Shown: positions 1 through 41,971 of the stretch, in pieces
How positions within the stretch are numbered: the stretch's first letter is position 1
How the letters are laid out: every line of letters begins with the position of its first letter
Assembly (NCBI GenBank): GCA_016213015.1
Contig: JACRCE010000104.1
Coordinates: 1-41,971 of the forward strand
Direction of reading: 5' to 3'
Length of the DNA: 41,971 nucleotides
Source of the DNA: Deltaproteobacteria bacterium
GTDB taxonomy: Bacteria > Desulfobacterota > GWC2-55-46
The notes under the pieces: model-generated
The model's input: only the letters and a program-made list of their open reading frames with translations
What the model was told of the DNA's origin: nothing
Database searches by the model: none
Program-made: the position numbers and the translations under genes

Positions 1-335
1 CATTCTCGCGCAGCGTAGAATCTCGTCTTCAAGGAAATCAACAACTTAGAGATTGCTTCGCCCAGCACCACTTTCGATTACGAAAGCATGTTGCTTAACA
101 AATTTCCTCCTGCAATAAAATGGTGCTGGGCTCGCAATGACAGTTTTCCGTCATTCACGCTTCGCGAAGCAATCTCGTTTAAGCCGTCATTGCGAGGCGA
201 AGCCGAAGCAATCTCGTTTCTTGGCAGGTCGGCGAATAATGTCATTGCCGCGCCCAGCACCACTTTCGATTACGAAAGCATGTTGCTTAACAAATTTCCT
301 CCTGCAATAAAGTGGTGCTGGGCTCGCAATGACAG
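1..335. repeat. Block of interspersed MITE-like repeats
   Basis: This stretch holds two almost identical 70-bp palindromic units at 61-130 and 253-322. Each begins CCCAGCACCAC and ends with its inverse GTGGTGCTGGG (the first copy has one mismatch). Bases 1-60 match 18631-18690, the left half of a TA-flanked MITE-like element, so the window opens inside such an element. The segments between contain CATTGCGAG-type repeat sequence. Open frames here are translated repeat and are not called as genes. Bases 336-456 show nothing recognisable. Confidence 0.85.
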
Positions 336-456
336 AATTAAGTATAACGGATGCGGTAGTCCGAATATGCGCGAACTATAAAGAGTGTGATAACGGCTTG
401 CCGCAAGATAATTCAAAAAAACGGTTAATGCTCGATTAAAACAATTTTAATTTTCC

Positions 457-485
457 TTGACAAGAGCTGCAAAAGCTGTTATCTT
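457..485 (+). promoter_or_regulatory. Sigma-70-type promoter of the first cytochrome gene
   Basis: TTGACA at 457-462 and TATCTT at 480-485 are separated by exactly 17 bases. The -35 box is a perfect consensus match. Transcription would begin near 492 and give a leader of about 160 nt before the cytochrome start at 655. Confidence 0.7.
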
Positions 486-491
486 GAGTTC

Positions 492-654
492 ATGCAAAGA
501 GATTTAGAAGAAAGGCACGGGGCCTTTCGCGGGGCGATGACGCCCTAAAAGACCTGTTTAGCATCTTGGCTACAGGTATGGGTAGTGGGGCAAAGTCTGC
601 CTGCAGGGCTTCAGAGAATTAAAAAAAGACGGAGAGAGAAAAAAGGAGGGGACT
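492..654 (+). promoter_or_regulatory. Structured 5' leader of the hexaheme cytochrome gene
   Basis: Three successive hairpins can be drawn: 511-527 (AAAGGC/GCCTTT), 532-545 (GGGCG/CGCCC) and 552-577 (ACCTGT/ACAGGT). A GC-rich stretch follows at 578-610, then an A/G-rich segment with a strong ribosome-binding site (AAGGAGGGG, about 642-650). The order of stems suggests a cis-regulatory RNA. I do not recognise a known riboswitch class: conserved c-di-GMP-I features such as the GCAAAGCC segment in the right place are absent. Confidence 0.4.
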
Positions 655-1947
655 ATGAGAATGAGACGACTAATAGTTGCGGCAGTATTCTCCCTCGGGC
701 TCGGCCTGTTTGCGACGTCGCAAGACGCGCAAGCGGTGCACAAGAACTATGACAATACGCTTACGTGCGGCAACTGCCACACTATGCATAACAGTCAGGG
801 TTCAACGGCCACAGGAGACGGTAACGCCAGCCTCGGCGGCAGCGCCGGAGGCTCTTTGATACTGCTCCGCGGAGCCGTATCAAGCAGGGCGGAGATACAC
901 AATTTCTGTTTACAGTGCCACGCCTCTAACGGCGCACAGGCGGGCAGCACCTTCAACCCCGGCGGGCATACGGCCCCTAAGGTGTATATCGATGGAAAGC
1001 TGGGCGCTGGTAACAGCGCTGTGGCCGGCACGCTTGATAGCTTCGCGGTAATAGGCGCGGGCGGCGACTTCTCAAGGGAGATAAGCGGCAACAGCAGCGG
1101 ATGGACCACGGGCACTACCGTTGCTCAGGGTTATGGTCACAGCCTCGGCGCGTTGACAGTAACACCTCCGGGCGGCGACGCATCGATCTCAGCATTTTCC
1201 TGCACCAACTGCCATGATCCGCACGGCGCATACGATGCCTCGACCGCGACGGTCAACAAGTATCGTAACTTGAGGATTAGCGCGACAGGCGCGTCCAGCA
1301 ACTCCGGCGTTACGCTCAATAGCGGTATAAAGAGTCACGTTGGCGACAGATCGGGACCGAATCCCGCAAGGTTCACACCGCTTGGTACACAGGGAACAGT
1401 GGCCGCGACAAACCGCACATGGCCGCTCTATGACAACGACGCGGCGCTTACAGGTACGCCCGCTTCGGACGTCTCAAGGAGCAACACCTATCCCGTTGCC
1501 GCTGCAGACGGCTCAGGCACGGACGGTATATCAAAATGGTGCGCTCAATGCCATGACAACTGGCACGAGAATATCGTTACAGCCAACAAGGACTCGAACG
1601 GCTCGGATTGGCACAGACATCCGGTTGACAACAAGTTGCTTGATGCCACGCCGCAATCAGGTGCATCCGTAACAATCATAGACACGGCCAATTATGGCGC
1701 CCAGATAGCGACCTACAAGGCATTGCCAATCGCGGATATAAACGGCACTGCTTCAGGGGTTGCGTACCTGCCTACAGGTCAGGAGGCCAACAGCAAGGTA
1801 TTCTGTCTGTCCTGCCACTTTGCACACGGCGGCCCGTACTATGATCTTTTGAGGTGGGATTACCTGGCCTCTGTCGGCCCTGCCGGTTCACAGAGCGGCA
1901 ACTCGATAGCATCAACGGTAGGTTGCCAGCTTTGCCACAACAGGTAA
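655..1947 (+). CDS. OmcS-like secreted hexaheme c-type cytochrome
   Basis: The 430-residue product has a signal peptide (residues 1-27, ending AQA) and six CXXCH haem sites at 38-42, 85-89, 183-187, 296-300, 384-388 and 424-428. Local motifs CHTMHNS, CHDPHG, WCAQCH, RHPVDN and CLSCHFAHG follow the order of Geobacter OmcS, also a six-haem protein of about 430 residues. Candidate distal haem ligands include His45, His162, His190, His322 and His391. From that family I infer extracellular electron transfer and possibly filament assembly. The start at 655 is preceded by AAGGAGGGG; an ATG six bases later is possible. A promoter and structured leader lie upstream and a strong terminator follows, so it is probably monocistronic. 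A paralogue lies at 5060-6259. Family assignment is firm as a multihaem cytochrome; the OmcS relationship rests on motif order read by eye. Confidence 0.9.
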   Translation: MRMRRLIVAAVFSLGLGLFATSQDAQAVHKNYDNTLTCGNCHTMHNSQGSTATGDGNASLGGSAGGSLILLRGAVSSRAEIHNFCLQCHASNGAQAGSTFNPGGHTAPKVYIDGKLGAGNSAVAGTLDSFAVIGAGGDFSREISGNSSGWTTGTTVAQGYGHSLGALTVTPPGGDASISAFSCTNCHDPHGAYDASTATVNKYRNLRISATGASSNSGVTLNSGIKSHVGDRSGPNPARFTPLGTQGTVAATNRTWPLYDNDAALTGTPASDVSRSNTYPVAAADGSGTDGISKWCAQCHDNWHENIVTANKDSNGSDWHRHPVDNKLLDATPQSGASVTIIDTANYGAQIATYKALPIADINGTASGVAYLPTGQEANSKVFCLSCHFAHGGPYYDLLRWDYLASVGPAGSQSGNSIASTVGCQLCHNR

Positions 1948-1971
1948 GCTCGCAGTAGTAGTAAGCATGAC

Positions 1972-2011
1972 AAAAAAAGGGAGGGGCTGAAAAGCCCCTC
2001 CCTTTTTTATT
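1972..2011 (+). terminator. Rho-independent terminator after the cytochrome
   Basis: AAAGGGAGGGGCT pairs with AGCCCCTCCCTTT around a GAAA loop and is followed by a T-run. The A-run on the other side would also allow use on the minus strand. Confidence 0.9.
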
Positions 2012-2352
2012 TGAGTCAAGAGGAAACTTCTGCCCGCCATTGACTCGGGAGGCCGAAGCAGTCCAAATGTCGTCATTGCGAGCCCAACGCCACTTTCCGC
2101 CACTTAAGCCGTGTATGATAGCCGGCGTTTGTGTCTGTGAGAAAGTGGCGTTGGGGTCAAGCAACTTGCTTTCGTAATCCAAAGCGGCGCTGGGCTGACG
2201 CCTTCCCCGTTTTTCTATTTACATTCACTAATTATAACGATAGAATCAAAGCATCCTCGTCAACGGATATATCAATATCCCTCTTATCTGCCTCTCTCCT
2301 ATGGGCTGGGTGAGGGGCGCTGGAACGATAAACGCAACACAAGAGGCAATAC
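2012..2352. repeat. Intergenic region with a degenerate palindromic repeat
   Basis: CCCAACGCCACTTT (2083-2096) and its inverse AAAGTGGCGTTGGG (2142-2155) enclose a 45-bp loop. Next to it, 2161-2193 resembles the right half of the 70-bp repeat unit found elsewhere. Together they look like a decayed or composite repeat copy. Bases 2200-2352, upstream of the next gene, show no promoter or terminator I can support. Confidence 0.6.
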
Positions 2353-3792
2353 ATGACGGTTTTTTTCAAGAGACTCGAATCCTTCACGCTCATCTGGGCG
2401 CTCTTTTTTATTGTCCTTCCTGCGCTTTTTCCGCAGTCCGTCATGTCCGCCGAGCCTTACAGCGGCCCGCTATCCATACGCCTTAAATACCTGTTCGGCT
2501 TCGACGGAAGCGTCAGCGGCAAGCCCCTTGCATGGGTTGATCAGATACTTGTTGACAATGAACGCGGCGAGGTCTATCTCCTCGACAAGAGCAACAGGAG
2601 GATCGTCGTCGCGGACTTCGCTGGAGTATACCTTTACCAGATAAAGTTCAGCGACGCCAACCTGACCTCTCCCTCGGCCATCGAGCTTGACCCGCGAAAC
2701 GGCGACATATACGTCGCGGAGCCGGGGCGCGTAGCACAGTTGAGTTATATCGGCGTTTACAAAAGCGACGTTAACCTTTCGCGCATATCCGATAAGGACA
2801 AACTCAACATCCAGTCCATCCGTCTTGTTCCCGACGCGGCCGGCAAGGGCGGCACCCTCTATATCGGAGAGGGCGGCAAAGGCAGGCTCATCGTTATAAA
2901 TCTTAACGGCGACGTTATCAAGGAGTTCGGCAGGGCGCAGGGCATCGGCTACAACGTCAAGGACATATACGTTGACAACGACAATATCGCGTTCATTGAC
3001 CCTACCTCATTTGTCATCCTTCGCTTCGGCCACGACGGCGCGCTCAAGAAGCAGTTCGGAACGCTATCGAGCCTTCTCGGCGGCTTCAGCATGCCTTCAG
3101 GGCTGTATGTTGACGGCGGCGCGAGGCGCATATACGTGGTTGACGTCAACAGGATGATGGTCATAGTGTTCGACTGGGACGGCAATCCGCTTTACGAGTT
3201 CGGAGGCCCGCAGATATTCAGCTGGCCGCGCGCCGTGGCCGTGGACAAGAACGGACATATCTATGTCGCGGACAACAGCGGAACGATTCGCGTCTTCGAG
3301 GTGGTCGAGGTAAAGAATATCATAGTCGAGGAGCCGCCGCCCATTGCGCTTCCCCCTGCCCCGCAGGAGCCGCCGCAGGTTGTCGCACCGGAGCCGATCC
3401 CCGCGCCTCCTCCAATCGTCAAGGACGAGGTTGAGAAGATGGTCGAGACAGAGGCAAAGCTCTTGCCCGTGTATTTCGACACCGGCAGCACGTCGATAAA
3501 GAAGGCTCTGCGGGACGCGCTCGATAAGAACGCCGAATGGCTCAATAAGAACCCAGACGTAAGCGTCAACGTGCGCGGCTACGCGGACATGCGCGGAAGC
3601 GACAAGTTCAACCTTGAGCTTTCCAATAAACGCGCAAAGGCGGTAATGAAGTATCTCGTATCCAAGGGCGTCGACGCCAAGAGGATGAAGGTCGTCTCGT
3701 TCGGCAGGGAGATGACGATAAATCCGAACGAGGAGACACTGGCCATGTCGAGAAGGGTGGACTTCTTTGTGGTCAAGCAGGATAGACCGTGA
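2353..3792 (+). CDS. Secreted NHL beta-propeller protein with C-terminal OmpA domain
   Basis: The 479-residue protein starts with a signal peptide (about 1-33). Residues 60-320 hold repeated NHL/six-bladed propeller strands (for example IYVAEPG, LYIGEGGKG, IYVVDVNR, IYVADNSG). A proline-rich linker follows (about 325-355), then an OmpA/Pal-type domain (about 370-479). That domain has YFDTGST, the ADMRGSDKFN segment and LSNKRA, which matches the family's peptidoglycan-binding pattern with its Asp and Arg kept. The propeller would lie in the periplasm or under the outer membrane, tethered to peptidoglycan. It lies between two OmcS-like cytochromes and precedes a second NHL protein, so a scaffold or assembly role is inferred. 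The Shine-Dalgarno (AGAGG) is weak. Confidence 0.85.
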   Translation: MTVFFKRLESFTLIWALFFIVLPALFPQSVMSAEPYSGPLSIRLKYLFGFDGSVSGKPLAWVDQILVDNERGEVYLLDKSNRRIVVADFAGVYLYQIKFSDANLTSPSAIELDPRNGDIYVAEPGRVAQLSYIGVYKSDVNLSRISDKDKLNIQSIRLVPDAAGKGGTLYIGEGGKGRLIVINLNGDVIKEFGRAQGIGYNVKDIYVDNDNIAFIDPTSFVILRFGHDGALKKQFGTLSSLLGGFSMPSGLYVDGGARRIYVVDVNRMMVIVFDWDGNPLYEFGGPQIFSWPRAVAVDKNGHIYVADNSGTIRVFEVVEVKNIIVEEPPPIALPPAPQEPPQVVAPEPIPAPPPIVKDEVEKMVETEAKLLPVYFDTGSTSIKKALRDALDKNAEWLNKNPDVSVNVRGYADMRGSDKFNLELSNKRAKAVMKYLVSKGVDAKRMKVVSFGREMTINPNEETLAMSRRVDFFVVKQDRP

Positions 3793-3808
3793 ACCGTGAT
3801 AGTGAACC

Positions 3809-4717
3809 GTGAAAAGAAAGGCCGTCTTTATAGCCATAAGACGTCTGCTATGTTTATCCGTCGTCATGGCGTTTATCTTTAATGTTGCCTACGCTGGAGA
3901 GCCCGGCCCGGTCGTCAGGTTCAGCCATTCCTTCAACAGACATTACGCCGAGCGGTTCAGCGTACCGGTGGGCATATCCGTAGATAGCGCCAACAACGAG
4001 ATATACGTCATAGACAGCGGCTTTAAGAAGGTTTTCATATTCGATCTTAGAGGCACACCTGTTTTTAGTTTCGGGGCCAAGGAATCAGGCGGCATCGCGC
4101 CGGTTGCCGTCGCCGTAAAAAACGGCCGTATATATATCAGTCTGGAGGGCAAGGGCAACGTCGGGGTCTTTAACTATAAGGGCGCTCCGACCGGAGCGCT
4201 TACCGTGCCGGGCGATTTTTCGCCGGGCGCCATTGCCGTTGACGACAGCGGCATGGTCTACGTCGTAAACAAGTCCCGGACCAACTGCCTCGTTTTCGAC
4301 GGCTCGGGCAAGTTCAGGGCTTCAATCGGCGAGAGGCTCAAGAGCCTATCAGGCGTTGCCGTGGGCAAGGACAGGGTATACCTGATTACGCCGGTTGACA
4401 ACCGCGCCGTTCACGTATACGGCAAAGACGGCGCCTTTTTGTTTTCGTTCGAGGGGCTTGAAGGCGAGGGAGGCACGCTGGGCATGCCCATTGCCGCAAA
4501 GGTTGACAGGCTGGACAATCTTTGGATACTCGACTCCATAAAAGGCATTATCGTCTATAACAAGGACGGCCACGAGATATCAAGGGTCGTCATGCCCGCC
4601 GGAACCGTTGAGGGACAGTTGTTTTTTCCGGTGGACTTTGATATTGACGCCGACGATATGCTCTACGTGGCGGAAAAGGGTGCGAAAAGGGTTAGCGTCT
4701 TCAAGATCGAAAGGTAG
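3809..4717 (+). CDS. Secreted NHL/six-bladed beta-propeller protein
   Basis: The 302-residue product has a basic N-terminus, a hydrophobic signal peptide (to about residue 30, ending AYA) and propeller repeats such as IYVIDSG, IYISLEGKGN, VYVVNKSR, LWILDS and LYVAEKGAKR across the rest. It resembles the propeller half of the upstream gene but lacks an OmpA domain, so it is probably a soluble periplasmic or secreted partner. NHL propellers usually act as protein-interaction platforms; no catalytic function is visible. The GTG start at 3809 lies inside a run of GTGAACCGTGA repeats and no good ribosome-binding site is seen. It starts 16 bases after the upstream stop, so the two are probably cotranscribed. 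Confidence 0.8.
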   Translation: MKRKAVFIAIRRLLCLSVVMAFIFNVAYAGEPGPVVRFSHSFNRHYAERFSVPVGISVDSANNEIYVIDSGFKKVFIFDLRGTPVFSFGAKESGGIAPVAVAVKNGRIYISLEGKGNVGVFNYKGAPTGALTVPGDFSPGAIAVDDSGMVYVVNKSRTNCLVFDGSGKFRASIGERLKSLSGVAVGKDRVYLITPVDNRAVHVYGKDGAFLFSFEGLEGEGGTLGMPIAAKVDRLDNLWILDSIKGIIVYNKDGHEISRVVMPAGTVEGQLFFPVDFDIDADDMLYVAEKGAKRVSVFKIER

Positions 4718-4719
4718 CT

Positions 4720-4860
4720 GGTTGCCTCTAAAAATTGCTATTTTTTCCGATTTCTTTGTCAGGGCAAAAATAAAATGCTCACATATTAGCATATATGCTC
4801 CGCTTTTTATTTTTGCCCTTCCTCGAACTCGGGAAAACTATCTAATTTTTAGAGGCAACC
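4720..4860. repeat. 141-bp near-complete palindrome (MITE-like)
   Basis: The ends are perfect 17-bp inverted repeats (GGTTGCCTCTAAAAATT and its complement). A second inverted pair (GGGCAAAAATAAAA / TTTTATTTTTGCCC) lies inside and an AT-rich loop is at the centre. The whole element would fold into one long imperfect hairpin. It begins three bases after the upstream stop codon and could also act as a 3' stabiliser or transcription barrier. Confidence 0.8.
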
Positions 4861-4903
4861 GTTACGAATGTTCTAATAAATCATGTCAACCACTATAAAT
4901 ATC

Positions 4904-4932
4904 TTTACCCGCAAGATGTTTTATGGTATTAT
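4904..4932 (+). promoter_or_regulatory. Possible sigma-70 promoter of the second cytochrome gene
   Basis: TTTACC (4904-4909) and TATTAT (4927-4932) are 17 bases apart, in the repeat-free gap before the second cytochrome. The leader would be about 120 nt; it contains a short stem (AAGCC/GGCTT near 4970) and a GC-rich stretch near 5020. Confidence 0.4.
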
Positions 4933-5059
4933 TTCTAATAATCAGCTATGAGATGTAATGCCGAAGCCCCTTGGGCGGCTTGTGTTGCATAAGGTGTCCT
5001 TGTTATCTCCTATCCGTTCGGCGGCGGCCTCGGCCTATGATTGAAAAAAAGGCGTGCAG

Positions 5060-6259
5060 ATGAGAACCCCTGCTTTCAAAACACACCTTGGGGCTTCCTT
5101 GGCGGCTGCTATGCTTTTCGTCGCCATGATGTTCTATGGTACGCCTCTATATTCCGGCGAATACCACGCGGTCAAGGAGAAGACCTACTCCGGGACAACG
5201 GAAACGCTCGTCTGTTCGCAGTGCCATACCATGCACGGCTCTCAGGGCGGCTCGTCCATGATCTACGGCGGCGTTGACGCGCAGTACAAGGGCCTTATAA
5301 GGGCCGCCACCATTGTCCAGCTCTGTAAGACCTGCCACGAGAACAACAGCCTCGGCATGTCCAACCCTACTCCGCCGGACGTCTGGAACAACACGCTCGG
5401 TTATCTCGCATCAGCGGGCGACTTCAACGACAGAAACCCGTCCACTCAGAACGAGGCCAACCGCCACTCCATTGACAACACCAATCTGACGCCGCCCGGC
5501 GCGTCCGGCAGCGGCTGGCCCATAGCTTATTTCTCATGCGAGAGTTGCCATAACCAGCACGGCAACAAGAACTACAGAAATCTGCACGTCAGGCCCGGAA
5601 ACTCCTCCTCTGATATAACCGTCAACTACAGGCTCAACAGCACGGGCAACTGTTCGGACGGCACTGTCTCTCCGTGCGACGTAAACCTCGTTACGACAAG
5701 CGGCCTTCCGGCCGGGCAGACGAACCTCTACAAGTTCAATAGGACAAACGTTACGTTCATAAAGGCAGGGTCGTCGTCAAGAGGCGTTGCAAGGTGGTGC
5801 GGCGGCTGTCACAACGACTTTCAGGGCGGGGGCGCGGATACCAACATGGGCGGTTCGACGTCCGGCGACGTCAACACCGGAACCCCGTGGATAAGGCATC
5901 CTGTGCGCGACGTGAGCATCAACGAGGCAAACACGAACGGACACGCGGACAGGTCGAATTGGGCTGGCATCACGCCGACAAGCTCAAGGGTCAGGGCCGT
6001 GAACCCGGATGACACGGACCCGACGTCCGGGAACGCCGACGAGGAGCCGTTTTGCCTCTCATGCCATTACGCGCACGGCGGCGGCAACAAGCTTGCCGGC
6101 GCGGACCCGACGATAAACCACTCCAACCTCGTCATGATAGACGGCAACGGCGTATTGAACATCGAGGCCTCGCCGTCCGATACGTTTATTCCGCTTGACA
6201 GCGCCTCCGCAAGCAGGGCAAGGGTAAGGAACCTTTGTCAGCAGTGCCACAACCAGTAA
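5060..6259 (+). CDS. OmcS-like secreted hexaheme c-type cytochrome (second copy)
   Basis: The 399-residue protein has a hydrophobic signal segment (about 11-32) and six CXXCH sites at 52-56, 89-93, 160-164, 247-251, 332-336 and 393-397. The pattern CSQCHTMHGSQGG, CESCHNQHG, YRNLHV, WCGGCH, RHPVRD, CLSCHYAHGGG and a terminal CQQCHNQ parallels the cytochrome at 655, so the two are paralogues, although loop lengths and much of the sequence differ. Six haems and about 400 residues fit the OmcS-like group; extracellular electron transfer is inferred. I chose ATG 5060 because AAGG lies 7 bases upstream; an in-frame GTG at 5054 is the alternative. No terminator follows; a MITE-like element separates it from the TPR gene. 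Confidence 0.88.
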   Translation: MRTPAFKTHLGASLAAAMLFVAMMFYGTPLYSGEYHAVKEKTYSGTTETLVCSQCHTMHGSQGGSSMIYGGVDAQYKGLIRAATIVQLCKTCHENNSLGMSNPTPPDVWNNTLGYLASAGDFNDRNPSTQNEANRHSIDNTNLTPPGASGSGWPIAYFSCESCHNQHGNKNYRNLHVRPGNSSSDITVNYRLNSTGNCSDGTVSPCDVNLVTTSGLPAGQTNLYKFNRTNVTFIKAGSSSRGVARWCGGCHNDFQGGGADTNMGGSTSGDVNTGTPWIRHPVRDVSINEANTNGHADRSNWAGITPTSSRVRAVNPDDTDPTSGNADEEPFCLSCHYAHGGGNKLAGADPTINHSNLVMIDGNGVLNIEASPSDTFIPLDSASASRARVRNLCQQCHNQ

Positions 6260-6290
6260 TTGTTTTCCCTAATGAAGCGCGCTTGGCAGT

Positions 6291-6436
6291 TAAGGAACCT
6301 CTGATTTATTCTTTTTTTGTCATTGCGAGGAGCGCTTTTGCCTATCGGCATCCTCGTAACTTGCTGATTTGCCTACGAACACGAGATTCTACGCTACGCG
6401 AGAATGACGAACTGTGAATTAATCAGAGTTTCCTTA
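6291..6436. repeat. TA-flanked 142-bp MITE-like element, copy 1
   Basis: Inverted ends AAGGAACCTCTGATT and the matching AATCAGAGTTTCCTT enclose CATTGCGAGG-type sequence. The element proper (6293-6434) is 142 bp, and TA dinucleotides flank both ends, as expected for Tc1/mariner (IS630)-type mobilisation. Copies with the same ends are at 12708-12853 and 18599-18798. Confidence 0.8.
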
Positions 6437-6469
6437 AGCCGGATAACGTCTAAAGGCCGTGTCAATGAC

Positions 6470-6548
6470 AGTGAACCGTGTAAAAGATTTAACCCCCCTA
6501 AATCCCCCTTATCAGCGGGATTTTCACGGTCAACGGTTACGGTTCACG
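6470..6548. repeat. GAACCGTG palindromic repeat
   Basis: GTGAACCGT (6471-6479) faces ACGGTTCAC (6539-6547) across a spacer. The spacer carries another common intergenic motif (AACCCCCCTAAATCCCCCTT, 6491-6510). Related GAACCGTG units occur at 3788-3811 and 14921-14984. Bases 6260-6290 and 6437-6469 show nothing further. Confidence 0.6.
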
Positions 6549-6564
6549 GTTTTTAAGAAATAAC

Positions 6565-6594
6565 TTGATGAAAATCAACGGATTGCGCTATAGT
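6565..6594 (+). promoter_or_regulatory. Possible sigma-70 promoter of the TPR gene
   Basis: TTGATG (6565-6570) and TATAGT (6589-6594) are 18 bases apart, about 110 bases before the TPR start. Confidence 0.4.
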
Positions 6595-6702
6595 GCGGGG
6601 TGTGCGGAGTCTGGAGCAATAGCCTTGGGCAATCCGCTAAATTAAAGCCTTCAGAGCCAAGTCGAGCGGTTGACGCATGGGTATCTGTAAAAGATAGGGA
6701 CA

Positions 6703-7473
6703 GTGAAACGAAATATAATAATCGTCGTTATAGTTGTCGGTATCATAGCAGTCGTTGCGTGGGCAGGCTACGGTTGGTACGTAAGGAAGAATACGCCGCC
6801 TGAGCCTGTTGCTTACAAGGACATCGCGGAACTCGAAGAGGATATAAAAAGGATCGAGTCCCTGCGCGCAACCGGCGCCCTTTCATGGCAGGAACTCTAC
6901 AGGCTCGGCGTGGCATACATACAGCGCGGCAGACCGTCCGAGGCCGTCGGCGCGCTTGAGGAGAGTATGCGGCGCCACAACGGTTTCTTGAAGACTTATG
7001 AGTCCCTCGGCATGAGCTATTTCAGGCTGGACCAACCCGGAAAGGCCGTGGAGACATGGGAGGCCGCGCTCAAGTTCGAGCCCAAGGCCGTGTTCCTCAA
7101 CGAGATGATCGAGCGAGGCAGGAAGAAGATGGAGTATGCCTCGCGTATCGCGGCGCTCGAAAAAGAGATACGTGAGGATAAGGCCGTTGCATGGACAAAG
7201 AGGTTTGAGCTTGCGGCGTTGTATATGAGCGTGAGAAAGCCGGCCGAGGCGCGGACGCTGCTTGAGGAGATACTCAGGGTGAAAAAGGACGTCCCCGAGG
7301 TATATGACGCCCTTGCCGAATCTTATGCATTGCAGGGCGATTTTGTGAAGGCGGTTCAGGCCGAGAAAAAGGCGCTTGGGATAAAGCCGAAAAACGAAGT
7401 CTACAAGAAGAGGCTCTCCGAGATGGAGAGCCTTGCAAAGGGGATGCGTACGGCGAAGTCGAGTAAAAGGTAG
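6703..7473 (+). CDS. Membrane-anchored TPR protein
   Basis: This 256-residue protein has one N-terminal membrane segment (about residues 4-23), then a helical region of tetratricopeptide repeats (for example WQELYRLGVAYIQRG, TYESLGMSYFRLDQPGKA, VYDALAESYALQGD). The TPR part would face the periplasm. TPR proteins commonly hold assemblies together or help c-type cytochrome maturation and secretion; no specific role can be read. The GTG start has a weak AGGGA upstream. It lies between the second cytochrome and the diguanylate cyclase, so it probably belongs with the electron-transfer locus, but a repeat-filled 443-bp gap makes its own promoter likely. Confidence 0.8.
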   Translation: MKRNIIIVVIVVGIIAVVAWAGYGWYVRKNTPPEPVAYKDIAELEEDIKRIESLRATGALSWQELYRLGVAYIQRGRPSEAVGALEESMRRHNGFLKTYESLGMSYFRLDQPGKAVETWEAALKFEPKAVFLNEMIERGRKKMEYASRIAALEKEIREDKAVAWTKRFELAALYMSVRKPAEARTLLEEILRVKKDVPEVYDALAESYALQGDFVKAVQAEKKALGIKPKNEVYKKRLSEMESLAKGMRTAKSSKR

Positions 7474-7557
7474 TTTTCAAGGTAAGCGGTGAATTCTCCG
7501 TAAGTTCTTTTTCCGTTCTTAATCAGAGGCAAACGACAGAGAGAGGAGCGGTAGAAT

Positions 7558-7586
7558 TTGCCGGCCATAAGTATCCGTTATTTTAT
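7558..7586 (+). promoter_or_regulatory. Weak promoter candidate before the diguanylate cyclase
   Basis: TTGCCG (7558-7563) and TTTTAT (7581-7586) are spaced by 17 bases. It is supported only by spacing and position. Confidence 0.3.
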
Positions 7587-7645
7587 CGGATCAGGCAGAT
7601 TTGCCGACGAAGATTGCCATTATGGATAATGAGAAGAGGCTTACG

Positions 7646-9766
7646 ATGAGTTTTTACAGACCCAAACTCGGGGTCGGCACAAAAACCTTAATAGCCCTGT
7701 CGGTGATGTTCTGGGTGCCGGTCGCTGTTCTGACGGCGGTCTTGCTCTATCTTTTTCAAGGACTCATATCAGGCAACATATCCGAATCGCTCCAGATCGA
7801 ACTCAGAGGCGCCAAGCTCGTCTATGAGGAGCGGGGCAACGCGGTTGAAGCCGCTCTGAACCAGATGACCTCCGTGGACTCCACGAAAAAAGCGTTTTCA
7901 CAAAGGGACGCGGGCGCGCTTCGCTCCGTGCTGTATGAATTCGGCAAAAGAAATCCCCATGTCGAGATATTGGCCGTAGTTGACGAGAACCAGCGCGTTA
8001 TCGCAAGGAGGAGCGGGAAGACAGGGGATTATATCAACGTAGGCGAGATACTCTCAAGGTCCCTCATATCCGGCGAGTCGACCGGTTCGGTAGAGCTGGT
8101 CAGCGGCGACGTCCTCGCCATCGAGGAGGCCGGGCGCGATAAACAGATAAAGGACCGCGCACTCGTGCAGTATATCGTATCCCCTGTTCGGTACAACGAG
8201 AAGATTGCGGGGGCGATAGTCGCCGGCATGGTGCTTACGGGCAACCCCTGGCTGGGCAATACGGTATATAACCGCTTCGGCGTCGAGATGGCCCTGTTCG
8301 GCGGGGAACCGGCCGAGTCGGCCTTTCTTCACGCCACGTCATCCGTGCCGAGAAGCACATGGGTTGGCGGTCAGGCCATACCAAGAGAGCTTGGTATGAC
8401 CATGTCGCTCGGCAAGCCGTTTATCGGCACCCTCGGCGTGGCCGGGGTTGACAACCTCCTTGCCTACGAGCCGCTCAAGGACAGCAGGAACAGGATAGTC
8501 GGCGCCATCGGCGTAAGCAGGCCGTCCAGGGACGTCAACGCCATTGTCATAACCGCGCTCGGCAAAGGCGTAGCGCTTGCCGCTATAATCGGCCTGACTA
8601 TAGCGGGGGTGCTCACCTTCTTCATATACAACGACATAACCAAGCCCTTGGGCTTTCTCGTGGGAGCAATGGACGAGGTGGCGGCCGGGAGCTTTAATAT
8701 AGTGGTCGATCTCAAGACCGGGGATCAGTTCGAGCAGCTTGCCGCGGGCTTCAACCACATGGTCCACGGCATAATGAAAAGGGAAGAGCGGCTGAAAAAG
8801 CACAACGAGGTGGCCAAGCTCCTCATGTCGACGCTTGACCTGCGCGAATTGCTGGAGCGCATGTTGAAGATCGTCATCGAGGTTACGGACTCTCAGATGG
8901 GCATCGTCTATCTCTATGACGAGGTCAACGAAACGCTCACCCCGCACGTGCAACACGGCACTCAGGCCGGGCTTAAGTCCTTCAAAAAGGGCGAGGGCTA
9001 CCCGGGGCTTGTCGTGCAGAACAACAAGCAGTACATCCTGACCCTTCCAAAGGAGGCGGCCGAACCGATGGAGATGGGCTTTGCCCAGATAATCCCGGCC
9101 GAGGTGGCGTATATACCGCTGTCGTATCAGGAGAAGATAATGGGCGTTCTTGTGCTCGGCGGGGTTAATAAGTTTACGGAAGACGAGGTGCATCTGTTCG
9201 ACTACCTTGCAAGCCAGATATCCATTGCCCTCGACAACGCCATCATGCACAATAAGATACAGGAACTCTCGCTTACCGATCCGCTTACCGGCCTTTACAA
9301 CCGGCGGTATCTGAACGCGAGGCTGGAGGAGGAGTGGGCAAGGAGCATCAGGCATAATAAGCCGGTGTCCATACTTTTGTCCGACGCCGACAACTTCAAG
9401 TCCGTAAACGATGGCTACGGCCATGACAGGGGGGATGAGGTCTTGAAGACCATCGCCAAGTCGGTCAAGGAGAACGTCAGGAAGGAAGACCTTGCGGCGC
9501 GCTACGGCGGCGAGGAGTTCGTCATCGTTCTGGTGGATACGAAGGCCGAGGAGGCAAGAAAGATCGCCGAGAAGATACTCGCCCTTTCAAGGGCCAACAT
9601 CTATCCGTGGATGGGCAGGGCCGTTACATTGAGCATAGGCGTTGCCACCTTCCCGGACATGAAGGTCGAGAACTTCGAGGAGTTGATTCAGGCCGCTGAC
9701 AAGGCCATGTACATGGCAAAGACCTCCGGCAAGAACAAGGTCGTCATGGCGGAAGGCAAATTGTAA
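7646..9766 (+). CDS. Membrane diguanylate cyclase (sensor-HAMP-GAF-GGDEF)
   Basis: It makes c-di-GMP from two GTP at the inner membrane. The order is an N-terminal membrane segment, a periplasmic Cache-like sensor region of about 290 residues, a second membrane segment, HAMP, GAF and a C-terminal GGDEF domain. The active-site loop is GGEEF (RYGGEEF, codons 9500-9520). RKED lies exactly five residues before the GG pair, which is a product-inhibition I-site, so the enzyme looks active and feedback-regulated. I chose ATG 7646 because AGAGG precedes it at good distance; in-frame starts at 7622 (ATG) and 7601 (TTG) would lengthen it slightly. c-di-GMP often controls exopolysaccharide and attachment, in keeping with the loci to the right. 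A terminator follows. Confidence 0.92.
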   Translation: MSFYRPKLGVGTKTLIALSVMFWVPVAVLTAVLLYLFQGLISGNISESLQIELRGAKLVYEERGNAVEAALNQMTSVDSTKKAFSQRDAGALRSVLYEFGKRNPHVEILAVVDENQRVIARRSGKTGDYINVGEILSRSLISGESTGSVELVSGDVLAIEEAGRDKQIKDRALVQYIVSPVRYNEKIAGAIVAGMVLTGNPWLGNTVYNRFGVEMALFGGEPAESAFLHATSSVPRSTWVGGQAIPRELGMTMSLGKPFIGTLGVAGVDNLLAYEPLKDSRNRIVGAIGVSRPSRDVNAIVITALGKGVALAAIIGLTIAGVLTFFIYNDITKPLGFLVGAMDEVAAGSFNIVVDLKTGDQFEQLAAGFNHMVHGIMKREERLKKHNEVAKLLMSTLDLRELLERMLKIVIEVTDSQMGIVYLYDEVNETLTPHVQHGTQAGLKSFKKGEGYPGLVVQNNKQYILTLPKEAAEPMEMGFAQIIPAEVAYIPLSYQEKIMGVLVLGGVNKFTEDEVHLFDYLASQISIALDNAIMHNKIQELSLTDPLTGLYNRRYLNARLEEEWARSIRHNKPVSILLSDADNFKSVNDGYGHDRGDEVLKTIAKSVKENVRKEDLAARYGGEEFVIVLVDTKAEEARKIAEKILALSRANIYPWMGRAVTLSIGVATFPDMKVENFEELIQAADKAMYMAKTSGKNKVVMAEGKL

Positions 9767-9788
9767 TATAAGAAAATTCGCATTCAAA

Positions 9789-9820
9789 TAAAAAGCCCCT
9801 CCACAAGAGGGGCTTTTTAT
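9789..9820. terminator. Terminator after the diguanylate cyclase
   Basis: AAAAAGCCCCTC pairs with GAGGGGCTTTTT around a short loop, with T and A runs on either side. Confidence 0.9.
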
Positions 9821-9830
9821 TTGTGGCAAT

Positions 9831-9878
9831 TGTAAAAAATGGCGACAAATATTGTCAGCAATGACAATATTTTTTACA
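9831..9878 (+). promoter_or_regulatory. Paired 17-bp boxes upstream of PEP-CTERM gene 1 (candidate PrsR site)
   Basis: TGTAAAAAATGGCGACA (9831-9847) faces an inverted copy TGTAAAAAATATTGTCA (complement of 9862-9878). The inner part is a perfect 11-bp inverted repeat with a 4-base spacer (9847-9872). The pair lies about 90 bp upstream of a sigma-54 promoter, the usual range for an enhancer site. A similar pair lies before the other PEP-CTERM gene. Confidence 0.6.
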
Positions 9879-9970
9879 TCCTTCTTGCTTATGCTCTGCA
9901 CAGAAATATTGCAAAAGAATAAAACGCTGATTTTTCATATAGTTACCTTCAGCCAATTTTTTTAAGGCCG

Positions 9971-9986
9971 TGGCATGTTATTTGCA
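9971..9986 (+). promoter_or_regulatory. Sigma-54 promoter of PEP-CTERM gene 1
   Basis: TGGCATGTTATTTGCA matches the -24/-12 consensus (TGGCACG, four bases, TTGCA) with correct spacing and one mismatch. Transcription would start near 9997, about 47 bases before the ATG at 10044. Confidence 0.8.
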
Positions 9987-10043
9987 TTATATTATGCTAT
10001 AAGATGCAAGAATGTAGTTGATTTTGTTCTGGAGGCTGAAAAA

Positions 10044-10688
10044 ATGAAGAAGCTATTACTGTTGATCGCCGGTGCAATACTGTTCATGGACGCAGCCACT
10101 GCCGACGCCTTGCCGATCACCAACGTTGCATTGAACAAATCGGTAACGCTCAACGGCAGTTTTTTCAGCGGCGGTTGGGGCGGCGGCCGGGTCGTAAACA
10201 AGCAGACGGTTGTTGACGGCGTCTTTTTGCCGCGCAGCAATCAGTGGGACAGAGGGCCTGTATGGTGGGACAGCCATCGCGTATCCGGACAGAACATACA
10301 GATAAACCTCGGCAAACTCTACGAGATCAGCAGCTTCATAGTTCAGGTTGACGACAACGACGCCTATATACTCGAATACTGGAACACGAAAACAAACGCA
10401 TGGAAGATCGCTTGGAACATACCCAACTACGATTGGGTAGGGGGCAGGAATCTATGGGGTATGCAGACAAGGCCGAATATCTATAACAATACGGCGCGAT
10501 ATACGCTCACCTCGGCGATAACGACGGATAAATTGAGGATAAGCGGCAATATGCGGAGCTCAGACAGGTTCTTTGCCGTATCTGAGGTGCAGGCCTTCGG
10601 CAGAGCGGCACAGGTGCCCGAGCCGGCCGCCATACTGCTCCTTGGCGCGGGTATGGCAGGGCTGGCGGCGTTGAGGAAGAGGATTTGA
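10044..10688 (+). CDS. PEP-CTERM protein with discoidin (F5/8 type C)-like domain
   Basis: The 214-residue precursor has a signal peptide (MKKLLLLIAGA to about residue 23). Its single domain begins NVALNKSVTL and continues through NQWDRG and INLGKLYEISSFIVQVD, which resembles the galactose-binding discoidin fold. The C-terminus is a PEP-CTERM signal: VPEPAA, a hydrophobic helix and RKRI. Exosortase would remove this tail and release or anchor the protein in the extracellular matrix; glycan binding is inferred from the fold. GGAGG lies 7 bases before ATG 10044. The upstream sigma-54 promoter and paired boxes place it under a PrsK/PrsR-like system. A terminator follows directly. Confidence 0.88.
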   Translation: MKKLLLLIAGAILFMDAATADALPITNVALNKSVTLNGSFFSGGWGGGRVVNKQTVVDGVFLPRSNQWDRGPVWWDSHRVSGQNIQINLGKLYEISSFIVQVDDNDAYILEYWNTKTNAWKIAWNIPNYDWVGGRNLWGMQTRPNIYNNTARYTLTSAITTDKLRISGNMRSSDRFFAVSEVQAFGRAAQVPEPAAILLLGAGMAGLAALRKRI

Positions 10689-10724
10689 GCTTCCGTGGAG
10701 CAGATTACAAACCTCTAACGCCGT

Positions 10725-10770
10725 AAAAACAAAAAGCCCCATGCAGATTATGCATGGGGCTTTTTGTTTT
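10725..10770. terminator. Terminator after PEP-CTERM gene 1
   Basis: AAAAAGCCCCATGCA and TGCATGGGGCTTTTT form a strong stem (10731-10765) flanked by A and T runs. Confidence 0.9.
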
Positions 10771-10864
10771 GCATGAAAGGGACGTATTATCGTTCTCACG
10801 CTCCGGCCCCCGATAAAGACATTCGAGGGCAGGCCGTGGGAACGTGTCTGTGAGAAAGTTTGTA

Positions 10865-10931
10865 GCGGCGGCAGGAGTTTCCTCCCGCCGCCTTCGTCCG
10901 CCAACGCCGTCAGGAGAAAACTCCTGACGGC
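10865..10931. repeat. Two GCAGGAG-type intergenic hairpins
   Basis: One hairpin (10865-10891) pairs GCGGCGG with CCGCCGC. The next (10906-10931) is a perfect 11-bp inverted repeat GCCGTCAGGAG / CTCCTGACGGC with an AAAA loop. The second motif recurs at 12670-12695, so this is a dispersed repeat rather than a gene-specific structure. Confidence 0.7.
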
Positions 10932-10932
10932 A

Positions 10933-10969
10933 CAAAAAAACCATGCTGAATAGGCATGGTTTTTTTTGT
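10933..10969. terminator. Second terminator-like hairpin
   Basis: AAAAAAACCATGC pairs with GCATGGTTTTTTT (loop TGAATAG). It lies about 200 bp beyond the first terminator. The rest of the gap to 11123 shows nothing else I can support. Confidence 0.65.
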
Positions 10970-11123
10970 TTCATAAAAACAATGGGTGTCTTATCAACCT
11001 TTCTTCCCGATGCGAATCAAGCAAGACGTCTTCGTGGCAGTTGGGCTGACGGTATGGTATCATTGCCGTGAATGAATCCGTCCGTGGTCGCTTGACATGA
11101 ATCGTTTTTTTGAGGGGGGGGGT

Positions 11124-12545
11124 ATGGCTGAAAGGCACGGTATTCTGATAGGCGGACGATTGCGTTCAACCGGGCGCGTACTTGACGTATTCAGCCCCTA
11201 TGACGGTGCCCTTGTCGGCGGCACGTATCTTGCGAGCTTAGAGGAGTTTGAAGATGCCTGCGCCACAGCACAGGCCGCTTATGAGGAGTTGAAGACCTAT
11301 ACCGCATATAAGCGCGCAACGCTGATCAACGCGGTGGTTGACGGGATTGAGGCAAATTGCGATGACCTTGCCCGCACTATCGCGCTGGAGGCCGGAAAGC
11401 CCATAAAGGATGCCCGCATCGAGGTAAAGAGGGCGCAAAACACCTTTCAGCTTGCGCTTGAGGAGGCAAAGCGCATGGAAGGCGCTGTTGTGCCGCTTGA
11501 CGTATCACCCGACGCTTCAGCACGGATCGGCATAATAAGGAGATTCCCGCTCGGGGTTGTGCTTGGCATATCGCCATTCAATTTTCCCCTCAACCTTGTT
11601 GCACATAAAGTTGCGCCCGCAATGGCGAGCGGCAACGCCATAATCCTGAAGCCTTCCCCGAGGACGCCTTTGAGCGCCTTGAAACTGGGCGATATAATCA
11701 TGGCCTCGGGCTGGCCCGCCGGAGGCGTAAACGTTGTGCCTTGCGACAACGCGGACGTCGGCGCTCTGCTTTCGGACGCGAGGATAAAAAAACTCAGCTT
11801 CACCGGCAGTTCCGACGTGGGCTGGGCGCTTAAAGAGAAGGCCGGACGGAAAAAGGTAACGCTTGAGCTTGGAGGCAATGCCGGAGCAATAGTGGAGGGG
11901 GACGCCGACGCCCTGTACGCGGCAAAGAGGTGCGCGATCGGCGCATTCTCCAATGCCGGGCAGGTCTGCATCTCGGTCCAGCGGATATACGTCCAGCGGG
12001 AGGTTTATCATGCCTTCAAGGAGGCCTTCATCAGGAACGCGGTCGGCCTTAGAATGGGAGACCCGCTTGATGAGTCAACCGACATAGGCCCGATGATAGA
12101 CGAGGCGAGCGCAAGGCGCGCCGAGGAATGGGTAAAGGAGGCTGTCAGGGACGGCGCAATCATCCTTGCCGGAGGAAAACGCAACAACAACTTCATGGAG
12201 CCTACGGTGCTTACCAACACGCGGCCGTCAATGAAGGTCTGTGCTCAGGAGCTTTTCGCCACTGTCGTTGCGCTCGAGAGTTACGATGATTTCGAAGAGG
12301 CGTTGAATGCGGTCAACTCAAGCCGGTTCGGGCTTCAGGCAGGGGTGTTTACGAACGACATGAAAAAGGTCTTTAAGGCTTACGACACGCTTGACGTTGG
12401 CGCCGTGGTGGTAAATGACGCGCCCACGTTCAGGGTGGACAACATGCCTTACGGCGGGGTCAAGGAGAGCGGCTTCGGCAGGGAGGGCGTACGGTACGCC
12501 ATTGAGGAGATGACGGAGCCACGGCTTCTTGTTGTCGGAAAATAA
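11124..12545 (+). CDS. NAD(P)-dependent aldehyde dehydrogenase
   Basis: This 473-residue enzyme oxidises an aldehyde to a carboxylate with NAD(P)+ in the cytoplasm. The family's catalytic residues are present: Asn153 in PFNFP, Glu248 in LELGG and Cys282 in NAGQVC. FTGSSDVG (cofactor-binding region) and the C-terminal PYGGVKESGFGREG are also intact. The length is typical. Substrate cannot be read; lactaldehyde, succinate semialdehyde and non-phosphorylating GAPDH-type enzymes share this core. ATG 11124 follows a GAGGGGGGGG ribosome-binding site; ATG 11097 upstream has none. It appears monocistronic, isolated by terminators on both sides, and has no evident link to its neighbours. Confidence 0.92.
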   Translation: MAERHGILIGGRLRSTGRVLDVFSPYDGALVGGTYLASLEEFEDACATAQAAYEELKTYTAYKRATLINAVVDGIEANCDDLARTIALEAGKPIKDARIEVKRAQNTFQLALEEAKRMEGAVVPLDVSPDASARIGIIRRFPLGVVLGISPFNFPLNLVAHKVAPAMASGNAIILKPSPRTPLSALKLGDIIMASGWPAGGVNVVPCDNADVGALLSDARIKKLSFTGSSDVGWALKEKAGRKKVTLELGGNAGAIVEGDADALYAAKRCAIGAFSNAGQVCISVQRIYVQREVYHAFKEAFIRNAVGLRMGDPLDESTDIGPMIDEASARRAEEWVKEAVRDGAIILAGGKRNNNFMEPTVLTNTRPSMKVCAQELFATVVALESYDDFEEALNAVNSSRFGLQAGVFTNDMKKVFKAYDTLDVGAVVVNDAPTFRVDNMPYGGVKESGFGREGVRYAIEEMTEPRLLVVGK

Positions 12546-12608
12546 TGAAGGCAACCTCCCCCGGCCCCTCCTTGGTCTTGTCCTCGCGTACTTCAAGCGG
12601 GGAAAGGA

Positions 12609-12636
12609 GGGGAGCTAAAAACTCCTCCCCTTTTTT
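12609..12636 (+). terminator. Probable terminator of the aldehyde dehydrogenase gene
   Basis: GGGGAG (12609-12614) pairs with CTCCCC (12625-12630) and is followed by six T. The surrounding CCTCCCC/GGGGAGG sequence (12555-12660) is a common type of intergenic repeat and can fold in other ways. Confidence 0.5.
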
Positions 12637-12669
12637 CAAGGGGAGGTAAGGGTGGGGTTGTATTAGCGT

Positions 12670-12695
12670 GCCGTCAGGAGTTTCCTCCTGACGGC
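12670..12695. repeat. GCCGTCAGGAG hairpin repeat
   Basis: A perfect 11-bp inverted repeat GCCGTCAGGAG / CTCCTGACGGC with loop TTTC; same family as 10906-10931. Confidence 0.75.
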
Positions 12696-12707
12696 ATTCT
12701 CTCTATC

Positions 12708-12853
12708 TAAGGAAGCTCTGATTTATTTTCTTTTCTGTCATTGCGAGCCGCGCTTTTGCGGCGCGGCAATCTCTAAGTTGTTGATTTCCTTGAAGACGGG
12801 ATTGCTTCGCGGAGCGAGAATGACGGGTCGGCGAATAAATCAGAGCTTCCCTA
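12708..12853. repeat. TA-flanked 142-bp MITE-like element, copy 2
   Basis: The ends are AAGGAAGCTCTGATTTATT and the inverse AATAAATCAGAGCTTCCC, flanked by TA at 12708-12709 and 12852-12853. The element proper (12710-12851) is 142 bp, the same length as the copy at 6293-6434. Confidence 0.85.
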
Positions 12854-12858
12854 ACCAC

Positions 12859-12900
12859 AAATACAAAAGCCCCGTTCGTTAGAACGGGGCTTTTGTATTT
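12859..12900. terminator. Bidirectional terminator between convergent genes
   Basis: AAATACAAAAGCCCCGTTC pairs perfectly with GAACGGGGCTTTTGTATTT around GTTA. It serves both the aldehyde dehydrogenase (+) and the PEP-CTERM gene (-). Confidence 0.92.
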
Positions 12901-12927
12901 TAAGTCTTTAACAACTGCTTGTACGGA

Positions 12928-13578
12928 TTACATCGCCCTCTTGCGGAGCCACAGACCCGCGCCTACAAGGCCGCTGCCAAGGAGGAGAAGGGTTGACGGC
13001 TCAGGAACCTTTGCGATGTCGCCCTTTGAATGACCAGTGAAGTCGCGACGGAACATCGTTGACGAGAAGTTCTGGCTCAGATTGAAGGCAAGGTTTACCA
13101 TGCCGCCGCACATGCCCATAGGACCGCATATAAAAGACGATGCGAGTGAGCCGCCGGTTACGTTGAATCTTGCTTCGCCGTAGCCGAGGTTGCTGCCGTC
13201 CTTGCCGGTGATGCTCGCCGATATGAATGTGCCGGTAAGGAGCGTTGTGGAACTGCCGTCCACGATGGTCAGGCTGCCGCCGGTGAAGTTACCGGTTGTA
13301 TAGCCGCCCATGCTGCTGGAGCCTGCAAACACCATGTCGTAATTCACATAACCGCCGGGGTTGGTTACTACATTCCAGGGCATTGTGAGTGATACCAAGC
13401 GCGCATTGACATTCAGCAGGCCGCTTGAGGCGTTATAGGTAAGCCCACCGCCCGGCATACCCACTGTGTCAAAATTTACGTCCGGCAGCGTAAGCGTTAT
13501 GGCTTCGCTGTTTTTTGCGCTGAACATTACAACCATTGCAAGCGCGATGAATAAAGCAACTATCTTTCTAACCTTCAT
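12928..13578 (-). CDS. PEP-CTERM exported protein (second)
   Basis: The 216-residue precursor has a signal peptide (about 1-26), a Gly/Ser/Thr-rich beta-strand body of no recognised family and a C-terminal sorting signal: VPEPST, a hydrophobic helix and LRKRAM. Three residues before VPEP lies GDI, which is a normal linker. Exosortase would process it for the cell surface or matrix. AGGAAAGGAG precedes the ATG. It has its own sigma-54 promoter with two 17-bp boxes upstream, like the PEP-CTERM gene at 10044. A bidirectional terminator follows. Function beyond extracellular matrix is unknown. Confidence 0.85.
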   Translation of the reverse strand: MKVRKIVALFIALAMVVMFSAKNSEAITLTLPDVNFDTVGMPGGGLTYNASSGLLNVNARLVSLTMPWNVVTNPGGYVNYDMVFAGSSSMGGYTTGNFTGGSLTIVDGSSTTLLTGTFISASITGKDGSNLGYGEARFNVTGGSLASSFICGPMGMCGGMVNLAFNLSQNFSSTMFRRDFTGHSKGDIAKVPEPSTLLLLGSGLVGAGLWLRKRAM

Positions 13579-13635
13579 AATCTTTCTCCTTTCCTGTATT
13601 TATGGTGCGAGACCATGTTTGATGATTATAGATAA

Positions 13636-13651
13636 TGCAAACAGTGTGCCA
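13636..13651 (-). promoter_or_regulatory. Sigma-54 promoter of PEP-CTERM gene 2
   Basis: On the minus strand this reads TGGCACACTGTTTGCA, a near-perfect -24/-12 element with the conserved GG and GC at the right distance. It lies about 58 bases before the start codon. Confidence 0.85.
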
Positions 13652-13711
13652 TCTACTCTCGCCATACATAACTATATGATTTACTTTACTAAATTGCTAC
13701 GCACAGAGATA

Positions 13712-13753
13712 TGTGCTTATTTTTTACGGTTGAGTTTGTAAAATTTTCTGACG
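13712..13753 (-). promoter_or_regulatory. Paired 17-bp boxes upstream of PEP-CTERM gene 2
   Basis: TGTGCTTATTTTTTACG (13712-13728; complement CGTAAAAAATAAGCACA) and TGTAAAATTTTCTGACG (13737-13753) resemble the TGTAAAAAAT-type boxes at 9831-9878. They lie about 60-100 bp upstream of the sigma-54 promoter, fitting an activator site for PrsR. Bases 13754-13907 show nothing further. Confidence 0.5.
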
Positions 13754-13907
13754 GTTTTTATATCCAACGGATTGGTTTTTCGTGGCTCCGCTGAAATTGC
13801 TTGTAAATTCAGGTAGTTACAGAAGGGGTAGTGTGTAAGATTTTTATTACGTGCCTGGTTCCTTGCTAAACAGGATAGTATGAAGCGGCTCAATCTATGG
13901 CAGACGC

Positions 13908-13939
13908 GCTTATTCTATAGTAGTAGCTATAGAATAAGC
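13908..13939. terminator. Perfect 13-bp hairpin at the 3' end of the epimerase gene
   Basis: GCTTATTCTATAG and CTATAGAATAAGC form a perfect stem around TAGTAG, 14 bases beyond the minus-strand stop at 13953. There is no T-run, so it may be a processing or weak termination signal. Confidence 0.45.
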
Positions 13940-13952
13940 ACTCAAGCGCAAC

Positions 13953-14894
13953 TCATTTTGCATATTTCCTCATATACCACTGGACGGTCTTTGCTATACC
14001 GGCATTTATATCATAGACAGGCGCATAAGGGATCATCTTCTTTGCCTTTGATATGTCGGCAAGGGAGTCGCGGATGTCGCCGGGCCGCACAGCGGCATAT
14101 ATCGGCTCAATGGAACTATGGGCGCTCTTTTTTATCATCGCGTACAGGCCGTTTAAGTCTATCCTGTCGCCGTACCCGACGTTAAACACCTCTCCAGCGC
14201 ACCCCTTGGCAAGGCACGCCTTGTAGTTGGCCTGATTGCAGTCTTCCACAAAGGTGAAGTCCCTGGTCTGTCCTCCGTCGCCGAATATGGTCGGCGCGAC
14301 GCCGGCAATGAGCGAGGTTATGAATTTTGGTATCACCGCCGCGTACTGGGAGGCCGGGTCTTGTCTCTTGCCGTAGACGTTGAAGTACCGCATGGCAACG
14401 GTTTCAAGGCCGTATACCATGTGAAATACGCGGCAGTAATGCTCGCCCGTGAGTTTGGATACCGCATAAGGGGACTGAGGGGTCGGCAACATGTCCTCTT
14501 TTTTCGGCAGTACCGGCGTGTCTCCGTAAATGGACGAAGACGAGGCGTATACGACCCTCTTTACCCCTGCCTCCTTTGATGCGCGAAGCACGTTGAGAGT
14601 CCCCGTTGCGTTCACCTCATGCGTGCTCGCAGGGTCTTCAACCGAGCGCGGCACCGAGCCGAGCGCAGCAAGATGCACCACGTAATCAACGCCTTTTACG
14701 GCCTTTTGAACCGAGGCCATTGCCCGTATGTCGTCCTTGATGAACTCTATCTGCGCGCCGGCTTCTTTAAGGTTTTCCTCCTTGCCGGATGAGAGGTCGT
14801 CCATAACCCGCACCTTGTGCCCATCGGCAAGGAGCGTCTCACAAAGATTTGAACCTATGAACCCGGCCCCGCCGGTTACGAGAAAGGTCGTCAT
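13953..14894 (-). CDS. NAD-dependent nucleotide-sugar epimerase (UDP-HexNAc 4-epimerase type)
   Basis: The 313-residue extended SDR enzyme has GGAGFIG at 8-14 for NAD binding, a serine-rich catalytic segment (ASSSSIYGD) and YAVSK supplying Tyr and Lys. The AMRYFNVYGKRQDP and FGDGGQTRDFTFV segments are typical of the WbpP/TviC type, which interconverts UDP-GlcNAc(A) and UDP-GalNAc(A). Its pairing with a WbpA-type dehydrogenase just upstream suggests they make a HexNAc uronic acid precursor for the exopolysaccharide. I chose ATG 14894 because GGAGG precedes it; the open frame upstream runs through a GAACCGTG repeat. Exact substrate is inferred from context. Confidence 0.88.
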   Translation of the reverse strand: MTTFLVTGGAGFIGSNLCETLLADGHKVRVMDDLSSGKEENLKEAGAQIEFIKDDIRAMASVQKAVKGVDYVVHLAALGSVPRSVEDPASTHEVNATGTLNVLRASKEAGVKRVVYASSSSIYGDTPVLPKKEDMLPTPQSPYAVSKLTGEHYCRVFHMVYGLETVAMRYFNVYGKRQDPASQYAAVIPKFITSLIAGVAPTIFGDGGQTRDFTFVEDCNQANYKACLAKGCAGEVFNVGYGDRIDLNGLYAMIKKSAHSSIEPIYAAVRPGDIRDSLADISKAKKMIPYAPVYDINAGIAKTVQWYMRKYAK

Positions 14895-14920
14895 TATTGC
14901 CTCCGTTGAGTGGTTGTTAA

Positions 14921-14984
14921 AGACCGTGAACCGTGTAAAAGAAAAATCCTTTACGGACACGGTCACGGACACGGTTCACGGTCT
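14921..14984. repeat. GAACCGTG palindrome
   Basis: AGACCGTGAACCGTGT (14921-14936) and ACACGGTTCACGGTCT (14969-14984) are perfect 16-bp inverted repeats. The element fills most of the gap between the dehydrogenase stop and the epimerase start. Confidence 0.8.
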
Positions 14985-14986
14985 TA

Positions 14987-16309
14987 CTATGCCTTTACGA
15001 TCTTCGCGCTCTTGATGCCCGTAGTCGCGTTCCTCGTGTCAACCACAAGGGCGCTCTCCTTTACTATCTCTTTGTAGTCGTAACAGGAGTGATCCGTTGC
15101 GATGAGCACACAGTCGTATCCGCCGAGTTTTTTCGGCTCGAGCGCGACGGAGCGCATCTTGAAGCCCCTTCTGTGGCTTACCGCAATCGGTATGAACGGG
15201 TCGTTGAAGTCGACCGACGCGCCTTTCTCCTTGAGTATCCTGATCAGTTCAAGGGAAGGGGACTCGCGCAGGTCGTCAACGTCTTTTTTATAGGCGATGC
15301 CGAGCACCAGTACCTTTGAACCCTTGATGGCCTTGCCGTGGTCGTTCAATGCCTCCATGACCTTTGTAACGACGTAGTAGGGCATGTTGGCGTTGATCTC
15401 TCCGGCAAGCTCGATGAATCGCGTGGAGAAGTCGTACTCCCTTGCCTTCCATGTGAGGTAGAAGGGGTCTATGGGTATGCAGTGGCCGCCAAGCCCGGGG
15501 CCCGGGTAGAACGCCTGAAACCCGAACGGTTTGGTCTTGGACGCCTCTATCACCTGCCAGATGTCTATGCCCATCCTGTCGCAGAGCATCTTCAGCTCGT
15601 TGACAAGGGCGATGTTTACGGCCCTGTAGATGTTCTCAAGGAGTTTTGTCATCTCAGCGGCCCTTGTGGAGTCAAGCTCCACAACCCTGTCGACTATCTT
15701 CGAGTACAAGGCGGCCCCGAGTCCGGCGCACTCCTTTGTGATGCCGCCGACGACCTTCGGCGTGGTGCGGATGTCGAAGTCAACCCTGCCGGGGTCTTCT
15801 CTCTCAGGCGAGAATACAAGAAAAAAGTCGCGTCCTTCTTTGAGTTTCCTTGCCTTGAAGAGAGGCAGGAGTATCTCGTCCGTGGTGCCGGGATAGGTCG
15901 TTGATTCCAGCGATATGAGCTGGCCCGGCCTCAGGTGGCGCGCTATCTCCTTGGCCGTGTTCTCGACGCAGCTCAGATCAGGCTCGCGTTTGTCTGTAAG
16001 CGGGGTTGGCACGCATATTATTATGGCGTCGGCTTTTTTCAGCGCGGACATGTCCGTTGTGGCTGAGATGAGAGGCCCTCGGCCCTTGACGAACCGGGCA
16101 ATCCTGTCCGATGGGATGTGTCTTATGTAAGACGCGCCTTTGTTTATTGCCTTGACCTTGGCCTCGTCCACGTCGAAACCGACGACTTGATAGCCTTCCT
16201 CGGCAAACCTCAGCATTATGGGAAGTCCCACGTAGCCGAGTCCTATGACGCCGATTACCGCTTGTTTGTTTTGTATCTTTTCAAATAGAACAGCGCTTTC
16301 CTGCGGCAT
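14987..16309 (-). CDS. UDP-N-acetylhexosamine 6-dehydrogenase (WbpA-like)
   Basis: The 440-residue UDP-sugar dehydrogenase uses two NAD+ to convert a UDP-HexNAc to the uronic acid. GLGYVGLP (23-30) is the Rossmann site, SPEREDPG is conserved and the catalytic Cys277 lies in GLGGHCIPIDP. The KPFGFQAFYPGPG stretch before it is characteristic of the WbpA type rather than of UDP-glucose dehydrogenases. It starts 5 bases after prsR stops, and its GAGGAGG ribosome-binding site overlaps the end of prsR, so prsR, this gene and the epimerase are read together. The product would feed exopolysaccharide synthesis. Confidence 0.9.
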   Translation of the reverse strand: MPQESAVLFEKIQNKQAVIGVIGLGYVGLPIMLRFAEEGYQVVGFDVDEAKVKAINKGASYIRHIPSDRIARFVKGRGPLISATTDMSALKKADAIIICVPTPLTDKREPDLSCVENTAKEIARHLRPGQLISLESTTYPGTTDEILLPLFKARKLKEGRDFFLVFSPEREDPGRVDFDIRTTPKVVGGITKECAGLGAALYSKIVDRVVELDSTRAAEMTKLLENIYRAVNIALVNELKMLCDRMGIDIWQVIEASKTKPFGFQAFYPGPGLGGHCIPIDPFYLTWKAREYDFSTRFIELAGEINANMPYYVVTKVMEALNDHGKAIKGSKVLVLGIAYKKDVDDLRESPSLELIRILKEKGASVDFNDPFIPIAVSHRRGFKMRSVALEPKKLGGYDCVLIATDHSCYDYKEIVKESALVVDTRNATTGIKSAKIVKA

Positions 16310-16314
16310 TCCGG

Positions 16315-17697
16315 TTATTCCTCCTCGGTCTGTGATTTGTCATCCTTCGCGACGGTCATGTTGTTTTTGTGCATGAGATTGTAAAGCGTGGGCCTCGTAA
16401 GACCGAGGTCGTCGGCGCTCTTCGATAGGTTGCCGTTGTTCTTTTCCATTGCCGCGTTGATCAGTTTTATCTCAAGCGCCTCTTTGGCTTTTTTCAGATT
16501 CAGACCATGAGGGACATGTTCCGTTTCGGCAAGACCCATGTCCGCAGGCGTTATCATGTTGGCTTCGGCAAGGGTCAGCGCCCTTCTTACGCGGTTTTCA
16601 AGCTCCCTTACGTTGCCGGGCCAGCGGTAAGCCGCAATGGCCTCTTTTGTTTTATGGCTCATGGTTTTTTGAACCCCGGCGCCCGACGAATATTTCTGCA
16701 TGAACGCCATTGCAAGTTCAAGGGCGTCGTCTTCTCTGTCTCGCAGCGGCGGAAGTTCCATCGTAACCACAGCAAGCCTGTAGTAGAGGTCTTCCCTGAA
16801 CCTGTTGTCCGCCACAACGGTTTTAAGCTCCTTGTTCGTCGCGGCCAGCACGCGCGCGTTTATGTCGATGACCTTTCTGCCGCCGACGCGTTCGATCTTG
16901 GAGTCCTGGAGAAACCTCAACAGTTTGACCTGAAGCTGTAGAGGCATCTCGCCTATCTCGTCGAGGAACAATGTTCCGTCCTGTGCCATCTCAACCTTGC
17001 CTTGCCGGGTTTGATGCGCCCCTGTAAAGGAGCCTTTTTCATGGCCGAACAGTTCGCTCTCAAGGAGATTTTCAGGTATCGCCCCGCAGTTTATGGCGAT
17101 GAAGGGGCCCGAACTCCTCGCGCTCTTTGAATGTATGGCGCGCGCCACAAGCTCCTTGCCCGTGCCGCTCTCGCCGGTTATGAGCACCGGCACGTCGTTG
17201 GTCGCGACCTTGCGTATCGTCGTGAATATTTCCTGCATCCCGGCGCTTGAGCCGATTATCTCGGCGAATTGACGTTGCTTCAATTGCCTTTGCAGTTCGC
17301 GGTATTCGGACTCAAGCCGCTGGACGTAAGCGGCCCTCTTGAGTATGTACTTCAATTCGTCTATGACGATGGGCTTTGTGAAAAAATCATGCGCCCCGAT
17401 GGAGATGGCCTCGAGGGCGGCGTGTTTGTCGGGGTTGCCGCTTACGATGATTACCTTTGCAAGGGGGTCGAATTGCAGTATGGCGCTCAACGTTTTAAGC
17501 CCCTCGGTCGTGTCCTCAGGGCTTGGAGGAAGGCCGAGATCAAGGGTAATCAACTGAGGAAGGCGCGTCTTCATCGCCTCCATCGCGGATGACGAGTCAT
17601 GGGCAAGATAGACGTCATAGTCATGCGTCAGAGCCCACTTCATCTGCGTCCTGATGGCCTCGTCGTCCTCGACTACCAATATCTTAGGTTTTTCCAT
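16315..17697 (-). CDS. prsR: PrsR: PEP-CTERM-system response regulator, sigma-54 activator
   Basis: The 460-residue NtrC-type regulator has a receiver domain (1-125; acidic pocket Asp11/Asp12, phosphorylation site Asp53, FTKP lysine). The AAA+ sigma-54 domain (about 145-375) has Walker A GESGTGKE, the sigma-54-contact loop as GSFTGA and LFLDEIGEMP. A Fis-type helix-turn-helix is at the C-terminus. The full length matches the PEP-CTERM-associated PrsR family. With phosphate from PrsK it should activate sigma-54 promoters of PEP-CTERM genes, and two such promoters lie in this window. No good ribosome-binding site is seen before the ATG. The preceding gene is vapC, 80 bases upstream, rather than prsK. 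Confidence 0.92.
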   Translation of the reverse strand: MEKPKILVVEDDEAIRTQMKWALTHDYDVYLAHDSSSAMEAMKTRLPQLITLDLGLPPSPEDTTEGLKTLSAILQFDPLAKVIIVSGNPDKHAALEAISIGAHDFFTKPIVIDELKYILKRAAYVQRLESEYRELQRQLKQRQFAEIIGSSAGMQEIFTTIRKVATNDVPVLITGESGTGKELVARAIHSKSARSSGPFIAINCGAIPENLLESELFGHEKGSFTGAHQTRQGKVEMAQDGTLFLDEIGEMPLQLQVKLLRFLQDSKIERVGGRKVIDINARVLAATNKELKTVVADNRFREDLYYRLAVVTMELPPLRDREDDALELAMAFMQKYSSGAGVQKTMSHKTKEAIAAYRWPGNVRELENRVRRALTLAEANMITPADMGLAETEHVPHGLNLKKAKEALEIKLINAAMEKNNGNLSKSADDLGLTRPTLYNLMHKNNMTVAKDDKSQTEEE

Positions 17698-17777
17698 GAT
17701 GTGAGGGGTTAATGGCGTAAGCGCCGGCGCATCCCGCGAGCAACGTCGGATTTGTGTGCACTCCAGCTGCCCGATGG

Positions 17778-18134
17778 TTATTTGGTCCTTCCGAGTTTTG
17801 AAGAGACCGCGCCAAGCATCTTGTCAAGCGTCCACAAAGAAGCATTAGCGAGCATGGCCGACGCAAGAAGATGGATGTTTATATAGCCTATGCCTCTTCC
17901 CGTAAGACGATGTGAGTTCACGAACCGTAAAATCTCGTCGTGTTCTATCACGAGCGCCATTGGAAGCGCTTGAAGAAGCGATAGTATCTCGGCTCTATTC
18001 TTGAGATTTCCGCAGGCGAGTTCGCCTGCGACGAACGGATGGCAAAGAACCCGCCCATCGTTGAGCAACCTCTCAAGCTCTGAATCTCCGGCTCTGAAGT
18101 GGGCAACCCAAACCGAGGTATCAACGAGAACCAT
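17778..18134 (-). CDS. vapC: VapC-type PIN-domain toxin, active site altered
   Basis: The 118-residue PIN ribonuclease cleaves RNA (usually tRNA) in the family. Asp5 (VDTS), Glu38 (AGELACG) and Asp104 (WTLDKML) are present. At position 86, in GIGYINIHLLAS, an Asn (AAC) stands where relatives have Asp (GIGYIDAHLLAS type), so metal binding and activity may be lost. I chose ATG 18134; the longer open frame runs back through a repeat element and only translates it. The antitoxin gene lies upstream, but the 201-bp repeat now separates the two genes, which normally overlap or touch. No ribosome-binding site is evident. Confidence 0.88.
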   Translation of the reverse strand: MVLVDTSVWVAHFRAGDSELERLLNDGRVLCHPFVAGELACGNLKNRAEILSLLQALPMALVIEHDEILRFVNSHRLTGRGIGYINIHLLASAMLANASLWTLDKMLGAVSSKLGRTK

Positions 18135-18141
18135 GTAATTT

Positions 18142-18342
18142 GAGACCGCTGAAAAAGGCGCATCTGCTTTGTTGTCCCCCGCTAAATACACGCGAGGGCA
18201 GGCTCGTCGCTCACAACTGCGCCCAGCGCCACTTTGGATTACAAAAGCATGTTGCTTGGTAAATTTCTTCGTGCAACAAAGTGGTGCTGGGCTCGTTCTT
18301 CGCTCCTCAGCGCCTCGCATCTGCACCTTTTTGAGCAGTCTC
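18142..18342. repeat. GCTGAAAAA-end MITE-like element, copy 1 (inside vapBC)
   Basis: Inverted ends GAGACCGCTGAAAAAGG and the complement of CCTTTTTGAGCAGTCTC enclose 201 bp. Inner GCATCTGC motifs sit near both ends. A 70-bp CCCAGCGCC...GTGGTGCTGGG palindrome (18222-18291) is nested in the middle. It lies between vapB and vapC and supplies the last two bases of the vapB stop codon. Confidence 0.85.
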
Positions 18343-18559
18343 AAGGGTTTTTCAGGGGTCTCAATTTGCCGGCAAGGCGTCTGCGTGGCATCGGCGTCAG
18401 GTTTTTTTCCGTGCCGCCGAGGCGGGCGAGCCTTTTGCCGCTCTCCAAGCTAATCAACGACTCAAGCCCGAGCCTGACCAACGACGTTTTTTCCTTTATG
18501 CCCGTCAACCTTATCGCCTTTTCAAGCAGTTTATCCTCTATATTCAGCGTAGTTCGCAT
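18341..18559 (-). CDS. vapB: VapB-type antitoxin
   Basis: This 72-residue protein starts MRTTLNIEDKLLEKA, the ribbon-helix-helix strand and helix of VapB-type antitoxins, followed by TGIKEKTSLVRLGLESL. The C-terminal tail (LARLGGTEKN...RRRLAG) would bind VapC. In the family it neutralises VapC and represses its own operon. Its TGA stop is formed at the border of the repeat element (the last two bases of the codon lie in it), so the final few residues may differ from the ancestral protein. Only a weak GAGAGA precedes the ATG. Confidence 0.88.
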   Translation of the reverse strand: MRTTLNIEDKLLEKAIRLTGIKEKTSLVRLGLESLISLESGKRLARLGGTEKNLTPMPRRRLAGKLRPLKNP

Positions 18560-18598
18560 AAACGGTCTCTCTCATATCAGTATGCTCATTCATACATA

Positions 18599-18798
18599 TA
18601 AGGAAGCTCTGATTAATTCGCCGACCCGTCATTCTCGCGCAGCGTAGAATCTCGTCTTCAAGGAAATCAACAACTTAGAGATTGCCGCGCCCAGCACCAC
18701 TTTGTTGCATAAGGAAATTTGTCAAACAACACGCTTTCATAATCCAAAGTGGTGCTGGGCTCGCAATGACAAAATAAGAATTAATCAGAGGTTCCATA
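18599..18798. repeat. TA-flanked MITE-like element, copy 3, with nested 70-bp unit
   Basis: Ends AAGGAAGCTCTGATTAATT and the inverse AATTAATCAGAGGTTCC are flanked by TA at 18599-18600 and 18797-18798. The element proper is 196 bp. It is longer than the 142-bp copies because it carries a 70-bp palindromic unit at 18690-18759, in the opposite orientation to the other copies of that unit. Bases 18560-18598 and 18799-18868 hold nothing further. Confidence 0.85.
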
Positions 18799-18868
18799 AG
18801 TATATATAAATGGTATGCGGCTGTCAAACATGCCTTTCTTCCGATGTGGAAAAAAGGCTTTGACGCGG

Positions 18869-20992
18869 TCATTGCCAAGGGGTAGTCGGCGTGGTGGGGC
18901 ATGGCAGCGTGATTATGAACGACGTGCCGCGGCCTTCCGCGCTCTCTACCGCTATGCTGCCGCCGTGGTTCTCCACGATGGACTTGCACTGATACAATCC
19001 TATGCCGAGGCCGCTCTTTTTTGTGGTCTTGAACGGCTTGAACATGCCGTTTTTGATGAACTCCGCCCCGATGCCGGAGCCGTTGTCGGCAACTGTTGCG
19101 GTAATGCAATCGTTGGCAGATATGGCCGAAACAATAATCCTGCCGTCCTGTCCGACCGCTTCAACGGCGTTTAAGATGATGTTTATGAATACCATTTCCA
19201 TTGCGTCGGGGTCAACATGAATCGGGAACGGTTCCGTTGCCTCGTTTATAAGCGTTACGTTTTTGCCCCCGGCTGACGGGACGTGTTTTATGGCTTTAAT
19301 AATAATTTCCGAGAGCACGGCATCCTTTCTTTGCAGTTCGGCCTCCCTGCTCGGCATGTTGGAGAGTCGGGCTATGACGTTCTTCATCCTCGTTACGGTT
19401 GCGTCGATCGTCCTTATCGCGTCCTTTTGGAAGTCGGGGTTATTTATGTTTTCTCTGGCGTTCTGGCTCACAAGCGACAGCGAATTGGTCAGGTTTTTCA
19501 GGTCGTGCATTATGAACGCGGAGAACTTGTTGAACGCCTCCATCTCCTTGACGCGCATGAGGTCTTGCGTGAGCCGCAGGTTTCTTATCTGCACGGCGGC
19601 CTGTGCGGCCAGCGCCCTCAGAAGATCGAAATCGTCCTGTCCGTAACCCTCTCCGGAGAGGTCCGCGCCTTGAAGAATAAAACCGACGGCATCGGTTTGA
19701 GCCTCCGTAATGAGCGGGGTGCAAAGCGCCGCGCCCGTCGCCTTTGAGAGCGTTTTTATGTCTTCATGCAGGAACCCCTCGGCCTCGGCTTTTTCTTCAA
19801 GCGTAAAAGGACGGAGTTCGGCCTGTATCCGTTTTATAAGGGGGTGCGACGACGGTATCTTCGCAAAAGCGCCTTGATACCCGTCGGGAGCGGCGTACGT
19901 CTTTGCACTGCCGTCCAATAACCATACGTTGCAGTTCTTAGCGCTCATGGTTTCCGTTATTATTCCGGTCAGCGTCGCGCTCACCTCCTCTACCGTGCGC
20001 TTGGCGCTTATCTTTTCCGTGGCCTCCATCCACTTGTCCCTGAATTCGTATTTATGGCTGTAGAAGTGTCTGTTGATGAACAGCTGGATACTGCGTCTCA
20101 GGCGCAAGGTGAAGAGCGCTATGACGAGTATCAGCGCGGCGACGAATACAAAGAGCGTTTTCAGGAGGCCGGCATACGGCGTATCGAGGTATCGTATGCC
20201 CTGCGTCATGACGCCGACGGCGATGAGATATACGCCGACGGCAAGAACCGTTACGGAGTTGTATACGACGTACCGGGATATGAAGACCTCGACGTCAAGG
20301 AGCCTGTGTCTTACTATGAAGACGCCCATCAATGATATCGAAATGATGTTGACGACCGATATCGCGATTATCGTCTGGCCGCTCAGCGTTGAGTAGAGGA
20401 TGGCTTGACTTGCCGCGTATATGAAGAAGGCGTGTATCGCCATTACGCCGAATATGACGTATTTTATCTGCCATCTTTTCGACCCGCTGGAGGAGCGAAG
20501 CGTATTTTCAAGCTGCACGAGGTTGGCTACGAGTCCGATAATGAGGTATATGAAGAAATAACCGCCGGTCTCGCCGAAAACGAGCATAGGAAGGCCGCGT
20601 CGGACGTCGTACATCCGTGAATTTTGTTCGTATTCCAGCGATGCCAGCGATCCGGAGAGCGCCCAGAACATGAAAAAGACGGACGCTATCGCCGCCAAGG
20701 CGATGACGAGCCGCCTTTTCCGCAAGATGGCGACGTAGTCGGGTCGCGCAAAGACAAGTGAAAAAACGAGCCACGCGGTCGGGAGCGCCGCGACTCCGGC
20801 GATGAACAAGCCTTGGCCCGCGCCTGTCAGCGCCATGAGCGCATTCCCGGTCTCCATGACGATAATGCTTAAAAGCCCCAGCGCAAACCCGATGTTTACC
20901 GGGTGCCGCGGGTTCCTTGTCATCGTGAAGACGCCGAGACCAACGGCAAGGAGCGCGCTCAGGATCGGCAGTATGGCGGAATAATCAGTCAC
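18869..20992 (-). CDS. prsK: PrsK: PEP-CTERM-system membrane histidine kinase
   Basis: The 707-residue sensor kinase has an N-terminal half with about eight membrane segments (residues 5-300), a GAF-like domain (about 320-470), the phospho-acceptor His496 in FIMHDLKN and a C-terminal ATPase domain (NIILNAVEAVG, DNGSGIG, GLGIGLYQC). This architecture is that of PrsK, partner of PrsR. The membrane part would sense an envelope or matrix signal. The start is GTG 20992 with no clear ribosome-binding site. In most such loci prsR follows prsK directly; here 1.17 kb of repeats and vapBC lie between, all on the same strand. Confidence 0.92.
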   Translation of the reverse strand: MTDYSAILPILSALLAVGLGVFTMTRNPRHPVNIGFALGLLSIIVMETGNALMALTGAGQGLFIAGVAALPTAWLVFSLVFARPDYVAILRKRRLVIALAAIASVFFMFWALSGSLASLEYEQNSRMYDVRRGLPMLVFGETGGYFFIYLIIGLVANLVQLENTLRSSSGSKRWQIKYVIFGVMAIHAFFIYAASQAILYSTLSGQTIIAISVVNIISISLMGVFIVRHRLLDVEVFISRYVVYNSVTVLAVGVYLIAVGVMTQGIRYLDTPYAGLLKTLFVFVAALILVIALFTLRLRRSIQLFINRHFYSHKYEFRDKWMEATEKISAKRTVEEVSATLTGIITETMSAKNCNVWLLDGSAKTYAAPDGYQGAFAKIPSSHPLIKRIQAELRPFTLEEKAEAEGFLHEDIKTLSKATGAALCTPLITEAQTDAVGFILQGADLSGEGYGQDDFDLLRALAAQAAVQIRNLRLTQDLMRVKEMEAFNKFSAFIMHDLKNLTNSLSLVSQNARENINNPDFQKDAIRTIDATVTRMKNVIARLSNMPSREAELQRKDAVLSEIIIKAIKHVPSAGGKNVTLINEATEPFPIHVDPDAMEMVFINIILNAVEAVGQDGRIIVSAISANDCITATVADNGSGIGAEFIKNGMFKPFKTTKKSGLGIGLYQCKSIVENHGGSIAVESAEGRGTSFIITLPCPTTPTTPWQ

Positions 20993-21339
20993 AATTATTG
21001 CGTTGGTTGAAGCGAATGGTTACGGTATTTTTCATTGTACCATAGATAATGTCGGTTGTTTCATGTCAAGAGGCAAAGAGGCGCTTGCCGCACGGGCAAT
21101 ATGAGTTTTCATCAACCTTGATGTTTATTCCCGATTAAAGTTCTTTGGGCTTACCTTTCTTTCAAGAAAGGTAAGTTGACAATATGAGACATACGGAATA
21201 TGATTTGGTTGGTTGATCGTTGTTCCGCCCTGTTTGCGAATCTTCCCTTGAGATCGTCATCTGTGACCGTTGTTACATATCGTCTGCGCGTTTTGTGTTA
21301 TCTTTTCATCATAGAGGCCGGTTCAGTCCGGGGGAGAGC
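20993..21339. other. Divergent intergenic region with a hairpin
   Basis: This gap separates the divergent prsK and beta-barrel genes and must hold both promoters, but no pair of -35/-10 boxes stands out. A perfect 12-bp inverted repeat (CTTACCTTTCTT / AAGAAAGGTAAG, 21150-21175) with a two-base loop lies near the middle. It may be an operator or a repeat. Confidence 0.4.
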
Positions 21340-22248
21340 ATGCGAGACATCTTGAGAGCCTTCATCGTCTGCGCTGTGTTGCTTCAGGCCGCTAACGTCT
21401 GTGGTGCTGATATGAAGACAGCGGATAAGACGGGCGGCGTTGCGGTACTGGATGGTATGCGGCATGTCAAGACCATAACGGTTGAGCGCGGCTTGCAGGC
21501 CGAGAGTTATTGCACCGACTCTTCAACGTCTGCCGTCTTCAACGCCTACAGGAAACTCTACAAGACCGCAATGGACGTGGAGGAGGGTTCAGCGTCAGGG
21601 GTCAAGAAAAGGCTTCTTCTCGACATAGATGCGCCGGATAAACGTATGAAATGGATGTCCTCTAAAAAGTTTATCGAGATATATAAAGGAAGTGGGATAA
21701 AAAAAGGGTGCCCTACCGTGGTGAATATAATCGCCCCGCCGGCTAAGACGGCAAAGCCTCCAGCGAGCGTCAAACCTTCCGCGCCGGAGGTTCGGCCTGC
21801 CGCAGCGGGCAGGAAGGTCATTGGCATCGGGCTTCACGCCGACACCTTGAACCTGAGCGCGGGCCCTACGGTAATCGTATGGCCGTTTCAGAGCCTTGCC
21901 TTGCAAATGAGCTACGGGGCCGGCGCCTTTACGTCTTATCAGGCGAGGATGCTCTACAGATATACAACCCAATCGAAGCTGAATCCGTATTTCGGCGTCG
22001 GGTTCATCCATGCCGATAAAACGGTTGAAGCCATAGGCGCTGCTGCAAAGGCAAAGGGCGACAGCGCGAGTCTGTTCGGCGGCTTGGAGCGGCCTTTATA
22101 TAACTGGCTGGCCGCTTACGTCGAGGTGGGGGCAACCCCGCTGAAGGTTGAAAACAACAACGTTACAAACGGCTCGAGGAGCGCAAAGGTAAGCGTCGCC
22201 TATTCGCCGGTTACGATAGGGATCGGCCTTATCGTCTATCCTTTTTAG
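21340..22248 (+). CDS. Exported protein with outer-membrane beta-barrel-like C-terminus
   Basis: The 302-residue protein has a signal peptide (MRDILRAFIVCAVLL to about residue 23), a middle region of no recognised family (about 25-165) and a proline-rich linker. The C-terminal 130 residues are built of alternating amphipathic strands (for example LALQMSYGAGAFTS, LNPYFGVGFIHA, VTIGIGLIVYPF). The terminal Phe fits the outer-membrane barrel insertion signal. Surface or outer-membrane location is inferred; function is unknown. GGGGAGA precedes ATG 21340; the longer frame upstream has no support. A repeat element begins two bases after the stop. Confidence 0.72.
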   Translation: MRDILRAFIVCAVLLQAANVCGADMKTADKTGGVAVLDGMRHVKTITVERGLQAESYCTDSSTSAVFNAYRKLYKTAMDVEEGSASGVKKRLLLDIDAPDKRMKWMSSKKFIEIYKGSGIKKGCPTVVNIIAPPAKTAKPPASVKPSAPEVRPAAAGRKVIGIGLHADTLNLSAGPTVIVWPFQSLALQMSYGAGAFTSYQARMLYRYTTQSKLNPYFGVGFIHADKTVEAIGAAAKAKGDSASLFGGLERPLYNWLAAYVEVGATPLKVENNNVTNGSRSAKVSVAYSPVTIGIGLIVYPF

Positions 22249-22249
22249 C

Positions 22250-22458
22250 AGGTTGCTGAAAAAGCCGCATCTGCTTTGTTGTCTCGTCGCTCAGAACTGC
22301 GCCCAGCGCCACTTTGGATTACAAAAGCATGTTGCTTGATAAATTTCTTCGTGCAACAAAGTGGTGCTGGGCTCGTTCTTCGCAACTTCCCATTGCAATA
22401 GAAGAAAAGACGCAATGGGAACCCTGCCGCCTCGCATCTGCGGCTTTTTGAGCAACCT
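22250..22458. repeat. GCTGAAAAA-end MITE-like element, copy 2
   Basis: Inverted ends AGGTTGCTGAAAAAGCCGC and the complement of GCGGCTTTTTGAGCAACCT bound 209 bp. A 70-bp palindromic unit is nested at 22302-22371, nearly identical to the one at 18222-18291. A CCCATTGC/GCAATGGG inverted pair (22388-22421) lies on its right. Confidence 0.85.
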
Positions 22459-22514
22459 TCGTCAATGTTCTGTTTTTTAGCGGTCTTTGTAGAAACGATT
22501 GCGGAAGGCACGAC

Positions 22515-22952
22515 ATGAGATGCTGGAATAAAAAAGGATCAGGTCTTTTTTCAATCGGCCTCCGGTCAATGGCGACGTTCGCCGCCGTCGTCATCGTGGC
22601 GCTCTCCGGTTGCGGAGAGCCCGCGGTCACGGTATCCGAAAACGCGCCGATTTCCTCCACGCCGTCTTCCGCGCCCGCAACGACCTATACCGCGACGCTT
22701 ACGTGGAGCATACCTACGCTCAGAACCGACGGCAGCTCCCTTTTAGGCGCAATCGCAGGGTATACGATATATCACGGCACTGCCACGGGAGTGCGCCCCA
22801 ATACGCAGAGCGTTGCCACGAGCGCCTGTGCGGCTGCATGCAGCGCACAGGTGAGCGGCCTAAGCGCAGGCGCCCATTATTTCACCGTTACCGTAACAGA
22901 TACGTCAGGCAACGAGAGCGCTCATTCAAACGAACAGAGCAAGACGTTTTAA
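22515..22952 (+). CDS. Small lipoprotein with fibronectin type III-like domain
   Basis: The 145-residue protein has a lipobox (VALSGC, Cys about residue 33) preceded by a hydrophobic stretch, so it should be lipid-anchored. After a Ser/Pro/Thr-rich linker, the rest looks like one Fn3 domain (TATLTWSIPT, AGYTIYHGTA, YFTVTVTDTSGNES). Such domains mediate binding to proteins or glycans at the surface. GGAAGG lies 6 bases before the ATG. Its stop TAA (22950-22952) interlocks with the stop of the convergent DUF218 gene, the four bases TTAA ending both. Confidence 0.78.
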   Translation: MRCWNKKGSGLFSIGLRSMATFAAVVIVALSGCGEPAVTVSENAPISSTPSSAPATTYTATLTWSIPTLRTDGSSLLGAIAGYTIYHGTATGVRPNTQSVATSACAAACSAQVSGLSAGAHYFTVTVTDTSGNESAHSNEQSKTF

Positions 22953-23854
22953 GCCGCAAGAAGGACGAGTCCGTATATCTGGAGTTTGAAGTATTCGGCA
23001 ATGAGCGCCTTCAGGTATATCGTATCCTCGGACGGATGGATGAACAGTCCGATCTTGCCGTCTTTCATGCGGTTTGAAAAGGCTTGCCATACCCTTTCCG
23101 TATGATACGGGGATGACACGATCAGCAGGGCCTCAAGCTTGTTTTTGCGGGCATATACCGACACGGCGTCGGCCTCGCTTAACGTGCCGAACATGCCCTC
23201 AGCGGCCTCGATCGCCTCTATGTCTTGGGCCTTTACTCCGAGCGAGACGAGTTTCTTCACCTGCCATTCGGTCTTTGTGAGATTCCTCTTGAGCGCAGGG
23301 TCGTATTCCGTGATGGACTCCTCTTTCAATATCATCACCCGGCCCGCAAGTCCCTCTTTGTAAACAAGAGCCGCCGTCTTGAATCTGAAAGGTAAAAACT
23401 CCTGTGAGCCGCCCATGACGTAAACAACCCTTTTCCCGCGCCCCTTCTGAGCGCCGGATGAGCCGATGCGCGCGCTATGGAAGAGCTTGCCGTGCAGATA
23501 TGCCTTTAGCGAAGCGTGTCCGGGCAGGTCTTCGTTATGTATTAGGAGGAGCGCATACCAGAGCGCGATTAGAAGACCGCTGAAAAACGCCCATCTGCGG
23601 CGTTGTCGGAGCCTGTTCCGAGCGCAGCGAGGAATCCAGTTGCGTTGCCGAGGCTCCGAGTTTGCTTCGGCTGCGCCTCGCAACCGCTCCTCACTGCGGC
23701 GCACAACAAAGTGCGCCTCATTCGTCGCTCCCCTATTAAATGGGGGCCTTGCATCTGGCTGGGTTCCCATTGCGCCTTTTCTTCTTTGCAATGGGAAGAT
23801 TTGAGCGGTCTTCGGCGATATTGGGTTTTTCAGCAATTTGTTATGGGCGTTCAT
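22949..23854 (-). CDS. DUF218 (SanA/YdcF-like) protein, 5' end rebuilt by a repeat element
   Basis: The conserved part is a hydrophobic segment (LLIALWYALLLI) followed by a DUF218 domain with VYVMGGSQE, ESITEYD and VSSPYHTERV. DUF218 proteins are inner-membrane proteins linked to envelope polysaccharide metabolism. The ATG at 23854 overlaps the end of the upstream gene by 14 bases and was probably the original start, but after about 14 codons the frame enters a 242-bp repeat element (23572-23813). The frame stays open through it for about 80 codons and re-enters the gene in its membrane segment. The present 301-residue product therefore has an element-encoded N-terminal insert. Whether it is made and functional is unclear. 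Confidence 0.75.
   Translation of the reverse strand: MNAHNKLLKNPISPKTAQIFPLQRRKGAMGTQPDARPPFNRGATNEAHFVVRRSEERLRGAAEANSEPRQRNWIPRCARNRLRQRRRWAFFSGLLIALWYALLLIHNEDLPGHASLKAYLHGKLFHSARIGSSGAQKGRGKRVVYVMGGSQEFLPFRFKTAALVYKEGLAGRVMILKEESITEYDPALKRNLTKTEWQVKKLVSLGVKAQDIEAIEAAEGMFGTLSEADAVSVYARKNKLEALLIVSSPYHTERVWQAFSNRMKDGKIGLFIHPSEDTIYLKALIAEYFKLQIYGLVLLAA
23572..23813. repeat. GCTGAAAAA-end MITE-like element, copy 3 (inside the DUF218 gene)
   Basis: Inverted ends GAAGACCGCT and AGCGGTCTTC bound 242 bp. The left part carries GCTGAAAAACGCCCATCTGC, as in the other copies, and the right part the CCCATTGC/GCAATGGG pair also present in copy 2. This copy lacks the nested 70-bp unit. Confidence 0.8.
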
Positions 23855-24776
23855 CGGCAACGGTAAGGTCGTCAATCCAAAAGCTCTGCTCAACGGGCGA
23901 GCCGTCGCCGATCCACGGGGCTATGTGAAATTGGTTGAACTTCATTTGAGGAAGCGCCCCGGTGCGAAGCACGACGTTGTCGCGGTCAATGACCGGTTCG
24001 CCGTCAAACCAGTAACGGAGCACCCCGTCGGAGGCGGCCTTGCCGTTAACTATCGAGTTGAGTTTGAAGTAGGCCTCCACAAAGTGCCAGTCGCCTTTGT
24101 AAAACGGCCCCGGCGTATCCTGAAAGTATGCCTTCCCGCCGTGCGAGCCGGGTGCTCCGCCCGCGCGCCAGTCCCTGCCGTTCCAATAGACGTTACCGAC
24201 CTTGTAGCAACTTATCGTGCTTGCCCGCTCCTCAGGCGGGGCGCCGTTGCACCCTGAGACCGCCCTGTTCTCGGTGATGCCTCTTAAGTCTTGCTTCAAC
24301 CTTGCCGTATCTATGTTCCTGCCGTCTTGAAGACCAAGTAGAGGCATCCCTTCGTTCTGCTCTATATACGCGGTCAGGTGCGTGTACGCAGGGCCTGTCC
24401 AATCTCCGTCGAGGTTCGTTAATATTAGAAACTCATGCGGGTGGTATGGTTTGTTTGAGCCTTCCCAGTTTGAACTGTACCTTACCCAACAGCTCACATA
24501 CACGGAATTCGACGGGGGGAACTTTTTTCTCATCGCGCCTCCGGAGAGCGGCGTCTTCGCGCCCTTGAGGAACTTGAATTCCGCGGCGCGTTTGCTTGAA
24601 GGGGCGCGTCCATTTGATGCGAGGGAGAGTTTTGTGTTGTCGTACCAGAGGCGGCCGGAAAAGTCCGCATCCTCAAAGGATTCCTGAAAGAAAACGGTCC
24701 GCGCACCGGATTGAGCCGCAAGCGCGAGAGTCAGCGCCGCAACTACCGCGTAAACGAACGGCTTTAAGGCAATCAA
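23841..24776 (-). CDS. Secreted lectin/lyase-like protein of the EPS operon (first type)
   Basis: The 311-residue protein begins MIALKPFVYAVVAALTLALA, a signal peptide cleaved near ARTVFF. The body reads as a beta-sandwich (LamG/concanavalin or polysaccharide-lyase jelly-roll type): VYVSCWVRYSS, WHFVEAYFKLNS, LRYWFDGEPV and a final FWIDDLTV. The TTG start at 24776 overlaps the methyltransferase stop and has GGAG five bases before it; the longer frame inside the methyltransferase gene is a shadow. It shares strand motifs with the two proteins at 25519 and 26425. A role in binding or trimming the exopolysaccharide is inferred; no catalytic residues can be assigned. Confidence 0.7.
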   Translation of the reverse strand: MIALKPFVYAVVAALTLALAAQSGARTVFFQESFEDADFSGRLWYDNTKLSLASNGRAPSSKRAAEFKFLKGAKTPLSGGAMRKKFPPSNSVYVSCWVRYSSNWEGSNKPYHPHEFLILTNLDGDWTGPAYTHLTAYIEQNEGMPLLGLQDGRNIDTARLKQDLRGITENRAVSGCNGAPPEERASTISCYKVGNVYWNGRDWRAGGAPGSHGGKAYFQDTPGPFYKGDWHFVEAYFKLNSIVNGKAASDGVLRYWFDGEPVIDRDNVVLRTGALPQMKFNQFHIAPWIGDGSPVEQSFWIDDLTVADERP

Positions 24777-25522
24777 CGAAGCTCCAGCACCACCACGGCG
24801 CAGTATTTGCCGAGCCAAGGCGCGGCTTTGAGTATAACCGTGTCCGCCCTGTCGAGGAGGCGTTTGAACGACAGTAGTATTTTGTTCTTGGGGGCAACTG
24901 CCAAGAGTCCATGAGCGGCTATGGTGCTGAAGTCGAAGAAATGAAACCTGACGTTCGGGAACGCGCCTTTTATCAGCCTCAACTCCGTTGCGCCAAGCGC
25001 CCTCTCGGTCTTGCTTCTGCGCCGCGGCGTAAGGGCGCGCCATATCTTAAGGAGGATATTTTGGTTCATAGGCTCGATGAATACGGCGCGGCCTCCGGGT
25101 TTTAAGACCCGCGCTATGTTCTTTAGCGCGGCGTCAAGCTCCGTATGATGCAACACAGCGCTTCCGGCTATTACGTCGAAATAGGCGTCGGGGAAGGTAA
25201 GGTTTTCCGCAGGCATTTCATGGAAAATCGGATTGGAAGACAGGCCGTGTTTAGCCTTGAGGTCGTTCGCTTTTTTGATAAGCTCGCCCGATATGTCTAT
25301 GCCGCATACATCCGCTCCGGCCTTTGCGAGTTGCACGCTCAGCCAGCCGTTGCCGCAGCCGTAGTCGAGAATCTTAAGCCCCTTGACGCCGCCGATGATC
25401 CGCCAATAGAATCCGTATGCCGCGTCGATCCCGCCGATAGGCGCATCCGCGCTTTTATTCCGATACCTGTCGTCATGGTAGGTCTTTTCAGCCTTTTGTC
25501 TCTCTGATAGATGTTCGGTCAT
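24773..25522 (-). CDS. SAM-dependent class I methyltransferase
   Basis: The 249-residue enzyme has the SAM-binding motif ILDYGCGNGWLS, the acidic strand end VCGIDIS and a typical VLKPGGRAVFIEP after motif II (FDVIAGSAVLHH). It transfers a methyl group from S-adenosylmethionine in the cytoplasm. In this operon the target is probably a sugar or glycolipid intermediate, but that is context only. ATG 25522 forms an ATGA overlap with the upstream stop. Confidence 0.88.
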   Translation of the reverse strand: MTEHLSERQKAEKTYHDDRYRNKSADAPIGGIDAAYGFYWRIIGGVKGLKILDYGCGNGWLSVQLAKAGADVCGIDISGELIKKANDLKAKHGLSSNPIFHEMPAENLTFPDAYFDVIAGSAVLHHTELDAALKNIARVLKPGGRAVFIEPMNQNILLKIWRALTPRRRSKTERALGATELRLIKGAFPNVRFHFFDFSTIAAHGLLAVAPKNKILLSFKRLLDRADTVILKAAPWLGKYCAVVVLELR

Positions 25523-26412
25523 TTTTCGTTCAGTATGTCCGTGGATTTGTTCAACGGGCCGATGTAGCCGGTGTTGCTTATGGCTATGTCGTCGAAGTCG
25601 GCGTAGGCGCAAGCAAAGTTGTTGTCCGGGGATCTGCTGTTCGAGCCGAAGAGGATATAAGACCAGCCGGCGAGATACGCCTTAGTTCCATTTGGTCTCC
25701 AGTCAACGCCGGTGTTGGAGATAACCTGTTTGTCGTCAATCCACATTTCGGCCATGCCGTCGGCTCCGCTCGTATTCATCTTGAGGTGCACTTCATAGAG
25801 GTGCCATAGCCCGTCGGAGCCGGCTCCTCCCATGGTGCCTGTCCAGCCGTTGGCCGTGCTTGATCGAAAGGTCCGGCTGCCGGCGCTCTGCGCCAGAATC
25901 TTGCTCTTATCACCCTCCCACGCAACGATGACGGACGTCTGCTTGCTCAATACGTCAAAGTATATGATCTTGTCCTCTATGATATTATGCCAGTTGAATC
26001 CGGTCTGATATCTCATGTACCAGCGCACCCATAAGTCCGGCTGCGCGGAAGAGAACTCTACCGCCATTCCGCCGCTGTTGTTGCTGGCCGCCGTGCTCTT
26101 AGTGCCGTTGTAGCCCTTCCAATGGCGCTGGCCCTTGCCTCCTCCTCCGGCTGCATGGTTTGCCGCTGAGGTTATCTGCTCTTCATGGAGTGTGCCGTCT
26201 CTGTCGTAGCACGTCCATGCGCCCCAGCCCTTCAAGTCATCGCAATCGACTTTATAAAGGCCATCGGCTTGTTTCCACTCATTGCAGTTAAACGTCGTTG
26301 ACCACGGCAAGGTTACAGCGCTTGCCGCCTCAGCGACACGAGGCGCGCCGCCGAGTACGGCGCAAGACAGCAACAAGACGAGCGTTGGCGTTCTTAGGTT
26401 GACGGGTATCAT
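25519..26412 (-). CDS. Secreted lectin/lyase-like protein (second type, copy 2)
   Basis: This 297-residue protein has a signal peptide (to about residue 30) and one beta-rich domain with LPWSTTFNC, HEEQIT, GKGQRHWKGYNGT, LWVRWYMRYQ, IIEDKIIYFDV and AEMWIDDKQV. FDDIAISNTGYIGPL ends the domain. It is a tandem duplicate of the upstream gene, similar over its whole length. The pattern is that of LamG or polysaccharide-lyase beta-sandwiches, so exopolysaccharide binding or cleavage is likely; the family cannot be fixed by eye. Paired cysteines (CNEW, CDDL, CYD) suggest a disulfide-stabilised exported fold. It starts 12 bases after its twin stops. Confidence 0.72.
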   Translation of the reverse strand: MIPVNLRTPTLVLLLSCAVLGGAPRVAEAASAVTLPWSTTFNCNEWKQADGLYKVDCDDLKGWGAWTCYDRDGTLHEEQITSAANHAAGGGGKGQRHWKGYNGTKSTAASNNSGGMAVEFSSAQPDLWVRWYMRYQTGFNWHNIIEDKIIYFDVLSKQTSVIVAWEGDKSKILAQSAGSRTFRSSTANGWTGTMGGAGSDGLWHLYEVHLKMNTSGADGMAEMWIDDKQVISNTGVDWRPNGTKAYLAGWSYILFGSNSRSPDNNFACAYADFDDIAISNTGYIGPLNKSTDILNEK

Positions 26413-26424
26413 GCGCGGCTGTGC

Positions 26425-27381
26425 TCAAGGTATCGTGCTCAACACAGGCGCTTGCGGCTTTGCCAAGCCTCCAAGCGGGCCGATATATCCGGTGTTGCTG
26501 ATCGTGATGTCGTCGAAGTCGGCGTAGGCGCAAGCATAGCTGTTGTCCGGGGACCTGCTGTTGGATCCGAAGAGGACATAATTCCAGCCGGTGAGATACG
26601 ACCCGGTACCTCCTGGTCTCCAGTCAACGCTGGCGGCAGAGACGGTCTGAATGCCGTCAATCCACATCTCGGCCATGCCGTTGGCTCCGCTCGTATTCAT
26701 CTTGAGGTGGACTTCATAGTAGTGCCACAGCCCGTCGGAGGCGGCTCCTCCCATGGTGCCATCCCATCCTTTGCCCGCGGATGATATAAAGGTTTGGCTG
26801 CCGCCGCTTTGCGCCAGTATCTTGCTTGTATCGGAGCCTGTCCCATAGCCCTGCCACGCCACGATTACGGAGGTTTGAGTGCTTACCACGTCGAAGTATA
26901 TGATCTTGTCCTCTATGATGTTGGCCCACTTGAATCCGGCCTGGTATCTCATGTACCAGCGCACCCACAACTCCGGTTGAACGGCGGCAAAATCAATAGA
27001 CAATCCGCCGCTGTTGTTGGTGGCGTTCGGCGAATTGGTGCCGTTCCAGCCCTTCCAATGGCGCTGACCTTTGCCTCCGCCTCCGGCCGGATTATTAGCG
27101 GACGAGGTTATCTGCTCTTCATGGAACGGGCCGGTGCCGGCGGCGCCGTTGGTTCCCGGCACCCCGCTGTCGTCGCAGGTCCACGATCCCCAGCCCGTGA
27201 GATTGTCGCAGTTGACCTGTGTACCCGACAACCCGTTGGCCTGCGTCCAATCGTTGCATTGACCGGATGTGTTGAACGACGTTGACCACGGCAATGATAC
27301 GGCCGCGGCCGCGCACTCGATGGCGCTTGCGAGACATAATGCCGTGATTATGACGCTGAGCGCCGGTATCTTCATGTTCAT
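26425..27381 (-). CDS. Secreted lectin/lyase-like protein (second type, copy 1)
   Basis: The 318-residue twin of the following gene has a signal peptide (cleaved near AAAAVSLPW) and the same sequence of motifs: HEEQITSS, GKGQRHWKGWNGT, LWVRWYMRYQAGF, IIEDKIIYFDV, AEMWIDGIQ, FDDITISNTGYIGPL. A short proline-rich tail follows. It differs by small insertions (for example around GVPGTNGAAGT). The ATG at 27381 makes an ATGA overlap with the deacetylase stop; a second in-frame ATG lies at 27375. Duplication followed by divergence suggests selection for two glycan specificities or dosage. Confidence 0.72.
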   Translation of the reverse strand: MNMKIPALSVIITALCLASAIECAAAAVSLPWSTSFNTSGQCNDWTQANGLSGTQVNCDNLTGWGSWTCDDSGVPGTNGAAGTGPFHEEQITSSANNPAGGGGKGQRHWKGWNGTNSPNATNNSGGLSIDFAAVQPELWVRWYMRYQAGFKWANIIEDKIIYFDVVSTQTSVIVAWQGYGTGSDTSKILAQSGGSQTFISSAGKGWDGTMGGAASDGLWHYYEVHLKMNTSGANGMAEMWIDGIQTVSAASVDWRPGGTGSYLTGWNYVLFGSNSRSPDNSYACAYADFDDITISNTGYIGPLGGLAKPQAPVLSTIP

Positions 27382-28163
27382 AAGCCTTTATCCTTCTGAC
27401 TGCAAATGTCCTCGTAGGCATCCGCGACGTTTAGTATCGAGCCTTCGGCGTTTTTGCATTCTTGAATCACCCATCGGAGATCCGCTGGCGTTGTGCCCCA
27501 TTTATCATGTTCATCCTCTACGCCGTGGGTATAGAATATAAGCCAACCGTTGAGCCTCGCGTTTTCTTTTATCCATCCGGCAAGCTTCGTCTTGTCGAAG
27601 GACGAACTGTACAAGTCCACGGCCCTGAGCAGTTTGACGTCCACCTTGTCGTGGTTTATCCCGGGCCGCGTCCCCCTGAGCGTGATATATTCGTTGAACA
27701 GGGTTTTTTTTGCGGTCAGGCTTACGTCCCCGTATGGATATGCAAAATGCCCGATCGGCGTTCCGTCGAGGAGATTGCTCAACAGGAGTTTGTTTTTTCG
27801 ACAGTCCGCAAGTATCTCATCCGCCGTTATATCCGGTAGATGGCGATGAGAATAGGTATGACATCCGATCTGATGTCCGTTCTTCACGAGGCCGCGCAGC
27901 AGGTTCTCCGTTCGCGTTCGGGCCTCCGACGGCGCGGCTTCGTTTACACCGGTCATGCCGGATGAGAGGTAAAAGGTTCCTTTTGCGTCATGTTCATCCA
28001 ATATTCTCGCTCCGTTTATGATGGCGGATACCGGAACGTCGTCAAAGGTAAATGTATAAATCGGACCGGTATTGCATAGTCTTAGGCGTTTGGAATAAAA
28101 CATCTCGTAAAAGATGGTTTTGAGGCCTCTTAGAGCGCGCCTTACAGGTTTTTTTGAATCCAT
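27378..28163 (-). CDS. Polysaccharide deacetylase (CE4/NodB family)
   Basis: The 261-residue enzyme has the CE4 motifs: TFTFDDVP (Asp41 base and Asp42 metal ligand), HTYSHRHLP (His102 and His106 metal ligands), FAYPYGD and FYTHGVED near the C-terminus. It should remove N-acetyl groups from a HexNAc polymer or lipid-linked sugar. No signal peptide is seen; a short basic, weakly hydrophobic N-terminus (1-35) may associate with the membrane. The gene opens a new block after the only clear gap in the operon, where a CRP-type palindrome lies. Confidence 0.9.
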   Translation of the reverse strand: MDSKKPVRRALRGLKTIFYEMFYSKRLRLCNTGPIYTFTFDDVPVSAIINGARILDEHDAKGTFYLSSGMTGVNEAAPSEARTRTENLLRGLVKNGHQIGCHTYSHRHLPDITADEILADCRKNKLLLSNLLDGTPIGHFAYPYGDVSLTAKKTLFNEYITLRGTRPGINHDKVDVKLLRAVDLYSSSFDKTKLAGWIKENARLNGWLIFYTHGVEDEHDKWGTTPADLRWVIQECKNAEGSILNVADAYEDICSQKDKGL

Positions 28164-28199
28164 ATATCCGTAATTATAGGCGCGTTATTCCACATAATA

Positions 28200-28215
28200 T
28201 GTGACCCCAATCACA
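28200..28215. promoter_or_regulatory. CRP-type palindromic site within the EPS operon
   Basis: TGTGACCCCAATCACA is a perfect TGTGA-N6-TCACA palindrome, extending to ATGTGA/TCACAT. It lies 37 bases before the deacetylase start in a 91-bp gap between coding regions. It would fit activation or repression of an internal promoter by a CRP/FNR-family regulator. Confidence 0.55.
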
Positions 28216-28254
28216 TGCGCTCATATCGGTTTCCATGCCGCACATATACAAATT

Positions 28255-29430
28255 TTATGCCGTGCGGCAGGTTTTGTCAATAATGCCGCGCGTTGTCCGT
28301 TCTGAAAAAAGTTTTTCGTATCTTTCAAGGCAACCGCTCAACGTATATCTTTGTCTGACCGTCTCTTTGCCTTCAAGCCCTATGGCGCGGCTGAACGCCT
28401 CGTCGGCGATTAAGGCAAGGAGAGAGTTTTTCAATGCGCCTACGTCGTCAAGCGGCACAAGCAGGCCGTCTTTCCCGTGCCGGATTACGTCCCTGATGCC
28501 TTCCACGTCCGCGCCCAACGACGGCAGTCCGGCGGCCATGGCCTCGATGAGGCTTATGGGCAAGCCTTCCTTGCGCGAACACAGGCAGAATACGTCCAGA
28601 CCGCTAAGCAGCGCCGGTACGTCGGGCCTGTAGCCGGTCATAAGAACCTTATTTCCTATGCCTCGCTCTTTGATGAAGGCCCTCAACTCATCCTCGGTGT
28701 TATCGGCCTCGCCCGTAAATCCCTGTCCCATGATGACAAGCCTTGCGTCCGTTCTTTCCTTTATGAGCGCGTCGAACGCCCTGAGCAGGAAGATATGGTT
28801 TTTCACCTTTTTCAGATTCGCCGCTATGCCTATGGCCTTTTCATGCTCTTTAAGCCCGAGGGTTTTACGCGCCCCGGCTCTGAGCGCAATAGACGACGAA
28901 GCGGCTATGTCAACGCCGTTTTCAATTATGAATGTCTTTGATTGGGGCAGATTGAAGACGCCTTGAGCCGCCTTTGCAACGTTTGGCGTTACGCAGATCA
29001 CGCCATCCGAGCGCTTGAGGAGCGCGCTTCCGGCTTTTTTCCATTTCCACGACAGTTCAACGCACTCCCATTCGGAGTGCATCGTACAGAACAGGCGCGC
29101 CTGTTTTTTCAGTTTTGCGCCGTAAAAGGCGTAGACCATGGGCATGAAATGATGCGCGTTTACGATATGGATGTTGTTGTCTTTAATTATCCCGGACAGC
29201 TGTCTCATGGCTGCCGGGTCAAAGCGTTTTACCTTTGGCACGTGGTAGAGCGGTATCCCAAGGTCTGAAAATTCCTTGAGCGGCGCATCTCCCTTGAACC
29301 ACGCAACCGACGGGGCAAAGCGCGTCCTATCGAGCTTCGAGGCGAGCGTATGCACGAGGCGCTCGGCCCCGCCCATCTCCATCTGTACGATGATGAAAAG
29401 GACGTTTATCTTTTCGTGCGCCGGCGGCAT
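28255..29430 (-). CDS. Glycosyltransferase family 4 (EPS)
   Basis: The 391-residue GT-B enzyme has the N-terminal MGGAERL loop, DGVICVT, GIAANLKKVKNHI and the C-terminal donor site EGLPISLIEAMAAGLP with a following VEGIRDV. It is a retaining GT4 enzyme that transfers a sugar from a nucleotide donor to the growing repeat unit on the cytoplasmic side. Donor and acceptor are unknown. ATG 29430 begins one base after the upstream stop, with GGAAGGG a little upstream; an in-frame TTG at 29454 is less likely. Confidence 0.9.
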   Translation of the reverse strand: MPPAHEKINVLFIIVQMEMGGAERLVHTLASKLDRTRFAPSVAWFKGDAPLKEFSDLGIPLYHVPKVKRFDPAAMRQLSGIIKDNNIHIVNAHHFMPMVYAFYGAKLKKQARLFCTMHSEWECVELSWKWKKAGSALLKRSDGVICVTPNVAKAAQGVFNLPQSKTFIIENGVDIAASSSIALRAGARKTLGLKEHEKAIGIAANLKKVKNHIFLLRAFDALIKERTDARLVIMGQGFTGEADNTEDELRAFIKERGIGNKVLMTGYRPDVPALLSGLDVFCLCSRKEGLPISLIEAMAAGLPSLGADVEGIRDVIRHGKDGLLVPLDDVGALKNSLLALIADEAFSRAIGLEGKETVRQRYTLSGCLERYEKLFSERTTRGIIDKTCRTA

Positions 29431-29431
29431 G

Positions 29432-30583
29432 TCAGCGTGCCCTTCCAAGCTCAAGGTACTCTGCCTCGATCCGCTTCGTCCAGTCTTTGATGTTGTATCT
29501 GGCGTTTATCGTGCTCATGGCCCCAATGGACAGAGCTTCCCGTGCGGACGGATTTTTGTAAATCTTATCAAGCGCATCGGCTATTTCTTCCGGTTTGCCG
29601 GGCGAGACAAGCACGCCGTCCTTCCAATTCGCTACTACCTGCGGCACGCCTCCGACCGCTGATGCAACGCACGGAAGGCCCGAGGCCATTGCCTCCAAGA
29701 GCGCCAGCGGAGTCCCTTCGGTAAGCGACGGCAGGACAAAGGCATCCATGCAGGCGAGCCATGACTCCACGTCGCTTTGAAAGCCCGTGAGCGTTACCCT
29801 GTCAGCGATGCCCTTTGAGGCCGCAAGCCGCGTCAGGTCATCTTTTTCCGGGCCGTCCCCGATTATAACAAGCCTGATGTCCGCTCCGCTTGCTATCACC
29901 ATCGAAGCCGCCTCTATCAGATATGCAACGCCTTTTTCTTTGCTCAACCTTCCGGCGTATCCCGCTATAAATGCGTCATCAGTGCAGGCGATGGAGCGGC
30001 GTTTCAAGGCGTTCTCTTCCTTTGACGGTCTCCTTTGCGACCCGGCCATGACCGCGTTCGGTATTACGACGATGCGCCTTTCCTTGATGCCGCCGGCGAC
30101 AAGCTCCTGTTTCAGAGCCTCGGATACGGCGATGACCTTGTTCGCCAGCCTCAGGGCGATGAGGTCGAGACGATTGTACAGTTTGAGTTTGCCGCCCTGT
30201 TGTATGAAGCCGTGACAAGTGGATATGACCGGCAAAGAAAGTTTTTTCGCTGTCGGGATGCCGACGATGTCCGCGAAATATCCGTGCGTGTGCACAAGAT
30301 CGAACGTCCCGCGCTTGAGGATCGAATGGATCAGTTTGAAACAGCGCGGCACGCGGAGGAAATCCTTGCCTTCCGACGACGGCCTTGTCGCCACGGGAAC
30401 CCTGTGTATTTCAAAACCGGCCTTTTGAATCTCCTTTACGAATGCGTTGTCAGCCTCCCACGGGCGCACAAGGAGTATGGCGGATATGTCGAATCGGTTC
30501 TTGTCGACGTTCCTGAGAAAGTTGAGGCTTACCTTCTCCGCTCCTCCGAAATCAACAGGCGTTGCGATGTAGGCTATCCTCAC
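29432..30583 (-). CDS. Glycosyltransferase family 4 (EPS)
   Basis: The 383-residue protein has the GT4 layout: DFGGAEKVSLN at the N-terminus, LVHTHGYFADIVG, KVIAVSEALK, AGYAGRLSKEKGV and the donor-site segment EGTPLALLEAMASGLP. It belongs to the same family as the next gene but is a distinct enzyme, so each probably adds a different residue of the repeat unit. GTG start 30583, two bases after the upstream stop, with a weak GGGA ahead. Confidence 0.9.
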   Translation of the reverse strand: MRIAYIATPVDFGGAEKVSLNFLRNVDKNRFDISAILLVRPWEADNAFVKEIQKAGFEIHRVPVATRPSSEGKDFLRVPRCFKLIHSILKRGTFDLVHTHGYFADIVGIPTAKKLSLPVISTCHGFIQQGGKLKLYNRLDLIALRLANKVIAVSEALKQELVAGGIKERRIVVIPNAVMAGSQRRPSKEENALKRRSIACTDDAFIAGYAGRLSKEKGVAYLIEAASMVIASGADIRLVIIGDGPEKDDLTRLAASKGIADRVTLTGFQSDVESWLACMDAFVLPSLTEGTPLALLEAMASGLPCVASAVGGVPQVVANWKDGVLVSPGKPEEIADALDKIYKNPSAREALSIGAMSTINARYNIKDWTKRIEAEYLELGRAR

Positions 30584-30585
30584 GC

Positions 30586-31755
30586 CTATTCCCAGACCCC
30601 TTCGAGTCCCTCATGCCCGGCGCCGGTGAGACTCCTGATGAGCATGTCGGACGTCCATGCGAGAAAAGGCAGAGGATCGGCAAGGCTGAAATCGTCGTAG
30701 TACGAGGCGCGGATAGCAGGGAAGAAAAAATCTTTGAGAAAGCCGAGCCTTGATTCGGATGCGCGGAGGTGAGGCAAAAATCCCCTCAAATCTCCGCCGA
30801 GCCAGCGCGTTACGACGCCGGTCTTGAATCCTTCAACCGGAGTAACGTCGCCATTCATTATGAGTTTGTAGTAGAGGTAAGGGAAGTCCACGCCCGACGC
30901 GAGCGCCTGCGCCAGCGACCCCCAGAAGCGCGGATTCAAGTCTATGAGATACGGCGCAGCGGTCTTCGCGTCAACCACGAAGTCCGCCTGACAGACGCCG
31001 TGCCAGTTGAGATGCTCCAGCAATCTTTGCAGATTCGCCTCCGCCCGTTCGTTTCTTACGCTTATTCGCAGCGTGGCCTGTCCGCAGTTGACGGGATAGT
31101 CCCTGAGTTGTTTGTAGGCAACCTTTGCCCTGTATCGCCCGTGGGACATGAGCATGGCCACGCAAACAACCTCGCCGTTTATCTTTTCCTGCGCGAAGAA
31201 TCTCTCCTGTCCGACGCCGTTTACGTCGTTGTGGTCAAGCAGGCGCAAGAGTTCGTCCGAAGAATCCGCCTGTGTTATCGCCCATCCGCCTCCGCCCTGA
31301 CGCGGCTTCAAAAGTACTGGATAGTTGAGGGCGCGCGCCTCTGCCTTTGCCTGTGCGATTGTATAGCTTCGCGGCACCGGGATGCCGAGGTCAAGCGCGA
31401 TAGAACTCCACCTGTCCTTATTGTGCGCCGTGAGTATCTGCTCATAGTCCGGCACGGCCAGCTTGACGTGCTTCTCAAGGGTTGATTTGTATTTTGATAT
31501 CAGGAACGTCTCTTCGTATACGGGAATAAGGGCATGGGCCTCGACCTTTTTTATGTTCTCGATAAGAGCGCCGATGAACGCCTCCTGCTCGGTGAAGGGC
31601 GATGGGTACAGGAACCGCCCTTTCGAGTAGCGCGAGGAAAAAGACATGGAGCGTTTGACGAAGTCGGCCGTGTATACGTCTATCCCCTTTTGCCCGAGGC
31701 TTCTGACGACGTTGTAGGCGATACGGTTTCGCGCGTTGGTTACGATTACAGACAC
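30586..31755 (-). CDS. ATP-grasp ligase-like protein
   Basis: The 389-residue protein has a Rossmann-like N-terminal part (VSVIVTNARNRIAYNVVRSLG) and an ATP-grasp core: YPVLLKPRQGGGG nucleotide loop, FAQEKINGEVVCVA, QADFVVDAKTAAPYLIDLNPRFWGS for metal binding. ATP-grasp enzymes join a carboxylate to an amine or thiol through an acyl phosphate. Beside a PLP decarboxylase and an acyltransferase, it may attach an amino acid or similar group to a sugar; this is inference. GTG 31755 lies four bases after the upstream stop and fits the first strand; a TTG at 31791 would add 12 residues. Confidence 0.82.
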   Translation of the reverse strand: MSVIVTNARNRIAYNVVRSLGQKGIDVYTADFVKRSMSFSSRYSKGRFLYPSPFTEQEAFIGALIENIKKVEAHALIPVYEETFLISKYKSTLEKHVKLAVPDYEQILTAHNKDRWSSIALDLGIPVPRSYTIAQAKAEARALNYPVLLKPRQGGGGWAITQADSSDELLRLLDHNDVNGVGQERFFAQEKINGEVVCVAMLMSHGRYRAKVAYKQLRDYPVNCGQATLRISVRNERAEANLQRLLEHLNWHGVCQADFVVDAKTAAPYLIDLNPRFWGSLAQALASGVDFPYLYYKLIMNGDVTPVEGFKTGVVTRWLGGDLRGFLPHLRASESRLGFLKDFFFPAIRASYYDDFSLADPLPFLAWTSDMLIRSLTGAGHEGLEGVWE

Positions 31756-31759
31756 GGGG

Positions 31760-33169
31760 TTAGATGTTATCCATTGCAACGAGGTGTTCAAAGCTCTCTT
31801 GAGCGCGGAGCACGCTTGCGTTGCCCGTTTCCGACACCATTACAATCGCGGGCCGCTGGAATGCGAAGTTCGATGAGTACGATGAAAAATACGCGCCCGC
31901 GTCCATCACGGCAAGCACGTCTCCGGCGTTCAACTTAGGCAAGAGCCTGTTTTTGAACATCCAGTCGGCCGAGGTGCAAACCCTGCCCATGACGTTATAA
32001 AGCCTCTCCGGCCTTGCTTCGGGCCTGTCGGCCACAAAGGCCGCATGGTACTCGAAGTCGCAGGGAAAGGTCATCGAGAGCCTGCCTGCGCCTGTCATGG
32101 CATAAGTCGTCCCGTCAGGCCGTGTCTTTATCGTGTTGACCTTGGTCAGCAGGAACTCCGACTTGCTTGTTATGAGACGCCCCGGTTCTATGATGATCTT
32201 GGGCGTCTCTAATTGCAATTCGGAGCATTTGGCCTTTATCGCCTCGATAATCTCATTGAAGAAGGACTCTATCGGCGGGAAGTCGGCCACTTTTGGCGGA
32301 GAGGGCAGACAGCCGAACAGTCTGTACATGCCGTATTCGGCCCCGGACATGTTCTTTGTGGTCTCGACGCCGAAGCCTCCCCCGATGTCGAGATACTGCG
32401 CGACAAGACCGGTCTTCGCCTTCATCTCAGCCATGAACTCAACCGCACGTCCGGCGTAATGCTTATGCGTCGAGGCCCATCTGGAGTTGCTCGTTACATT
32501 GAAGTGGATGCAACTGAACTCAAGCCGCCCCTTGAGCGCGGCTATCCTTTCACAAACCTTCATAGCCTCGTTGCCATGAACGTCGAGCCCGAACTGCGAC
32601 TTAGCGGAAAACCCGAGCCGTATCCCTACCCTTCCTTGGATTCTCAATTTGTCCGCAATCGTGAGAATCGTCTCGACTTCTTCCGCGGAGTCTATATTAA
32701 TGGACAGGATATTCCTCCTGAGCGCGGCCTCAATGCTCTCAGGCGTCTTGGCAACGCCGTTATAGATCGTCATCTCGCCGGGGACGCCGAGCCTTTCCGC
32801 AAGCCAAAGTTCATAAGGCGAGATGACCTCCGCGCCAAGCCCTGCGCCGTGGAGTTCCTTCAGTATGCCCGGTATGCAGTTGGTCTTATAGGAATATAAA
32901 ATCCTTGACCCCACTGGCGCGCAGTTGAAGGCGGCAAGCGCCCTCCGTGCGTCTTCAATGAGTTTTTTCCGGTTTACGACAAGCAGGGGAGAGCCGAATC
33001 TTTCCACGAGTTCAACGGCGTCTTGTCCGTTGACGCTCAAGCGGCCATTGGCGTTCACGTCAAGCCCCCAGAGCCCCAAGTCCGTTAAGCGGCCGGACTC
33101 CTCGGCCCTCGCCGCCCTGTTCACGAGGAAACGTGACGCCGTTTTTATGATGCGATTCAAAACGCTCAT
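31760..33169 (-). CDS. PLP fold-III decarboxylase (DapDC/ODC-like)
   Basis: The 469-residue protein follows the alanine-racemase-fold decarboxylases: PLP lysine Lys95 in YSYKTN, IHFNVTSN in the barrel, the glycine loop DIGGGFG, EPGR for phosphate binding and a C-terminal MGRVCTSADW holding the active-site Cys and Asp. Diaminopimelate, ornithine and related amino acids are the usual substrates. A relative occurs in PEP-CTERM exopolysaccharide loci, but I cannot assign the substrate. ATG 33169 makes an ATGA overlap with the acyltransferase stop; the upstream extension of the frame is a shadow of that gene. Confidence 0.87.
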   Translation of the reverse strand: MSVLNRIIKTASRFLVNRAARAEESGRLTDLGLWGLDVNANGRLSVNGQDAVELVERFGSPLLVVNRKKLIEDARRALAAFNCAPVGSRILYSYKTNCIPGILKELHGAGLGAEVISPYELWLAERLGVPGEMTIYNGVAKTPESIEAALRRNILSINIDSAEEVETILTIADKLRIQGRVGIRLGFSAKSQFGLDVHGNEAMKVCERIAALKGRLEFSCIHFNVTSNSRWASTHKHYAGRAVEFMAEMKAKTGLVAQYLDIGGGFGVETTKNMSGAEYGMYRLFGCLPSPPKVADFPPIESFFNEIIEAIKAKCSELQLETPKIIIEPGRLITSKSEFLLTKVNTIKTRPDGTTYAMTGAGRLSMTFPCDFEYHAAFVADRPEARPERLYNVMGRVCTSADWMFKNRLLPKLNAGDVLAVMDAGAYFSSYSSNFAFQRPAIVMVSETGNASVLRAQESFEHLVAMDNI

Positions 33170-33699
33170 TTTTGTTCGATGCCGCGCAGTTTTTTCCTGA
33201 CCGTCGCAGGGATGCCGGCGGCCATGACCCACCCGGGGATGCTGCCGCGCACAAGAGACTTGGCGCCGATAACCGTCATGGGCCCGATATGAGCGCCCGG
33301 CAGGACGGTCGTATCGCAACCGATCCAGACGTTATCCTCGATGGTAATGGGGAGGTATTGTTGCGGATAGAGTGCAGAGAGCTTTGTTTTATTGAACGTG
33401 CCCGCGTCCTGATGCGTTATGAGGGAGCACCCCGGAGATATCGCCGCGCCTGGGCCGATATTAATCGCCTCCGACAAGTCTATGGCGACATTGGCGCCTA
33501 TGAAAACGTCGTGGCCGATATTGAGATTGCTTATCGGATGTTGAACCTGAATGAAATGCGCGTTTTCAATCCGTGCATTGCGGCCTATCCGCGCGCCGAG
33601 AAGCTTCAAATACGCGCTCCTCATCCGGGGATGAGGGATAAGCGGACAGAGCAGGGTCAGCAAGACGTATTTGACGATGTATTTCAGAAAAGACGGCAT
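33166..33699 (-). CDS. Left-handed beta-helix (hexapeptide) acyltransferase
   Basis: The 177-residue enzyme shows hexapeptide repeats (IGRNARIENA, IGHDVFIGANVAI, IGPGAAISPGC, IEDNVWIGCDTTVLPGAHIG) and the C-terminal GWVMAAGIPATVRKK, as in sugar O-acetyltransferases of the WcaF/maltose type. The catalytic His is probably in SLITHQD. It would acetylate or acylate a polysaccharide unit using acyl-CoA. ATG 33699 lies one base after the upstream stop, with GGAAA ahead. Confidence 0.88.
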   Translation of the reverse strand: MPSFLKYIVKYVLLTLLCPLIPHPRMRSAYLKLLGARIGRNARIENAHFIQVQHPISNLNIGHDVFIGANVAIDLSEAINIGPGAAISPGCSLITHQDAGTFNKTKLSALYPQQYLPITIEDNVWIGCDTTVLPGAHIGPMTVIGAKSLVRGSIPGWVMAAGIPATVRKKLRGIEQK

Positions 33700-33700
33700 A

Positions 33701-34918
33701 TCAGTTTCCGGCGGGTCGCGCCGCAACGGCTTTATGCGGCGCGCTCAGGCCGCCTAAAATAGTGGAGAAGGCGAAGAAGAGCGTGAACAACGTCGAGTAG
33801 GCTTGAGTCAGGAAGAAGGCCGCCGTCAAGTGTCCGACAAAGGCCACGATAAGAAGCGCGGCGATTGTCCGCAACTGGCCGTCGCAGGACCTTGCCCGCG
33901 AGCAGGTGAAAAAAGTTCTCATGCTGCTCGCCGTCAAGGCGAGGAACAGACTTATGCCCGCGACGCCGGTTTCCACCGCGACCTCAACGTATGAATTGTG
34001 GGGCGCCTGCCACTTCGGTATTGCGCCGATGTCAGCCCTCAAGTAGCCTATGGCGTTGGGGAAACAGTAGGCGCCGACGCCCGTGAAAGGGTTTTGTATA
34101 AGCAGGGTAAGCCCCCTTTCCCATATCTGAAAGCGTCCGAATTCATCGGTTACGTTGTAGTCGCTCCCGATGGAGGTAATCGTCTTATACCGTTCGACGT
34201 TGAGTCCGCCGCTCGCGAGCATGACGGCGGCGGCGATCGAGATGGTGGCAAGGAATATCGCCTTGTAGCTCTTTTTGATGCTCGCGCCGGTTGCGAATAC
34301 CGCTACGGAGGCCGCAGATAGGCTCAGGAGGCCGCCCCTTGACGCCGTAAGCAGTATGACGGCGGTTGAAGCGGCGACATTGCACAGCGCAATGATCTTC
34401 TTGAAAAAACCTTCCCCGTTCAGCAAATAGAAAAAACTCAACGGGAAGAGCGATACAAGGACGTACGCGATGTCGTTAGGATCGAACATCGCGCCATATG
34501 TAAAGAACCTGCCGGCGGACATCGTGCCTTGCGTCAACGTGAAGAAGGCATAGAAAAGTGCGCATGCCGTCAAGATTAGCAGTACGCGCTTGAGCCTGTC
34601 AAGAGAATCCACCATGACGACGCAGATGAAATAAAAAAGAATATTGTTTGCATAACTGAACACTATAAAGTCGAAGGCCACGCGCCTGTGATAGGCAAAT
34701 GGGATGCCAATCAGCATGACGGCGTAGAAGAGCAGGTATTTTTTTCCCTCTCCGGCAAGGAGCAAGGAGGCGTTTAACCGCCCGCCGTATCTGAAAATGA
34801 TAAGGAGCAGCATGAGCGCGGTTAGAACGAGGGCGGGTCTGTAAGGGATAAGTTCCGCTATAAGGTCCTGCGGTCTGCCTATGATGACGAACAGCCATAT
34901 CTGAAAGATGGCGAACAT
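33701..34918 (-). CDS. O-antigen ligase / Wzy-type polymerase
   Basis: The 405-residue integral membrane protein has about ten or more hydrophobic segments and one larger periplasmic loop. NPFTGVGAYCFPNAIG and the QAPHNSYVEVAVETG motif around that loop match the Wzy_C/O-antigen ligase family. It would join repeat units into the polymer, or transfer it, on the periplasmic face. The gene sits centrally in the EPS operon; start ATG is two bases after the upstream stop. Confidence 0.88.
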   Translation of the reverse strand: MFAIFQIWLFVIIGRPQDLIAELIPYRPALVLTALMLLLIIFRYGGRLNASLLLAGEGKKYLLFYAVMLIGIPFAYHRRVAFDFIVFSYANNILFYFICVVMVDSLDRLKRVLLILTACALFYAFFTLTQGTMSAGRFFTYGAMFDPNDIAYVLVSLFPLSFFYLLNGEGFFKKIIALCNVAASTAVILLTASRGGLLSLSAASVAVFATGASIKKSYKAIFLATISIAAAVMLASGGLNVERYKTITSIGSDYNVTDEFGRFQIWERGLTLLIQNPFTGVGAYCFPNAIGYLRADIGAIPKWQAPHNSYVEVAVETGVAGISLFLALTASSMRTFFTCSRARSCDGQLRTIAALLIVAFVGHLTAAFFLTQAYSTLFTLFFAFSTILGGLSAPHKAVAARPAGN

Positions 34919-34920
34919 TT

Positions 34921-36264
34921 TTATGTTTCCGAACGCGGCGCGTCAAGCGTTTTGGCGAGCCTTCCGGTCAATGATACGATGTCGTAGGCCGATGCGCCTG
35001 TTGATACGGGATGGTGCCCATCCTTGTACGCCTCTATCATATCGCAGATATAGATTTTTATCGCCTCTATTTCATCATTCAGGAAGCATCTGCCGCTCCC
35101 TGTTTCATTTATGACGTCAGCGGTCGCGCCCGCCTCGGTCAGCGCGAGGATGGGCGTGCCTGAGCCGATATAGTCGTATACCTTTGCCGGTATCGCAAGC
35201 GGCTGTGCCGTGGCGAGCACGAGGAGCAGATGCGACATGCACATGACTTTCAGGGCTTGGGTCTGCGGGATGAAATCGCGTACTTCCACTATCGATTCGA
35301 GTCCGCACTCTCTTGCCACGTCCACGGTTGGGCGGCCGTCCGTGTATTTGCAGTTGCCTATGAGTTTCACGGCAATATCCGCGGCTTTGAGCTTTCCTTC
35401 GACAAGCAGTTCGCTTATCGCCTTGAACACCGGAACAGGGCTGCGCGTTTGATAGATGGTGCCGAGATAGGTGATGGTGAACACGTCGTACTTAGGAAGG
35501 CCGGACAACTCCCGGAATTTGTCCGTATCGATCCCGTTGGGTACATGCGCGAAAAAGCCGTCCGGCTTTTCAGGGTATCGTTCGGCCATGCTCCGGCGCA
35601 CAGGGATGGTGTTGACGACAACCGCGTCGGCGTTTTTCACCACCATACTTTCCATCCAGCGCTCGATGGCCTCGGATAGGCCGCTTCTTATCGCCTGCGG
35701 CTTCATGCAAACGTCGTCGAGCCACGGGTCACGGAAGTCCGCGACCCAGCGAGCGCGCGTCAATTTTTTAATGATGAGACCGGCAAGGTGCGTCGAGTGC
35801 GGCGGGGATGACGTCATAACGCAGTCGACGCGGCGTTGGCGCAAGAGTCTTATCGCCTTGAAGGCCGCCCTCCAGACCCAGTTGCGATGTTCATCAGGCA
35901 GGAGGATAAGCGATATGAAGACCCTTTTCAGGGTCCAGCCTCGCCTTGTCGCTGGCTCAGGCGTATAGTTGTCTTTGAGTTCGGCAACGCTCACCTTTCG
36001 TCCGCTAAGCGCGCCGGAGAGCGTTGCCTTGAGCTTGAGGTATATATCCCTGATCCCAGTTGTCTTGCCTGTTTTGAATATCTCGACGCCTTCGACGTCC
36101 TTGAGCCGCGTCGCGTCGGATGCTTCGCGGTGAGCGTCTCTTACGGTAAGCACGGAGACGGCCCAGCCGAATCCGGGGAGGTGTTTTGCGAATCGCGCAA
36201 GACGTATCCCGCCGACCGCGTTGTCCGGCGGGAAGTGGTACGATATGAGGAGCAGTTTTTTCAA
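34921..36264 (-). CDS. Glycosyltransferase family 4-like (EPS)
   Basis: The 447-residue GT-B protein begins with LLLISYHFPPDNAVGGIR, typical of WbuB/WcaI-like GT4 enzymes. Further marks are VDCVMTSSPPHS, WVADFRDPW, ITYLGTIYQTRSP and a C-terminal LAIPAKVYDYIGSGTPILAL donor region. It should add a sugar to the lipid-linked intermediate in the cytoplasm. The start is TTG at 36264, one base past the upstream stop, without a clear ribosome-binding site, so translational coupling is likely. Confidence 0.87.
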   Translation of the reverse strand: MKKLLLISYHFPPDNAVGGIRLARFAKHLPGFGWAVSVLTVRDAHREASDATRLKDVEGVEIFKTGKTTGIRDIYLKLKATLSGALSGRKVSVAELKDNYTPEPATRRGWTLKRVFISLILLPDEHRNWVWRAAFKAIRLLRQRRVDCVMTSSPPHSTHLAGLIIKKLTRARWVADFRDPWLDDVCMKPQAIRSGLSEAIERWMESMVVKNADAVVVNTIPVRRSMAERYPEKPDGFFAHVPNGIDTDKFRELSGLPKYDVFTITYLGTIYQTRSPVPVFKAISELLVEGKLKAADIAVKLIGNCKYTDGRPTVDVARECGLESIVEVRDFIPQTQALKVMCMSHLLLVLATAQPLAIPAKVYDYIGSGTPILALTEAGATADVINETGSGRCFLNDEIEAIKIYICDMIEAYKDGHHPVSTGASAYDIVSLTGRLAKTLDAPRSET

Positions 36265-37485
36265 TCAGCCGTGGACTTTGTAGTCCCAGCCGTTCTTTGT
36301 CGCCATATCGAGTAAAAGCGCGTCCGCGTAGAACTTGGCGGCCCAGTTGAGCAGTTGGAACGTCCCGTATCCGCCGTTGAACGGGTAGGAGCCTTTTACT
36401 CCGCCTCTTATTCCGGGGTCCGGATCAGCGCAGTTTTGCGTCGTCTTGATGAAATCAATGAGCTTTTGCGCGGCCTGCGCGTATCGCGCCTCGCGTGTGC
36501 GCTGATGGAGCCTCAAGAGTATTATAGCAAGCTGGGCGTCGCCGGTAAGACAGCTCCATCCAACGGTTCCTTTCCACTGTTTGTCCAGCCTGCCCGGGGG
36601 GAAGGCGTTTTCCTCGGCCACAACGAGCAGGTTGTCAACGGCGGTCTTTGCCGCGGATATGAAGCCTTCATTGTTCAGGAGCAGTCCGGTCTCCAGTACG
36701 CCGCGGATCGCGTAGCAGATGGTGTGCAAAAGCGGCCTGTCCGGGTCATACAGACAGTTGTTGGCGAACCAGCCGTTAGGCAGTTGGAATCTCAGGTTGT
36801 AAAGGATGTTTTTCTCAGCCGAACGGATGAAGGCGTCGTTGCCCGTTGACGAGCCGAGAACGGCCATTGACCATGCCACGCGGGTGTGGTAGACCGTGGT
36901 GTCCTTGCGCGCGAAGTTGTAACGGGCGTCCTCGTGGTAGCATCCGTCTTTGTCCTGAACGGACAGGAGATAGTCGCCGGCCCTGTTGCCGGCATCCAGA
37001 TATTTTATGTTTTTCGTCTCCTCATAAGCCCTTGCCCATCCGAAGATGACCTGCCCGGTGCAGAATACGGACGGGATCGGGTCTTGAGGGTTTATCGCCC
37101 CGCCCCTGACCGCGCCGTTTTTCATCTGTATGGCCGTTTCCCAATCGGCCATCTTCACGGCACGGTTGGCAAGTTCTTTGTCGCTCAAGAGCCGCGTTGC
37201 CTCGAAAAAGGTCGGGATGATGTAGCCGGTCGTCTCAGGATAGGGCGGCTGCCAGCCCTTGCCGTCGAAGTACCTGTTCCATGCCGCGCTGTAGCCCCTT
37301 GCGACCCCGCCTTCCGTATGGGCGTCCTGGCCGCGTTTGATCCATTCGAGGGTTTCTTTAAGGTGATGCGCCTCGTCATGCTGCGGAAACGTTCCCTCGC
37401 GCTCCAACTCGGCCCAAGCCTCTTTGTTGTATGCCTTGCTGGTCTTGACCATCTGTTCGATTTTTTTTGCGGCCTTGCGTATCAT
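36265..37485 (-). CDS. Alpha/alpha-barrel glycan-active protein (cytoplasmic-type)
   Basis: The 406-residue all-helical protein repeats segments like YIIPTFFEATRLL, VIFGWARAYEETKNIKYLDAGNRAGDYLLSVQ, TRVAWSMAVLGSST and AQLAIILLRLHQRT, typical of six-hairpin (alpha/alpha) toroids. Glycoside hydrolases, uronate lyases and epimerases use this fold; I cannot name the family or the catalytic residues. No signal peptide is visible, so it may act on lipid-linked or cytoplasmic sugar intermediates, or be exported by another route. It stands in the EPS operon between a nitroreductase-like gene and a glycosyltransferase. Confidence 0.7.
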   Translation of the reverse strand: MIRKAAKKIEQMVKTSKAYNKEAWAELEREGTFPQHDEAHHLKETLEWIKRGQDAHTEGGVARGYSAAWNRYFDGKGWQPPYPETTGYIIPTFFEATRLLSDKELANRAVKMADWETAIQMKNGAVRGGAINPQDPIPSVFCTGQVIFGWARAYEETKNIKYLDAGNRAGDYLLSVQDKDGCYHEDARYNFARKDTTVYHTRVAWSMAVLGSSTGNDAFIRSAEKNILYNLRFQLPNGWFANNCLYDPDRPLLHTICYAIRGVLETGLLLNNEGFISAAKTAVDNLLVVAEENAFPPGRLDKQWKGTVGWSCLTGDAQLAIILLRLHQRTREARYAQAAQKLIDFIKTTQNCADPDPGIRGGVKGSYPFNGGYGTFQLLNWAAKFYADALLLDMATKNGWDYKVHG

Positions 37486-37501
37486 ATATCCTCTTTAACC
37501 T

Positions 37502-38440
37502 TTAGTCGGCGAAACAATCAACGCCGGCGCTGCCGTTCGGTTTGTCAACGTAGGTGATGACCTCGTTGACGGCCACCCTCGCCGTTGTTGAAGGCGCCTC
37601 GGCCGGGTACCCGAGCATCACGGCGCAGTATATCATGTAATGCGCCGGTATGTTCAGCTCGGATTTGAGTTTCGCCTGATTGACCGATTCGCTGTGGTAC
37701 ATGAGGCACGCGCCCAGACCCAATGCGTGCGCGGCAAGCACGAGGTTTTGCAGTGCAAACCCCGCGTCGAGGGCGGGGGCGTATATCTCCGGGTACATGC
37801 GCTCGTCAATGGCAAGGTATATCCTGACCGGCGCCTTTTCCAGCATGCTTTTATTGGTGCTGTCGCCCTCGACGACCTTGTCCATGCCGGATTCGACGAT
37901 GAAGAACCGCCATGTCATCCGGTTGCATGAGCTTGGAGCAAAGGTTGCGGCTCTGACCATCTTTTCAATCTTGTCCCGTTCGACCGGCTTTTTCTTCCAG
38001 AACCTGACGCTCTTTCTACCTTCGATGATATTGAATATATCCGTTGAGCCGATGACCGGGTAGTCCACGTCGTCCGGCACAGGCTGGGTGAGCTTGCCCG
38101 CGCCCGCGTTCCATCTGTCGTATTGTTCAAGGGTTTCCCTTGCCCACAGCTTGTCAGGCCCCTCGGCGTATCCGCGCCTTTGCCATTCGTCAAGGGCGGA
38201 TGAGAGGATGCGCTTTTTTTCCATGCCGCGTCCCGCCGAGGTATTTTCGCACCTCACGGCCTTGTCAAGGGCGTGAGAGAAATACCGTATGAGCTGGCCG
38301 AGTTGATCCTTGTCCATCTCGTCGGCGGTCTTTCTCATGGTGGCCGCGTAGATCATCTTCTGGCGCGTGTCGCTCACGTCCTTTTTAAGAAAGGCCATGA
38401 CCCTCACCAGAACCCTGAACATCATATCTTTTGCCGTCAT
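37502..38440 (-). CDS. Nitroreductase-family flavoprotein with N-terminal helical extension
   Basis: The 312-residue protein has a helical N-terminal region (about 1-130) of no known family and a C-terminal nitroreductase domain: FNIIEGRKSVRFWKKKPV, ATFAPSSCNRMTWRFFIV, APALDAGFALQNLVLAAHALGLGACLMY and VMLGYPAE. These bind FMN and use NAD(P)H in the family. What it reduces or dehydrogenates in an exopolysaccharide locus is not apparent. ATG 38440 has AGGGG ahead; the longer upstream frame lacks support. Confidence 0.83.
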   Translation of the reverse strand: MTAKDMMFRVLVRVMAFLKKDVSDTRQKMIYAATMRKTADEMDKDQLGQLIRYFSHALDKAVRCENTSAGRGMEKKRILSSALDEWQRRGYAEGPDKLWARETLEQYDRWNAGAGKLTQPVPDDVDYPVIGSTDIFNIIEGRKSVRFWKKKPVERDKIEKMVRAATFAPSSCNRMTWRFFIVESGMDKVVEGDSTNKSMLEKAPVRIYLAIDERMYPEIYAPALDAGFALQNLVLAAHALGLGACLMYHSESVNQAKLKSELNIPAHYMIYCAVMLGYPAEAPSTTARVAVNEVITYVDKPNGSAGVDCFAD

Positions 38441-38459
38441 TTGAAAACCCCTGATTGGT

Positions 38460-40475
38460 CTATATTCGTTTTTCGATTTCCTGAATGGCGGATAGAGCGG
38501 AGGCGCGCAACCGGGCCGGGGCCGAATGGCCGTCAAACGGGATCAAGGTGTGCCTCATCGAGACGGAGCCGTCTTCGAGCGCGGCTTTTCGCTGGCCGTC
38601 GTTCACAATCTCAAGATAGAGCGCTTTCCCCTTGCTTGACCCCAGTTTTTTGCCCTCGCCGGCCCTCTCGCCTTCTTCAACGAGGAGCATCCAGCCGGAC
38701 TCCGAGTCCTCGAATGTGAGAGACCGTGCATCGGATGAAAGTTTTGCATCGGCCCATGCCCTTACCGTGAAGAACGGCGCGGCGCCGCGTTTCAACTCGA
38801 ACGTGTCGTTAAAATGGATGAAGGAGTCGGTAACGATCATGGTTCTGCTGAAGGGTAGAGCGGTGCGCGATATAAGCGATTCAGGGGTCATTCCTCCCAT
38901 CACCCCAAAGCGGCTTTTCATGGCGTTTGACAGAAGGAGCTTCACCGGCATAAGCCCGCTCCTTTTCACGGTTGTGAATCGTCCGGCGGTCTTGATTATC
39001 AGCGTCCCGTTTTCCATTTCCGTAACGGATGCGTCCGTTACGTCGAGCGGCATATAATATTGCGACGAGTCCTTCATGGCCGGGATGAACCCGGCATGAA
39101 GGGGGTTAAAGTCGTTTAAGCGGCTACACCCCTTCATCTCTCCGACAAGCGAGCGAAGCGACTTTGCTTGGGGTTTTGGGCAGGTAAACGGTATTGACGG
39201 CAGCAAGTCGCGTCCGTTGAATTTCAAAAACAGCGGGGTAAGCGCCGTAAACCTCGGGTCAAGTAAATACTGTTCATAGTGGTTATGCCCCTTGAGATTG
39301 AAGGCCGCGCTCAAGGAGGCGCGCTTCCTGATAAGAAAGCCGGACTGTTTCATGTAATGGGTCTCGTCGGCGCGCTGTTCTTCGTGCAAGGGAGCGTCCT
39401 TTATCACGGCGGACAAAAGCAACGTCGTCATCATGAAGGCGTTGTATACGGTAACGTACATGTAGTTGTCAAAGCCGCATCTTTCGTCCTCAAGGGGATT
39501 CGGCGCTATGTACAGGTGTCCATCCTTGGCCGTGTGCGACGCGGCGAAGCGGTACAGGACGCGCTCAAAGCGCTTGAACCTCATTCCAGCCGGAACGTTG
39601 CCAAGCAGGTTGGCCGCAACGCGCAGAGCAAGCACGGCTGAGGCGTATCCGTACAGCGCGTTGTTGGTCCTCCCGTAGTAGAATGCCTCGCCGTCGTCGG
39701 CGGAAAGGTTTACGAGGCAATCAAGACCGGCAAGCGCCCGGTCGAGGATGCGCTTTTCTCCGCTTATTATCCCGTATAGAAGCGTCATCAAGGTTATCTT
39801 GGAATGATAGGCGAGCGACGGGATGCCTCTGGGGTCGAGCGCCTTGCGCGGAAAATCATAGAAGACGCCGTCATCCATCTGCCATTTGAGCGTATGCTCC
39901 ATAAAGAAGGCCGCCTGCTCGGCGTCAAGCGCATCCCCGGTTATTTTGAACCTGATGAGAAGGTTTAAGGAACGCAGCGCGACGAAGTTGTTGCCGTAAG
40001 TGCCTGACGAGTTCAAGTCCGCGTGATGGCGCATATCCTTGACATATCCGGCGAGGGCGTCGCCAAGGGTTTCCCTGCCGTTTTCGTTGCCTTTTATAAC
40101 GGCGGCAGCGATGAGAAAGGGGAGGTTGCTGAAGTCAACGCCGGCCTTTCTTTTTTCCGTGGGCACGCTAAGGTAATACCTCATTGCGCCGAGCGCCCTG
40201 TCGAGATATTCATGTTTTTCGGGGTTCAGGATATGGAGGATGATCCCGGCAAGCGTCATGTTGGCGTGATGATACTGCGCGTCGAGCGGCTGGGGGACGT
40301 CAGGAATATTCCCGTCGATTATCGCGCCGTCGGGCCTTTGTTGTTCCGCAAGAAATGAAAATATCTCCGACGCTTTCTTACAGTATGGCGTTGAAAGGAC
40401 GGCGTCCAAGTCGTCGTTGAACGAGACGCCGCGCATGATGCTCGGCCATATCCCGAATGAGGCGCGCATGGTCAT
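38460..40475 (-). CDS. Large alpha/alpha-toroid plus beta-sandwich protein, lyase/hydrolase-like
   Basis: The 671-residue protein has a helical N-terminal half (about 1-400), with HHANMTLAGIILHIL, GTYGNNFVALRSLNLLIRF, WQMDDGVFYDFP and NYMYVTVYNAFM. Its C-terminal half is rich in beta strands (from about 420: GFLIRKRASLSAAFN, GTLIIKTAGRF, DSFIHFNDTFEL). This order is that of heparinase/alginate-lyase type polysaccharide lyases and related enzymes. Candidate catalytic Tyr and His are plentiful but cannot be assigned. No signal peptide is seen. ATG 40475 makes an ATGA overlap with the GT39-like gene. Confidence 0.7.
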   Translation of the reverse strand: MTMRASFGIWPSIMRGVSFNDDLDAVLSTPYCKKASEIFSFLAEQQRPDGAIIDGNIPDVPQPLDAQYHHANMTLAGIILHILNPEKHEYLDRALGAMRYYLSVPTEKRKAGVDFSNLPFLIAAAVIKGNENGRETLGDALAGYVKDMRHHADLNSSGTYGNNFVALRSLNLLIRFKITGDALDAEQAAFFMEHTLKWQMDDGVFYDFPRKALDPRGIPSLAYHSKITLMTLLYGIISGEKRILDRALAGLDCLVNLSADDGEAFYYGRTNNALYGYASAVLALRVAANLLGNVPAGMRFKRFERVLYRFAASHTAKDGHLYIAPNPLEDERCGFDNYMYVTVYNAFMMTTLLLSAVIKDAPLHEEQRADETHYMKQSGFLIRKRASLSAAFNLKGHNHYEQYLLDPRFTALTPLFLKFNGRDLLPSIPFTCPKPQAKSLRSLVGEMKGCSRLNDFNPLHAGFIPAMKDSSQYYMPLDVTDASVTEMENGTLIIKTAGRFTTVKRSGLMPVKLLLSNAMKSRFGVMGGMTPESLISRTALPFSRTMIVTDSFIHFNDTFELKRGAAPFFTVRAWADAKLSSDARSLTFEDSESGWMLLVEEGERAGEGKKLGSSKGKALYLEIVNDGQRKAALEDGSVSMRHTLIPFDGHSAPARLRASALSAIQEIEKRI

Positions 40476-41971
40476 TGCGCCGCCGACGGCCCCTCCACCC
40501 TGTAGAGCGTCGCGTAGGCGTTCTTCCACAGCCGTTTCCAGTTGGCGGGCGGATCCGCGGCGAATTCAGGCTCCTTGTACCCGTAATCGTGCGTAAGCCA
40601 CATGCTCACGTTGACCTTGAGCCAGTCCATGCGGAAGGCGTCAACGAGCACGAGGCTGTTGACCGGCACGTCAATCGTCTTCATCTCCTCGAAGTTCACC
40701 ACGTTGGGATTGGCTGGATACCCTTGGAAGAACTCGATGCTCTTTGCCGTCAGCGGGTCGGTGTAGACCGTATCCGACGGCTTGATCAATTTTACCGCGT
40801 TTTTCAATTCATAAGCCGGTCTTGAGCGCTCCATGCCTTTTAAGGTATAGAATGTTGTGTATCCGCTTATCGCTATGACGATTGACGTAACCGTAAGCCC
40901 CCAGAAGAGGCGCTCCCTTGTCGCATCGGTCCCGATGCCGTCCCCTGAGCCGGGAAATAGTTTAACGATGAGCCCGGCCGTAAGGAGCGTCGCCGGGAGC
41001 ATTATCTGATGCAGATACCGTTCAAGGAGCACGAGCGGCGTGTATGACGCGAAGGAGCAGGTGAAGAAGTTGTACATCAATACCAGCGTTATGAGCCAGA
41101 GCGCAGGGAAGGCGAATCTCTTGTCCCTCCAGTACAGGCCGTATGCGGACGCTATAAGGCCGATAAAGGGCAGGTAAAGATACCTGTCGTTGAACAGTAT
41201 GGTCGTGGGGCCGCTCACGAACAGCCGCTTGACGAGCGCCTTTGCGTGGCTCGCCCCTGCCGGCCAGCCGAACCTCGACCCTTCGTAGAAGAGGTACGCC
41301 TTTGTCTGCATGAAGCTTCTTTCGTTCTCGTGCATCCTCAGCATGAAATCCCCCCTGATGTAATGGTAAACGGCCATCTCACAGAGGAGCATCGCGCCGG
41401 AGGCTATTGCGACGCCTATCCATAACGGCAGGTAGGACCTGAAGCCCCCTCTTATGAACGACAGGATCATCATCATGCCGGTGAACGGGACAAGATAGGC
41501 TATGGACTCTTTTGAAAGCCACGACAGGCCGAATAAAAGCCCGGCAAACGCCCCGCCGATGAAAAGGCGCGAGCCGGAAAAGTGTTTGTCCGAGTATATA
41601 AGCCAGAGTATGACGGCTACGCCGGCCGAGCCGTAGAAACTTGCTATGATGTCGGGCAGGAACGAGGTAGCGTACCAGACGTCAACCGGAAATATCGCCC
41701 ACAAGAGCGCGGCAATCAGACCGGCTCTGCCTCCGAACAACAGGCGGCCGGTAAGATACGCAAGCGGTATGCCGGCCAGCGACAACAAAAACGGATAGGC
41801 AGCGAGCGACGCCTCATTTATGCCGAACACCCGGAATATTACGGCGAGCGGCGCTATGAGCGCCATCCTGTACGGCAGATGCGCCGGCGCGTTGAAGCTC
41901 GTTATGTAATTCTCCTGAACGAAGGAGGTGAAGTTGCCGTTGGCCAGCGCGTTGGCCAGACGCGCATATTC
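40472..41971 (-). CDS. GT39-like (ArnT/PMT-type) membrane glycosyltransferase, 5' end cut by window edge
   Basis: At least 499 residues are visible; the frame stays open to the window's last base, so the start lies outside. Many hydrophobic segments surround loops typical of the GT-C dolichyl/undecaprenyl-phosphate sugar transferases: the visible N-terminal part has YITSFNAPAHLPYRMA, followed by LIAALLWAIFPVDVWYA and LSWLSKESIAYLVPF. A C-terminal soluble region includes DTVYTDPLTAKSIEFF. It would move a sugar from a polyprenyl-phosphate donor onto an acceptor on the periplasmic side. First visible gene of the EPS operon. Confidence 0.85.
   Translation of the reverse strand, partial: EYARLANALANGNFTSFVQENYITSFNAPAHLPYRMALIAPLAVIFRVFGINEASLAAYPFLLSLAGIPLAYLTGRLLFGGRAGLIAALLWAIFPVDVWYATSFLPDIIASFYGSAGVAVILWLIYSDKHFSGSRLFIGGAFAGLLFGLSWLSKESIAYLVPFTGMMMILSFIRGGFRSYLPLWIGVAIASGAMLLCEMAVYHYIRGDFMLRMHENERSFMQTKAYLFYEGSRFGWPAGASHAKALVKRLFVSGPTTILFNDRYLYLPFIGLIASAYGLYWRDKRFAFPALWLITLVLMYNFFTCSFASYTPLVLLERYLHQIMLPATLLTAGLIVKLFPGSGDGIGTDATRERLFWGLTVTSIVIAISGYTTFYTLKGMERSRPAYELKNAVKLIKPSDTVYTDPLTAKSIEFFQGYPANPNVVNFEEMKTIDVPVNSLVLVDAFRMDWLKVNVSMWLTHDYGYKEPEFAADPPANWKRLWKNAYATLYRVEGPSAAQ

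Follow-up and report, generated by a model that had tools for sequence, protein, structure and literature searches.

The window, the 41,971-nt stretch of DNA analysed here, comes from an uncultured bacterium and presents close to its start two genes for hexahaem c-type cytochromes with two genes for NHL proteins between them, all on the forward strand. The first cytochrome, CytA (655..1947; 430 aa, ATG start), is a predicted secreted OmcS homologue, and the second, CytB (5054..6259; 401 aa, GTG start), is an OmcS homologue of a distinct subfamily. Each has six CXXCH sites and a Sec signal without a lipobox (signal and lipobox judged by eye) in a chain of about 400-430 residues. The inner pair, assigned by Pfam, consists of an NHL beta-propeller with a Pro-rich linker and a C-terminal OmpA-like (peptidoglycan-binding) domain (2353..3792; 479 aa) and of a second NHL beta-propeller, NHL2 (3809..4717; 302 aa). 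The first-pass annotation had described this arrangement of ORFs and the order of the haem motifs, and both stand: CHTMH at haem 1, CHDPHG or CHNQHG at haem 3, WCxxCH followed by RHP around haem 4, CLSCHxAHG at haem 5 and CxxCHN at haem 6. The OmpA-like domain of the first NHL protein is a feature additional to that description; some relatives have it and others do not. NHL2 is located directly 5' of CytB in 13 of the 13 CytB loci of the order. In the window the two genes are separated by a near-perfect palindrome of 145 nt (4718-4862; -62.1 kcal/mol, z=-12.6), which looks like a MITE-like insert.

A promoter-like site, TTGACA-17-TATCTT with TG before the -10 element, lies 5' of CytA (457..485, forward strand); as a consensus match alone, it is suggestive of a promoter. 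A strong intrinsic-terminator-like hairpin (1973..2008, forward strand; -29.5 kcal/mol, z=-6.2) follows CytA directly, and a transcript of its own is therefore possible for CytA. Beyond CytB are genes for a TPR protein (6703..7473), which is 3' of CytB in most relatives, and for a Cache-HAMP-GAF-GGDEF diguanylate cyclase (7601..9766), both on the forward strand and assigned by Pfam. The cyclase gene also lies 3' of the module in two relatives (L022, L031), and its membership of the locus is uncertain. The cyclase and an HD-domain response regulator (L058:577-1692) stand on either side of the cytochrome genes, a hint that cyclic dinucleotides may control them. A GEMM riboswitch was considered and rejected, as Rfam gave mere noise below the gathering score in window 1-13000 and no match at that score in C13, C52 and five relatives' loci. 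Farther 3' (9975-40529), the window encodes PEP-CTERM proteins, a long polysaccharide biosynthesis cluster and an XrtA-type PrsK/PrsR two-component system scoring over the cut-off.

Homology to OmcS and the histidine ligands

The PDB search gave OmcS (6EF8) as the lone significant match of both cytochromes, with E=2.5e-10 for CytA and E=2.4e-6 for CytB. The filaments of OmcE, OmcZ and AvECN/PcECN, a work-alike class of polymeric multihaem wires, were not among the results of this search and have no sequence match to either protein. As a control, 1000 shuffles were made in which every CXXCH and its spacing were preserved and the rest was shuffled. CytA scored 38.7 bits with OmcS compared to a shuffle maximum of 9.0 bits (n=1000), and CytB scored 27.7 bits compared to 12.3 bits (n=1000). 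A likeness confined to CXXCH is thus ruled out by the motif-preserving shuffles, and the earlier claim of homology beyond these motifs is borne out. Profile-profile comparison with the Geobacter-type OmcS family gave E=1.9e-35 for the CytA family and E=7.9e-23 for the CytB family, versus E=1.6e-4 for the control, a 5-haem family of the same clusters that is unrelated; CytA compared with CytB gave 3.3e-44. It is highly improbable that the likeness is due to chance or is generic to CXXCH proteins: the overall identity is low and the motifs inflate the scores, but 0 of 1000 shuffles reach the score, the 5-haem family matches far more weakly, and an osc-type cluster is present in the genome. Judged by sequence, CytA and CytB are real homologues of OmcS.

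OmcS of Geobacter sulfurreducens (GSU2504; PDB 6EF8/6NEF) is like CytA and CytB in its order of six CXXCH sites, its length and its Sec signal, and further in the histidine right after the signal peptide, the CHTMH at haem 1 and the conserved distal histidine candidates. In contrast to OmcS, CytA and CytB each fall in clades of their own, and CytA has just ~21-30% identity to OmcS-type homologues. A third OmcS-like gene of the same genome is found outside the cluster (C52:415-1722), and a degenerate two-haem DNA pattern searched through the whole genome gave nothing. In homologues of other lineages (L088, L097, L102, L109, L110) a CX5CH-like sequence replaces CXXCH at haem 3.

Ligand conservation was assessed in an alignment of 52 six-haem homologues. 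All 12 axial histidines of the OmcS pattern, six proximal and six distal candidates, have counterparts in CytA and CytB, so that the OmcS ligand set is kept in both proteins. Eleven of the 12 columns are invariant or nearly so; the twelfth histidine, at the mature N terminus, is kept as well, with the CytB-family copy one neighbouring column off (43 + 8 of 52). CytA has its proximal histidines at 42, 89, 187, 300, 388 and 428 and its distal candidates at 29, 45, 162, 190, 322 and 391. The conserved 12 of CytB are at 38, 58, 61, 95, 138, 166, 169, 253, 282, 338, 341 and 399, to which the subfamily adds His297 and His356 of its own; every one of the 13 CytB members of the order keeps the 12 and these two. 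CytA His304 (OmcS 247) was rejected as an essential ligand, being kept in 37 of 52 homologues only and replaced by Gln in CytB. The 12-histidine set includes ligands that any such monomer needs, and this counts against a polymer reading of it.

The second histidine of CHTMH (CytA H45, CytB H61), which corresponds to OmcS residue 16 in 6EF8 numbering, is present in 49 of the 52 homologues, and H45 is invariant within the CytA family. We take OmcS His16 to be the residue with which one subunit ligates haem 5 of its neighbour. The first-pass annotation had suggested looking for an inter-subunit histidine where haem 6 meets haem 1; this point requires a small correction, as in OmcS it is a ligand of haem 5, and not of haem 1 or 6, that is donated by the neighbouring subunit (PMC6584659; PMC12203936). 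Three Geobacter/Geomonas paralogues adjoining the osc block (L111:14358-15734, L121:14282-15598 and L142:15977-17299) have CHSKT or CHATG in place of CHTMH, and their loss of this histidine argues that it is not a trivial residue. From their sequences these paralogues are possible non-polymerising or cap forms.

In the tree, CytB is a separate clade with a support of 100. Orthology of CytB to OscC (GSU2501) was not found, as CytB does not group with the hexahaem proteins of the Geobacter osc block. A strong CytB match is likewise missing from the Geobacter L111 and Nitrospirota L118 genomes, where the search gave weak cross-hits only. GSU2501 and OmcT offer a parallel in that several diverged OmcS paralogues adjoin one assembly block; CytB differs from them by its separate clade and its two extra invariant histidines. 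The account of the osc operon in PMC12977616 leaves both of those paralogues without an assigned function. CytA, the NHL-OmpA-like gene, NHL2 and CytB also occur in one stretch in a Nitrospinota genome (L083/G429), with a 26-haem gene in that locus, and the module therefore crosses phyla. By its sequence CytB is a new, distinct OmcS-like subfamily, which nearly always accompanies CytA.

The AlphaFold2 monomers of CytA (mean pLDDT 56, pTM 0.63) and CytB (mean pLDDT 39) were too poor to judge a subunit interface. Foldseek of the PDB with the low-confidence CytA model (pLDDT 56) gave 0 matches, which agrees with a published finding that for OmcS both Foldseek and DALI retrieve solely itself and close homologues (PMC9473688).

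The osc-type assembly cluster and its linkage to CytA and CytB

Another contig of the same genome, C13, carries genes for a propeller, a ~770-aa protein, CsgG-like lipoproteins, a SurA-like PPIase, a 26-haem cytochrome, a 15-haem cytochrome and an NHL protein. The genes for the OscH-type PPIase, the 26-haem OscI (26 CXXCH, 672 aa) and the 15/16-haem OscJ stand in series on the minus strand (C13:8426-3677). On the 5' side of OscH are a propeller of YNCE/YVTN type (OscD-type) and three CsgG/GNA1162-like genes, whose Pfam scores are weak, with one reaching the CsgG cut-off; the propeller and CsgG-like genes are homologous to those at the same positions in Geobacter loci. A ~490-aa gene before the 26-haem gene was considered as the porin of a porin-cytochrome conduit and rejected, the protein being the SurA-like PPIase. 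The order on C13 is that of the Geobacter/Geomonas loci, which run hexahaem, propeller, ~760-aa protein, CsgG-like, CsgG-like, PPIase, 26-haem, 16-haem and NHL.

The osc (omcS companion) block of Geobacter comprises GSU2500-GSU2493 (PMC12977616), with GSU2495 as its 26-haem gene (PMC12977616; PMC2996986) and GSU2497 as a lipoprotein (PMC3495685). Roles for OscH, OscE-G and OscD are described in PMC13194489, which, like PMC12977616, summarises Shen et al. 2025. By gene count, the conserved NHL gene would be the eighth member of the block. In the Geobacter and Geomonas loci it follows the 16-haem gene, in agreement with the NHL-omcS association named in the first-pass annotation. The likeness of C13 to the known cluster thus extends from the OscD propeller through a ~760-aa OscE-like protein, CsgG-like OscF/G, OscH, OscI and OscJ to the NHL gene, in the same order. 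The window genome differs in having three genes more (a 5-haem one, a HAMP one and a third of CsgG-like type) and 15 rather than 16 haems in OscJ. Its hexahaem genes come downstream of the block, accompanied by the NHL-NHL-CytB module and by genes for a 3-haem lipoprotein and an HD-domain response regulator.

The 26-haem protein, used to scan 84,980 species genomes, gave at least 80 loci. Among those listed are loci of Deltaproteobacteria, Desulfobacterales, Nitrospirae, Nitrospinae, Acidobacteria, Krumholzibacteriia and others, Geobacter and Geomonas included, so that the osc block marked by this gene occurs across many phyla. In L089, L094 and L130 one ORF with 42 CXXCH takes the place of the separate 26-haem and 16-haem genes, which looks like a fusion of OscI with OscJ. 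An ORF of at least 3789 aa with at least 15 CXXCH (L059:7634-19001, on its own contig C53) lies near 9-haem and 5-haem genes.

Relatives have, 5' of CytA, the genes for the ~490-aa protein, the 26-haem and 15-haem cytochromes, the NHL protein, an HD-domain response regulator and, as a rule, a 3-haem lipoprotein; in the window genome C13 carries them all. The osc block is contiguous with CytA in L021/L069, L024/L076, L025/L071 and L032, and in sister genomes the osc-type cluster is contiguous with CytA-NHL-NHL-CytB. In the window genome (G000) the start of C13 is where the block breaks off, and contig C78 begins with the window. The two contig ends have a common repeat (window 148-321 versus C13 174-1, 97.7% over 174 nt); with synteny, it makes linkage of the osc block to CytA likely in this genome. 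Copies of an interspersed ~90-nt repeat are seen at several contig ends (window 52-143 and 244-335, C13 1-174, and the end of C52), and this repeat probably caused the assembly breaks around the locus. One further genome (G027) has the osc block on one long contig and the CytA/CytB module on another, which speaks against the extended-locus reading.

Co-occurrence was counted in 48 genomes of the order (both/one/one/neither). The 26-haem gene gave 11/2/2/33 with CytB and 11/2/2/33 with CytA (Fisher p=2.4e-7 each), and CytA with CytB gave 12/1/1/34 (p=2.4e-9), where all these p-values ignore shared ancestry and so overstate independence. CytA and CytB agree in 46 of the 48 genomes and are found together in 12 of the 14 that have either. 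Two of the exceptions in these counts are genomes 79% and 87% complete. The contiguity in sister genomes and the co-occurrence of CytA, CytB and the 26-haem gene across the order argue that an extended osc/OmcS nanowire locus has its distal half here.

Models for a two-paralogue OmcS-type system

We consider it probable (roughly 0.7) that an extended osc-type nanowire cluster has its distal part in this stretch, with CytA the likeliest filament subunit and CytB a co-inherited paralogue. This reading is based on homology, the conserved ligand set, gene order and co-occurrence; that CytA polymerises and conducts, how it is exported, and what the propellers and CytB do are inferred. The nanowire proposal of the first-pass annotation is strengthened, short of proof, by the osc-type assembly cluster encoded in the same genome. 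CytA would be exported, would fold around a row of six bis-His haems, and would cross the outer membrane via the osc machinery of C13: the SurA-like PPIase OscH, the CsgG-like lipoproteins and the propeller OscD. The 26-haem, 15-haem and 3-haem cytochromes would feed it from the periplasm. Its subunits would be joined head to tail, the histidine next to haem 1 reaching a haem of the neighbouring subunit. CytB is a diverged paralogue of CytA, and the two are encoded and passed on as a pair. CytB may be a second filament or a donor, the two options of the first-pass annotation, or else a cap or a monomeric partner. The NHL proteins would be envelope propellers, probably a scaffold for export or assembly, and one of them would be tethered to peptidoglycan in the window genome. 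Whether nanowires are the physiological conductor of Geobacter is itself a matter of dispute, as put in PMC11077965.

Two readings of CytB are sub-hypotheses that may be compatible with the osc nanowire explanation. Tentatively, CytA and CytB could form two independent homopolymers, one wire each, for different potentials or conditions. Both keep the 12 histidines with that of CHTMH (13 of 13 in CytB; H45 invariant in the CytA family), the strong terminator after CytA would allow the two to be expressed apart, and G. sulfurreducens makes several different wires (PMC12954529). Separate wires need no pairing, however, and the two genes are together in nearly all genomes with either; the two subfamily-specific invariant histidines of CytB also speak against it. 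The second sub-hypothesis, which we regard as rather unlikely, is a heteropolymer in which CytB caps a CytA wire, forms its base or serves as a connector, for example to the 26/15/3-haem chain of the periplasm or to the exit through the outer membrane. The near-obligate co-occurrence and frequent adjacency with CytA favor such a role, and His297 and His356 could be ligands of another metal or of the haem of a partner; but the cytochrome wires known so far are all homopolymeric (PMC11936953), and CytB retains the histidine that would allow chain extension. It is likewise doubtful that one or both proteins are secreted or periplasmic hexahaem carriers with an OmcS fold and no filament. The Geobacter/Geomonas paralogues devoid of the CHTMH histidine provide a precedent, but both CytA and CytB families keep this residue, and the assembly/secretion block co-occurs with them.

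At the level of genes, it is well supported that the locus belongs with the OmcS/osc nanowire systems, as a new two-paralogue variant and in a lineage new for them. A lineage distant from Geobacter keeps a near-fixed OmcS-like pair plus the assembly block. Through the co-inheritance of CytA with CytB, what the second paralogue does becomes open to testing, down to exact residues in the form of the subfamily-specific histidines. More speculatively, and in our estimate unlikely, CytA and CytB would be one two-component wire in which CytB, by virtue of its two extra invariant histidines, is the dedicated base, cap or connector; if true, it would be the first case of a heteropolymer among cytochrome nanowires and would supply the link that is missing between the wire and the periplasmic cytochrome chain. 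The locus bears on how OmcS wires start, end and attach to the cell.
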